Shown: piece after piece, positions 1 through 64,000 of the stretch
Numbering within the stretch: position 1 is the stretch's first letter
Layout: each line of letters starts with the position of its first letter
NCBI GenBank assembly: GCA_033558025.1
Contig: JAUCEF010000011.1
Span: 2,108,001-2,172,000, forward strand
Source: Phytophthora sp. 'mugwort'
Taxonomy: Eukaryota; Oomycota; Peronosporomycetes; Peronosporales; Peronosporaceae
Length of the DNA stretch: 64,000 nt
Reading direction: 5' to 3'
Program-made: the position numbers and the translations under genes
The notes under the pieces: model-generated
Database searches by the model: none
What the model was told of the DNA's origin: nothing
Seen by the model: the letters and a program-made list of their open reading frames with translations, nothing else

Positions 1-226
1 CTCCTGCAGCGACCATCTCTCGAGTCACCGCCATCGAAGTTTTAAACGGTGACCAGCTCGTCCAGGGTAGAGACTGCTGCTCTACGGTATGGATGATGAA
101 TAGACAAGCACAGTAGCACCTGTCACCTGGGGGTCAAAGATCGCACACTTGAACATTCATCCGATTGTGCGTCCCTTCATAAACGTTTCCCCCCTCCCTT
201 TGAGCGATCGGATCGGGACTGCATCG

Positions 227-1069
227 ATGCGAATGAGACTGCGTTGCTTGATGGCGTTGGGCGTGTGGCTGATGCATTCGCGCACTGACGCTCTGCGGTC
301 GTGCTCTAAGAACGGACAAGTCCGGGTCCCGTGCGAGGACGACTTGCTGCTGGGCAAGTCTGACAGGTTCTTGCTCACGTTGTACGGCCACATGTGCTAC
401 ACGATGCACATCGCGTCGCCCGTGCCGCTCGAGGTGCTGTTCTATGACTCGAGGGACCTTAAAAGCAGTCAGAGGAGCGACCAAAGCGTCCGCGCGTTGG
501 AATTGGAAGACGCCTCGACCGAGACGACGCACGGAACGAACGAGACCGTCAATAGTCTGGCAGCGCTAGGAGACAACCGCGCGTGCCATAACGTGTTGAG
601 CTGCGTCCAACTGCAGGAAGGACTGTCCAAGTCGACGGTATACAATTTGATGATCTCGCGCTGGTCAAATGCTAGTGCTGATGCGACGAAGGAAGAATTG
701 GATCAGGACCAAGACGATGGCCCCATCCGAGTCGCTGTCCTGCTTGAGCACTGCGACCCGGTCTCGGCCTGGCACTATGTTGGACTGGTATTTGTAGGCA
801 GCATTGGGTTTACGTCGACCATGCTGCTGTTCTGCATCGTGGGCGAGTTTGTGCTAGGGTTGCGGACGATAACGAAGCTGCAGAGTGCGGCGCAGCGAGA
901 TCGGTTTGTGGAGCTCGCGCAGATTGACCCTCAACGAGTTAAGAGAAGCGGCAAGGAGGGAGAAGAGGTCGAGGAAGACCCCGAAGAACCGACTGCACCA
1001 CTCATGACGACAGTGATCCCGACGGACGTACAGACAGACGCTGAATCCGAAAAGTCATCCCCGGCTTGA
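227..1069 (+). CDS. Secreted-type single-pass membrane protein, function unknown
   Basis: I do not recognise the family. The reading frame is open from 149, but the first ATG is at 227 (a second at 233). From 227 the product is 280 residues. It begins with a basic start and a hydrophobic stretch (about residues 5-16, LRCLMALGVWLM) that looks like a signal peptide, followed by an ectodomain with six cysteines. A strong membrane segment lies near residues 185-212 (YVGLVFVGSIGFTSTMLLFC), and the tail of about 65 residues is rich in Glu. This is the plan of a type I membrane protein with a cysteine-bonded outer domain. The coding sequence is GC-rich like the other intact genes and ends in TGA. 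No transposon similarity was seen. The gene is clear; its role is unknown. Confidence 0.7.
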   Translation: MRMRLRCLMALGVWLMHSRTDALRSCSKNGQVRVPCEDDLLLGKSDRFLLTLYGHMCYTMHIASPVPLEVLFYDSRDLKSSQRSDQSVRALELEDASTETTHGTNETVNSLAALGDNRACHNVLSCVQLQEGLSKSTVYNLMISRWSNASADATKEELDQDQDDGPIRVAVLLEHCDPVSAWHYVGLVFVGSIGFTSTMLLFCIVGEFVLGLRTITKLQSAAQRDRFVELAQIDPQRVKRSGKEGEEVEEDPEEPTAPLMTTVIPTDVQTDAESEKSSPA

Positions 1070-1690
1070 GTTGCGGCGGAGTAGATCCCTAGTAGTATGT
1101 TAATGATAATGGATGTGGAGCTGTATTATCAGCTCAAGTGCCAGCTGCCATAGTGTTCTGAAGCAGCAGCAATTCTGGAAGCCCCAACCCAAGAGGACCC
1201 AAGAACATTAGGTATGACTACTCAGTGAGTACTACTCACTGCATACAGATTCACGAAGCTTGCTTTCACTCACGCATTATCGATGTTTGTGCTGATCTGC
1301 CGCAAACTCGCCAGATAGAATTCGAGTCTTCAATGCGAAGAGATTCGTGTCTTCTCCCTCAAACTTCAGCCGCTTCTGAGCCTTCATGTGAACTCTCATC
1401 TCTTCCTGGTTGCTTGCGTCAATCTCGTTTCGATCGGTTTGAACTTATCATGCTCATCGAGATTGAGCACCGTGAAGTAGCTAGACGAGCAAAAATGGAA
1501 ATATTAGTCTTAAACAACGCACACATCAACTTCCTGACAAGGAACTACCCGCTGTGTGACTTGCGCTCGCCGCTGTTGATGATGGAATGGGTGAACACCT
1601 CCACCTCGACTTCTAGGTGGAAATGACTGCAAAACAACATCATTAATTAGAACCCTCCCCCTTGAAAACTTTCACTAGCAGGAGCTCTGT
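1070..1690. other. Intergenic stretch, nothing recognised
   Basis: An open frame of 133 codons lies at 1225-1626 (+), but it starts at GTG, its first ATG is near 1333, and its composition is not gene-like. I see no family signature or repeat. Confidence 0.4.
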
Positions 1691-1694
1691 TGCC

Positions 1695-2875
1695 ATCTTA
1701 CTTAACGTTGACGACACGGGCACGCATCCGCACCATATCGAGCATCAAAATGGGCAACTTGAAAAGCACGCGGTTCATCGCGATGGTTACCATTTTCTCG
1801 GATCTGGTGAACTTCTGAGCGCAATGTAATACGATCTTATCCTGCATCATCAAAGTCGTTTTAGATTATCACCTCGTCATATCCATATATATCCAGGATA
1901 ATTCGTACCATCCAGGAGAGAAGGTCTCCACCAAAGACTGTGTCGTGGAGATTCAAATTGCGCGGAAGGAAGCAAATACGCACTTCGACCTCCGTCTCAT
2001 TCACAGAAACTTATTCAGCTTTGCTCTCGGTTGGAACAATGTCTGACCGCTTGATGAATGGAAGTTCATCCACTGCATCCTGCTCGCATCGCCACTGAAA
2101 CGAAAGACCCTTGCGATGCTTTGCCAGCTCGCTCATCTTTAAACTGTAGTCAGCACGATTCGGGTCGAACAATTCGGGCAGGCACTTCCTCGTCCGGCCG
2201 AAGCGGTTAACAGCCACCATTGTGATGATCGCGTCGTGCGTGTGCTGGAGCGTGTCAGTCGCGAGATCATGCCGGAAGACGCTCACTTGCACTGCCATGG
2301 ACGATTTCCCAAGCCCAATGACCTCTATTTCGAGTCAAACGTGGTCTCCATGAAACACCGGCTTGACCGAGTCCATACGGTCGAATGAGATCGTGGCGGC
2401 TGCTCCCATCGCGAATCTGCCAGACAAACTCAAACCCAATAGTGAGACCACCCGACGGTTGAGATACAGTATGCAGATCGGTTGCAGTACCGATACGAAA
2501 TGGCTCCAGCTATCACGTCCATGAGTGCTAGGATTGGACCCGCATTCAGCAGCTTCCCCTTCTGGCTTTCGTCGCCCTGCAAAATATCATCGAGGCCAAC
2601 AAGTGTAAGCAACAGTGCTAAGGTATAGTGAGAAACGAATTCACGCACAATGATATCGGTGATGACGGATCGCTTGTCCTTCGGCCGCACTTGGGCGGGC
2701 ATTCGGCGCATACAATGCACGACGGAAAACTCAACCGCCCTTTTTTTACTATTAGACTTGGGCTTGTAAGAAAACTTCAGCACATTTTGTCGACGGTTTT
2801 TTCTGTCGTTATCTGTACGCCATAGATCCTTGGCGTTGACGAGTAGCGCCTTCAAGAAAAAAAAGCATGGTTTAT
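1695..2875 (-). pseudogene. Decayed copy of the ACOT9-like acyl-CoA thioesterase gene
   Basis: Read on the minus strand, this stretch follows the intact gene at 23115-24512 exon by exon. Shared peptides include [41 protein letters not shown] and [30 protein letters not shown]. The DNA match continues to the exon carrying [13 protein letters not shown] codons near 1755-1830. Introns sit at the same places: after TDII near 2650, and after the SWM/AWM codons near 1900. The copy therefore arose through DNA, not through mRNA. It is broken by an in-frame TGA in the codons after FHGDH near 2335, a further stop after TESKAE at 2011, an insertion of about 70 bp near 2430-2500 between two halves of a conserved exon, and extra sequence in the first exon. 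The C-terminal exons were not found. Confidence 0.85.
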
Positions 2876-2889
2876 TGCCTTTTTGCATT

Positions 2890-3343
2890 GTGCCAAATAC
2901 TGCATGTCTCTGATTACGTAACGCACTGATCCTACAGGTAGTGCGGAGTCCAAGTGCATGATCATGAAGTCGGACGCGTCACTGAGCTTTTCCTGTCCGT
3001 GCCACCTCCGCTCTACCAGGATGGCTGATTAATATCCACGAAGCTGAGGGTTTCCCAACTTGCCGTGGTGAACGTATTTTGCTAGAGAGGGGGCAGATAA
3101 CACCTCGTCAGTTACAAGGCCAATACTGGTGCCGACCATATTTCCCCAGAAAAAATGGCCTCGGACAAAGCCAGTGACCTCCCTGTATTCAGCGCCGCGT
3201 CCTTTCGGGTAACCGTATTCGAGGTGTCGATACTACACCAGAAAGCCGAAGCAAAATATCTACGTCAGTTCCGCGCCTTTCGAGGGTGTAGGGGGTTGTT
3301 GCTAGCACAGTGGAAAACGTAGCCCGTGGTCTCGCAAGCTAAT
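2890..3343. other. Gap between the thioesterase pseudogene and the ABCG gene
   Basis: About 450 bp that must hold the 5' region of the ABCG gene starting at 3344. An Inr-like string TCAGTTCC lies near 3266, with one mismatch to the oomycete YTCANTYY consensus because it is preceded by G. No ORF or repeat is recognised. Confidence 0.35.
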
Positions 3344-5491
3344 ATGCGTGGACGACTTGGAGGCTCCATGGCCGACACGTGCATCTCGAGTAACACGCCG
3401 CTTACGCCGCTTGCGAATGACCCGTCAGGCGAGATCTCCGTCACTTCGTCTGGTGCCAACAACAACACCGACCTCGAGACTGGCCATCGATGTAGTCTCA
3501 CGACACCAAAAAGCGAACTGAGTTCACCTTCCTGCACGGTCGATGCCCATTACGGCTGTCTCGATACGATCGCTGCAGACATCATTGGGCCGCATGGTAT
3601 GAACGCAGAGAGCAAGGGCAAAGGCAAATCGTTCGACTTTACGTCCGAATTTGAAGCCACGCAGCGTCGACAACGTGACGCCTTGCACCAGTGTACCATA
3701 AGTTGGCGGCACATTTCGTACCTTATTCAGCCCAAGAAACCGTGGCGTTCAGGCCGACTGGGATGCAGCAGGAAGACGGAGAGAATTATGACTTTCAGGC
3801 AGCAGCCTCGCAAGATCCTTAGCAATGTATGGGGGCGATCGGGTCCTGGAGACCTCACAGCTATCATTGGTCCTTCGGGAGCGGGGAAGACGACTCTACT
3901 GGACATTCTAGCGGATCGAGTCCCCCCTGGAGGTCCCGATGTACGCGTCGAAGGAATTGTAGACGTGAACGGCCGACCTCGAGACCCACGCTCCTTCCAC
4001 TTTATCATGAATTACGTCTCACAGGACATGGCGTTCCTCGGATCCTTTTCGGTGTTGGAGACTTTGCAGATCGCAGCAGGCCTTGGTCTACCAAGTCACG
4101 TCCCTCCTCTCACACGGGAGTCTCGTGTCCAGGATGTGATCGACGCGATGGGATTACGGACGTGTATGTACGCAACTGTTGGCGATGTGTTTCACAAAGG
4201 TATCTCGTCAGGCCAACGCAAACGACTCGGCATTGCCGTGGAATTGCTCTCCGATCCAGCTTTGCTGCTGCTGGACGAGCCAACGTCGGGTCTCGACGCG
4301 TCCTCAGCTCGCAGTGTGATGCAGCACATTGCACGACTTTGCCACAAAAGCGGCAAGAACGTCATTTGCACGATCCACCAGCCATCGTCTTCCGTGTACG
4401 AAATGCTGACAAACCTCGTCATCTTGAGCGACGGTGAGCTCGTGTACTTTGGACCGACGTCAGCTATGCTGACGCATTTCTTTTCGCTGAGCTACGTGTG
4501 TCCCATGTACTCGAATCCGGCCGAGTACTTTGTTGACTTGGTGAACAAGGATTTCCACCCTCGTTTGAAGCTCGACTCGTTCGTGAAAGCACTGGAAGAA
4601 AGCTCGCAGCTGCAGCGTCTGCGTGTCGAGATCGCGCGCGATCGCTCCATGCGCGACTTGTGTCCCATGAATTACGACATGCTGCGAGCGATGCGTCCAT
4701 CACGACGGGACCAATTCTCGGTTCTGTTGCATCGAAACGTGACCAACAATTGGCGCCACCCCGGCGTCTTCTGGCTCCGTGTCCTCATGTACATGCTGCT
4801 GTCGTTCATGGTCGGCACCATGTACTTGAGCTCGAATCGCGCAATCACAAGTGCCGCCATGGTGCCGCTCCTCTTCTACGTGCAAGCCTTCCTGGTCTTC
4901 ATGTCTGTCGCGGCGCTGCCAGCTTTGTTTGAGCAACGCGCTGTACTGGAACGGGAAGTACGCTCTCATTCGCTGCATCTAGCAAGCTACACAGTCGCCA
5001 ATCTGCTTGGAGCCCTGCCTGGTATTGCCTTGATCTCGCTCTTGGCGTCCTTGATCGTTGTCTACTTCGCCCACGTGCACTCGTTCGGCTCCTTTCTCGT
5101 TAACTTGACGCTGTCGCTCGTGACCGCGGAGTCGATGATGCATTTGCTGGGGGCTGCCGTGCCACACTATATCATGGGCATCGCAATGGGGGCCGGTCTC
5201 TTTGGCATGTTTATGCTGTGTGAAGGGTTCATGGTTCCGTTTGCCTCCATCCCAGCGTACTGGAAATGGGGCTACTACATGGCATTCCACACGTATTCAT
5301 TCGAGTCATTCATGTACGAGCACTTCTCGCAGCTTGATACGCAGGAGGCTTGGCGCGTGCTGACAAGTTACGGCATGGAAAACGTCAATGTGACGCGCAA
5401 TATGCTCATTCTCGTCGGATATGCCGCAGTTCTACAGCTCGCAAGTGTCGTCGTGCTCTTCGTACGATTCGGACGTCATAGGCACCGCTAA
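3344..5491 (+). CDS. Half-size ABC transporter, ABCG (WHITE/WBC) subfamily
   Basis: An ATP-driven membrane exporter half-molecule that should pair to form a full transporter. The frame is open from a GTG at 3326, so the first ATG (3344) or the one at 3368 is the likely start, giving 715 or 707 residues. The order is nucleotide-binding domain first, then membrane domain, as in ABCG. Visible motifs: Walker A GPSGAGKTT (about 3868), ABC signature SSGQRKRLG, Walker B LLLLDEPTSGLD and the switch histidine in CTIHQPSS. The second half carries about six hydrophobic segments (for example LRVLMYMLLSFMVGTMYL and LGALPGIALISLLASLIVVY). The N-terminal 130 residues are polar and low in complexity. No intron is apparent. 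A close paralogue is at 34743-36875 and a truncated copy at 8965-9556. The substrate cannot be told; sterols, lipids and xenobiotics are typical for the family. Confidence 0.93.
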   Translation: MRGRLGGSMADTCISSNTPLTPLANDPSGEISVTSSGANNNTDLETGHRCSLTTPKSELSSPSCTVDAHYGCLDTIAADIIGPHGMNAESKGKGKSFDFTSEFEATQRRQRDALHQCTISWRHISYLIQPKKPWRSGRLGCSRKTERIMTFRQQPRKILSNVWGRSGPGDLTAIIGPSGAGKTTLLDILADRVPPGGPDVRVEGIVDVNGRPRDPRSFHFIMNYVSQDMAFLGSFSVLETLQIAAGLGLPSHVPPLTRESRVQDVIDAMGLRTCMYATVGDVFHKGISSGQRKRLGIAVELLSDPALLLLDEPTSGLDASSARSVMQHIARLCHKSGKNVICTIHQPSSSVYEMLTNLVILSDGELVYFGPTSAMLTHFFSLSYVCPMYSNPAEYFVDLVNKDFHPRLKLDSFVKALEESSQLQRLRVEIARDRSMRDLCPMNYDMLRAMRPSRRDQFSVLLHRNVTNNWRHPGVFWLRVLMYMLLSFMVGTMYLSSNRAITSAAMVPLLFYVQAFLVFMSVAALPALFEQRAVLEREVRSHSLHLASYTVANLLGALPGIALISLLASLIVVYFAHVHSFGSFLVNLTLSLVTAESMMHLLGAAVPHYIMGIAMGAGLFGMFMLCEGFMVPFASIPAYWKWGYYMAFHTYSFESFMYEHFSQLDTQEAWRVLTSYGMENVNVTRNMLILVGYAAVLQLASVVVLFVRFGRHRHR

Positions 5492-5597
5492 ACTAACATA
5501 AAGAATATCACCACGGATCGTACTGACTACTGCTTGATACTTGATAATTGAGCTTTCTGGGCAAAGCAGCACCAGGGTCTTAAAAAGCGAGCAGCAT

Positions 5598-5644
<47 letters not shown>

Positions 5645-5665
5645 TAAGTAGTTAAGTAGTTAAGT
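5598..5665. repeat. (TAG)n microsatellite followed by TTAAGTAG repeats
   Basis: A run of the TAG/GTA trinucleotide from 5598 to about 5643 is followed by several copies of the octamer TTAAGTAG. It lies about 110 bp past the ABCG stop codon. Confidence 0.95.
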
Positions 5666-5699
5666 TGGCCGAGTTATGTGGCTACTGTTTATATAGAAT

Positions 5700-6680
5700 C
5701 GAGCTGAGTGGGTGAGCTTCCGTTACAATCATGTTGTGACATTGACACAGGTCATCGCGGTCAACGAGGTTGCAGCAGCAGCTGGCTATACAATGCATAG
5801 TATGCATTACGGTACGCTGTACCTGCTCGCGGTGGAGCATAGTCGTGCTCCAGCTGCTTTATCACGATTTGCAGGCTTCTCTGAACTGATGAGCACCGTA
5901 ATGAGTGTTTGCGCTATTACATTCACATAATCAGACGAATGAACTGATAGAACTCGATGGACCTTGAAAGCTTAGGACACGGGGCCCTGAGAAGCATAAA
6001 TCGTTAGAGTGCATCGTTGGCGAGCAAGCGCGAACACTGCTAGAGAAAGATGGACATGAACACAACCGCGCATGAACCGCGGACTGCTGAACCGTGAAAG
6101 GGTGGTCGCTGGGGGTTCGGGCCTCCGCTATTTGCTGCTACAGCCTCATTCGCGAATCAGACGGAGACCGCAAGTGCCTCGAATCGCTGGTGCTGTCGGT
6201 GACTGTCGGTCGTTGACAGGTCCACCCTATAGTCACGACGTCCAAGTAGTCAACAAAAACAATCCTACTAGTCGGCGCCCGTTTCTACGTCGACGACTAT
6301 GTATGGCTGAGCATACACGATTAGTGGTACGCTGTGGGTACACGCGCCTTCCGTACTTATCATGGTCCTGTACTGTTCGTCTGTTGCCAAACACAGACTT
6401 CGAGATCGACAAGAGTTCGAGGGTAAGTTCCAGACCTCCAGTTGGTCATCATCGATCCAGTCGACTAAGGTCGTGTGCAAGCTTCAAGAAGACCAAGTCG
6501 TTCAAGTAGCTACTGCAATTCGCCTCGGCGTACTAGGTACCTAGCCTCTAACTGGGTGGGTCGGCTCTTGTCACGAACCGCACCCTGTCATGCACCACAG
6601 TATTGCGGCTGCGGCTCCAGTTCTCTCGTGCTCAAAATACCCTCGCACCACAAGTCCTGACTAGCCATCCACATGAGGGA
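5700..6680. other. Relic sequence without an identifiable gene
   Basis: Short open frames occur at 5712-5930 and 6072-6509 (+), and at 6268-6480 (-). None shows a family motif, and stops are frequent on both strands. I read it as decayed repeat or gene sequence. Confidence 0.35.
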
Positions 6681-6684
6681 GGAC

Positions 6685-6830
6685 TACCGTCCACTCCTTC
6701 GCTGCTAGTGCAAGCTGATGCTATCTCTGTGTTTGTTCCATTACCGCGGCGTACAGAAGGTGGCGTCAAACTTCAAGGACGCGCTGTGGAGGAAAAATAC
6801 GTCCAAGTGCAGGTTTTACATGACGACGAG
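6685..6830 (+). repeat. Diverged direct repeat, copy 1 (copy 2 at 8640-8775)
   Basis: This stretch aligns at DNA level with 8640-8775. Shared words include a GCTAGT start, a TGATGCT/TGGTGCT block, CGCGGC and AAGCTTCAGG/AACTTCAAGG, ending in CCAANTGCAG. In copy 1 the frame reads on through VKLQGRAVEEK; copy 2 reads WKLQGRIVE then a stop. The origin is unknown. Confidence 0.5.
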
Positions 6831-6854
6831 GAGTCTGGTCATGTTAATGATTCG

Positions 6855-7498
6855 TATCCAGAAATGCCTGTATGGCGTCATTACATGGATAGAGAAGGTG
6901 CAGCAGTCGCCTAGTAACTCGATCCGACACGTCAAGGATCCGAACAGTGACAACAGCTCGGTAGACACCGCTCTTCGCTCAGCGGAGCGGGCTACGACAT
7001 TGGTGCATCTGCACTTACTAGAAAGGTGCTTGGTGTGTTCACGCCAAAGAATCTGCTGCTACGAGCGACGGGTGCGGGTCTGCACGCTGCTGACTCGACG
7101 GTCGGTCAAATCATGACGCTGATGCCGAGACGGTGCCACCCTACACGAAGCTTGTAGACGCGCTGCACGTCATGTACGAGCACAACTTCGTGCACACGCC
7201 GATTATCAATGACGAGATGGCCACGATTGTGAGCATGATGGACATGCTGTCCCCGTGCTACGGCACGTTCGCGAGCGGCGCGGCAGCTGAAAGCGGCAAA
7301 CCCGTTGACAAGGACTCGGACTGGCGAACGTTCTGGGATTTGTCGCTGGCACTCGGCAATGCTGAAGCTGAGTTCAATGAGCTTGTCAGCTTGACCGGCA
7401 CGCGTGTGTCTCGCCACCGTCCAACTGCAAGTTCATGCAGCCACTTGCTGCCAGCAAGCACGCGTGACGCGTGGAGTCAATTGGTGTTGGCCGTGTAG
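6855..7498 (+). pseudogene. Decayed CBS-domain protein gene (CBS-CBS-PB1-like)
   Basis: Three stretches in shifting frames fit the paired CBS domains of CBS/PB1 proteins. Near 6860 the frame reads KCLYGVITWIEKVQQS, like the KCLYDAI...EK segment that follows a CBS pair. At 7038-7110 another frame reads VFTPKNLLLRATGAGLHAAD then TVGQIMT. From about 7128 a shifted frame reads ETVPPYTKLVDALHVMYEHN, FVHTPIINDE and a DMLS CYGTF ending. CBS domains bind adenosyl ligands and usually regulate an attached function. At least one frameshift (near 7110-7130) and missing first halves of the domains make it non-functional. The match rests on recall of the family pattern, not on a search. Confidence 0.6.
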
Positions 7499-7499
7499 G

Positions 7500-8964
7500 G
7501 CAGTAAGCATGACATAGTGAGGAGATAGAGTTAAATGGGCTGCAAGCACGCAGCGCTGAAACCACGTGTGGCAGCTGCTAGGAGTAGTGGCAACTTGCAG
7601 GTGTCGCGTCGCGCTCCACGCCACGATCGCGGTTCACGAGTATCTTCTCATCTAGACGATCGAAGCGTCACAGTCTAGTTGGAGAAAAGGAGGAGACAGC
7701 GTTCTGACCATGGGTGTACGCATACCGGATATTCCGCGAGATCGACGAGCGCCATGCTCTCCGCCGCGGTTTGATGGCCTTGTGCTTATTAACGTTATCT
7801 GCCACCGAGGACCGAGCACCTGCACCACCTTTCCACGCTCATGTAAGACCATTCAGCCGCACGGAGCGTGAGATCGAGAACTGGTGGAATAGTGTGGACT
7901 GAGGCTCGTATCTCCACGGGTCAAGGCTCGACTGTCCACGGAAGGAAACGCTCGCCCGTCTTCGCGCAGATCGTCGGAGTGTCAGTCGGACGGAGGCAAG
8001 CCTCTATAATGAGGATATGTCAGCTGCCGAAAAAGGGTCCATATATTCAGCTGGTGGACCTTTCTTACTAATCGTCGTCGACTCGAAACCAGATGGTACT
8101 CAATAGGGGCCAAAAACGGGAATATGGCTCGAGTGCGCGGCGAAGCACACTACGTTGCTACCAGTTCGTGTTAGCGGGAAGTGCTGCCAGTTCCGTGATG
8201 CCTAGGCGCAGAGGTTGCTGGTCGTACAAAGCTTGTGCCCTGGAGGCTCTGTGGGAAATATTATTTGGAAGTGTGCTCGACCTTCCGTTTGGAGCGGCTG
8301 CCGACTGATTTTTGCATCTCTCGACGCTCGCAGACACCGCCAGATCTTGCCGCTTTGCTGTTCAGCGTCCTTGGAGCGCGAGGATGACGTGGGTTGTCGT
8401 GGCGTCTTCGTGGGAGCCTTGAGGATGAAGTTATGACCAGACGCAATTCTAGCCCAGACTGATGCATATCGAGCTCGATGTGATTTATTTCGATGCCGAG
8501 CTCACCAGAGTTCGTGAGGTGCTGTAACCGGTATGCTGCGATACAGGCGTCACGTCATTGCGGGAGGACTATCTTCAGCGGTCGGCAAGCAAGAGTTCAC
8601 TTCAGCAAGGCCAAGCTTGACTTTCCCCGGCTTGCAAGGGGGAACATTTACTCCGACGCCGCTAGTTCGAGTTGGTGCTGTCATTGTTTTCATGATCGCG
8701 GCATGCAGGCGGTGTCATCGCTGCGTATGGAAGCTTCAGGGTCGCATTGTGGAGTGAAATGCGTCCAATTGCAGATTCTCCCTTACTCCAGCAGAAGCCG
8801 ATTTTGTCAGTGCATTTTGTCAGTTTTGTTTTGGCGAGTTTTCACGAACCAGCGCTCGTGGGATGCTGCCAGCGGCGTGGACAATCCGCTCAAGCGCTAG
8901 GAGAAGCGGAGAAAGAGCTCGGCAGCAGCATCCGACAAGAATTGGCTCTAGGAGACGATCTCAC
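7500..8964. other. Unassigned relic sequence with a diverged repeat
   Basis: Open frames are short and in conflicting directions. The only structure I can point to is 8640-8775, the second copy of the diverged repeat at 6685-6830. The last 100 bp before 8965 encode an uninterrupted but unrecognised peptide (ALGEAEKELGSSIRQELALG in frame +). Confidence 0.35.
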
Positions 8965-9556
8965 GCCCAATACGGCTGTCTCGATACGATCGCTGCAGAC
9001 ATCATTGGGCCGCATGGTATGAACGCAGAGAGCAAGGGCAAAGGCAAATCTTTCGACTTTACGTCCGAATTTGAAGCCACGCAGCGTCGACAACGTGACG
9101 CCTTGCACCAGTGTACCATAAGTTGGCGGCACATTTCGTACCTTATTCAGCCAAAGAAATCGTGGCGTTCAGGCCGACTGGGATGCAGCAGGAAGACAGA
9201 GAGAGTTATGACTCTCAGGCAGCAGCCTTGCAAGATCCTTAGCAATGTATAGGGTCGATCGGGTCCTGGAGATCCCGATGTACGCGTCGAAGGAATTGTA
9301 GACGTGAATGGCCGACCTCGAGACCCACGCTCCTTCCACTTTATCGTGAATTACGTCTCACAGGACATGGCGTTCCTCGGATCCTTTTCGATGTTGGAGA
9401 CTTTGCAGATCGCAGCAAGTCTTGGTCTACCAAGTCACGTCCCTCCTCTCACACGGGAGTCTCGTGTCCAGGATGTGATCGACGCCATGGGATTACGGAC
9501 GTGTATGTACGCAACTGTTGGCGATGTGTTTCACAAAGGCATCTCGTCAGGCCAGC
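8965..9556 (+). pseudogene. Truncated ABCG fragment lacking Walker A
   Basis: The fragment is nearly identical to 3545-4215 of the intact ABCG gene. Compared with that gene it has a TGG-to-TAG nonsense change at the tryptophan of the NVWGRS segment (stop at 9250-9252). It also has an exact 81-base deletion lying between two copies of CCTGGAG in the parent (3845-3851 and 3926-3932). That deletion removes the Walker A loop and its flanks in frame. Homology starts abruptly at GCCCAATACGG and ends at GGCCAG just before the signature helix, so most of the transporter is absent. It is a duplicated, dead segment. Confidence 0.92.
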
Positions 9557-10535
9557 TTACAAAGGCCTTCGCTTACATTGCTATAACAATACGTTGAGAG
9601 TCAGGGTACTAACAGGTTACGTATCGCCCCCGACTTACCTGTATTGAAATCGACTGTCGATGAGCTCCAACACCGTATCCCGGTTGTGGAGTAAGGTCAA
9701 CTATTAACTCCCCGCGATGTGCTGTACCAGCATGTCCATGGGTCTCCAGGCGTTACCTCCTGCTGTCGTAAAATGCCACGTTCGAGGTGTTGCTGATGCA
9801 TATGAAGAGCGTCCTCGAGTCGATCAACCCCAGGTCCAAGTACTGCTAGATCTCCACCTCCATCACCTCGATCTTCTCACCCCCATGTACTTCCTACTCT
9901 TCTCACTGAACCCACTTTTCCAGCGGCTCCGTCGTTCCCGTCGGCAGGTACACCATCCTTCGCTGACGTCGACGTCTCCGTCGGTGGTTCAACGCCGAAC
10001 GCAGCCTCTAGAATCACGAACACGGACGCGAACACCGTCCCCTTGCGCACTCAGCACTCGTCCAGGGACGCGTTGCATAGCCCCACCAGACCCCTTCCCA
10101 CTTCAATCATACAGAGAGTCCTAGCCACATAAAGCGTCAGTGGCAGGCCTAACGATCCTTCATTAGTACCGCAGCCTGATTTTCGATGTCACCGAGGATG
10201 TTCGTCTCCACCAGCGCCCCTTTGGCGTCAACGGATCGACGTCTCCATCGTGACCTTGCCCCATTGACGTCAAACAGATCGACGTCTCCATCGTGACCAT
10301 GTATGGCTCGGCGACCACGGCGATCCCCAGAGACAACACGTCGCGTGTACCTTCTGATGTAAACGTCCGTTCCGCTACATCAATCATTACCCCAAACACG
10401 CTGAGCGTATCGACACCCAGATAGTTTCCACGTGGAGCTGGTCCACTAACTATAGACTCATAGCGATTTCCATAGATCAGATAGTCTGATCCAACCACGG
10501 GTTCTCCAGCTGTGTACTGGCGAGCTCTTCACCTT

Positions 10536-10640
10536 TCAATTGAATTTTTGCGGAGGCTCGTTCGCCCGTCCGAGTCGTTTCAACACTTTTCGGGCTATTA
10601 AGCTCACCATAGCTCCAGTATCAACTAGCATATGCGACGG
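10536..10640 (-). pseudogene. Retropepsin (aspartic protease) core of an LTR retrotransposon
   Basis: The minus-strand frame reads MLVDTGAMVSLIARKVLKRL, which carries the D-T-G-A active-site loop followed by the usual hydrophobic turn and helix. It stops at TGA (10536-10538). The adjoining minus frame at 10163-10498 (VGSDYLIYGNRY, YLGVDTLSVFG) looks like its downstream continuation after a frameshift. The family cleaves Gag-Pol polyproteins; this copy is dead. Confidence 0.7.
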
Positions 10641-13390
10641 TAAACAGTCGCGATAGCTTCCAGACATCGCCTCATAGCTTCAACCGTGCACACCACTCGT
10701 CCACTCTTAACCGCTACCGGTATTGCATCCTCGTCATCGTCTTCATAGATCATCATCTTCACGGATAGCAAAACCGTCCAGCAACGAAACTTTCACAATT
10801 CCGGCCAACCCGTGCTTGTTGACACGTTGCTACTACCTCCACGTAATGCGAAGCGTCCCCGTTACACGTGGGACGTGTGCTCAACGTCTCCAATGCCTTC
10901 GCCGTGCTTCCAAATAGCGCCGAGCAATCGAACCACAAGGCAGTCTTCTTCGGCGCCTTCTACGTCGCCATGCACTCGCCGTAGCGGACCAATCACACAG
11001 TTTCCTCCAGATGCGTACCGCGTTTCCCGCGAAATAGCCAGCGACCTAAGGCGCAAGCTGAACCCAGTACCGGTATGGGATTGTTAGACCGGTACATTTA
11101 GCCGCGAGCCAGTACAAACGCGCCCAGTTCAACTCCGGAATCTTGTCACGCAACGGCGGGACATCGGCCGTCTGCGTCCCCATCTGGCGGCTCGCTCGAG
11201 CTGTGCTTCTTACTTTCCACTTCCATCGCTTCTTGCAGCATCTGGAAGACAGCCCGACCTACCTTGCCCTGGCGAGGCCACTCGCGCATCATCCGTTTCT
11301 GGATCCGGGACAAACTTTTGACAGCCACAACAGTCTCAAGCGGGCTCACGAACGGCACCTAGAGGTTCAGCATGACGGTGTCCTTATTAATCTTGTCATT
11401 CTCAACCGCCACTCATCACCTCTTCTGCCGTTATCACGTTCATCTGGTCCATTTTTTTTTTTTTCAAACTCCTCGACCATCACCATGGCCGAACCTTCGA
11501 CACACGTGACCCGCTCCACCGTTTGTTTTTGGAGTCACGGGTCGCTCTCGGCATACTCCAAATTCTCTAGCGTGCCTGCAAACCATTATTGCCAGTACTC
11601 TGGCGACGACTTCCCTTGCGGCGACGCTCGCTTCATGTGCTTCAGCATAGCGACCAGAAGAACCAAATAACGACCATGTCCTTTAAGGGCGGTTCCTTCT
11701 GCGTCTAAGAGTTCTGCTCCAAGCGGTGGTTGCGATCAACTCATCAAGCGGATGTAGCCGGTCTATTAACTCCTGGTCGTACGCCTCGATTTCGACGACG
11801 ATCTCCGTTTCAGCCAGCACTGTGCCTTCACGTTCAGGTGTGCACTCCTCCATAGCATCCGCGGAGAGGCGCGCATACGGAGCAACTGTCTCTGTCTCCA
11901 CAATCAGCATTTCTTCAGGGTCAACTTTTTTTTTTACCGCTTTAAAAGTGACGCAGCAATGCACTCGGCACTCTATACCCGTACGGAGGACCATCCGACT
12001 CGATCGTCGACTCAGATTCCACTTCCAACACGACAAGCACGCTCTTCCTACACCGAAACCTTCCTCCGCGTCATCAATATCCTTTCTGGACTAAAACGCG
12101 ACCTTGGGCTCCTTAGCCTTCTTGAAGATCCCTTTGAGGACACGCGGACCTTTCCTCTTTGACCATTATCCATGGCCCCCGCACCAGGGACCTCAGCTCA
12201 GGCTCCTTCGATGCAACATCCTTGGCTACGTGCGGTTCCGCAACGAGGTATGCTTCCTTCTTCGGCACCGAGGAGACATTACCATCCCTTTCGTCGTACT
12301 TACTCCCGGAGACGTATGTCTCTACCATCACTGACGCTCCCCCTTTCTCGGGTGCCTTTTCTTCACCCGCGACGTGGTCACCTACGACTCAGCTATGGCG
12401 ACCTCGTCCAGGCTCACCGCGACCACTTCACCTATACCTTTGGCAGCTCATCCTTGCTCGCTTCTACTTCTCAGTCCTTCTTCACCGGGTCCTCGCTCAC
12501 CATCAGCGAGAGATACCGCTCCTTCACACCATCTTCTTCTATCTTCACGACCGACGCAGCGCCCTTATCCCTGCCCGCCTTGATCACATCCCTCTCGACC
12601 TTCGCCTTCATGCGGCAACCATACCCTCCTTTTCCTTGTCACGGTCACCCGAAACATTCACCCGTCTCGAGAAAGGAGTGGCTCGCTCCTCTCCATCCTC
12701 ACGCCCGCGCCATCGCCGAGACGGCGGTAGGCTTACCTCGCAGCCGCCCCCGCTGGTAACATCCCGTGCTGCGCTAAAACTAGTTGCTGGGCCGCACCTC
12801 CAACCAGCTATGGCAACGGTTGCAGTCGACGAAGCGCGAGCGAGGTGGGTCCGTGGAAGAGCGGGGTGATCGCGGCACGGATATGTGTGAATAAAAAAAT
12901 CGCTGGATTATCCTAATTTGCAAACGAGATAACAACAGTTCCACCGGGTCTAAGGAAGCGTATGCTGGGGACGCTGGCCTCGAGCCCAGCCAGTGACATC
13001 CCGGTAGCGTGCGAGCGGCTCATGCTCAAGGACATCCATAGAGGACGAATTCTCGGATGCGGCCCCGAAGAAGAGGAAGGGATCTCCGTTGCTAGCTTTA
13101 GTGGACGCTTCGGCTACGCGGTGCCAGGACATTTAGCTGCAGCAGAAGCAGTGGCAGGAGAAGATGCTGCAATCGCGCTGGCAGGATAAATGGTCGCCTA
13201 GAACCGTTCATCGACGATGAACGCTGTGTCGAGTCCGGTTGCGTCTGTGAGAGCTCGTACTCCGCTACAAAGCGGTCGACCATTCCGTGGGATCTCGATG
13301 GAGGCCGACAGCCGGACACAAGAAGGAATGCTCGCGTGCAGACGGCGTGGCTTTAAAGGCTATTGACGAGCTAAGCGTAAGCGTTCAGCT

Positions 13391-13570
13391 ATGGACTGCC
13401 GCGATTGTGGGCAATACGGCCATATTCACATGGAGTGTGATGGCGGTGCGTACTTCGCGGGGTACGAATCTTCGGGTAGTCGTACTGCCACCTGTTACGT
13501 TTGTCACGAGTCGGACCGCTCTATGCGCGATTGTTGTGAAACCGGATCCGTAAAGCCTCAAACGTCCTGA
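13391..13570 (+). pseudogene. Gag nucleocapsid zinc-knuckle fragment (CCHC)
   Basis: A 59-codon frame opens with MDCRDCGQYGHIHMEC, a perfect C-X2-C-X4-H-X4-C knuckle preceded by a basic RAKRKR stretch. A second would-be knuckle, CYVCHESDRSMRDC, has arginine where the zinc-binding histidine should be. This is the nucleic-acid-binding part of a retrotransposon Gag. It runs opposite to the retropepsin 2.8 kb away. Confidence 0.65.
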
Positions 13571-15899
13571 TAATGGAGTTGCCCATCACCGTTCTGCTTC
13601 TGGTCTCTTCGGCGTCTGGCGGAACCAACAACCTTGCCACCTCTCCGCGTGCGACACGAACAACTCCCAGACGTCCTTCGCCTACTCAGCGTGGATAAAT
13701 CCAAGTAAAACATAGGCATCTTTACCTTGTGGGCCTCCAACTTGGACAACTCGACCTCATTCAGATGCCCGCCGTAACACTGCGATTCGGGGTCTTCCTC
13801 GCGACCGTCGGAAGCTTGCCATTCCACGTCTGCCTCGACGCCTTACTGAGCTTGGTCTAGGTATCACACCCATAGTCACTGTACGCCTGCTGGGCCTCAA
13901 AACGACTGGTTGCTTTTGGCTTGGCCGCCTTGCGCATCATCTTCTTCATGGTCGCCATCTTCGGCTCCGCTCCTGCCAGAGCCAGGGGGCTCTGGACGTT
14001 CCACGTCCACCGGGATGGATTGCCGCTGCGACGGATCTCCAGTCCCGTGTACTGGCTGATGAAGCCACATGGACCCTTCTCCGGCTCTTTCTCGGCTTCT
14101 TACGGCTCGGACTCAGTCTCGTGCACCTCATAGTAAGAAGTCGCATCCTCGCCCGCAGTGACCCGGCGAGTTAGCAGATACGTCAATCTCGCAGGCGGCC
14201 CAGCTCCCCTCCCCACGTACGACACGTGTGAGCACCAAGGGTCTCGGCCAGCTTCCGTCTTCACCCCCAGCTTCACGGTTCCTTATTCCTTCACCGTAGG
14301 ATCAGCTTCCTCCGGAGGCTTGTGCTCGTCTTCCTCTCGTCCGACTGGAGCCCCCCCCCCCATCATCTCACCGTGCAACGTGCTACGAGCGGCTAAAGGC
14401 ACAGCATGACCCCGTCGCTCCTGGATCCCCCTTGTCGGTTCGGAACGCGGAGCACCGCCTCCTTGTTGTCGAAACTTCTCCAGCTCGTCCCAAGTCTGTT
14501 CCGCCCGAGCTCGAGCCATAGCCGATGGGGTCACGGTCTTCCCCCCTCTCCCCCGCGCGTCGCCCGTCTCTTGCTCGTCTCCTCTTTGAACGTCTCCGCT
14601 AGGATTGTCTTCACTGTCGTTCAGACAACTCTCACCGTCACGTATGCATTCATGGCGCTCACCTTCATACACCACCATATTCACCAAACTATTTCCGATG
14701 TCTCCTTCACCAGTTGGTAACCGCGCAACGACGCCAGGTTCACCAATTCATCAATTCAGTCGCTAACCCAGCAACCTGCCTTGTTCCACAAATTCCCGCT
14801 CTATAACCGCGCGCCTCGGCTTCCACGACCGTACCGTACTTCTAGTCGACTACACCGCGGCCCCCTTGATCCCTTGTTCTCCACGCTACCCCAGCGTCTT
14901 GTTTTCCACGGCCGCAACTGTTCCACATCTCCTCCGTCGATCCGTGAATTCCTCCGGTGCGTACTCCTTGGTAGTCTCCAACGCGTCCCGCGCGGCTGTT
15001 CTGGTGCTGTGGGCGAAGCTCTTCACACTCGACGTAGACTCCACTACACACCTCATACTCGAAATCCTTACGCCGAAGTCCGTATCCTGCTTATCCACCA
15101 CGTGTCGCGAGCCGTTCTGGTTCGGGGCGGACAAGCGTCGTATGGAAAGAGTGAAATACAAGGGCTCAACTGCTCGCTGCACAACACAATCAATACCAAA
15201 ATACGTAAAGACTTATTAGCTTAGCTGTAACCAAGCAAATTCACGACTGACTGATAAAGCAGGAACGACGAGCACCCTTGCACCATTCTCCTTCTTACCT
15301 CGCAACTCAGTCCGTCCGTGGAGACGATGCTCGCGCGCGCCGCACCCGGGAACTGGCCGTTCACCCCTCCCGACCTTCGCACCGAGTCTGTGTCACACAG
15401 GCCTGCACCATGCCACCCGTCCTGTCATCCTTGCGCGGATTAATCCTGCCTGACACCGGGCTCTCCTTTGGTAAACCTGGCCCGACAGTCCCCCCCCCCC
15501 GACCCGGATTTGCTCTTCAAAGGCTATGCCATGCAACTGGTCAGATCCGGGTCGACCCGTGCCGCTTGCTTGTCGGCCGTGTCCTGGCCTCTTTAAGTTG
15601 CTCATCCATGAGCCGTCCCCGGAAGGTTCCGCCCATGAATCGTACGCCTCCACAGTGACCGAGGCGGTTGCCACCGTCCTTTGCAAAAGTCCTCGGGGCT
15701 GTAATGATAGGGTCCGCAAAATGCTGTGCAACCAGTGGACGGAACTGTGTACAATCACATCTGTTCCGAGTTTTCCAGACTTTACTGTGCTGCCTCACAA
15801 GATGGATCAGAGATGCATTATAAGGTACTTTAATAGGTTGTCAGCCTCGACGACAGCTTGCTTTTCCAAATGATGGTGGATTTTTGTTGTATACGGTAA

Positions 15900-17143
15900 G
15901 CATGCTGTTGTTTAGTGTCTACATTGTAAAATATATACCATTGCTATTTTTCTACCTCATTTAATGTTATTATTCGCTGGCAATATATATAGCGTATAAA
16001 TATTTTTTTTTTGATTTACCGACATTTAAAAACTTAATGAGTGCGGGAGGGTTGAGCCAAGAGCAACTTCAACTTTTTCATGCTGAAACCCAAATAACAT
16101 GTTTTTAGTTGGCCAAGTTTTTTTTGGTTCGTATCGTGACATCCAAAGATATCGGTAGACAGCGAGTTCTTTTGCAATTATTCATTTTATGTTGATGGAG
16201 GGCTTCCCTCTACTTGAAGCATACTGGGGGCTGAACCCCCAGACTCCGCAATAGCAAACAATCTTTGGGTCGCGGCAACGGACCCGTTCGCTGGGGAGCT
16301 GGCCCACTGACGAAAACTAGGGGTGAGCTAGCAGTGAAGGCACAATAAGTATTTATCATTATGTTTTCAGATCATTAATGTATTTTTTAAACCAGCTTGT
16401 ACATTTCATTAATGTATAAAGCTAGCCAGTTTTTTTTTTGTACAGTGCGATGATGGAGGCTTTCAAACTCGACGACAGAGTCGACGCGTTGCCACGACGC
16501 CACGACGCGGACGACAAACTGGGCGTTGAGTCAGCGAAAGCGTTCTCCTCGTCGTCAACGCGGTAGATTTAGCGCCGAATTGTCCCTCCTCAATGCGGAG
16601 GGTTGGAGTATGGTTCGAGGCGAACGTTGAAGTGGCTGACCGACATTTAGACTATTTCAATAGTGCCATGTGATTGGCTGGGAATAGGGTCAACACGCCT
16701 TACGATTGGCTGGTGGCAGGATTGATTAGTCGAGGGATCAATTAGACACAGACAACCTCACGAGCGATCCTGCGACGGGTTGATCCAGTTGAACACACTG
16801 AGGCTCAATTTGTTTGCCTCGAGCTCAGTCTGAGCAGTGGCCACCAACTGCATTTGCTAGTTCCGACGTCGGCAGTGACTCCATTCAGCGTCATCATCGG
16901 AACTGAAATTCGAGCAAGCGCATCGTACTGTACTCAAGTTAGCATGAGACATTCCGGAATGTATCCGTACAACTCGCTGTCGTGGGATCAAACGTCGCAA
17001 TATGTATCCCTTAGTTATTACATAAATTTTAATGTGGCTTGTCTATTAATTATCACGTTCGAATAATGCTTAACACAATAACAATATGTGAATGCAAAAC
17101 CGTATATTCCCTTCAAGAATCATTATAAACAGGATCATACAAA
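15900..17143. other. AT-rich intergenic stretch upstream of the FYVE gene
   Basis: No coding frame is convincing. It contains poly-T runs, a GC hairpin at 16224-16242, and a GC-rich patch at 16440-16570. The last part should hold the promoter of the FYVE/CRAL-TRIO gene. A TATA-like CATTATAAAC lies near 17121, only about 20 bp before the first ATG. Confidence 0.4.
16224..16242. repeat. Perfect 7-bp-stem hairpin
   Basis: CTGGGGG, loop CTGAA, CCCCCAG. No T-run follows closely and it is far from any stop codon, so I do not call it a terminator. It may be the core of a degenerate repeat. Confidence 0.6.
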
Positions 17144-20017
17144 ATGGATAAAACCACGTGTCGCTTGCACGTCGTACTCGAACACGTTCCGACCCGCTCT
17201 CGTCACTTCACACTTCGACAGTTAAACCTCAAGCGGCTCCGGTTTGACCCACGCACGACTGTCGCCATCAGTATGGGGGCTGGCGAACGCCTCGCAATGC
17301 CGCGCTTTCTGCGTGAGACCTACCGCGACCATCGGGCACCCGACGTGGCTCCCTCTTCATCGTCCCCAGCGTCGCCCAGCGCGGGCGAAGCGGAGCCCTC
17401 AGTGGTCGAGGAGCTCCAGCGACGCAAGGCCGCCTTCTTGGCGCACTTCAAGAGCAATAGTGCGCCCATACCTAGCAGCGAGGATGCTGCGATGCCCACG
17501 GCATCGGACTTCAGCAGCACGCGATCGCTAGACGGCAATTTGGTCCCACAGAGCGACACGGACTCCAAGTGCCACGTATGCAATGCGCCGCTCCGACTTC
17601 TGCGACTTCGAGTAGGTTTTATTGCTTTTTTTTTTCGCGATATAGTTTGGGTTTTATTGGGTGAAATTGACGCTCTGTGTGGTGTTTTTCTTGTGGTGCT
17701 GCAGCACCGATGCCGGAACTGCGGGCAGGCAGTGTGCGGCGTGCACAGTAAAAATCAAGTACCGCTGCCGCACCTGGGTATCATGAAGGAGGTGCGAGTG
17801 TGTGACTTGTGCACCAGGCAGTTGGTGCAACGTCGAGCGGGGTATCGCAGTCCGAAGAGTTCCAGAATGAGGCAGAACTCGAACCCCAATTATGTTGAGC
17901 GAGAGAGCGATCCGGAGCTCTCGCCAGTGACTGGAGAGAGGATGCCGGCGCCGTTAACGCCGCCTGCACCTGCGAAGGATAGAATGCCTTCGGTGGACGG
18001 TGTGGTGGCTGCACCAGGATCTCCTGAAATCGGCAGTCGTGGAAGTTTCAACTTAAATTCACTGGGCAGCGGACTGACGAATAGTAGCGCCAACGCAATG
18101 AGTAGTGCCAATGCGATGCCGGGAATATTGTACAGCTGCTTGCTGGAGGAGCAGGACAACACCATGGACGAGATTTTATATCTGGGCACGTTTACGATGG
18201 GTGGGCGATCCCTAGCGAGTCGTCGGATGAGCGCGAATGTGGCGCTGTGGAAGTGGAGAATCTTCATGTTGACGACGGCGGAGATGTTGTGTTTTAAAGC
18301 TACAGGATCGATACCTGATGATGATTCAGCTTCGATGTCGGCGATGGCGCTGGGCGAGGTACGATCATCTGTCCATCTGTCGGATATTCTGCACATCGAA
18401 GTGAACGACCAGTTCCCACGCATTCTTACGGTGATCCGCGCAGATGGCCGGGTGTTCCGTGTACGAGCACGTACTCCGGAGCAGTGCACGGAAATTGCGG
18501 CCACGTTGCGCAAGGCAATGCAGCTTTTCCAGGACGCCCTCTTTAAGCTGCAGCGTGGTCCGCAACCTGAGGACAACTCGATCAGCTGTGTGACTGTCCA
18601 GCATGAATCGTCGCTCCCCGAGTCCATAGTTGTCAGCAACCCCGCTGTTGGCGAAGCCTTCCAGGTGGAGATGTATCCTTCGAGCATTCTCCGATTATAC
18701 GTGAATGGACCTTCGGCGAATGGTACTGCTCTCTACTCATGCGAAATGCTGACCCGTGGCAATAAGGAGCGTCCACCCGTTGTAGTGGAGGCTGAACCAT
18801 TGGGCAACGGCCCGCGTGATGACCACGTGCTGCATGTTACTGTTCGAACGGAGAAGGTCCTGGGCAGTTTGGTGGGCGCAGAGGAGACCAACCGACGCTT
18901 TTGGGGGTTGACCTCCTTCCTGGCAGCCGTGGCGGCAGTCATGAATTCGATGGATAACGGTTCGTTTGAACTGCTGGCTTGGTTATCAGCTCTTGTTCTG
19001 TTCCTTACACGCTTCCATGAGCGCATCAGCTTACTGCTTACGACAAAACGCTTATCGCGGGCACAGCAGTTACGTGTTGAATGTGTAAGCATCGCGATGG
19101 GTAAAAGTGAAGGCTCGTCGGAGGGCGACGATGACGAACAGGGCGAGGAAATTGAGCTAGATAACCGCTTCCTCGCTGGTTGTGAAGGCGATGTAGAGGA
19201 AGCGAAGGAGCGCTATGCTGCCACGATGAAGTGGCGGAAGGAAAATGACGTCGACACGATTTTACTGCGCCCGTCTCACGTATTCACGGACATGAAGGAG
19301 TGTTTTACTCACTTCGCACATAAGAAGGATCGACAGGGTCACCCCATTTCTTTCGAGTTCCTTGGCGGCCAACGGAAGGCGCTGCATGATTTCACAGCTC
19401 GTGGTGTTACAGAAGATGAAGCGATTATGCACCATGTGCGAATGATGGAGTTCATGTGGAACGTGATTGACCCACGGCCATTCCCAGAAGGCAACATGCT
19501 AAAGATTTACGATATCAAGGGCATTTCCATGGCTGATTTGTCAAGCGATGTGGTAAACTACACGAAGAAGTGGGGCGAGGTGGTCGCCACGTACAACCCA
19601 GAGCGTGTGTACCAGGTGTTCATCATCAATCCGCCTGCGTGGTTTAACCTAATTTGGAAACTGGTTTCTCCGCTCGTCAACCCCAAAACACGTGAGCGAA
19701 TTCATGTGCTTCGTGGGCAGAAGGACATCACCAAAGCACTTCTGGAGTTTGTAGCACCAGAAAATCTGCCTAAAGAATACGGCGGAGAGTGTCAGTGTAA
19801 GGGCGGGTGCTTCACGCATTCCCCCGAAGAAAATGACATCCGCGAGTGGACTGAGTTCGTGAACGCCAATTACCATGGGGACGCTCACGATCCAGTCCTC
19901 GTCGACGCCTACAACAAACTCTGCGAAAAGTATCAGAAACAATTGCCACGTCCAGGTTCCAGCACCATCTCCGCTCCTCACGTTCTGTCAAGCGGGACAA
20001 CGCCTGAAGCTAGATAA
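17144..20017 (+). CDS. FYVE - PH - CRAL-TRIO (Sec14-like) lipid-binding protein
   Basis: A probable membrane-trafficking or lipid-transfer protein of 926 residues after removal of one intron (17612-17704). A FYVE-type zinc finger spans residues 143-195: CHVC, then HRCRNCGQAVC and CDLC. The family binds PI3P on endosomes. A PH domain follows at about 315-430 (ILYLGTF...LRKAMQLF). A hydrophobic pair (about 558-601) could be a membrane hairpin, and a CRAL-TRIO/Sec14 domain spans about 640-850 (EAKERYAATMKWRK, ILLRPSHV, MLKIYDIKGISMADLS). The frame opens at ATG 17144, but ATGs at 17273 and 17297 (MPRFLRET) are alternative starts and the first 43 residues look unlike the rest. It converges on PMS2, whose stop is 85 bp away. 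Combining FYVE, PH and Sec14 in one chain fits the oomycete habit of domain fusions. Confidence 0.9.
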   Translation: MDKTTCRLHVVLEHVPTRSRHFTLRQLNLKRLRFDPRTTVAISMGAGERLAMPRFLRETYRDHRAPDVAPSSSSPASPSAGEAEPSVVEELQRRKAAFLAHFKSNSAPIPSSEDAAMPTASDFSSTRSLDGNLVPQSDTDSKCHVCNAPLRLLRLRVGFIAFFFRDIVWVLLGEIDALCGVFLVVLQHRCRNCGQAVCGVHSKNQVPLPHLGIMKEVRVCDLCTRQLVQRRAGYRSPKSSRMRQNSNPNYVERESDPELSPVTGERMPAPLTPPAPAKDRMPSVDGVVAAPGSPEIGSRGSFNLNSLGSGLTNSSANAMSSANAMPGILYSCLLEEQDNTMDEILYLGTFTMGGRSLASRRMSANVALWKWRIFMLTTAEMLCFKATGSIPDDDSASMSAMALGEVRSSVHLSDILHIEVNDQFPRILTVIRADGRVFRVRARTPEQCTEIAATLRKAMQLFQDALFKLQRGPQPEDNSISCVTVQHESSLPESIVVSNPAVGEAFQVEMYPSSILRLYVNGPSANGTALYSCEMLTRGNKERPPVVVEAEPLGNGPRDDHVLHVTVRTEKVLGSLVGAEETNRRFWGLTSFLAAVAAVMNSMDNGSFELLAWLSALVLFLTRFHERISLLLTTKRLSRAQQLRVECVSIAMGKSEGSSEGDDDEQGEEIELDNRFLAGCEGDVEEAKERYAATMKWRKENDVDTILLRPSHVFTDMKECFTHFAHKKDRQGHPISFEFLGGQRKALHDFTARGVTEDEAIMHHVRMMEFMWNVIDPRPFPEGNMLKIYDIKGISMADLSSDVVNYTKKWGEVVATYNPERVYQVFIINPPAWFNLIWKLVSPLVNPKTRERIHVLRGQKDITKALLEFVAPENLPKEYGGECQCKGGCFTHSPEENDIREWTEFVNANYHGDAHDPVLVDAYNKLCEKYQKQLPRPGSSTISAPHVLSSGTTPEAR
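17612..17704 (+). other. 93-bp intron with no stop codon, inside the FYVE finger
   Basis: It starts GTAGGT, ends CTGCAG, and contains a T-rich tract. It is exactly 31 codons long with no in-frame stop, so the reading frame runs through it. Removing it joins RLLRLR to HRCRNCG, restoring normal FYVE spacing. Leaving it in would insert a hydrophobic 31-residue segment between the first two zinc-ligand pairs. Confidence 0.85.
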
Positions 20018-20102
20018 TTATTCACATTGCGTTAAATCGATGTGGCTCGCACTCACGCGCAGACCGAACTAATCTTAAGCTTGTGCGCTTGAGTACACGA
20101 TG

Positions 20103-22997
20103 TTAGTTGCTGTCGTTGTTGCTGTCCTCGAGATGCCAAATATCAACTAAGTGGCGGAGTGTTGGGCGTCTGTATGACATCAGAGCAAACATGTTGGATG
20201 CAAGAACCCCACGGTTCACATAGCTACGCGGATTAAAAAAAAAAACGTACCCGTGCGGACAATTCCACGGCTGGTCCAGTCCGGAGAGATTACGAACAAT
20301 CTGCGACAGCCACAGCACGAGCATATTCATAGTTGTAGGTCAACTATAGCTGCAGTATCCACTTGTATATCTGCCCACCTTATGCATTTCCTCCTTGTGA
20401 AGAGCAGTACCAATCATGATAGAGCTTCTACACGCTCGGGACGCAAACATCGCCATCACTTTAGGCAAGCGGATGGCGGACGGGTTCAAAGGTGTGTCCA
20501 TGAGCAGCGACGCGAGCTCCCGAATATCTATTGCATGAGTTGCAAACCCGTCAGAAATATACTAATTCAAACAGCTAGCGACATTACCTTCAGTGCCGAA
20601 CTGCGAGTGCTTCGTGAAAGGCAACGACAGCAACTTCAACTTCCTTGTAGCTGGAGCGTCCTTGCTTACCAGAAAGGTGAAACCATTCTTCGCAAATACC
20701 GCCAAATGATCTAAGATGATCATTTCTTCGGCGGCTGTCAACTCTAGCATTAGCGGACGGACAAGGGGTTGCTGGTGCATGACCGTAGTCTGCTGTAGTG
20801 TTTCGTAGTTGAATTTTTCGTCGCTGGCGTGCTGATCGATAATGAACAGGTCATTGTCCAGTTTACCAATGATAAAGCCAAGGTTGAACTGGCCAATAAT
20901 TTCCATGCGCTTGAAATCTTCTTTCTTGAGTACACGCTGCAAGGCTGCGGCAGCGACCTCATTATCTGGTTTAGGGCCATGGTCATCAACCGAGGTTGAG
21001 CACGCCTTCGGGACCTTGAGGCGGTTGGTCTTTCGATTTCGCTCATACCCCATCTCATCCTCGAAATACAGTTTTCGCTGCCTGATCATCTCGTCAAAAG
21101 ACCACGTTGGCCCTTTAGACATCTTAGGGGCTGATTGTGGCAGCATTGGAGAATATAGCTTTTGTCTTTTGGCAGGTTTTCGCAGGTCCACCAGGTGATC
21201 TGGCGAAAATGCAGCGCTTGTCTTCGGTGACGAAGCAAGCTTTCGTCCTGCAAACTTGTCTTTCGGATCAGCTACACGCTCTATACTTTCGCTCCGCTGC
21301 AACCTCGGTTTGAGAATTTCAACGATGATATGCTTCGGTTTCTGATCCTCGGGTTTGGCCTTGTCATCTTGCGAATCTTTGCTTACCAAGACAGCGTTCG
21401 TTGGCGCAGCATTTTCTTCTCGGTTTTCAACGGCGGGGTAGCGCTTGGGCTGCACAGGAATATCATTATGTGACGCTGGTGAAGAACATGTTGTGGCAGG
21501 CTCTCCTGGCATTGCAGCTTGAGCGAATGCTGTCATCAAAGGCTGAACTGTAAACGTTCCTCGACTTGGCTCGTAAAGCTTGTTTAGGCCTGCTTTAAAT
21601 GCATCGATAATTTTTGCTTCCTGCAAGGTATCATACAAATGCAGTTGGCGGTGATATACAAATTTTCAGGACCCAGAGAAAACGTACATGCTTCATAAAC
21701 GTCTCGCGTTTGTCTGGAGTCACATTCACATCGTAGTCGCCCATAGGAAGATGAAAGTTGAGTACACATGCCGGCTTTTGCTTCATCTCGTATTGCCGCC
21801 ACACCTCGTTCAGAGCCTTCGCCATCTAGTACAAAATACAATCCAATACAGTGTCAGTAAGCAAAACTCGCTCGCGTAGCAACATTGGCTAATAAATGCA
21901 CAAACCTTTGGGAGATCAAATGGGCGTCCGTTAATGAAGCAGAATTGTCGGTCGTTATCGCTTCGGCCGACACCAGCACCGACCTTGGAAACGTACCCCT
22001 CCACCTTGCGCTCTTGGCGGTTGACATCGTCTTCAATTTCCATAGCTGAACTTTTCTCCCCACCGTCATTGTCGTCATCATCGCTCGCATCATTCTTCTC
22101 ACCCTCCTCTTTCTTCAAACTGCCCTCCAGTTCGAAATCCACGTGTAGTAACGTCCTAAAAAACTTGGTGCCAAACACGTTGGCAATGTTCTCCCCCATC
22201 GTCTGGTGTGATTGAGTTGCCAAGACAACATGTCGACTGGAATTCTTGCCGGTGATATTGAACACACAAATCTTAACGTTCGCGCAGCTCACAGCATACG
22301 CCTGCATCACCTTGAGCAGTTTAGCGTAGTGCTTCTTAATATTACGATGGAAGTCCTTGTACCGAACAGCCAGCGGCTGCAATTTATATAGACGAAAAAA
22401 AAGATTAGCTATCATCCGTCTCCATCTCTTCAACCTCCTGTCGCACCTTGAAAAGCTCTTCCACCGTGAAGGTGGTGCCGACTGGTCTCGCTTTCTTTGT
22501 CTCCTTGACGAGCTTCCCACTCGTGTCATATTCCAGCAGCGCCCCCACCACCTCGCTTTGCGTCCTCGTGCACACTGTGAAGCTCGCCGCCAGCTCGCAT
22601 ATCGAGCTTAACGCTTCACCTCTGTAAAAAATAGTATACATATGTATAGCAATAATCAGTATAATTAAGTGAAAGCGAATGTCTCCACAGCCAACAGCTG
22701 GCCGCACCGGAAGCCGAAGGACGTGACGGTCTCGATGTCCTTGAAGCTGCTAATCTTGCTGGTGTAGTGCTTGCGCGCCAGCGACGCGTAGTTCTCGGGC
22801 GCGACGCCCGCGCCGTTGTCGCTCACCTCGAATGAGTCGCGCCCGAACTCCTTGAGCTTCACCTCGATCTGCGTCGCTCCAGCGTCGAGCGCATTCTCCA
22901 CCAGCTCCTTCACGGCCGTAGCAAGGTCCACCACCGATTGACCGCTACAAATGCGCTGCACGTCGCGCCGATCCAGCACATTCAACGCCGAGGTCAT
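20103..22997 (-). CDS. PMS2: DNA mismatch repair protein PMS2 (MutL-alpha endonuclease subunit)
   Basis: The MutL-homologue subunit that nicks DNA during mismatch repair in the nucleus. Eight exons can be traced: 22997-22708, 22621-22447, 22376-21906, 21825-21688, 21620-20588, 20527-20379, 20300-20251 and 20169-20103. All junctions are GT/AG and phases agree, giving 790 residues (human PMS2 is 862). The N-terminus has the GHKL ATPase motifs ELVENALDAGA (from residue 31), DNGAGV (60-65), KHYTSKI and FGFRGEALSS. The last of these is restored by joining exons 1 and 2. The C-terminus carries the endonuclease motif DQHASDEKFNYE (near 20812-20850), then ACRSSIMIG and CPHGRP; the latter is split by the last intron. 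The middle is a poorly conserved linker. It shares a short 5' region with the thioesterase gene and converges on the FYVE gene. Confidence 0.95.
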
Positions 22998-23114
22998 TGC
23001 TGCGTGCGGAATTCAATGAGTGATGGTCAGTTCAACCCGCGCGCAAATTTAGAAATATCATTTAGCAACGAAATGAGGTCTTTTAGAAATCCCTTTTGAG
23101 CCACTCGAGTCTAA
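22998..23114. promoter_or_regulatory. Short bidirectional promoter between PMS2 and the thioesterase gene
   Basis: Only 117 bp separate the two start codons. On the minus strand CTCATTTC (23070-23077) fits the oomycete initiator consensus YTCANTYY exactly and lies 73 bp before the PMS2 ATG. On the plus strand only an imperfect ATCATTTA (about 23057) is seen, 58 bp before the thioesterase ATG. No TATA box is evident. Confidence 0.55.
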
Positions 23115-24512
23115 ATGGTGCTGCTCAAGAAGCTCGTGGGGACGGCGCAGGACATGTGGCGTATGCGCCGCATGCCCACGCAAGTTCGCGCCAAGGACAC
23201 GCGGCTGGCCTTCACTGATATTATCGTACGAATGACCACGAACTACACTACACACTATGACACCTTGACACTAACGGAAACTGTTACAGGGTGACGAGAG
23301 CCAAAAGGGCCGATGGCTGCGAACAGGCCCCATCCTGGAGCTCATGGATGTACTGGCTGGCACCATCTCGTCTCGCATATCGCTAGGCCCCACCGCCACC
23401 ATCTCGTTTGACCGCGTAGATTTGGTCAAGCCCGTGTTCCATGGCGACCTGGTGCGCGTGGAGGGTGAGGTAATTGGCCTCAGCAACTCATCCATGGCTG
23501 TACAAGTCAGCGGGTACCGCCACGATATTCCTACGGGCACGTTCCAGCACACTCACGACGCTATCATCACGATGGTGGCCATCAACCGCTTCGGGCGGCC
23601 AAGGAAGGGCCTCCCGCAGTTGTTTGACGCTGACCGAGCCGACTACTGCCTCAAGATGAGGGAGGTTGCCAATAAGCGCAGGGAGCTGGCGAAGCGGTGG
23701 CAAAAGGAGCAGGAAGCTGTGGACACTATCCCCTTTATTAAGAATATCGATCTGCTGCCTGGAGAGACCAAGGACCAATACGTTTCCGTGAGCGAGTCGG
23801 AGATCGAAGTTCGCAACTGGTTTTTGCCGCGCAACCTCAACATCAATGATACGGTCTTCGGTGGTGATCTACTTGCGTGGATGGTAATGTGGCGTAAGTT
23901 TGATGGTATTTGCCGTGCAGAGTTCTAATAGCTTGCTGAAACAGGATCGGACCGCGTTATACTGCGCCCAGAACTTCACAAAGTCGGAGAAAATGGTGAC
24001 CATTGCTATGAACCGCGTGCTTTTCAAGTTACCGATCTCGATCTCGGATGTCGTCACGGCGCGTGCCCGTGTTGTCAATGTTCGGTTAGTAGCAGTCAGC
24101 TGGATAAGTTATTGCCTGAGTCAGTCCATGCGCTAACTACTTTTCCTTTGTATGATCGGGTAAAAGTCGTTATCGGTTGGAGGTAGAGGTTGAGGTGTTT
24201 GTTCACTCTGTCGTGGACGGTGGCGAGGGCAAGTCTCACAGCGGGTACGTCATTCTCGTTCCCTAAATTGTCGTTGTTAAACTTGAAAACGAGTCCTCAC
24301 TTTCCCTATCGTGTGTTTTTTGCTGCGCCAGCTATTTTACGGTGCTGAACCTGGATGAAAAAGACGCGTTCAAGCCAATCGAAACGGGTCTGAAGATTGA
24401 CGAGAATAATCAACGCGAGATGCGGATGCTAATGAAGGCCCAGAAGCGCCTAGAATTTGCTGAAGAGGTCAAGAACCTGCACTCATTGACGACATTGGAG
24501 CCCCGACTGTGA
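23115..24512 (+). CDS. Double-hotdog acyl-CoA thioesterase (ACOT9-like)
   Basis: Hydrolyses acyl-CoA to free acid and CoA; animal ACOT9 relatives act in mitochondria. Five exons fit: 23115-23225, 23290-23883, 23945-24084, 24167-24244 and 24332-24512. All introns are GT/AG and the total is 1104 bases, or 367 residues. The first hotdog domain includes [12 protein letters not shown] and the [19 protein letters not shown] strand region. The second starts at [20 protein letters not shown] (junction of exons 2 and 3) and includes [19 protein letters not shown]. The linker between them is charged. The N-terminus ([20 protein letters not shown]) is basic and amphipathic and could serve as a mitochondrial targeting signal. 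A decayed duplicate is at 1695-2875 on the other strand. ACOT10-like naming is equally possible. Confidence 0.9.
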
Positions 24513-25047
24513 GCACAACTCACCAGCGGGTATACCGGTTGCAACATCAGAAGCTGCGCACCTGCCGTTGCAGTACCGTTGCCGGTTCTTTAGATAATAG
24601 AAATACATGTGTACGAAAATGGTTTGGGATATCTCCAACCTGTGGTTCACATTCAGTAAATTACCATCCAGTCTACGTGCTTTTGCGTAACGCTGCACGC
24701 ATCATGCGAAGAATACATTTTCGGTCAAATTCGGTCAATCAAATTGGGCCAATACCTTTGTACAAGTAGATGGGTTAAATTGAGATGGGGGGGTTCAACG
24801 ACAACGTGTCAAAAACACCAGCTTCTGTGTACCAGCACTCGCGTGAAGAAAGCAGCACAGCCAATTACTAACTACACCATCACTCACAAATGTCGATTTT
24901 CGTACTTCTGCACCGGAAGTCTGCATTTCAGCCAATCGTTTGTCGCCAAGAGTGTGGTTTTGCTTCCTCGAGTTACTTTAGTATTGGATAGCATACGCTA
25001 GAGTTCCCTTCTTCAGCCCGCTGTTCACTCTGTTCGCCTTCACCACC
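24513..25047. other. Intergenic, nothing recognised
   Basis: No motif, repeat or credible gene seen. It contains the 3' end region of the thioesterase gene. Confidence 0.4.
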
Positions 25048-26872
25048 ATGCCTGCTCCGACGCCTAAGCGGCCGTGGACGTATCTGGTCCGCGCATACCC
25101 TGCTGTGGACGCCGACATGCTGGTCGAGGCAATGAAGTCCTCCAAAATTGCAAAACGTTAACTGCAAGCGTGCAACGTCGTCGTGCCGCACAAGATGCGT
25201 ATGCGAGAGCGCCGCTAGCGAGACAAAGTCAGCAAGGAAGCAGCGTCCGGGGTGTCGTGTGGCTTACGGTGCAAGACGCTCGAGTGCCAAGAGCTCAATG
25301 TGGTTATAGTTGCTGAGTTGGGGGCGTATTCGATTCCACGACGGGGTACTGAACCCGGCAAACTGGCGGGGGCGTTGAAGACATTCGCCACATACGTCGC
25401 TGCCGAAGGTCTGACATCCTCTCGCATTCACAACACCTTGACGACTTGCTTTGCGCTCGACCAGGAAAGCCTCCCACCTCTCCACCAGGTCGTCCAGCGC
25501 TTCGTGAACTACTTCAGCCGGTCTCGTCTTCACAATAACGACTTCATTGATGAAGCCAAGTCGGACATTTGCGAGGCTGGGTTTCCGGGCCAGGAAGCGG
25601 ACGATGCACCTTTCATCTTTTGTGGCGCCTGACCGCGGACGGAAAGCCCTAGGCCGGGCGCGGTACTGATGCAGATCCTTTTCTGGTTGGCATCACTACG
25701 AAAAACCTCTAACTGAACGCTGCGCGGGACCCAGCGTCGTTCGTAATTCACACGGATGCCCCGTTAAAGTTGTCCCAGGCACCCGGTGTTCGCGTCCGAA
25801 TCTCAGACAGCCACCGCTCCTTTCATCTCATGGTAATTTTTATATCGTCACAACGCCAGGAAGAGCACTATACACAGACGCTCACAACGCTATGCCCCGT
25901 GTACGCGCAGGTTGTCGAGCGGCCTCTCAAGATAGCTTACGTCATGGACGATGCCGCGGACGCGCAATGGAGCGTTAAACAATGTCTTGGGTGGGGACCG
26001 CCAATTCACTACGCCCATGCGTTTCTTTCATGTGGCCGCGGAAATGCACGAGCGCGCATGACACCTTCCAAGCGAGCTGGCGTACAATATCATGCGCTGT
26101 TTGTAGGACATGCACTTCGCGAGTTGTGCAACTGAGTAATGAAGCCAAAAGAAAAGGTTGTTAGCGGTTGTCGTAAGAAACTGGAGCTTGCGACCTTCCT
26201 CGTGTACTTAGAGAAGCAATGGCTTACCAGAACGATTGATCAGTGGCAGTGTTTTCGCAATCCACGGGGTTCGCAAAAACGAACAACCCCGTGGAGCATT
26301 CCAATCGAGCCTAAGAGACCACACCCTTCACCACCGGCTCAAAATGGGCATCCACTTCGCACGAATGTCCGCCTTCTGCAAGCAAGAATCCATTAACAGA
26401 CGTGAGTTCGCCACCCAAACTGCGCCGAGGCGTCGCTCAAGCGACGAATAGATGAGCCGCGACGCGAATGGACTATATATAAGCACGTACCAGCCCGGAC
26501 CAACATTGTCTTTTGCTGAACGATCTTGAGCTGGGCGATGAATTGGTTTGCGTCTTCCAAACCGCATCTGCCCGCGTCTACGATCCGGAGGCCAAGCGGA
26601 CGCGTGTGGCACTTCCTGGACGGCTCAGATGAGCTTCCACACGGGTCAAATGGAGCGGAAGGGAATGCCGCGAGGGTCTTGGCTGTCGACGCGAAACTGG
26701 TCGTTGTCCTTGCAGGTTCAACTATAAAGCCTTTGTGGATTTTGCTAGGTATGTGCGGAAGAAGACACGAAGGCGAGAGCGAGAGGTTCTTCTACCGCGG
26801 TCCGAGAAGCCAGTAGACCAGGGTGTTGGCAGACTCATGGACAACAGGAGTGCCCTGGACAAGGAGCACTGA
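25048..26872 (+). mobile_element. Mutator-like (MULE) transposase relic, copy 1
   Basis: Broken coding sequence parallel to the copy at 42640-44484. Matching blocks, each in its own frame: VVQRFVNYFSRSRLHNNDFI (copy 2 AVQRFVDYLVAGRLGGNDLL); ISDSHRSFHLMVIFISSQRQ (LSDRSHRFHPLAVFIISQQQ); VFAIHGVRKNEQPRGAFQSS with LRDHTLHHRLKMG (CETYNTALKRDVTLRHKLKIG). The tail, YVRKKTRRRERE to LDKEH near 26870, is extra here. The family moves DNA by a DDE transposase usually carrying a SWIM finger. Several frameshifts and stops (for example TAA at 25158) show it is dead. Terminal inverted repeats were not found. Confidence 0.7.
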
Positions 26873-27102
26873 AACTAATAAATAAAATGAAAAATGTACA
26901 AGCGGAAGCTGATCATGTTTTGATCTTACCGCTTTCTGTGCTGGACGCTACTCCATGGCGATCATGCAGCAAGCATGCAGCGTAAGCTGTGTTATCCTTC
27001 TTCTGATTGCCACGAAAGAACCTGTCGCGCGGTGACGCCGAAGCGAACCCCGCCATCCTTTTGCGCATTGCACTTTCATACGGGTCAGCACTTTCTAGCG
27101 CG

Positions 27103-27350
27103 GCGCCATCACCGTGTCAGCCGGCATCTTCATGCGGGGCGTCATCACCGTGCTGGACGCCACGATCATGCCGCTCTCTTACTTATGTGCAGCGCCATCG
27201 CTGTGCCGGTCGCTATCCTCGTGCGCGACGCCATCACCATGCCGGCAGCCATGGCAGCCATCTTCGTGCCGGCAACCGTCCCCATGCCCGGAACCATCGC
27301 CGTGCCGGTCGCTATCCTCGAGCGCGCCGCCAACACCGTGCTGGGCGCCA
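27103..27350. repeat. Degenerate GC-rich minisatellite
   Basis: Imperfect tandem units based on GCCATCACCGTGCCGG and GTCGCTATCCTCGTGCGCGA recur at irregular spacing. All six frames stay open for long stretches because the units are free of stops, giving repetitive peptides (PSPCRSLSS type). These should not be taken as genes. Confidence 0.75.
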
Positions 27351-27399
27351 AGTTTGTGCAGGGAGACACGGTCGTGCGGGACATCGTCGCTATACGGTG

Positions 27400-28180
27400 G
27401 CTCCTTCCTCCAGCTGGGTGCCGCCGTCGGGTGGGGCGCTACCATCCTGCAGGCCGTTGAGCATAACTGCCAGCTCTCGAGGCGCTGCGGTGCTCGCGGC
27501 GGAGGGAAACCAGCATGGTGTCAGGGGGCAAGGAGATTGATTATGAGGTGTCAGCGGTGTAACAGCCATACGAAGTAAAACTGGTGTGGTGCAATGCCGG
27601 CGTGCCAATGCCGGCGGCCTTCCCCGGCTCTCTCCGCGTTGTAATGCCTGCTAGTACCCCGGCTCTCTCCACGGGTGCTATTATGTGTTGACGGGTGCTG
27701 GATGCCTCTTTCGTTCGTGGTTTTCATATATTGTCGGTTTCCGCCTATAGAGTGTACTACCGAATTCGTGGACCCCTGTAACACGGAGCTGCTGGTACAT
27801 TGCTATGGTCCAACTTCCCGCATTTCTTTTGTGCTTACAGACGGGCAGTCATTACTGACAATCCAAACAGCACAAGTCACTACAGTATCTGCTTGCTAAG
27901 CGAACAGGCCGAACCTAATATTCTTCAAGACGGTATATCTCACAAGCTGTAACACACGGTATGCAACGCACTGGTATAGTGACAATGAGCAATTAAGATT
28001 CCGACAATCCGCTGCGTCTGCGCAAACTCCGCCAATCAAATTAAAAGTAGCGAGCCCTCTAGAAATGTTTTAGCTCTACACAGATCAACAGAAATGGCGA
28101 TCGTTGAAAGCTAAGCAATCACAACATGCCATTATTTAACTCGAGGGAAAGTTGCGCCATGGTTACCACCGTCTCTAAGC
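27400..28180. other. Unassigned stretch
   Basis: No recognisable gene. Two copies of a CCGGC-rich CCCCGGCTCTCTCC-like word occur near 27620 and 27660. Confidence 0.35.
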
Positions 28181-28870
28181 CTTCCTGAAACGCGTTCGCC
28201 TTTCCAAGCTACAAGAGATCAAGCTCTGCAACCGCCGTCACCAGCGCCCAAACGATACGTATACGGAGCTTGCAGTGTGGGCACGTGCCGAGTTCTCCCT
28301 TCGTAGAAGGCCATCTAAGCAAGTCGTCGGTCGCGTGCTGAAGTCGGAGTCCTGCCTGCGCAGGTACACGACCGACTGCTTGCGACGCCAAAGAGCCCGA
28401 CCCAAGTTCCAACTACTGCTCGACGAATGCATAGCCGAGTATATATTGGTCAAAAGCCAGATGACGTGCTGTACACGTCCACTACTAATGCGTGGGTGAC
28501 CACTACGACCTACCGAGCCTGATCGCGGGATGTCGACCAATCTAGACAGGCAATTCTCCATCTCGCGACAACGCCTCATCCCACTGCGAGGAAGTCGTTA
28601 TTTTGACGGACGTGCGGATGGTCAAGCTGCCACCAAACACAACTGCCAAGCTTCAGCCTTTAAACCAAGGTATAATATACTGTATCAAACGTCAAGTGCT
28701 TCGTAAGAAAATGGAGCAGGCACTGGACCGGATGGACGGGGGGATGCAAACTCCTATAAAGTGGATATGCTGAAAGGCATTCAGTGGTGCGCTGAAGCGT
28801 GGCGGGAGCTAACGGCAGAGACGATTCGACACTGTTGGTTGCACCCGACCCTTAGATTGCAAAACTGACA
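28180..28870 (+). mobile_element. Jerky/CENP-B-type DDE transposase relic, internally deleted
   Basis: The 5' part (28190-28500) encodes a CENP-B-like helix-turn-helix: LCNRRHQRPNDTYTELAVWA followed by RAEFSLRRRPSKQVVGRVLK. The 3' part (about 28590-28860) encodes the end of the DDE domain: LTDVRMVKLPPNTTAKLQPL followed by NQGIIYCIKRQVLRKKME, then after a frameshift WCAEAWRELTAETIRHCWLH. The family consensus there is LQPLDQGI, so the last catalytic Asp is Asn in this copy. The middle of the catalytic domain is missing. It is a dead element. Confidence 0.7.
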
Positions 28871-29730
28871 TGAACTTCATATTGCATTAAAGCAGTACGC
28901 TGGGTTGCTTTTGAGTACCGCATAAACATATCATATTAAATATAATTTTTGCTGCGTATGCATATCAGGTGTTCGCTTAGCAAGGAGATTACTGTAATCA
29001 CTAACTGACAGATTCAGTGAGGAACAGAAAGCGTACTGCATTCTTCGATTGGCGGTGATACCACAAGGGCACCCAACGGCCGACCGCCGGTCAGTCGTGG
29101 GCGCCGGGAGGGCCCGCTAGAAACTGAAGCACAGACGCGGCAGCTTCACGAACCGGCACAAGTTGGAAGTGGTGCACCATTTTTATAGCTGCGGAAAAAA
29201 TAGCGGATACTCTGCATTTCTTTTACCCTAAGTTGTCTGCAAAAGAGTAAAGACGTAATTTACCAATGGGTGCCTTCCGAAACCTACATAGAAGATTTAC
29301 CGTCTTTATTTGGCAATGGTCCGTTTTTATACAATCGTGAACTCGGGTTGTGGTCCGACGCCCAAAACCAGATTAAACATGTGATACGTCCTGCTATAAT
29401 TGCCTTGACTATCGGAATAGTGCTGATATGTGCATACCCTTTGAAAGGGGACATATCTCAAGCTGGCGAAATTTGACAAAGCGTTGTCTATATAGAAAAC
29501 GAAGAGTCGTAGGAGTCATCTCAACCCTCCCCCCCCCCCCCCCCCCCCCGCGAGCCAGAACAATCACTGGTAGGGGCTCCGAGGGGCAGGGAGCAAATGG
29601 TGGAAGCTAGCCTACTGCTTGTCTTGTGCCAGATGACGCAGGCAAGGTCCTGTGTGTCGGAGGCTTTGCCATAAGCGCTTGATGGGAGAGCTCATGCGTC
29701 TCGCACACGCTATAATGGTTCTTCGTGGTT
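28870..29730. other. Unassigned stretch with a poly-C run
   Basis: An open frame at 29270-29476 (+) shows a hydrophobic segment (IALTIGIVLICAYPL) but no family match. Otherwise nothing is recognised. Confidence 0.35.
29529..29549 (+). repeat. Poly-C tract (21 bp)
   Basis: An uninterrupted run of C. Its length may be affected by sequencing error. Confidence 0.9.
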
Positions 29731-29754
29731 CTGTTTAAAAACATAGTAAGAGTA

Positions 29755-29905
29755 CGATAATTTCTAATCTAGTTGGTTGATTAGGGTCCGCATAAAAGGC
29801 ACCAGACGGGATAAAACGAATTGTTTGGTGAGACCACAATTTCCTCCAACAAAATAATTCCCGTTTAATCAGACAGTTTGGTGACCCCGTTTCTATTCTG
29901 CGTAA
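29755..29905 (+). mobile_element. Possible LTR end with primer-binding-like site
   Basis: A stretch with a TATA-like CATAAAAGG (about 29793) ends near 29877. It is followed by TTTGGTGACCCCGTTT, which resembles the tRNA-primer site that follows many Gypsy-type LTRs. No second LTR was found, so this is tentative. Confidence 0.25.
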
Positions 29906-30940
29906 CACCGCTCCGACAGTCCTGCAGTGCTCGTACAATCCCCGCTGCACTACTGCACCGGCCTCAGCAGTCCTGCGGTGTCCCTTCGGCTTTTGTTACG
30001 CTGTGCGCCGTCCAGTGTCGCTGCGACTAGCACTACTCTGCGTAGCGCCAGTCTCAGCAGTCCTTCGGTACCCACACGGTCTTCGTCACGTTCTACGCTG
30101 CCCTGGTTCTTGTGGTGGCTTGTCCTCCACTTGGTGAATTCTCGACTGCTTCGGTTCGCCATGCGCTCGGGGTGGGGCTCACCGCCCTTTCGCTCTCCTC
30201 CGTCGGCCTTGCGCCCACGATCTTTGGCGATATCTTTCTTTCTGCGTTTCCGACTCGTTCCGCCAACCATTCCGTGGCAGCTGCATGCTCTCCCCACCTT
30301 TGTCCTCGTCTGTACTTGCTCCAGCTACCTTCGTTTCTTCCGCACACTATGCGCCGCTTCCCAGGCTACTACAACCTGTACCAAACCTGGGATAACTGCT
30401 TCCAATGTGCATCCAATAGTAAAATGAAAGCTGTGATGAACTGCAAAAAATAGGTTATATTTTTAAAGTTTAGCATTCCTGCCACGAAGATCGACGAGGT
30501 GGAGGTACGCTTTCCATGCTTGGTGATAGTAAAACTTGGACCAGATAGGCACAAATGGCCGCCCTGACTTCATTCTTTGTGTCATAAAGCACAAGGAGCA
30601 CCGAACCCAGTGCCATTAGCACAGAAAGCTTTCAGCAGGTATTTGATGCGGCAACTTGCAAGTATGACGATAGCAAAATGGCCGGAAACGTATGAACCGA
30701 TTTTGTAAACTTTCATTGTATCCCCAGGTGACACAATCCAGACCGGGGACCGGTACAAACTCTAATAGTGTGTCATTCATTTTTCTTACGCGCCCAAATT
30801 TCGCCTGCTGGGAACTTAGTTTTGCTATAGAGGGAGAGGAGATACAATTGAGGTCTCTCCCTTTTACCCAACCCAAAACGAGCAGAAACTCGCCATACTT
30901 TGGTCAAAAAAAAATCGACCTCCTCGAAACAACATCAAGA
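29906..30940. other. Unassigned stretch with short imperfect repeats
   Basis: Near 29915-30100 the word CAGTCCT(G/T)CGGT recurs three or four times. No gene is recognised up to the pogo-like transposase. Confidence 0.35.
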
Positions 30941-30943
30941 CGC

Positions 30944-31168
30944 ATGGCGACCAAGACGAAGGGATCAAAGCAGCAGGAAGTCCTAATAAAACGATACGAA
31001 GATGCAATACGAATGGTAAAGGCGGAAGGCGTATCGCTGGCAAGAGCAGCAACTTCATTCGGCGTGTCAAAAACGAGTCTTCAAAGGCGGCTGGCGAAGA
31101 AGGTGGGCGTTGCTGCAAGGCATGGTCGCAAATTGCTTCTATCAAGTGGTGACGAGACGGCATTGTTG

Positions 31169-31208
<40 letters not shown>

Positions 31209-31997
31209 CTGTATAAGTCAATGCGCGGCATCTGCATGACCAATGGTAAGATCCGTTTGCTTGCGCGTAAGGTCGCTTTAGGCAAGGGCAAGCCGGTCCC
31301 TGTCTTATTTCCTTCCGAACGGTGGCCGGCGCGCTTTGTGACTCGCCACTGTGATCGACTTACACGCAAGAGGTCGCACATCTTGGATTATTTAAAGCGG
31401 TATAACATGTCAACAGAGGAACGGATACGAGCTTACTACTCCAACTTGCAAGATGCCATGCATGGATTGAGCCCTGATCAAGTTTAGATCTGTGACGAGT
31501 CTGTGTTTTGTCCGCAAGGGAAAAGCCCTCGCGAATCATTTACAGGAATGGCATGAAAGCTAACGTCCTTCGTGCTTGATGCGCTGAACTTGGCTGAACG
31601 CCAGAAACGGAAGCTAAACAGAGAAGGGATATCCCTTGACGCGTTGTCTGCTGCGTTCTTAGGGCTTCAGCAACTCGCACTTATTCCGCCAGAACTGCAA
31701 CCTAAACGCCAACGTACTTTCATTGAAGGCGCTGTACTTATGACACGCCCCGAAATGGTTCAGTCGGTTTTAGCGGTTGAAGCAGCTCGCAGGTAGAAGG
31801 CAGAAGAGAAAACCTTATTAGCAAAGAAGAGGGCTCTTAGCAAAGAACTCAGAGAACTGAAGGTTAAAGAGAACGCAGCAACAGCTGCTCTGACCAAAGA
31901 ATTGAAGGCGAGAGAGCGCGCGGCGAAGGCTGCCATTAAGAAGCAAGCGAAGACAAACGCGCCGAGAGCAAAGAAAAAACGACGAAGGCGAGAGTAA
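30944..31997 (+). mobile_element. Pogo-like transposase, internally deleted (copy 1)
   Basis: ATG at 30944 opens a Psq/pogo-type helix-turn-helix: EDAIRMVKAEGVSLARAATS then FGVSKTSLQRRLAKK. A (TC)n run lies inside the gene at 31172-31205, after which the original frame ends at 31216. A second frame, 31221-31487, continues with a CENP-B-like DNA-binding half (RFVTRHCDRLTRKRSHILDY, AYYSNLQDAMHGLSPDQV) up to the first catalytic Asp region (ICDESVF). Most of the DDE domain is then missing, and the tail resumes at 31572 with a long basic coiled coil (KKRALSKELRELKVKENAA) broken by one TAG at 31794-31796. It cannot encode an active enzyme. Terminal repeats were not found. Confidence 0.8.
31172..31205. 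repeat. (TC)17-type microsatellite within a transposase gene
   Basis: An uninterrupted dinucleotide run encoding alternating Ser-Leu in the transposase frame. It precedes the point where the two transposase halves fall out of frame. Confidence 0.95.
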
Positions 31998-31999
31998 GT

Positions 32000-34740
32000 C
32001 AGGCGAGACACGCCTATGAGCTTGATGAACAAGCTGGCTCGACATCCATGCAACCTCCGTGTGCTATTTGCGTCACGAAGACGCTCACAGTTTGCTGGTG
32101 CTGGCCAGTTCGTTTGGAGTTAGTGTCGTGGTAAGGTATGCGAACGGTTTAAGTCACGATCACAGAAGGTCCACTTTGGGCAACCATAACTTTCCTCACA
32201 GATCGATTGTAAGAGTTTTAATTGTATAGACGATATTTGTGGCGTTGACGGATCCACATGATTTTCCTGTTTCTAATAGGCTTGATTTGAGTGCGTTCCA
32301 ATCGAACAAAGTGCAGGTTCCGATTTTGCCAGAAAATCGATTTAAGTCATTAAATTAACTTGCTTTCAGTATTACGCCGGGTATAAAATCCAATTTCATA
32401 TTTTCGTTTAGCTCCGATATTTTCCTTTTATGTATATTTCAAGAGACACTAAATTAAAAGTTTATAACCACGCGGGTGGCTAAATTGTCCCATCATTCGC
32501 TGTACCACACGTCACAGATTGCAGATAGGATTGTGCATTAAATCGTGCGGGTTCAAAGCGGACTGTCTTAAACCGGTCCAATTAACTTAAACTGGTCGTT
32601 TACCTTATTTTGTTTAGTCCGGACAGGTCCGAATTGTGTCGAGTTTAGCATGTTATGATCAATTTTCTGACACACCAAATTCAGTCCGAGTTGCGGGATA
32701 CCACTTTTTGATACATAATTCGATGCATTTGATGCAAGTTAGACATGCATCAAACCAACAAAATTTTTGTCCAAATATTCAGCAAGTTTGCAATGCATAA
32801 AACCGCATCCTTGGACGGCGAGCAGCGCGGCAATGGCCGCGCAGTACTGTCAAAGATTACGGGCAATGCCGCTCACGCGAGTGCCACCTTAGTCGTAACT
32901 TGCGAAGCAATCGTGAGCTTTTTTAGGGACTTGAACGCGACCGAACTATTACTTCGTTTGGCAACAAGCGATCATCCGGTTCACCCGTCTTCCTGCAGCG
33001 CGTCATCAACATTGCAGGCATTTCATCTCCATTAGCCCTCAAGCTTTAAGCGACTGGAATGTGCCCACATACACGTCGCGGTGAGATTTATCCTCCACGG
33101 GGAGTCCCCTCATTAACACTGAGCGCCATCCTTGAATTGACTCTTTTAGATGTGCAGAGGTGCACTGCCGGCGCCAGAGCCTCTACAGTCGCACTTTTTC
33201 CCGACCAAGGACTCGGAATCAGACATCAGACACCATGGATTGGTGCGTTAAAGGGATCACTTGAACGAGTCGAGGCGAGGTGAGGCGAGGACAGGCGACT
33301 TGGATTTTAAGTTGGAGCGATCAGGCTTAGGAGGCACAACGCTGTCTGTCGAGTCTGAGGCTCTGCGGGCTCAATGCGACGATAAATGTGTCACCTCAGA
33401 AGGGGGGGAACCAAGGAGTCCGGGGCAATAAACTTGCCAGTGGAGATGTGGAAAAACGGTATTGGACAGTGCGGCGATCGTTCGAGGCGCCACAAAGCAG
33501 GAAACCCTGGCACCACTCAGTCCACGAGCCACAGCGTTACTACAGACTCCCATTACTGCCGCCATGCAGAGGGGGGCACAGCTTGATGTCGAGTGAAAGA
33601 CGCACCGACAAAGGAAGTGCAGTACGTCATGTTATTAGAGATGTCATTATAACACGAGTGCCTCAATTGCTACAGCACTGGTTGGAACACCGCCATCCGG
33701 CTCGAATCTCGGGGTGGCATTAAGCCAGTGGCCACAAATTTAAACGCTGACTCCCACGGAACGTCCCTTTGAATATGAAATGGGATCTACACTAATGAAG
33801 ACGTGGCTGGCATTGGGATAAGATCCACTTGGTAGGCAAATGATGGTGGCCGTAATCAAGCCGTACAGTTGGTCATCCACTCAAGACAGCTAAAAGAGAC
33901 TGACGACATCAGACTCTGGTGATCAGAGCAGTCGGAAGCGCGGCAGTAGCACTCGCTGCTCAGCTCAGTGGATGCTGATGGATCCAATCCAACTTACTGG
34001 GCATGAATGCGCGCGCACCTTTGCAGATGCTTTGATCGTGAGAAAGGTCAGTGAGCAGATGCCTTTGCCGTGTTGCCTGTTGCTGGAGGCATCGTTCCCA
34101 ATGCCTAACACGAAAGTAAAGTAACATACGTGCCGTAAGGTTTTCTTGGCCTATTCTAAATTATTTGAGCTCCACCTGCTGTAGCTGGTTTCCGGTCATT
34201 ATCCACTCGTGTACATGTCCAGTATTGCGCTGCACATGCCAAACGAAATCCCACTCGCGCCGTCAACGACGTGTCTGCGGTCTTGGCACGACTGCCGTGA
34301 TTGTTGGCATGATTCCCAATCGGAGCGGTCCGAAACTGAACCATCCAATCGGTCCGCCGTTCAACGTGTGCCTCTACGGTACCTCTCTTGAATCAATCTG
34401 CACACGGTACAGTGTTGTACTCTGGTGACTGGGCTGTTTATGATGAGCTTCATCTGACTGGTGGTCCGGGCTCTACCGCGAAAGATGAGACTTTTCCAAT
34501 CCAACGAGATAACCTTGTGGAGACTGTGCGCGGCAAACGTCACGACAAAGCTCCCAGGTGGCGCTCTGTCCAGGGCATCTGTTGGCAACACGGTCTCGTC
34601 CACATCAAGACAGACGACCCGTTCTTTACCATGTGAGGCTCTCTCACAACTGAAAAGACCTACTTAGAGAGAGAAGAGTCTGTTCTTATCGACAGCACTT
34701 GGTTGTCGCCTCGCCTCAACTTGCAGCAAAAATTTCTAAG
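32000..34740. other. Long stretch without a gene
   Basis: AT-rich up to about 32760, then mixed. Short open frames (32745-33035, 33388-33723, 34165-34428 on +) carry no recognised motif. A tRNA-like, possibly SINE-derived segment lies at 33658-33720, and GAGGCGAGG-type short repeats at 33277-33300. Confidence 0.4.
33658..33720 (+). repeat. tRNA-derived SINE-head-like segment
   Basis: GTGCCTCAATTGCTACAGCACTGG resembles a tRNA D-arm/A-box region (TAGCTCAGTTGGTAGAGCACTGG type). About 40 bp further, GGCTCGAATCT resembles the B box. No matching acceptor stem is present, so it is not a tRNA gene. Confidence 0.35.
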
Positions 34741-34742
34741 CG

Positions 34743-36875
34743 ATGCACTCGGACGGCAGGCCACCCGTGCTCCGACAGGTCTCAAGTTCGAGCCATACGC
34801 CCCTGAGCTCCGACGGATCCGAGACCACGGCGGTACTCGGGGCCCACATGTCGTCAAACGACCTCGAACGCAGTCGCACGGCGCTGGACCAAAGCGGATT
34901 GATGTCGCCCGAGATCTCGTACGAAAACCTGGACACCGTCAAGGGCCCAGCGCCGCACGCCTTCAGCAACAACAACGTGCCGGTGAATCCCAAGGTCGCG
35001 CTCTTTGACGGCGACTCGCAGCTCTCGACCGAGGGGTTCCGCCAGCGCGCGGCACTGCAGACCTGCTCCATCAGTTGGCAGCACATCTCGTTCTTCATCC
35101 AGCCCAAGGAAAAGGCGCTTGCACGTCTCCGCAACAACAGCAAGCGCGGATCAGGTCCGTCCGGACTCGAGGCGCAGTTTGAGCGTCAGCAGCCCCGCAA
35201 GATTCTCAACAACGTCTGGGGCCGATCGGGACCGGGCGAGTTGACGGCCATTTTGGGTCCGTCTGGTGCCGGTAAGACCACACTTCTCGATATGCTTGCG
35301 GATCGAGTGCTATCGGGAGGCTCTGGCGTGCATCTGGAGGGACTTGTGGAGGTGAACGGCCAGCCTCGTGACCTTCGTACGTTCCACTCCATTATGAACT
35401 ACGTGTCAGAAGACATGGCATTCCTTGGCGCCTTTACAGTTTTAGAGACCTTGCAGATCGGTGCCGGTCTAAGTCTGCCTGGTCACATGCCCCCTGTCCA
35501 GCGGGAAGCCCGTGTTCAAGATGTGATCGACGCTATGGGTCTCCGATCGTGCTCTAACGCTCGTGTGGGCGACGTCTTCCACAAGGGCATTTCGTCTGGT
35601 CAACGCAAGCGTCTGGGTATCGCATTGGAGCTTCTTTCGGACCCGGCTTTGCTGCTTCTGGATGAACCTACCTCAGGTCTGGATTCGTCTTCAGCTCGCG
35701 GTGTCATGCAGTACATTGTGCGGCTATGCCAAGAAGGTGGCAAGAACGTCGTGTGCACGATCCACCAGCCTTCATCTTCCATCTACAGCATGCTCACTAA
35801 CCTCGTCATCCTAAGTGGCGGTGAACTCGTGTATAGTGGCCCTACCAACGCAGCAATTGCCCACTTCTTCTCAATGGGCTACGTGTGCCCCATGTACACA
35901 AACCCAGCTGAGTATTTTATCCACTTGGTGAACACCAATTTCCACGACGGCTTGAAGCTCGAGCCGTTCACTCGTGCACTGAAGGAAAGTGCCGAGCCGC
36001 AGCGTCTCCGTGCCGATGTCTTGCGCGATCGTTCTCGTCGTGATCACCTGGCCAACCCTGAACTCCTAAAGGCAATGCGGCCGTGGCCGACGGACCAGTT
36101 CTTTGTGCTCGTAAAGCGTAACCTGACCAACAACTGGCGGCATCCGGGTGTCTTTTGGCTGCGTGTGCTCATGTACGTGCTGCTGTCGCTCATGGTGGGC
36201 ACCATGTACTTGAGCTCCAACAAGGAGATTAAAGACGTGTCGATGGTGCCGCTGCTCTTCTACGTACAAGCTTTCCTGGTATTCATGTCCGTCGCAGCTC
36301 TTCCGGCTCTGCTGGAACACCGAGCAGTGATGGAGCGTGAAATGCGCTCGTACGCGTTGTCTCTAACGGGTTACACCATGTCCAATTTGCTGGCTTCATT
36401 GCCCGGTATCCTGCTTATTTCCGTGCTGGCATCGGCTATTGTGGTGTTCTTGGCCAACGTCAACTCGTTCCCGACCTTCCTCCTCAACCTGACGCTGTCG
36501 CTGATCGCTGCCGAGTCTCTGATGCACTTGCTTGGCGCGGCTGTGCCTCATTATATCATGGGGATTGCTCTTGGTGCCGGTCTTTTCGGGATGTTTATGC
36601 TTTGCGAAGGCTTCATGGTACCGTTCGCCGACATGCCTGTATACTGGAAGTGGGGCTATTACATCGCGTTCCACACGTACTCGTTCGAGTCGTTCATGTA
36701 CGAACACTTTTCGAAAGTGGATACACCAGATGCTTGGAACCTGCTCAAGAGCTACGGCATGGACAATGTCAACATCGTGCAGGACATGATTATTCTGGCG
36801 TGCTATTCGGTGGTATTGCAGATTCTCGTCATTGGCGTGCTCTTCCTCCGTTTCAACCGGCACCGTCGCCGCTAA
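34743..36875 (+). CDS. Half-size ABC transporter, ABCG (WHITE/WBC) subfamily, paralogue 2
   Basis: 710 residues from ATG 34743 with no intron. The plan matches the gene at 3344-5491: a nucleotide-binding domain first with Walker A GPSGAGKTT (about 35258), signature SSGQRKRLG, Walker B LLLLDEPTSGLD and CTIHQPSS. A membrane half of about six segments follows, including LRVLMYVLLSLMVGTMYL and LASLPGILLISVLASAIVVF. The C-terminus ends in a basic FNRHRRR (FGRHRHR in the paralogue). The most variable part is the first 130 residues, where the two proteins share little beyond the SISW(R/Q)HIS(Y/F) segment. The two may homodimerise or pair with each other. It converges on RNR1 with 470 bp between stops. 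Confidence 0.95.
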   Translation: MHSDGRPPVLRQVSSSSHTPLSSDGSETTAVLGAHMSSNDLERSRTALDQSGLMSPEISYENLDTVKGPAPHAFSNNNVPVNPKVALFDGDSQLSTEGFRQRAALQTCSISWQHISFFIQPKEKALARLRNNSKRGSGPSGLEAQFERQQPRKILNNVWGRSGPGELTAILGPSGAGKTTLLDMLADRVLSGGSGVHLEGLVEVNGQPRDLRTFHSIMNYVSEDMAFLGAFTVLETLQIGAGLSLPGHMPPVQREARVQDVIDAMGLRSCSNARVGDVFHKGISSGQRKRLGIALELLSDPALLLLDEPTSGLDSSSARGVMQYIVRLCQEGGKNVVCTIHQPSSSIYSMLTNLVILSGGELVYSGPTNAAIAHFFSMGYVCPMYTNPAEYFIHLVNTNFHDGLKLEPFTRALKESAEPQRLRADVLRDRSRRDHLANPELLKAMRPWPTDQFFVLVKRNLTNNWRHPGVFWLRVLMYVLLSLMVGTMYLSSNKEIKDVSMVPLLFYVQAFLVFMSVAALPALLEHRAVMEREMRSYALSLTGYTMSNLLASLPGILLISVLASAIVVFLANVNSFPTFLLNLTLSLIAAESLMHLLGAAVPHYIMGIALGAGLFGMFMLCEGFMVPFADMPVYWKWGYYIAFHTYSFESFMYEHFSKVDTPDAWNLLKSYGMDNVNIVQDMIILACYSVVLQILVIGVLFLRFNRHRRR

Positions 36876-37345
36876 GTAGTGCCATGTGTCCCGGTTAGTG
36901 TCTTTATTAACGTTTGTATAAATCAACAACACTAAAGTACTGGTACTGTAGTCCCAAAAAGTTTCCTTACAGAAGCGACAATAGGTTTTCAGAAAGAGCA
37001 TTTGCAGCGGTCTTGAAGTTCAAGAAGATGGAACGTTTTCAAACAATGAATTGCACGTTATGCAAAGCATGTTCTTTCTGCTATCGTTACTGCTAGCCTA
37101 GCAGTGCTGGGTGAAGTAGAGCAATGGGTAACGAGGATGTCGTTGACACCATCAACAAATGCTACACGAGAAAAATTTCTGACGCCCAGAAAAAAAGTTA
37201 AGAAACTGGCGATGCAGAAAAAATACCGGTAAATGAAGGCAAGATATTCTGCTTCGGATTCTTTTATACTCCCACCGAAATGAATATCTAAACGCGCAAC
37301 ATCTGTGCTTCTACCCAGCGCCTCTAAACGTTGCGCTTTTTTCGC
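36876..37345. other. Intergenic space between two convergent genes
   Basis: Holds the 3' ends of the ABCG and RNR1 genes. No further gene, hairpin or repeat noticed. Confidence 0.5.
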
Positions 37346-39739
37346 TTAAGCTCCGCATACAAGGCAATCGTCCTCGTCGTCCCCTGCCCGAGTTACTTTC
37401 TCGATGGTCGTGATTGGGGCAGGAGGAGCCGCAGCCTTCACAGCCTCTTCCTTGGCGCGTTGCTGGTCGAGTCCCTGCTTGTCCACAGTGAACTGGATGG
37501 CGTCGGCTTTCGGACGTCCGCGCATGTAGTACATGCCCGTCTTAAGCCCCTTTTTCCAGGCGTAGAAGTGCATGGATGTGAGTTTGCTGATCGTGGGGTC
37601 GGCGATGTGGATGTTAAGCGACTGACTCTGGCAAATGTAGGCACCACGGTCAGCCGACAAGTCCAAAATGGCCTTTTGCTTGATCTCCCACACCGTCTTG
37701 TACTTCTCCTTGATATTGGCCGGGATAGTCTTGACCATCTGCACAGACCCACCGTCGTTTAGAATCTGGTTACGCACCTCTGGCGTCCAGATGCCCAGGT
37801 CGATCAGCTCGTTCATCAAGTACTTGTTCACAATAGTGAACTCACCAGCAAGCACACGGCGGTTGTACATGTTCGACGTGAACGGCTCAATAGACTCGTT
37901 ATTGCCCAGGATCTGAGCAGTAGAAGCCGTCGGCATGGGAGCTACAAGCAGCGAGTTGCGAATCCCGTGCTTAATCACGTTCTCTTTAAGCGCAGCCCAG
38001 TCCCACAGACCTGACGAAGGCGTCACCCTCCACATGTCGAACTGGAAGATCCCCTTGCTGGCTGGTGAACCCTGGAACGTCTCATACGGACCTAGTTCCT
38101 TAGCAATCTCCATTGACGTCTCCATGGATGCGTAGTAGATAGTCTCAAAGATGTTCTTGTTCAACTCGCGGGCCTGTTGGCTCTCAAACGCGTAGTTCAT
38201 CAGGATGAACGCATCGGCTAGACCCTGTACACCAATACCAACGGGGCGGTGACGCATGTTGGACTTGCGCGCCTCCTCCACGGGGTAGTAGTTGACATCA
38301 ATGACCTTGTTCAAGTTGCGAGTCACAACCTTAACCACCTTGTACAGCTTCTGGTAGTCAAACACACCGTTGTCCACGAACTTAGGGAGCGCCACAGATG
38401 CCAGGTTGCAAACAGCCACCTCATCGGGTGACGTGTACTCCATCACCTCACAGCACAAATTACTAGAACGGATCGTTCCAAGGTTCTGCTGGTTGGACTT
38501 GCGGTTGGCCGCGTCCTTGTACAGCATGAAAGGCACGCCCGTCTCAATCTGGGCATCTAGGATAGCGAACCACAGTTGCTGGGCGTTAATGGTCTTGCGA
38601 GCACGTCCCTCTTGCTCGTACTTTTCGTACAGTATCTCAAACTCGTCACCCCAGCACTCGTAGAGTCCAGGAGCTTCATTGGGGCAAAATAAGCTCCACT
38701 TGCCATTAGACTCCACCCTCTTCATGAAGAGATCCGGAACCCAGAGCGCGTAAAACAGGTCGCGTGCGCGGTGGAGCTCGTTACCGTGGTTCTTGCGCAG
38801 ATCCAGGAACTCGAACACGTCCGCGTGCCACGGCTCCAGGTAGATGGCGAAAGAACCCTTGCGCTTGCCTCCGCCCTGATCTACGTAGCGAGCCGTGTCG
38901 TTGAACACTCTTAACATGGGTATGATACCGTTGGACGAGCCGTTGGTACCACGAATGTAGCTGTTGGTAGCACGGATGTTGTGCATACTGATGCCGATGC
39001 CTCCAGCCCACTTGGAGATGCAGGCGCATTGCTTGAGCGTGTCGTAGATGCCCTCGATGGAGTCGTCCTGCATGGCCAGCAGGAAGCACGAGGACAGCTG
39101 TGGACGCGGCGTGCCGGCGTTGAAAAGAGTGGGGGTGGCGTGCGTGAAGAACTTCTGGCTCATAAGTTCGTACGTCTCAAGCGCGGCCTTGATGTCGTGC
39201 TTGTGGATACCCAGTGCCACGCGCATAATCATCTGCTGTGGACGCTCCACCACTTTCCCGTTCACGCGGAAAAGATAACCCCGCTCGAGGGTTTTGAAGC
39301 CAAAATAGTCGTATTCGAAGTCCCGGTCGTGGATGATTGCGGAGTTGAGCTCGTCCTTATGATCCATGACGATTTTGTAGACGTCATCGGCGATGAGCGG
39401 TGCGGCCGCGCCCGTCTTCTCGTGGACATTCTGGTGGAAGACCTCGATGTTGTCGCTAAAGACCTTGTTGGTGTTCTTATGCAGGTTAGATACGGCGATG
39501 CGCGCCGCCAGCTTGGAGAAGTCCGGGTGCTGCGTGCTCTGGCACGCGGCTGTCTCGGCTGCCAGCTCGTCCAGCTCCGAGGTGGTCACGCCCGGGTACA
39601 CGCCCGCTACAACCTTCTGCGAGATCTTGACGGCGTCAACGTAATCCGGGTTGAGCCCGTAGCAGAGCTTGGTGATGCGGGCCGTAATCTTGTCGAACTT
39701 GACAACCTCGCGACGGCCATCGCGCTTGTAGACATACAT
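37346..39739 (-). CDS. RNR1: Ribonucleoside-diphosphate reductase large subunit (class Ia)
   Basis: Catalyses reduction of all four NDPs to dNDPs with the R2 subunit, the rate-limiting step for DNA building blocks. The 797-residue frame is intron-free, with ATG at 39739. It begins with an ATP-cone (residues 1-90, [20 protein letters not shown]) that senses ATP/dATP. Active-site residues fall at the same numbers as in human RRM1: C218 (QLSSC), N427, C429 and E431 (SSNLCCE), C444 (EVAVC), and the radical-path tyrosines Y737/Y738 (GMYYMRGRP). The tail ends CLVCGA, the C-X2-C (792/795) that re-reduces the active site. Nothing is missing, so it should be functional. A small ORF starts 138 bp away on the other strand. 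Confidence 0.98.
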
Positions 39740-39802
39740 CGCGCGACTTGTTGGCTTAAAGAGACGGGAGATTATAGATCGCTCGCTGGTGCTCGAGCCG
39801 GC

Positions 39803-39810
39803 GGATTGAA
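39803..39810 (-). promoter_or_regulatory. Candidate oomycete initiator for RNR1
   Basis: TTCAATCC on the minus strand fits YTCANTYY, 64 bp upstream of the RNR1 ATG. Two CCAAT pentamers lie further upstream on the same strand (about 39870 and 39900). Confidence 0.45.
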
Positions 39811-39877
39811 GACTGGCGGTTTTGGCGGGTGGTGAAGGTGAGGACGGGCTGGATCGCGTCGAGGATTGGCTGAAAAG

Positions 39878-40045
39878 ATGGACTCAGCGGTTACAGATTG
39901 GATAATTCCGAACTTGGGCTCATCCTCCTACGTGCCGTTTGGCGGGGTTTTCAAATTGCTGCAAGACCATGGCGCCAAAACGTTAAACCAACAACTAGCT
40001 GAAGCGTTTGATGGAGTAGACAAGACTGGTACAGGCAAGCAGTAG
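39878..40045 (+). CDS. Small ORF (55 aa), divergent from RNR1
   Basis: ATG 39878 to TAG 40043-40045 gives 55 residues of natural composition: [20 protein letters not shown], then [20 protein letters not shown], ending [14 protein letters not shown] do not recognise a family; the last part is faintly EF-hand-like in its Asp/Gly spacing. The start is 138 bp from the RNR1 ATG, so the two could share a promoter. It may be a genuine small protein, or the first exon or truncated remnant of a longer gene cut off near the Harbinger insertion. Confidence 0.4.
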
Positions 40046-40380
40046 CGCAAATGTATTATAATAGTACTATAGTGAGAAACGGGCAGAACAAGACACAGCA
40101 GACATGCTATCGCATCGATTACAGCTAGAAGGACATTAGTGCAAATTTTAGCTTTTATGATATTGATATTATTTTTTATATTACCGGTATTATTTTTTAA
40201 TTTCTAAAAACTAAAACTATTAATCACACGATTACAGCTAGTAGAAAAAGCGGACGTTCGGTCCACACATCGCATTAGAGTGGTTTAGCTGTGCAACGTG
40301 TAGGTGTTACAGACGGCGGCAATGAGTTCAACCTGTATCAGGACAGCCTACACGTTCGTTGACCGAAGAAGGGTTTAGCA

Positions 40381-41275
40381 ATGACCACTTGTACGTCAAC
40401 TCCTTGGCTGTGTATACTAACACTCTGCGACGCACTCGAGCCAGTCAAGATGTCCGAGCAGGACACCATGCTTGCGGCTACGCTGCTCAGTTTTGTCTCC
40501 GCAGAGGACGCGATCGCGTTCATTGCAACGTCTCTAGTGCCTCGCATAGTGCTCTCTCCGAAGGGTGCCTTTAACTTTAACGCTTCGAGCGACGGGGGCT
40601 GCCGCTTTAACTTCCGGTTTTGGAAGGCCGACGTGATCTGACTGTTCAAGGCTCTACATCTCCACGAAGACTACAAGCTACCAAGGCGTGTCCGAGTGGG
40701 GGTCGCAGATGGGCTCTGCGTTATGCTGCGCGGACTGGTATACCCTGGGCGGTACGGCGACCTTGCCGTAATATTTGGCAGGTCAACTACGGCTCTGTGC
40801 CTCATCTTTTGATTTATGGTGGACCTTGTCTACTCGAAGTGTGGTGGATTGCTAGCTCTCGAATGCGGCGCGTTAAGTACCGCGCGCTGCGGTGCTTACG
40901 CAGATGCTGTCATTGCTCGTGGAAGCCCAATTAAGAGATGTATCGGCTTTATTGACGGCGCTGTGCGTGCGATCCTCGTCCCACATGCGACCGGCGGCAG
41001 TGCTACAACGGACACAAACGAAAGCATGCACTGAAATACCAAGGCGTAATGGCCCCAGATGGGTTTATATTGACTTTTACGGACCTGTTGCTGGTCGCCG
41101 TCACGACATCTACCTACTCCGTGAAAGTCGGCTCTTTAGTGCCTCGAAGCTGAGCACGGCGAAGACTTCTGTCTGTAGGATGACCCAGCGTATTCAAACC
41201 GACCGACATTGCAGGTTGGGTACAAAAGGTCTCGTATTTCGCGAGACCAACAAGCATTTAACGGTCCAATGAGTG
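40381..41275 (+). pseudogene. Harbinger-type DDE transposase, frameshifted
   Basis: Frames in succession read FRFWKADVI, then LPRRVRVGVADGLCVMLRGL and GRYGDLAVIFGRSTTALCLI. The first catalytic region follows (RCIGFIDGAVRAILVP), then CYNGHKRKHALKYQGVMAPD, and, after a frameshift near 41075, FYGPVAGRRHDIYLLRES with the second Asp. TGA at 40639, TGA near 40810 and the later frameshift break it. The family cuts and pastes the element together with its Myb partner. Confidence 0.75.
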
Positions 41276-41458
41276 CTGTCCGTGTTGCAGTTTAGTGGGG
41301 ATTTGGTGGCGTACCTCGGCTCTGGTCGTACGTGGATATGAAGGCTGCTTCGAGAACTGATCCTCTCTCCTGTGGAGAGTACTACATGGTAGCGGTACTT
41401 CTGACTAACTGCAGAAGCCCAAACCAGATCAGCCGAATTTTCTGATTGAATCCACCTA

Positions 41459-42074
41459 CGCTAGAGGCTTACATCGCTTTAGTTGCACCTTCTGAGGAAG
41501 TCGAGCTGTAAGTGCTTTCATCACCTCAATAAAAGCCATGCGTTCTTGTCTTTCCAAATCCAAGCGGTCCCTCTCTAGTGCTAGACGCTTCTCGTCATTA
41601 GCTACCTTTCGAAGCTCCACAGACCTGGTAAACTCGTCTCGCTCCTGTACGTGCTCCATCAACTCCTTGAATGAGTTCGTACTTGTTCTTCTTCTTACCC
41701 ATACTTGTCATCGCTTTGTCGTGCATAGCGTCGGCACGCTCGTCGTCCCGCTGCTTCGCTTCCTTGACCTGCTTTTTCTCGTCGCGAGGGGCCTCAGCAT
41801 CCTCGAACATCTCCAGCACGTTGGAGAGCAAGTCGTCCCGCTCTGTATGCTCCTCGTCGATGCCGCAGGCGGCGGCACTCTTGACCATCTTTGTTTTGAA
41901 TTCAGTGAGCAAGAAGGTGCAGCGCTCACGACAGCGGCGCGCATCTACGTCTAAATCCAGAGCCGTAGCCACGGTGGCCCAGGCTGCTGTTTTGGTCCTG
42001 TGCCCCACTTGAAACGGGTTAACAGCCAGGATCTCTTTGAGCAAGGCGTCGCCATCGTTGTCGTCGAAGCGCAT
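41459..42074 (-). pseudogene. Myb/SANT-like partner protein of the Harbinger element, frameshifted
   Basis: ATG at 42074 opens MRFDDNDGDALLKEILAVNP with a tryptophan-containing helical region (KTAAWATVATALDLDVDARR CR...) typical of Myb/SANT-like transposon proteins. A charged Lys/Glu stretch follows. A single frameshift near 41670 separates it from the coiled-coil tail (EHVQERDEFTRSVELRKVAN, ending KRCKPLA at 41459). The partner normally carries the transposase to the nucleus and binds the element ends. Confidence 0.65.
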
Positions 42075-42639
42075 TTATGTCTTGCGCTTCTTGGGCGGGC
42101 GAGAAGACTCCATCTGCCTCGATAGGCTGGCTGGTTGGCTGAGAAGTGATAGGAGCCCAAAAGCTACGGAACAGCCACCGTTGCCCCACAGGCAAGTTGT
42201 GTATACTCGGTTCGGTTTTCGGCCGGATGTTTATACGCTAGTACACGACGTAGTGTATAGTGATAGGCAACATGTAACAAGGGCGCTTCACGTAGCAACC
42301 AACTGAGTAAGAACGTCCGGGGCCCGTCTCTGACGTTGCGCAAGAAAAGACAGGTCGCCACACGTTTGTTTGCCTGTTGCTAAACCACTCTATTGTACAG
42401 CAAACACCAAAAGTACTCTACTGACACTTGTATAAACAATTTGGCACGTCGAATGATTGGTAACCACCACGTCTTCTGAGGCAGCACCAAGCAATACCGA
42501 GATCACTGTTGTAGTGTATCTCGGCACCTTTAGCGTTATATCTACCATTCAAGTAGCAAGATCATCGCTGCTAGCTGCCAGTTTTCCATTCACCCCCCCC
42601 CCTCAAAACCACCCCCTACGATTCCAACTCAAGCCACCA

Positions 42640-44484
42640 TGCCTCGCCTTCCTTGGCTGACCCTCGCGTTCCGATGCCGCACGAGGACGCGGAGATGCTC
42701 ATCCAGGACTTCACGCACCACAAGATCACGAAGCGCGACCTCGGCCAATGCCACGTTTGCCTACTTCCTGCACCTCATGCTATGCGAGCACAGCTACTTC
42801 GCTGCTCCTCGGAGACCGCTCGCGCCGCTCCGGACGGGACGTGTCCATGGCGAGCGCGTTTGTTGAGGTGCAGTACGCTGCAGTTGGTGACGGTGGAGGA
42901 AGTGTACGCCCATACCACGGCTATGAGTTCTCCGCCGCGCCCTCCTTCGCTGTCAGCTGAGATGAAACGGGTCGCTAAAGACCGGGCTGCGCAAGGGCTG
43001 AATGCCAAGCGCGTTTGGACTGGCCTGCCGCAACGCTTTAACCTTGGCTAGCAGAGCATGCAGACCCTTGCTGCTGTTCAAAGGTTCGTGGATTACCTCG
43101 TTGCTGGTCGGCTTGGAGGCAATGACCTCCTTGATGTTGTTCGGGCCAAAGTTAGAGACCGAAAGTTTAGTGGTGAAGAAGAGGAGACGACAGCGTTTTC
43201 ACTGTGCTTGCACCAAGACGATGAAGGCAATCTCGTGGTTGGAAACGGCAGCGACAGCACCCTGGTTGGCATCGTTGTGACCACAAAAAGCTATTGCGCC
43301 AAGTGGATCGAGGCCCGGCTACTTTCATCCTGTGTCTCGATGCGACGTACAAGTTGACACAAGCGCGCTACCCCGTCCTCATTGTGGGGCTATCGGATCG
43401 GTCTCATCGCTTTCACCCGCTTGCGGTATTTATTATATCGCAGCAGCAGCAGCCCCGGTTCACGGAGGTGCTGTAGCGTGCATTCGCTTCCGTCAATAGC
43501 AAGCCGCTGCGCGTCAGTACGTAACGGGCGATGGGGGTATCGCACAGTGGAACGCTATACATGACGACTTGGGCGCCGATGTGTGCTTTTAATGTGCTAC
43601 TTTCATGTAGCCAAAACGGTATTCGAGAAGACGCGGTCACTCACATCACGAGTGGCTGCTTCTGTCATGGAGGATCTGCACAAGCTCCACTTCACGATGA
43701 GTAAAGAAGCGTTTTTGGTGAAACTGGATGAAGTGCAGAAGTGCTGGGCAATGGTGTCGCAGCTCTCTGAGTCTTCTACGTACTTGGCCACGGTGTGGCT
43801 TAACCGCAGGGTGCGGCGCTGGCAGTGCTACCACACGCCCAGCGGGTACGCAAGTACAAACAATCCGTGCGAGACCTATAACACCGCCTTGAAGCGTGAC
43901 GTTACTCTGCGTCACAAGCTCAAGATCGGCACTATGCTAGATCAGCTCTTCACATTGTGCGAGAGTGAGAGTATCCTACCGCGGCCTTTTGCGGACTCGC
44001 CTACACGGGACGCAAGACTCAATCGACGTGCTGCACCGCTTCATCGGGAGGGATTGCTGCTCGAACGCCGAGTGGACCGGAGCGCCATCGCGTTCCTGTT
44101 CGGTGGAAGCGTGGCTGACGCCGGCAGCACAGTCGTGTGGTGAGCTTGCCAACACCTCGAGTATACGACGAGGTTTCGAGCCGCACGGTACAGAACCTTC
44201 TAGTGAGCGCACAGTTGAGCCGCCTCACTGCTGCGGTGGAGCGGCTGGGGATGCCCGACGAGGGCTGGCCGGTAGACGTTAAGCGCCAGGTGTGTCCTTG
44301 CTGCATCTGCAGCCAGTTTGGGTCTTGCGTACATGTGATCTTCGCGCTCACTGTGCGCGGAAGCAGTGGCGTCAACGGACGGGCGACGCTGGTGTACCGA
44401 GGTGCACGCCAGCGCCGACGCGAAGACAGTGCTCAGCCTCGTGGGCGCCCGGCCAACAGCGGTGCAGCTCTCGCACTTGAGTAA
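42640..44484 (+). mobile_element. Mutator-like (MULE) transposase relic, copy 2
   Basis: Successive frames give the zinc/Gag-like start, then AVQRFVDYLVAGRLGGNDLL and the first catalytic Asp in LDATYKLTQARYPVLIVGLS. The second lies around TGDGGIAQWNAI (about 43520), then LLMCYFHVAKTVFEKTRSL and NNPCETYNTALKRDVTLRHK. A SWIM zinc finger (CPC ... CVH, about 44290-44345) closes the protein. Frameshifts at several points (near 43330, 43475, 44150) and a TAG after LTLG near 43050 inactivate it. The same family left the broken copy at 25048-26872. It starts only about 250 bp from the Harbinger end. Confidence 0.78.
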
Positions 44485-44687
44485 GTCGGGCTGCTTCCAC
44501 TACAGTACGAGATCATAGCGCAACAGAAGCCAATACGAACGTCATGAAAAACAATATCGTCACCCAAACAAATAATGAGCCTATCCGACGTACTCGCTGT
44601 CTCCTACCCCTGTCGGCGACGGCACATCGCAGCATCAAGCCGTCGCTGCTCAGGGTTGTCGGCGGAGTGCTCCTACAGCACGCGGCC

Positions 44688-44775
44688 GGTCCTCTTGGCC
44701 GGCGTTAGCACCTCGCGGCACGGCGCCAGGCTCCTGTTGATGCTGGTGGTCGGCGGCGGGCTCCTGCTGCATACG
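44688..44775 (+). repeat. GC-rich direct repeat left of the hAT element
   Basis: GGCCGGTCCT(C)TTGGCCGGC, then CCTCGCGGCACGG and GGTGGTCGGCGGCGG. It matches 47543-47632 in the same orientation on the other side of the hAT element, with the CCTCGCGGCACGG block shared and small indels between. Confidence 0.7.
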
Positions 44776-44929
44776 GTCGGTCCAGGGGTTCGGATTATCG
44801 GCACTTTCAATGGTATCGCAGGTACTGATCCACTAACAAACGCAGACGAGCTCAATATCGGATGATCTTGATCCATTGCTGAGATCATTTGATACTGATA
44901 CTGGATATGCAGATACGTGTATTAGATAT

Positions 44930-47260
44930 AAAGTGCCTTCCATGATGGAAAACAGCTATGAGCCTTCAGTAGTGTCTTGTATTCGAGCCAGTTTGCTTTT
45001 ATTAGGCACATCATCTGCCAGATTGGCGTCCAAGCGGGTGTGTAGCTCGTTCACTACATAGCCACCCAGGCTAAAAAATCGCTCTTGAGTTGCTGTGGAG
45101 ACCGGTTTGCCCAGATAAGCTTTGGCTAAGAGAGAAACAGAAGGGAAGTCTTAAGGGGGGAAGTCTTGCTGCCTGTGCTCTCGAAACCATGCAAGTACGT
45201 CAACTTCGCGATAGAGGTGAAGTGCGTTGTATTTGCCACCCTTGGCAGTACATGACCACTTGACAGACAGATTTTTCCATTGATTCCATGTGTTCCGTGC
45301 CTATAGATGCAGATCGTCATGCGTAGCCTGCACCTCGTAGCTTTGCGAAGGCGCATCAATATCTAGCGGCGACTCATTGCACTGTTTGGTGCGTTTGGTT
45401 CGCTACACAAGTCTTGCAGTGGCTCTGAGTCAGAGCCCTTATTCTCTTCTGCGATCAGCTCACGTGCTTTTAGCATCTTGAATATGTTATCATGCTCCAA
45501 CTGAAGTTCGCGCTCGGCGCGATCAAGGACAGCAGCATCCGTTACGATTTTGCTGCTTTAGACGTAATGCGAGGATCAAGAAGCAGGGCTTTTACGTCGT
45601 TGATATCTTCTTGAGGGAATCTGATACCCAATTGGTCTCGCAGTCGCTCTCGATATCGTTTACCTCCGAGCGAGAAATCACTTACGTTCTTGGACACTCG
45701 GCGCTGTGTAAACTCAGTCGACATTTTATCAGGTCGCTCCAACGCTAAGCAACCAAGTGACCCTAATTCTAGCGACACCGAAATAATCTTGCGGAAAAGC
45801 AAAGCGTACGAGCTTGCAACACCAGCTTTCTGTACTTCGCCAATACTAAACTGAGCAAGTTGGTCGGTGATTGCTTCCATCTCCGTTATCAAGTTCCAGT
45901 CATTGGAGTCGAGATTTAGCCACACGACTTGTTCGTTTGCTGAGGCTGTCTCGAAGTACTTCGTGAAGGCGTAGTAATTGTACACAATGCGGCGCATAAG
46001 CGTTCCTGCACATCCGACACGCGTTTTGGAATCGACCTCAATATTGATAGCGGGAAGGTTGTACAGATCCTTGTTTAAGTTTTGCCAGTCGTAGCGGTGA
46101 GTTGAAAAAAAAATGTAGCTATATCTCGCAAATTTTGAATTACTCGGAGACCGTCTCGAAATTCTCCTCCTGAGGTCACAATATTCCTGCCATCATTTCT
46201 TGTATATTTTTTCAGCCCAAGTGCATACAACAAACACAGACTCAACAAGTGCATCAAAAGTCCACTTAATCGGTCTTGCTAAACCGATCGGACACGTTGC
46301 GGGCACTCCCGGTTGTGTTGCTCACAGTAAACGTGAGAAGCGATCAATGTCAATACCGTATCGCGATTGAATACCCGAAGTGATCTGCTCTGCAACAATG
46401 GCAACTGCATGTCCGCTTGGGTTTGGCGATGCTAACAATGAAAGAGACCTCAGACGCCATTCGGAATCAACGAATATCACCGTGACCCCAATGATGTTGA
46501 CGTTTGCCGCATTTATCCACAAGTCGTGCATCACCACTAGAAATGGTGCCTTAGTGAAAAATCAAATTCATTCTGGAGAGTGCGTGAAACCCGCTCAACA
46601 AAGCATCCAAAATCCCCCTCAGCAAACGTGTAAAATGCTTCATGAGCTGGCACCGTTAGGCGCGGCTGATTCGATAGATATCTCAGAAGCTGATGCAATT
46701 CTTCATTCTCTAGAACCGTGTGTGGTAGGCCTGATGACAACAACCACCTAGTGGATAATATTCTTACCTCGTCCGGGCTGGTTGTCATGGCCTCGTGTAG
46801 CGTACGTGGCTTCTTTGCTTTCGTAGCATCATCTGGTTCTGCTGCCATGTTTTGCGTCGTGCACTTCAGTCCTCCCCTGCACGTCGCGTTTTCGCCCTTC
46901 GGAGACTTCAACGCAAAACGGGTGATCCGGATGAAGGCGCAGCATGTGCTTGCGTGCATTGGACGCGTTCTGCTGTCGCATAAGGCATGGCTTCCGGGTT
47001 GTCGTTGCCGTGTCGGTGCTAACACATTTTTCCGTACATACAAGGCAAATGTGCGTGAAGGGATGGCCAGACTGCAATGGATCATCGATCGGCTTTGTCA
47101 GCTTGTGGATTGAGTTCCAAACCAACGTAAACATGTTTGGGTTGAAGTGCTTAACTGAAAGAGCGATACCATACTTGTCAACCGATCCCCCGCTGTCGGA
47201 CTCGCCCCTCTTAGGTTGAGAGGGAGTCGTCGAACCCTCAGAAGGGCCTTCCTCGGGCAT
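44930..47260 (-). mobile_element. hAT transposase relic
   Basis: In minus-strand order: an N-terminal BED-type zinc finger (CLVC at residues 72-75 of the first frame, then KHMLRLH; 47050-46930); a helical domain (LPHTVLENEELHQLLRYLSN); the first RNase-H-like strand region (MHDLWINAANVNIIGVTVIF); a stretch like LGLKKYTRNDGRNIVTSGGE; MRRIVYNYYAFTKYFETASA; and the C-terminal dimerisation region (ATQERFFSLGGYVVNELHTR, about 45030-45100). Many stops and frameshifts separate these, so the copy is dead. GATACTGATAC-type motifs lie just outside both ends (44890-44925 and about 47390-47440). Confidence 0.8.
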
Positions 47261-47542
47261 GAGCTCTGAGTCTCGGCTTCTATGGGGATCTGACGTCCAA
47301 TCGCCGTCGCTAGGCTGATCAAAATATACATTAGTCTAAGTCGTCGAGATTGTAACCTCTGGTTAAAGCATGTGAACACTCTAAGAGTATCAGCTACCTG
47401 GATCACTTGGGTATCGTTTGAGCCCGACAGTATCAAGGATACTGATACATCACGTCACTTGGATTGATCCTGCTCCAGATACACCTCGCTGATGATCCGG
47501 GATCTGCGTATCAACGCGTATCTGCAGCTAACTCGAACCCAT

Positions 47543-47632
47543 GGGCCGGTCCTGTTGGCCGGCGCCTCGCGGCACGGTCCAGGGCTACTGCTGTTCCTGG
47601 TCATCGTGGTCGCCGCCGGCGGCTCGCGGTGC
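47543..47632 (+). repeat. GC-rich direct repeat right of the hAT element
   Basis: Second copy of the segment at 44688-44775, same orientation. It could be part of an older duplicated sequence into which the hAT inserted, or subterminal sequence of a larger element. Confidence 0.65.
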
Positions 47633-48010
47633 GGCACCAGGTTCTGTGTCCCGTGCCCCCCTCCGCTGCAAGTTGGATTGTGTGAGAACCGTTTTGGGGA
47701 ACGGCCACGGTGCGTGTCTTCGTGGCGCCATCGTGATACACATCAATCGGGTTAGGTCACCATTGGTGCTAATTGCCACTTAACAGTCTTGGCCCTTACG
47801 GATGCAAGTGTTTTTGCAATTTTCTCGTAGAAATTGACGCCCATTGTATTATGCAAAATACTGTATGATCGTTGTCCTAGGCGTCGTTTAGTTCTAAGGG
47901 TCAGTGAGGAGGCAGCCAATGTAGACGTATATTTTTGAACAAATGACTCCATTACTGCCTCTTATGTCTCCGCTAAATTTATGATGTAGTATCGCGCTGA
48001 AGCACTCGTC

Positions 48011-49530
48011 ATGGGGCGGCCACGAATAAATGAGGAAGGAGAGAAGAGGAAAAGGTTCCAGCGCATGGCGGTGGAGTACTCACACAAGTTGGACGTTCTC
48101 AACTACAGAGACGACGGCTACGACCTCGACGAGATGCTTGCGAACTTCTACGGAAACTTGACTAATATCGAAGTCAGAGCCAAGAAAAAGCAGCTAAGTA
48201 AGTTGAAAAAGGAAAGAAACACAATTCGTGAAGCATGCGGCAGCGGTCGAGGACGCCACCGAAATCTGAGAAGACTGGGCGGCGAAACTTTACTTCTCGA
48301 GAAGCAGAAGCCGATATTGTAATGTGGATAAATCTCTGTAAAGACGGTTCCATAGTGTCCTGATTGGTGCTGCAACTCTAGGTGATATTGCTGCTGAGTG
48401 TGGCCTTAGCGACAAGTTTGCGGCCTGTCCTACACGGATGAAATTATTTTTGTGTAGAAATCTGCTTTCTTTTCGCGCTCGGACCAGGCAAGGTCAAACT
48501 ACACCTGAAGACGCCCACGTGGTAGCTCAACAGGTTTAAGGCGTTGGTTCGAAGAACCATTGGCAAGAAACAATGCATCCAGAGTATATTATGCTAACTA
48601 GACAGGTATGTCCATTGTTTCTAGATAATTCTATTAATATATAACGTCAAGTTGCTGTATTTTGTTTTTAGTATTTGCCTAAACAGAAACAATCTCGAAA
48701 AGAAGTGTGAAGACCGTGTGGGTAAAGTGCGATAATAAAGAGAAAGCAAGGGCAACTGCTATGCTTTTAGCTGGTTTGGAAGGTACTAAATACCCGACCT
48801 TTATTCTCTTTAAAAGCACCCCGGCACAAACAAAACAAACGGAAAACAGCGAGCTGCGTCATGGCTTTAGAGCAACCGTTTGGAGACGTGACATTAACGT
48901 TTTACAGGACCTGAACAATTGTGAAATTTATGGTAATAAGTGTGTATGGTGGACGCCGGACGTTCGCTAAAATCCCGAGTTCCACTTTGCTGACCGACCC
49001 AATCCCCCCACGCTAGGCATACTCCTTCCAGCCGGCAGACGTTTCATGGAACAACCGTTCAAATCTGGGCTTCGATCGCTTTGGATTATGTGCCTCCGCG
49101 AACAACTCGTGGTGTACCGCGCTGGGGCTATGAGACGTGAGGAAAAGCGTACTAAATTGAAGAAAGCCACTACAAGCACGGAAAGAACTTGCACAAGCTG
49201 ATGCTGATGCCGAAATAGCCAGACTACACGATAACTATAGAGAAGAAAGGTTCAAGCTGAAGCCACCGAGCCGCACCGTCATTACGCAGTGGGTGTCGAA
49301 ATGCATGGCAGATTTGACAAAGAAGACCATCGTTAACGGTTATCAAAGGTCAGAATACTAAGCGACACTCGTGTGGCGGAAGACGGGGCTGACTTCTAGT
49401 ATATTGAAAACAATATTGTAGCGGAGCTGGAAAGCTGCAACCTTGTTAGTGGTGAAGTTATGTCGGATGACGATATCGGATCCGGTGGCGACATCGTCAG
49501 TGATAGCGACGAGGGTACAGATAAATAAAA
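48011..49530 (+). mobile_element. Pogo-like DDE transposase relic (copy 2)
   Basis: ATG 48011 (MGRPRINEEGEKRKRF) opens a 103-residue DNA-binding start. Further frames give the CENP-B-like half (LSDKFAACPTRMK, RARTRQGQTTPEDAHVVAQQ near 48430-48530). The DDE domain follows at 48690-48970 (VKTVWVKCDNKEKARATAML, then LRHGFRATVWRRD). The acidic C-terminal tail ends near 49528 (SDDDIGSGGDIVSDSDEGTD). Stops and frameshifts separate these. It belongs to the same broad family as 49892-51241. Confidence 0.75.
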
Positions 49531-49891
49531 CATGCTGCTAAAATACGGTTTGCATTCATAGTTAATTCCAAGGATTTGTTGAATGTGGACTTTGGTGACG
49601 CCTAGGCCCCTACTACCATCATACCTCCGGTTTGGTACTTGCTGTAGCCTCCTCTACTATGACTAACAGCTTCTACCCTTTTAGGCGTTGGTAAGCAACA
49701 TTTCCTAACTACGTAACCATCGATACTACCAACGATAAAAAACCGGGGGTACTGAATAATATCCCAATACTACCACGATGTGACATAAAAACTCGGATTT
49801 TTACTAACAAAGGATCTGGTTGGTTAACATGAATCCAAATAGAAAAAGAAAAAGAACAGTTATATTCTGTGATAACAGTATAATCAACATA

Positions 49892-51241
49892 ACGGATTTT
49901 TACTAATAGAAGATCCCTTACTATTATAAGCCCTCCAGGCAGTTATCGAGAAGATTCTAGAATAAAAGACCCCTACAATTAGAAGACCGCAACCAGCGCG
50001 TTCTAGACAAAGTTGTAACTTCCGATTTACTGCTTAGTTTTCAAAATACCAACCATGCGCCAAACAGTTGACATCGGAAAGAGCAAGAAGCTATTGAGTA
50101 CGGCCAGCGCGGCGGTAACGCACATTGACGCGAAACCGGTAGAGCGTAGAACAACATGGCGCGATCCAGTCACATCAACCGTCGAGTCTCGTGGGTCCTA
50201 TAGTGTGGTCAAGGTCGAAACTGAGCAGGTGGCTTGAGAGGAACATGCATGTAGCACACAGCGCGACCAACAAGCACTTCGTCCGTAAGAATCCTAAGCA
50301 GTGGCTTCCGACCCCCACCATTCACGCGGTTCTGGTGCGGCTTTGCGTCCATGATCTCGTCCTTGTTCCGCCACCACTTGCGGAACGTGGCCGCGTCGAC
50401 GTCCCATCCCAGCTTGCGAAAGGTGCGGCGCCGCACGGCTGGCAACGCCTCCTCCCTGCTCGGCGATCCGACAGCAACCGGACGTAAGCTTCCTCCGCTC
50501 GTGATCTGGAAGCATAAAGACTGTAGCCGTGCAATCTCTACAGTAAGCTCTGTCTGGGTGGCCCACCACCCAAAAGCATGGATTGACGCGGAGCTGCTGG
50601 TGGGTTGGATTGATCGCGTGTTTCCCCAAGTGCTGGACGTTCCAGGCAAAGCTCTCGTCTGGGATTCGATGCGAGCGCACACGTCAAAGAATATCAAAGC
50701 CAAGTGCAGCCAACCTTTTTGTATTTTTTAGCACCGGGACATCTCGATGTGCGTCGTGCCTGGGGGTGTGACGCCGTACCTCCAGGCAGGTGATATCGGC
50801 ATCTATAAGGTCTTTCAAAATAATCTCTCTGGCTTGATTAATGCGTGGAAGAACTCCGATGATGTGACATACACAGCTCGTGGAAATCCCGCCATTATCA
50901 GTAGAAACAGTTTGCGCCTGGGTGCGAGCGGCTTGGCGAGAAACTCCCACATCGGTGGTGCTTACCTCGATCAAAGCCGCTGGGTTTCACAAGAACCCAT
51001 TGCAATGGTTCATATGGAACCATGACGTTTACGGGTGGCAATTTCAGCAGCAGTGGGGCAGCAACGACGGCGAAGCAGCGGAGGACCTATTCAATCTCGA
51101 CGAGCTCGATGAAGCGCTGGATGACGTTGATGTGGTTGAGCAGTAGAAGACCTCTACGATTAGTAGACCCCCTGTCGAAACTGATAACTTATAGGAGGCT
51201 ACTAATAAATACAAGACCGACCACTGTTCGTAAAAATCCGT
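49892..51241 (+). mobile_element. Pogo-like element with terminal inverted repeats and an inverted internal segment
   Basis: The ends match as inverted repeats: ACGGATTTTTAC at 49892-49903 and its complement GTAAAAATCCGT at 51230-51241. Inside, the plus strand carries the DDE part: KLPPLVIWKHKDCSRAISTV, HHPKAWIDAELLVGWIDRVF, LVWDSMRAHTSKNIKAKC, VPGGVTPYLQAGDIGIYKVF, ending DELDEALDDVDVVEQ at 51146. The DNA-binding start of the same kind of protein is readable on the minus strand at about 50500-50250 (FRKLGWDVDAATFRKWWRNK, RVNGGGRKPLLRIL), so that segment is inverted. A frameshift near 50730 adds to the damage. TSD: TA on the left, CA on the right. Confidence 0.7.
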
Positions 51242-51248
51242 CAACTGA

Positions 51249-51700
51249 TTAGACGATTGTCGACTCGTACCGAGGAATAGCTGCCTTGAATCCATTAATT
51301 ACGCCATCAGTAGGAACGTTTCCCCAAGCGGCAATCGTGGCCTTTATGACCCGGAGCCGTTGAGGCGCTTCTAGGAAACGTACTTGCCTCGGATTCGAGC
51401 GTTTAGTGGTCCCATGACCCCACATCGAGTGACTGGCAAACAGACGTGCTCTTGGGGGGGGGGGGGAATGGGCCATTGTATGATATGTTTCGTCGGTCGC
51501 CACGCGCACTCTTTCCTCTGACACATGACAATTAAAATTGTCAGCTAGGAGAAGGGCGGGTGAGTCAGTTTCATATTTTAGAACACTTTCTACGTAGAAA
51601 GCCCAATCCTTGGCATCCATCCAACCTGACTCCTGCACAGTGTAGTAATACCTTTGTGATGTTTGCTCAACTAGTTTGAGTCGATCCCTCCCCCCAGGTT
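51249..51700 (-). mobile_element. Jerky/pogo-type DDE transposase fragment
   Basis: The minus strand reads RLKLVEQTSQRYYYTVQESG, WMDAKDWAFYVESVLKYE and PALLLADNFNCHVSEERVRV, the core of a DDE domain with the second Asp in LADNFNCHVS. The end reads APQRLRVIKATIAAWGNVPT. The segment between, where the PPN..QPLD signature should be, is corrupted around a G/C run (51457-51468). Only the C-terminal half is present. Confidence 0.7.
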
Positions 51701-51707
51701 GCCTCAC

Positions 51708-52640
51708 AGAATGAACAATATGGTGAGGTTTTGTCCCTGGAAAACAAAAGAACGTGAGGTAGTGAATAAGACAACAGCAAAATCATCCAAAAACGTACCT
51801 AAACTCGAATTGTTAGGACGGCTGTCATGCGACCGCAGTGTCTGTCGAGATCTTGAACCTTCGCCAAACCCTTACTCCCCTTGATACCCCACATGGTGGA
51901 TGGTGGCATGTTGAACTGGATGGCAGTCTCTTCGACCTTATAGATCTCGTTGGGGGGGGGGGGGGCTCCAGAAGCTCAACCAAACTCCGTTTTAATCCGC
52001 TGGAGGTCAATGCTAGGCAGCTTTGTCTCTTGGAGCCTTTGAGTTGAAAACCCGTACTTTAATTTGTTACAATACAGAAGATGCACACATTATTAGTCAA
52101 TTAACCCCAAACATATTATTGAAACAAGAAATATTATCGGTCTGCCATGCAGGCGCTCGATTGAGCGGCGTCTGCTTTCTTCGGACTTCTTCGTTGCAAG
52201 TTAGCTTTCAAACTCACTCTTCGTAATTCTCTTGAACGAAGGCTATCATAATTGAAGTAGTAAGCCACTGAATCAGTTCTCATAGCAGTATATAGAAACT
52301 ATAACTCCAAAGTCTCGAAAATCAACATACATCTTCGTCGCGGCGTGTGTCCTTCACGCAGGTGACGAGGACAGGGGTGAAAGGTAAGCTTTCCTTCCGT
52401 CCATGTCTTTTTGTGGTTTTTCGCCAAATTGTTCTCCTTGTACACCCGCAGCTTGGCTCCCGCCTGCCACCAGCCATGCACGGTACAAGCTGCTCGACGG
52501 TGGCTGGTAGGCCGATGAGCTCAATGAACTCCAAGGCTGCCAACTTGACTTTAACGTGTAGACCCGCTGCTTTCTCCCCATTGTGAACTTCTAAAATGAG
52601 CGGTGGCAGACAGCAGGGCTAAATCATTCCACCGCGTAAT
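51708..52640. other. Unassigned stretch
   Basis: A minus-strand stretch at 52300-52580 looks coding in two shifting frames (KLAALEFIELIGLPATVEQL; AKLRVYKENNLAKNHKKTWT), probably a further transposon relic I cannot assign. A poly-G run sits at 51952-51964. Confidence 0.35.
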
Positions 52641-53250
52641 TGCTTCCTTCCAACCAAAATTTTAATAATAACGATGGGTAAATATTTCAAATCTCCCTCT
52701 TTTATTTTGGTTAAAATGTAGTACGGGGCCAGTCACCCGAGTATAATATTCCCCGGATTTTTGAGTCGTTGTCGGCAGTTCAATGCGCAAGAGGTCGCAT
52801 TTCTTAGGTTGAATATAGTTGTTGCAAGCTGGCTCATAAGTTCCTTCTTCATGGTAAACCACCGATTTTCATACGGGTTCAGATCCGGTTTTTGGGGAGA
52901 ATGTCCCAGTGATATCAGTTTAGGTCGCGCAGGCAATTCGCAATTTGCTTTGAATTATGAGCAGGGACATTGCCCTGTACGAACAGAGTTTCTCCAGAAA
53001 TACCAGGAGACAACTTCGCGAAGTTTTTGGGAGAGCATCAATGTAAACAATCGATCAAATGAATCGTTGATTTCACCATTATGAATCATGCAGCACAAAT
53101 AGCCATGCGACACAAATAACCGTTCAAAATGCCAGCCTAGCCAACCGTCACCATAACTCTGGCTATAGTGAGTGAAAGGTGTATATGCGAAAATGCCACC
53201 CCTACAGGCTCGACTGAATACGACCGAAGAAAAGCTATCTAGCTGCAAAA
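52640..53250 (-). mobile_element. Tc1/mariner-type transposase relic
   Basis: The minus strand carries the typical C-terminal signature GHSPQKPDLNPYENRWFTMK, equivalent to the W..SPDLNPIEN.W block with the third catalytic residue region. Upstream are frames DSFDRLFTLMLSQKLREVVS and GDGWLGWHFERLFVSHGYLC. Stops are frequent. The N-terminal DNA-binding part was not found. Confidence 0.65.
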
Positions 53251-53259
53251 GGCTTCAGC

Positions 53260-55900
53260 CCGCGCAGCTTTCCAAGTTTCGTATGATGGCTTGCGCAAAA
53301 AATACTTACCCGAAAATCGCGATAGCATAGTTCTCCGGACTACGGGAGAATCTAGATTTGCGTGACTGCTGCCGCGACTTTTTTTTGTGTGGCATGTAGC
53401 AACTCAAACGCGGAAACGTACTGCACACCTGAAGTTGCTCTCGCGATGGACTCCATTGTCCCAACAACGTTCATGATTTTTGAAAGGTGTGGCTGGTGAA
53501 CGGCCGGTTCTGATACGGTGTTCGTGCCACCGCGTTTATTCTCATAGAATTGAGTACATCGGCATCTTCACAACACACGATTTTAACAAGGCCATGGAGA
53601 CCATTACCGAGTACTCGTTGGAGTTGCAGACGATTGTGGGGTCTAATTCGATTATGGCCATTTTTGTATCCTGCTACGTCCAGTCTGAAACCAACACTCT
53701 TGCCTCCACTTGAGGGGGAGCAGGTCGAATAACGGAATTAGAGGCTTCGGCTGGGCGCGGAACCTGTGCGCTCGAGCTCAAACTCCGGCCTTAATGGACC
53801 TTGGAACTTCATGCCGCTTTCCATGTAGATGTGATGTTTGAATTTATAGTGAATCGAAGTGAGCTTGTAATTCGATTGCTCAATGAGGGGGCACAATGAA
53901 TGGATAAAACGCAATAAAATGAATTTGCTACCGTTTCGATCAACAAAACAATTTCCGTTTGTTCAGAGAATTTAATGATGCTATAATGCGCCCTAACCTT
54001 ACCGATTAAAAGTGGGTTTTGGCGGTCACCAAGTAACCTATCAAAAAAGCAAAAACGATTTAAGCGATGTATAGCTACACCAGCAAAAATAATAATGCTA
54101 CGCGCCATTGTCCATATGATGCGAAATAGCCCAACACATATTCAGCCGACAGAAGAATAGCGTTCACTAGGGAATCCGCTCGACGTCATCCCAAGCAGGC
54201 ATGGCGAGTAATGCGAGCCCATGATGCCTGTCCTCTACACGATAATGCCAACGCTAAGGTTTATGCGCAGGGGCGACAGGGGTACTCAGAGGATAAGGGA
54301 TAGCGATTGGGCTTCGTGGACGGGTTGGAGTACGTCTTCGCAAGTCACGGAAGGATTTGTCTGAGTCTGAGCGGAAATTAATGGAATACTGGATGGGCGC
54401 AGTAATCGCGCAAGCCGAGGAGGTCTATCTTATTCTGTAAGTGGAAGTGCGATGTCATATCCTCAAGACCACAATCGAAACGCCTTAGCAACTATGAAGG
54501 CTGAGCTTGCGGAGCTCTCATTGCCAATTATCAGTCAATATATCGAATTTAAATGTTGTTTTTCTCGTGTCGCGAGGCTCGCACAATGTATCACAAACTG
54601 TTGCAGCCGAGAATCTTGCTCGGTGCAAGATGTCTGCAACAACTGCGACAAAACATCGTTGTTGCGCGTTATGATTCCTTCGGCTCTACACTGAATGCGC
54701 AAGATCAAGTGAATAAACGTACCCGGCTGTTGGCGAGTCTGATCGATGCATTTAGTAGGCAGATGTGGCGTCAGAGCTGCACCCGCTACCCTGACCCCGA
54801 GCGAGTGACTGTGGATCTTATGAATGACATTGAAGTGGGTGAGCGACTGCTTGACGGACGAAGTTAGCTACAAAGAGGCGCACCGAAGACGAGCAACCAA
54901 GGAGAAGACAGCGAGTAAAATGGCAAGACGCACCGGGAACGAGCAACCAGATACGAGATCTCGAGACCAAGAAACGCAGTAGTTTGGTGGTAGGCTGCGC
55001 AGTAGGCTAGGCGCGGGGAATTTCTAGGAGAGGGCTGCCGGGCGGTCGTCCGAGCGCCTCTCAGTTACGATTTGGCGGGATCCGATCAAATAAAGTGACA
55101 CTGAGTTTTACGACAAAAAAAACAACTGTCAAGGTGAGCTGAACTAGGACATTGAGTGTCAGGCGGATGTGCGGGGCGGTTAGTGGTAGGGCGGTGGCCG
55201 TCCGTCACCGACGTCGCGAGAGGCCGCCTGGGTCCTCGTGGCGTTTCCTGAGCCCGCTATCGTCGTCGTGACGTGAGCTACCTGAGTGAGCGTCCGGCAC
55301 CGACGCCTGGTCGAACCGTAACAGCCGACTGTCCGGGATGTTCGTGGGCAGCGACGAAGGCAGCAACTACCATTTGCTAAGCCGCCGGGTTTACCAATTT
55401 CGACCCTGACCCTTAGGGTTCCGAAGGCAGGCCGAGTGCGGATATTGCGCTAGTAGGAATTGAATATGTTGCACGCAAGTATCGTACCTCTGCTTCGGAT
55501 GCATATCAACAATGGGTAACCATTAATCACAAAGGCGATTCGGAAGCTCCGCTGCTAGAGTACAACATCAGTGCTTCGGAACACGATTCACTCGTTCCGT
55601 TTGACCCTAGCTCTGCGATGATCCGCCGTGGACGTGTCCGGAGGGCCCGATCGAGAAACAACTTTGCTGTAATTCACCATTGGTGTCCGGCACCGCCGCT
55701 CGGCGTGCCGTCTTGATCAATTGGTCGCATAGATAACGAAGCTCATGTTGCCTTCCGTGTCCTTCGGAAGGCCAAACGCAAAGTCCAAAATCATGATCTC
55801 TCAACACCCCATAGACTACAGGCAAACTTGGCAGCGGCGCGGGATGTAGTTTAGAGAGTGCAAGCTAAAACCTGGTGAACGAAACGTAATTATAAGGAGC
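53260..55900. other. Unassigned repeat-like stretch, possible retroelement leader
   Basis: No intact gene. At 54452-54867 (+) two overlapping frames look partly coding (REARTMYHKLLQPRILLGAR). A direct repeat GCACCG(A/G)(A/G)(G/A)ACGAGCAACCA occurs at about 54879-54901 and 54934-54955. A GC-rich segment 55000-55400 with AATAAA at about 55089 resembles an LTR end and leader, but no partner LTR was found. Confidence 0.35.
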
Positions 55901-56149
55901 TGACGCTTAGGACGAATATGGCGATATTGATGGTGCGAGTCATCGAGAAAGACAAAAAAAAACATAAGCAGGTGAAAGTGCAGGGACATTTATTTAGGAC
56001 GACCAACGTTGATTTTCGATCCACCTGTGATTCGACGGCTTGCCGTGACGCGCTTTCGTCCCGTCCGGCGAAATGGTTTTGGTGCATAAATGCACTTCAA
56101 TTTCAAACTTCCAATGATATTTTCACAGGCACCCAGTTCTATATCGACC

Positions 56150-56345
56150 TCCCAGCTAGTTTTGACGCTGACCCAGAATTTCCATCCGAGCGTAGTTGGT
56201 TCCCATTTGTGGTGTGGCAGCCGGTATCTTCTCTGTGCCCCGCTGTAATCTGAACTCTGTTTGCTTATGTAGTGTGTAGTCACGCCTTATGACGTTGTTG
56301 TATTGTTTAACGGGGTTGTTAATAGGGTCAAAACCACTCAAGCTG
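56150..56345 (-). mobile_element. Fragment of a MULE-type transposase, third family member
   Basis: The minus-strand peptide SGFDPINNPVKQYNNVIRRD followed by YTLHKQTEF matches the NNP-(C/V)-x-(T/Q)-YN-x2-(L/I)-(K/R)-RD-x-TL block seen in the copies at 42640 and 25048. The remainder around 55990-56280 is open but unrecognised. Confidence 0.5.
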
Positions 56346-56399
56346 TGGTAGAATTTACCTCACGTGTATCGTCGAACTAACCATTGACGCTCAAAGTAG

Positions 56400-58270
56400 C
56401 TAGCAGAGACATGCGTGGGCGGGGCTGATCTTCACTCGGTTAATGCGCTGCCACGGCAGCGCGTCAATTTGTCTTTACCGCAGACGAAGTGCAGGTCGTA
56501 AATATTGCGCAACATGTAGCTGCGGCAAATGATGGGAGGCTCCAATGGATAATCTGGGTATCGGGTTATGACTAAGAACGTGACAAGGGTCGTGGACGAG
56601 CGCTGTAGTGCCAGCATGCTTTCCTGAGTTGTCGGGATACAGACGAGGGAACTCGGCTCGAGCCAGCCTTTTTAGATCTTCTGCCGACGCTGACACACCC
56701 AAATGTAGCCTTCGCTAGGGTCCGAGGAGACTTCGAATTCCTGGCAACAGGTTTTGAAGAGTGGGGCACGCCCATTGTTTCCACTTTGACTGCTTGTCTG
56801 GCCACTTGAAGTGACTGCCGGCCAGTCGCCAAGATTTTTTTTTTATACTTGGTTTTTCTATTGGAGGTTTGGCGGAGGTTTACTGAGGTTAGGAGGTTAG
56901 CGGAGGTTGTAAGGAAGAAGTTGTTAACGGAGGTAAATTAAACTCCGGCGACAGCTCGAACGGGAGCACAACTGAGGCATCAGCTGGCCGAGCACCGGTT
57001 CGAACCGGCGATGACGGATCGTCAGCGAATCTTTTCAGTTCAAGCTTTCTCAGCCACTGTTGAGGTCTAAACATTGTTCAGCTTTTGTCCGCTTCTAAGC
57101 CCAAGTACATGTGATGTCTAGTGATATTTTTTGCCGTTACTTATATTGCTTCATTACCGCCACGGTGTTGAGGACGGTTGGGATTGCTGCTGTTGTTCCG
57201 ATTGTTAAATTTGGCTCATACAGCACACGGTATCTGTCGAGGGTTGCCCAATCCGTTTGAAGAATGGAACAAGGGCTGCAACCGTCGAGTAGATGTGACC
57301 AGTTTCGTCGTACTTTTCAGCTACGCGCATGGACGTAGTATAACGACATAAATCACCTTCGCACTTCGCCGCGTTTGCATAATGGCAAGCAAGCATACGG
57401 TCCATGGGCACTAGTGCGCGGAACATTTTGCTTTTCTTAGACATTATTTCAATGCGGGCATTTCCGATCTCCCGCGGTCATTCTTGTAATTTATCGGTTG
57501 TAGTCCACCGGACGGACAGCAGTAAAAGCTCTCTATAACGGCCGGGTTAATTTCGCATTCATGCGGACGTCTCTTATTCGGTGCGTCCGCCCCTCCAACA
57601 CCCTCTCTCTGAGATCGCCTTTAAGTAGGTATGGTAGCATTTAGGAACTTGTCGTCGGCGTTCCAGAGGTTCAAGTTGGAGAGTTGGTTGAAGCTATCTG
57701 CCCGCTCCAGGTAGGCATTCGAGTCACCGTCGATGAACTGCGTCATCTTCTTGGTTGTAACTGCCTCTCTATTCCTTTATGCTACGTACGGTAATCAATG
57801 CGTGAGGTACAACTCCTTGTGGCGTTTGTTTTAGAGAGATTCATTGCTGTTTCCGTCTGATGCCCGATGAAAGAACACAGTCATGATCGTGGGCAGGTCG
57901 ACGGGCAAGCCAGGTCGGGAGCTTGGGCTGCTTCACTGGAGAACCAGGTCGGGGTCTTTTAAAACGTTCCAAAGTTCCAACACCGCTTGAGTTATAAAAA
58001 TTAGTAGTGTATGTTCTGTAAAGTTGGTCTGGAGGAGGGTGTGACAGCGCGAACGTAGACTGAGCCCATCGCACCAGTTTCGACAGCCACTTGCCTTTAG
58101 CTCGCTAAGAGGATGTTAGTCTTGTCCGCTGCGTGGAGATTTGTTAATGTTAAAATTTGAAAAGGTCGTGGAGTTTTACTAGCATATGCTCTGGTAGTGC
58201 CGATTTGATACTAACATCATACTAGCTAAGCAGGGGTTGTCCTCCGTAGTCGTGGCAAGGAAGTGTCGTC
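56400..58270. other. Unassigned stretch
   Basis: Short frames only (for example 56572-56832, 57205-57444 and 57841-58074 on the minus strand), with no motif I can name. A GGAGGTT-based repeat lies at 56861-56930, and a 14-bp perfect palindrome CCGGTTCGAACCGG at about 56995-57008. Confidence 0.35.
56861..56930 (+). repeat. GGAGGTT short tandem-like repeat
   Basis: GGAGGTT/GAGGTTA words recur about every 7-14 bp over some 70 bp, next to a T-run at 56836. Confidence 0.75.
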
Positions 58271-58279
58271 AACAGTGGG

Positions 58280-59370
58280 TCTCTTTCCGGAGCGGGAAAA
58301 ATGGAGGAAGCTGCTACGAAAGAGCATGCGCACCCCAATACAGTGTTTCACTGTTTGTATGGCTTTTATTATCTTGGTTGCTCTCGACAAGAACTCGCAC
58401 ATGTATATAGCAAGAATGAAAAGACAATCGGGAACTAAATTCAAGTATTTAAGGCAAACGGAACGTTTCAGCGAGCAAAATCCACGACCGACAAAAAGTT
58501 CACGGAGGAGTACAGGCAATGGCTCTGCGAGTTTTATGCTTAGAAACCGCTAGCATACGTCAAAATGACGAAGCACAGGATGCTTTTCGACGGGTCCATC
58601 ACATCACTATTTCAAAGGCATCGGTGTGGCGAATATTTCATGAGTGCGAGTTCACATATAGAGTTCTGGAGAAACGCGCCATGCACGTCAGAGAATGAGG
58701 TGTGTTCGATTTATCGAGCAGCTAAGCAACATTAATTGGAGTCACCACAATCTCGTCTTTCTTGATTAAGTATCTTTTCGACAATCGCGGAATGATCAGA
58801 AAACGTGGATACGCTCTCAGGGGGAAATCGCTTGCTATTCGATGCGACTTCCAGCGAGAACCAAGTGTGTCTGTGTTAGCTTTCAGTGGCGCTCACGGTT
58901 TAATTGATTATTTCGACGCCCAAGGCACATTTGCGCGTTGAATTTGTCAGGTGCTGTCAAGCTTTTGCTTACTTCAGAACTGGAAATGTTCGTCAGTATC
59001 CTGGCGCCCACTCCGTGTGGATTTTTGGACGGGGCGTCGATTCACAGGCACCCTGCAATTGGCAACTTCCCGAGGAGTAAAGGTGTCACTCCGATATTTC
59101 TTCCGGACTACTGCCCATTTTCCAACACGGTTGAGTACATGTTCGGGTACGTCAAGAAGGCGTTCCAGTGGTATTACAATTGAGTCGAGTGGGCGTGATT
59201 TACTACCCTTTGTTGTGAAAACGTTTCGCCGATTCGAAACGTTTAACATGGGGAGAATATTTGAGCATTGCGGGTGGAAGCTACAGGGGCATTTTGACCC
59301 CACTGGCCCAATGTCGTCGGAGAGGCGGCATGTCCTTGACATTTGGGATAACGAATGCTACAAAGGATGA
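58280..59370 (+). mobile_element. Tc1/IS630-type (DDE_3) transposase relic
   Basis: Across shifting frames the plus strand gives HHNLVFLD then NRGMIRKRGYALRGKSLAIR (first catalytic region near 58755-58840), VLAFSGAHGLIDYFDAQGTF (about 58880-58935), WILDGASIHRHP-like sequence (second Asp; near 59025-59050) and LPDYCPFSNTVEYMFGYVKK (third region; about 59100-59160). The tail SSGRDLLPFVVKTFRRFETF runs to about 59370. Stops and frameshifts (TAA after VFLD, TGA/TAG elsewhere) show it is dead. The DNA-binding start (from about 58290) is poorly preserved. Confidence 0.75.
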
Positions 59371-59848
59371 TGTTGGGGTTTATCGAGAGACGCGTGCCGC
59401 TATAGTGAGTTAAAAGCTAGTTTAATGGGACTAACTTTCTTGGTGTTCGACGTCATTATTTTTCGATTGTCGAAAGTGGGTCAATCACATCACTTGCTGG
59501 TGGTGGAGCGATATCTTGGATAATTCTTCAACAATGGACTTTCGCGTGAAAAAGCACTATCTTGTGCATGCAAACCCTCAATGCTTCCACGTCTTGACGT
59601 AGTTTGTGGCTGTCTGCTAATGGTGCTTTTACGCATTCAAGAGCCATTTCAGCTGACCTTGACTGACTTGATAGCTGTCGCTGATTTTGCGAGTTCGTAG
59701 CCCTAAGCAGGTGCGTAATGTAGTTCAGTGGGGGGGGGTCTGAAATGGCATCATCACACCAAGTAGAAAGGTCGAGGCTCCGCGTGATGCTGTTTCCCCA
59801 CCTTCGCTACACCACCGTCTCTGCACTGAAGCTTGATTCCCAATGTTC

Positions 59849-60436
59849 TTAAAGCTGCGAAACGACATCGCGAAGAGAATACTTCGCCGCCGCACCTGCG
59901 CGATCGGTCTCAGAAAGGCGTATACACGAAGCCAAAAATGCGTCACGGTCTCTTCCCTTTGCAATTGACAGTCCATACTCGTAAATCATGAATTTAGCCG
60001 TCTTGCCACGTCCTGCAGTCATCCAGAGATTCCGAGCGTGTTCTGTCTTCTCACTATTGGCGATATGATTGTTATACTTCAAATGCATAACCTTGGCCCA
60101 CTCTGACATCGTGGGTGCTTCAACAGACCAAACACCATCATGCTCGACAGCTCGCCCTTTGATGCGAGGGCTAAACTTCATTCATACCTTTTTCAGCATG
60201 TCCTGAAACGCAGCTCCAACCACCAGGAAGTTGCTAAGCGCATCGCCCGACGATTCCCGCTGGCCAACTGAGCTCTTAACTATAATGGATTGAAATTGGT
60301 TTGAGTCAATGATCATGTCGTCTCCGTCAGTAGTGCTCCTGGTCCATGCGAGGTTGGTGTCCGTGATCTCTCGCGCCGAGCCGGTGGTAGATCTACTGCG
60401 ATATGAGGCGGCGCCCGAATTCGCATTCACACTCAT
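59849..60436 (-). pseudogene. Unassigned ORF split by one in-frame stop
   Basis: ATG at 60436 opens 84 codons (SREI..., VVGAAFQDMLKKV) to a TGA at 60184-60182. The very next codon is ATG (60181) in the same frame, and the frame continues for 110 codons (PTMSEWAKVMHLKYNNHIAN, ARNLWMTAGRGKTAKFMIYE). I do not recognise the family. The sequence around the stop, AAAAAGGTATGAATG, could also be a GTATGA splice donor. A coding-like frame further upstream (60440-60580, ATALPEPQTPFLDSVPDCEH) is out of register, which points to decay of a longer transposon-borne gene. Confidence 0.4.
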
Positions 60437-60589
60437 GTTCCGGCTTCATACGGATGCGGACATGTTCGCAATCGGGGACCGAGTCCAGGAATGGCGTTTG
60501 AGGTTCAGGCAATGCTGTGGCCGGCAATGTGTCCTCAGGTAGCGCAGTTGTGGCGGCGACCACAGCATCTCATTCGCCATTACCGTCGT

Positions 60590-62517
60590 TCATGTTGCCG
60601 CATACGAAGGAAGTCCAAGTAGCCAAACCTTTACACATACTACTACACCATATTAGATACTTTGATCGATTGGCCGGCAATTGGGTTGGAGCGATTCAAT
60701 CGGCCCGCTTCGGAAATTTAAAGTAGAACGCACAATAGTACTAATGTGGTTAGAAAACCCCGTAACTTTCACCTATCTTAGCCAATCCGGGGCGTTTCCC
60801 CCAACTTTGACTCAGCTGTAGCGTCTTTCCACGCCAAAGTATAGAAAGTCCTCTCCACTGTGATAGTGTCGGTACCCAATACATTATTACTAACTGGAGA
60901 AATTTATAAGACGGAAATGTGTCTTAAAACTGGTACATTCTGACTTCCAGTTCGTTGTGACCGCGATTCATTAGGTCGGTTGCGACTGCAACACGGTAGT
61001 TGGTAGGCCCCAATGCTCCGTCCGCTTTTCATTGGGAAGTCAAAGAAGCCACGCGCTTTCAATAAAAGTATGGCAACCGAGCTCAACTACACAAACAGCG
61101 CCAAGCATGGATGACTCAAGCAATATTGTGAAGTAGAGAACATCCTCGCGGATGAGCCAGCGGACGAAGATTTCTGCCGTGTAGAGCCTACACGGAGAGA
61201 GAACAGTTGCGGCAAGATGGCGATGTAGGCGGTCTTGACGAAGAAGACGGTAGTGCTGCTTCTACTGGTCCGACGGCGGAGAAACTGTCCACAGAAGAGT
61301 TACGTGAGCGTCTTTTTTTCGATGGATGGCACAACTTTTCGTTATTGCCGATGCGATGGGCGTACCTTCAAGAGAGATTATCGGGCTTCGAACAATGCAG
61401 AGAGTATTTAGAGAAGGGCTTGAGCGTAAGCAAGGCCGCAAGAAGCAAAAGTTGATGTTCTACTTATTCGGACGTTCTACACCGAGTGGACCTTAACCGT
61501 TAAGCCTCTTTGCGTAGTGATAATGAAGGCTTTGTATCACAAAACGCTAAGTAGAGGGTAGAGGCATGTTTGACTTGTGCTTGTACGGTGTTGATCATTG
61601 GGGACCCTCTCCTATCGCTCCGTGAAGTGAATCACAATTCAGAATATTACGACCGAGAGAATTGTCTGTAGCCAAATCTGAGTACAATCAGGGTAATACT
61701 GAGAGACTGTCTATACACGCCTTGGTATTTAGACTGGTCAAAAGGACCTATTGAAAAGGTTAGCACACAAATTTAAGAATATCCATGTGTACACTAGGTG
61801 CGTTTTAGATTTTAGTTGCCGCTCTCCTCGTATTGGTCCAGCAACTCACATCTCTTTTTCACGAGTGGACAGTGTTACTAAATGTCGTCCCTTATCTACG
61901 ATCTGCTACAGGTTACGGTGTTGCTGTACCCTCAGCGTCTGTAACAAACTACAGATCCCCCTAGCCAATTTAATACCTTCGGTGGAAGCTATTCGTATTA
62001 TGTACAACAACTTATTTGCTATCAGGCGCGACTGAGTATATAAACGACCGCAGGGATCGAACGCGGTTGATGACTCAACGTATTAGGTTTGATAAATTAT
62101 TATCTTACACAGCCTCCAACATTGCGAGGGGGAACTGTATTAACAATTTTTCAACTGTAAACATTTGTACATAATTGGCATACTAAAATCAGTTAAAATT
62201 AGTGTGGTAACATTTTAGCAACTCAAATGCAAACCGAAGTCTCTCAATACATGTATTTCCCTGATTGTACTCAACGTATTCAGCGTGAAGAACGCTAGGT
62301 TGCTTTTGTACATGTATTACAGGAGAGTGATGATTTCAAGATACTCCGATCTGAATCTTTGTATTCTCAGATCTGATCCCGTTGGAAACGTACGTTAGCA
62401 TGGATGCTACCATAGTGGTCATATAGAAGTGTGGAGCTCTTTTATCACTGGCTGGCAAGCAAGCCACGGTAGCGGCTGCATGTCATGTGTGCCAACTGCA
62501 CTTGACCTTTGTCCTAT
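60590..62517. other. Mostly AT-rich stretch upstream of the radical SAM gene
   Basis: A short coding-like frame at 61207-61455 (+) (TEELRERLFFDGWHNFSLLP, LQERLSGFEQCREYLEKGL) resembles transposon-tail sequence but is unassigned. From 61500 to 62500 I see no gene. Confidence 0.4.
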
Positions 62518-62532
62518 CTCATTCTTCAATTG
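62518..62532 (+). promoter_or_regulatory. Oomycete core promoter (Inr + FPR) of the radical SAM gene
   Basis: CTCATTCTTCAATTG matches the published oomycete composite GCTCATTYYNCAWTTT at nearly every position: Inr CTCATTCT, spacer T, flanking promoter region CAATTG. It lies 59 bp before the ATG at 62577, a typical distance. It also lies downstream of the earlier in-frame ATG-like start at 62487, which it therefore excludes. Confidence 0.75.
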
Positions 62533-62576
62533 CTCTCTGTCAAGTTACAAGCACAACATCCACTTCCACCAGCATC

Positions 62577-63716
62577 ATGCTGTACTTCTTGACGCTGACT
62601 CAGCGCTGCAACCTGGCCTGTACGTACTGCGGGTCGTCCGAGGAAATCGATATCGAGGATCTCGTGGACCCGATTGACTGCAAGTACGAGGTCGACGCAT
62701 TGGACAAGCTTACGACACCTCTCACGAATGAAGAGGAGCCCATGGCCATCTGCTTCTACGGTGGTGAACCGCTACTGCAGCTACGTCAGATTAAGAAGGT
62801 GATCGCTCAGCACGAGGGCAAGGCCACCAAGTTCGTGCTACAGACTAACGGCACCAAGCTTAACCGCACGCCCACGGCGGTTGTGAACAGGATGGATACC
62901 ATCTTGATCTCTGTGGATGGAGGTGAGAAGGTTACCGACACTAACCGCGGAGCGGGTACTTGGCGCCAGGCCATTGACAACGGATATTTGATTCGCAAGA
63001 ACGGCTTCAAGGGCGACTTGATTGCTCGAATGACGGTGAGTCATGTGAGCGGCGACATCTACCAGGATGTTAAGGATCTCTTCGACCTCGGCATCTTCGA
63101 CCACGTGCACTGGCAGCTCGACGCACAGTGGAGCACCCCCATGTACGCTGGCTACGAAGACCGCGGCGGTTTCCTCAAGTGGCGCGACGAAGTGTATAAC
63201 CCGTCGATCACCAAGCTTGCCACGTATTTCCGCGACACTTTGCTGAATGAGAAGAAGCTGTTGGGCATTGCACCATTCCTACCGCTGCTACACACGCTGA
63301 TCACGGGCGAGAAGGCGACACTGCGCTGTGGATCGGGTCGTGACGCGTTCAACGTGCGAACCGGTGGCGGCATCTCCGCGTGTCCGATTGCTCCCGACAG
63401 CGACTTGCAGTATGATCTGGCCCACATTAACGACGCCGACTTCACCCCGGAGAAGGTGCGCAACTCGGTCAAGATTGGTGGCCCGTGCTTGACCTGCGAA
63501 GTGAAGGATATCTGCGGCGGAAGATGTCTGTACGCGAACAAGACAATGTGGTGGGGCGAAGAAGGTTTCCTTGCGGTGTGTCAGACCGTGAAGCACCTGA
63601 TCCAGTGCATGCGTGACATCCAGCCGGACGTGGAGAGAGCCATCGCCCAGGGCATCATCGAGCTGGAGGACTTGAACTACCCCAAGTACAATAACTCGAT
63701 CGAAGTCATTCCGTAG
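62577..63716 (+). CDS. Radical SAM / SPASM-domain enzyme, probable peptide- or protein-modifying
   Basis: A 379-residue intron-free protein. Its N-terminus MLYFLTLTQRCNLACTYCGS carries the radical SAM cluster motif C11-X3-C15-X2-C18, which binds the [4Fe-4S] that cleaves S-adenosylmethionine. GGEP (62-65), QTNGT (89-93) and ISVDGG (111-116) are further radical SAM barrel motifs. The C-terminal domain has the seven-cysteine SPASM layout: C251, C269, then C304-X2-C307-X5-C313-X3-C317, and C335, which binds auxiliary clusters. This plan is typical of prokaryotic enzymes that modify peptides or proteins; from memory it is closest to an archaeal family (AF0577-type), which a search must confirm. 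The start is set by the oomycete promoter upstream. No precursor-peptide gene is visible nearby. The substrate is unknown. Confidence 0.9.
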   Translation: MLYFLTLTQRCNLACTYCGSSEEIDIEDLVDPIDCKYEVDALDKLTTPLTNEEEPMAICFYGGEPLLQLRQIKKVIAQHEGKATKFVLQTNGTKLNRTPTAVVNRMDTILISVDGGEKVTDTNRGAGTWRQAIDNGYLIRKNGFKGDLIARMTVSHVSGDIYQDVKDLFDLGIFDHVHWQLDAQWSTPMYAGYEDRGGFLKWRDEVYNPSITKLATYFRDTLLNEKKLLGIAPFLPLLHTLITGEKATLRCGSGRDAFNVRTGGGISACPIAPDSDLQYDLAHINDADFTPEKVRNSVKIGGPCLTCEVKDICGGRCLYANKTMWWGEEGFLAVCQTVKHLIQCMRDIQPDVERAIAQGIIELEDLNYPKYNNSIEVIP

Positions 63717-64000
63717 AGCAACCAGTCGTAAGAATGTCACTACCACTGCGTCTGCATACAATGAATGGAGCGTATTGTATTGCCTGCCACCACGTAACTC
63801 GCTGCTTGTCAATTGAAAAGTGTACAATGAAGAAGAACAGCGCGAATAATATAAGCGACTATCATCTTCACTCTCCATACCCCCATCCAAATGCAAATGC
63901 GAACGCGTGCCGGTGCCCTCTTCTAGCTCATGCCACGTGCCGCCAGGCCAATCGCGCTGGAAACGATGGTCACAGCGATGCAAGAAGCGCGCCAAAGCGA

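Follow-up and report, generated by a model that had tools for sequence, protein, structure and literature searches.

An AF0577-type radical SAM/SPASM gene (TIGR04084) lies on the forward strand near the end of the window, the whole stretch of 64,000 nucleotides from Phytophthora sp. 'mugwort' that was analysed. The gene occupies positions 62577-63716, stop codon included, and runs from ATG to TAG in one uninterrupted, intron-free frame of 379 residues. A reading made from the sequence alone had described an intact, intron-free gene at 62518-63716; the intact frame and the end position hold, but 62518 falls within a promoter-like element, outside the open reading frame. This element (62517-62532, forward strand, 44 bp before the ATG) agrees at 14 of 16 positions with the 16-nt sequence that we take to be the consensus of the oomycete core promoter (Inr/FPR). 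The window contains three matches of such quality, with 0.85 expected, and three or more were found in 4 of 100 shuffles. The near-consensus Inr/FPR that the sequence-only reading had placed upstream of the gene is thus present, but as a sign of oomycete origin, which that reading took as proof against contamination, it is supportive and not decisive.

Stronger evidence comes from the surroundings of the gene. Elicitins (PF00964), an oomycete family that gave no match in the 14 control genomes, have 44 matches in the genome, and 9 of these lie on the same 3.84-Mb contig as the enzyme gene. A Pfam scan of the window matched six of ten ORFs, all of them ordinary eukaryotic genes: two ABC transporters, a ribonucleotide reductase large subunit, two MutL pieces and a CRAL/TRIO-FYVE protein. 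Furthermore, the GC3 of the enzyme gene (0.758) is close to that of the window's ribonucleotide reductase gene (0.746). Given this long contig with elicitin genes, the eukaryotic neighbours and the host-like GC3, contamination is unlikely. The enzyme gene is a settled oomycete gene and not part of a stray bacterial contig, as had been proposed, and it is the single match to its family in the whole 86.26-Mb genome (154 contigs).

Other features of the window are recorded here for completeness. The ribonucleotide reductase large subunit, with an ATP cone, is encoded at 37346-39739 on the reverse strand in a single frame of 797 aa, and its barrel domain scores 737 bits. Two ABC2-type transporter genes of like architecture lie on the forward strand at 3326-5491 and 34743-36875. 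An antisense open frame of 236 codons (63288-63998, reverse strand) overlaps the enzyme gene and extends past the end of the window; in the flanking sequence it reads as 235 aa starting at TTG (L129:289-996), and it probably owes its existence to the high GC3 of the sense gene.

Family assignment and conserved motifs

The protein scores 315 bits (E 5.5e-94) against TIGR04084 (rSAM_AF0577), a curated NCBIfam family without an assigned function whose cut-off is 225, and residues 7-379 align with positions 3-347 of the 347 in the profile. A homologue search returned 1579 sequences at E<=1e-3; with this number and a score well over the cut-off, the match is not a chance one. The gene is therefore an additional member of a known family, and the profile search proposed in the sequence-only reading bears out the AF0577 type. 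Membership of the radical SAM superfamily is indicated by PF04055 (47.3 bits, cut-off 29.5) together with the CX3CX2C motif. The next best family, the PapB-type maturases (NF047865), reaches 106.1 bits, far below its cut-off of 340, and the models for viperin (NF038283, 48.4 bits, cut-off 180) and anSME (TIGR03942, 49.7 bits, cut-off 349.45) also give scores below their cut-offs. A search of the open-access literature gave no paper for the accession TIGR04084, and the matches to the gene name look by title like chance strings.

Thirteen cysteines are present, at residues 11, 15, 18, 35, 59, 251, 269, 304, 307, 313, 317, 335 and 344. The first three form the CX3CX2C motif (62607-62630), the predicted ligands of the SAM-cleaving [4Fe-4S] cluster, and are Cys in 222 of 226 aligned rows, the remaining four having gaps. 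The SAM-binding GGE motif follows as FYGGEP (residues 60-65, 62754-62771). The SPASM cysteines C251, C269, C304, C307, C313, C317 and C335 (63327-63581) match the expression CX9-15GX4C..CX2CX5CX3C..C, as this motif is defined in a passage of PMC6231123; C251 is conserved in 225 of the 226 rows, C335 in 218 (Asp in seven) and the other five in all. These cysteines and the CX3CX2C motif lie exactly where they had been reported. Other conserved residues are H178 and W179 (225 rows) and Q180, R151, W202, Y207 and P233 (226 rows). By motif, the enzyme would hold three [4Fe-4S] clusters, two of them the auxiliary clusters expected from the SPASM set.

The protein ends in a short tail, YPKYNNSIEVIP (residues 368-379, 63678-63713), in which Y368, E376 and P379 are invariant over the 226 rows. 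The archaeal members of the family have both the cysteines and this tail in common with the oomycete protein. The eukaryotic form is distinguished from the other members by a longer loop with a DIED-like motif, which in the oomycete protein reads DIEDL (residues 25-29, 62649-62663). All of these motifs are on the forward strand. The enzyme is probably cytosolic, since the predicted oomycete protein starts where the archaeal proteins start. The tail was also considered as a form of the cytosolic Fe-S targeting tripeptide [LIM][DES][WF], described in PMC10623007, and this was rejected, as none of the 68 rows of the eukaryotic clade matches.

Distribution and phylogeny

Members of the family occur widely among archaea. 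Scanning a single genome for each species gave 516 relatives among 551 pattern matches, and the best 80 of the 516 are all archaeal by title. Scores over the TIGR04084 cut-off were counted in three phyla: the one that contains an Archaeoglobaceae genome (at least 62 of 196 genomes), the Geothermarchaeum phylum (at least 53 of 121) and the Heimdallarchaeum phylum (at least 59 of 119). The counts are lower bounds because of draft genomes. Sulfolobus acidocaldarius was the sole positive among the 14 controls (E<=1e-50); this archaeon is an aerobe, so that the family also occurs outside anaerobes. A 1412-aa frame that appeared to be a fusion in a Lokiarchaeota genome (L034:6853-9942) was discarded as an artefact of the roughly 3 kb of N that precede the copy. 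The 43 pattern matches in viral contigs included no relatives.

A profile built from 19 eukaryotic-type rows returned at least 5889 proteins (7999 candidates scored), the best 120 of which were inspected. Species-named carriers among the matches listed are two species of Anaeramoeba, Pelomyxa, three of Entamoeba, Tritrichomonas, Histomonas, Trichomonas, the fungus Cirrosporium and, from the search that gave 1579 homologues, Blastocystis. We assign them to the metamonads, the Amoebozoa, the stramenopiles and, in one case, the fungi, and take them to be mostly anaerobic. Three EukProt entries are presumably, from the look of their identifiers, Pygsuia, Mastigamoeba and Euglena. The nearest three homologues among the matches listed show 94, 84 and 80% identity. 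No animal, plant or yeast stands among the named matches in the best 120 of 1579 and the best 120 of 5889, most rows of which are unlabelled. The Cirrosporium copy (P0006), from a metagenome-assembled contig of 763 kb, falls in the oomycete's own small clade of seven rows (100/99).

In a FastTree phylogeny of 226 rows, 68 form one clade that includes the query and all 14 labelled eukaryotes (SH 0.995), and the row nearest to it is a Thermoplasmata MAG with a support of 0.319. An IQ-TREE analysis of 108 rows under a mixture model also placed 46 eukaryotic-type rows in one clade, with a support of 99 in a quick run and 100/100 in a careful one. Since 31 of these 46 rows are unlabelled and had been grouped by the first tree, the independent evidence consists of the 15 labelled rows (11 species-named, three from EukProt and the query), among which there is no named archaeon. 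Of 65 clade members 60 have the DIED-like motif, against 1 of 146 other rows (3 of the 68 clade rows and 12 of the 158 others did not fit the expression used for counting), and the spacer from C18 to FYGG has a median length of 37 in the clade against 33 elsewhere. Among open-access papers we found none on the shared eukaryotic clade, its loop signature or the invariant tail.

The eukaryotic clade nests within a set of 101 rows from Asgard archaea, TACK archaea and a few Thermoplasmata MAGs (100/99). Its sister in the best tree is a group of ten rows, named Hodarchaeales among them, with a support of 35/94.6; other sisters, Heimdall (p-AU 0.36) or TACK/Njord/Baldr (p-AU 0.18), are not rejected, and consequently we name no donor. 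Within the clade, monophyly was rejected for the stramenopiles (oomycetes with Blastocystis, p-AU 0.011), for Amoebozoa (Entamoeba, Pelomyxa and the Mastigamoeba-like row, p-AU 0.011) and for Metamonada (Anaeramoeba with parabasalids, p-AU 0.002), in tests that were run post hoc on standard groups and with sets that include unlabelled close relatives placed by the tree. Because each of the three is rejected, the gene has probably moved between eukaryotes. The simplest reading is a single archaeal origin followed by transfers between eukaryotic lineages.

The alternative is that the last common eukaryotic ancestor received the gene from its Asgard host and that most aerobes then lost it, with no transfer. 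The single, fully supported eukaryotic clade would fit such a history, as would the named Hodarchaeales in the best-tree sister, though at a support of only 35/94.6, and the range of the species-named carriers as we group them, which becomes wider still if the EukProt labels are what they look like. Against it stand the three monophyly rejections, the presumably anaerobic habit of most named carriers and the other archaeal sisters that the data allow, and we consider it unlikely. For the transfer suggested by the sequence-only reading, this means that archaeal descent is upheld, while a private acquisition by oomycetes is not, the clade being common to many eukaryotes. That reading had named a broad, vertically inherited eukaryotic clade of known function as what would count against it; the clade is indeed broad, but no function is assigned to it, and the monophyly tests reject purely vertical descent at three points.

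An enzyme with an invariant tail that is found in Sulfolobus, in Asgard archaea, in gut and free-living anaerobic protists, apparently in Euglena and in an oomycete suggests an old reaction, and its eukaryotic clade offers a case for tracing the spread of an archaeal gene in eukaryotes. It is possible, though our confidence here is limited, that an archaeal enzyme, perhaps from the Asgard host itself, entered eukaryotes once and very early, was kept by or passed among anaerobic protists, Euglena and oomycetes, and carries out an undescribed modification of a conserved protein or metabolite with its tail acting inside the active site.

Candidate substrates and the possible role of the tail

Our leading reading, which we hold tentatively and would not call probable, is that the AF0577-type enzyme modifies a conserved cellular protein, with the tail closing the active site and with one archaeal origin followed by transfers. 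What the analysis itself establishes are the motifs, the family, the predicted fold, the archaeal descent and the shared eukaryotic clade; the mechanism that follows is a proposal. The cluster held by C11, C15 and C18 would split SAM to give the 5'-deoxyadenosyl radical, which would take a hydrogen from a residue of the protein substrate lying between the SAM cluster and the auxiliary cluster Aux I. With three Cys ligands, as in CteB, Aux I could bind a substrate thiolate at its open iron; the product would be a thioether or a related side-chain modification, and the auxiliary clusters would take up the electron. The invariant Y368, E376 and P379 would close the site, where E376 may act as base or ligand. 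The Asgard/TACK part of the archaeal tree would have given rise to the eukaryotic form of this enzyme a single time, and transfers between eukaryotic lineages would have followed. The thioether chemistry is inferred by analogy with relatives at 18-22% identity.

The proposed state of Aux I comes from comparison with enzymes of known structure. Passages of PMC6231123 describe both auxiliary clusters of anSME as fully ligated, and Aux I of the sactisynthase CteB (5wgg/5why) as having an open site at which the substrate cysteine is bound in the crystal. In the profile alignment our family follows CteB in having a single cysteine on each side of the hairpin, so that three Cys are assignable to Aux I, and the query has no cysteine between residues 59 and 251. 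An open site as in CteB is thus a reasonable inference from the alignment, although E376 or another residue could fill it and remove the analogy. CteB and the query are 22% identical, and their alignment stops at residue 353, short of the tail. CteB also differs in its N-terminal RRE and its precursor peptide, and this peptide-binding domain is present in the three structures compared in PMC6231123; no N-terminal RRE was found in the predicted model of the oomycete protein, in which the first barrel strand is formed by residues 2-8.

The position of the tail was read from the ranges, given as first and last aligned residue only, over which known structures align with two models, the oomycete and the archaeal. 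Among the viperin-family entries, eight, of which six hold CTP or UTP according to their titles, extend to residue 373-374 of the oomycete model (355 of the archaeal one), and the BtrN complex extends to 376 (358). In the substrate-bound entries the C-terminal segment overlays the oomycete tail, a likeness that concerns the arrangement of the tail only. Viperin itself is not known to have a SPASM domain. The ranges of viperins with SAH or with deoxyadenosine and Met (5vsl, 5vsm) end at 296-298 (278). Entry 6b4c, which ends at 325 in one run and at 361 in the second, breaks the ligand-free pattern. Equally far-reaching ranges are given by BlsE (374/356) and by the protein-modifying anSMEcpe, His-tagged, in 4k36 (374/355). 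From the models, the invariant tail probably lies over the active site. In simulations reported in a passage of PMC8124187, the C-terminal tail of QueE tightens on its substrate. Covariation between tail and barrel gave pairs ranked 11th, 18th and 21st of 56,425, but the best tail pair (0.298) does not stand out from 30 alignments simulated from the phylogeny (mean 0.290, largest 0.427), and we dropped it as evidence for contact because phylogeny alone gave as much.

A small-molecule substrate, a metabolite or nucleotide as in MoaA, viperin, BtrN and QueE, held by the tail and with no protein partner, is a serious alternative, if a slightly less probable one. The reach of the substrate-bound entries, the behaviour of QueE and the invariance of the three tail residues all speak for it, and so do the lack of an RRE in the model and, in the archaeal loci described below, of a precursor or a widely conserved neighbour. 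It is opposed by the full seven-cysteine SPASM motif and by the nearest relatives, which act on peptides or proteins, and the overlay that favours it has the exceptions given above. Points against a protein substrate are the missing RRE, a tail arrangement that recalls small-molecule enzymes and a covariation no stronger than in the simulations. Because of the SPASM domain and the peptide substrates of the closest relatives, we lean by a small margin towards a protein. The peptide-modifying type proposed in the sequence-only reading is a candidate assignment that draws on similarity to PapB, CteB and anSME, while the role of anSME is contradicted and a small molecule stays in contention.

The gene neighbourhood was analysed at 124 archaeal loci. 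Most recurring neighbours are bound to one lineage, and the largest shared cluster comprises 16 loci, all Heimdall-type. A metallophosphoesterase-like neighbour, named by eye (L056:11103-11822 and L089-L092), is adjacent and codirectional in six DHVE2 and four euryarchaeal loci, thus in two phyla, and lies on one side of the enzyme gene in the first group and on the other side in the second; an ABC-transporter ATPase occurs in eight loci of mixed lineages at varying distances. Further neighbours, several of whose names we have assigned from the sequence and take to be correct, are CofE (F420 ligase) directly upstream in Archaeoglobaceae (L069:2082-2849), a presumed CofD-like gene downstream on the other strand in one Heimdall subclade (L028:11144-12121), leuS in five loci of the Thermoproteota phylum, rps13/rps4/rpoD in DHVE2 and Nop in two loci. 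These fit no single pathway, and we set the neighbourhood aside as a guide to function. The 105 close codirectional neighbours form 51 clusters; among the 48 scanned with Pfam (all except L043:2603-5677, L072:6137-6451 and L114:2606-2902), no family occurs in more than two.

Maturation of a dedicated RiPP precursor encoded elsewhere in the genome is improbable. The PapB-type model is the second-best family, but its score is less than a third of the cut-off, the predicted structure of the oomycete protein has no RRE, and conservation from archaea to protists would be unlike that of peptide natural-product systems. No small gene recurring across lineages lies beside the enzyme gene in the 124 archaeal loci, and no precursor gene was seen next to it in the oomycete ORF listings, in agreement with the sequence-only reading. 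A gene-cluster peptide is unlikely, since the neighbours are mostly lineage-bound and no Pfam family recurs widely among the scanned clusters. More doubtful still is autocatalysis, in which the tail would itself be modified to a built-in cofactor; its conservation to the last residue in 226 of 226 rows would suit this idea, but we know of no precedent among SPASM enzymes.

The role of a formylglycine-generating sulfatase maturase is contradicted and is the least probable of all. Asp277 of anSMEcpe (4k36-4k39), which we take to be its catalytic base, aligns with P270, a Pro in 226 of 226 rows, and the extra Aux I cysteine that anSMEcpe has before the hairpin is missing from the family in the profile alignment. 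In the Thermoproteota phylum, sulfatases (PF00884) were matched in 14 of 54 TIGR04084 carriers (E<=1e-50) and in 14 of 67 other genomes (Fisher p 0.52), which shows no association and leaves 40 carriers with no match, absences that are soft because the genomes are drafts; the oomycete genome has 13 such matches. For any of these substrates the question can be addressed directly, as S. acidocaldarius, a well-studied archaeon, carries a TIGR04084 gene.

In a wider count, the tail's Y, E and P were present in 264 of 265 full-length sequences. The single exception is a Baldrarchaeota copy (L029:10001-11088) with a frame change just before the tail and three in-frame TAA codons, suggestive of a sequencing indel and not of stop-codon recoding.
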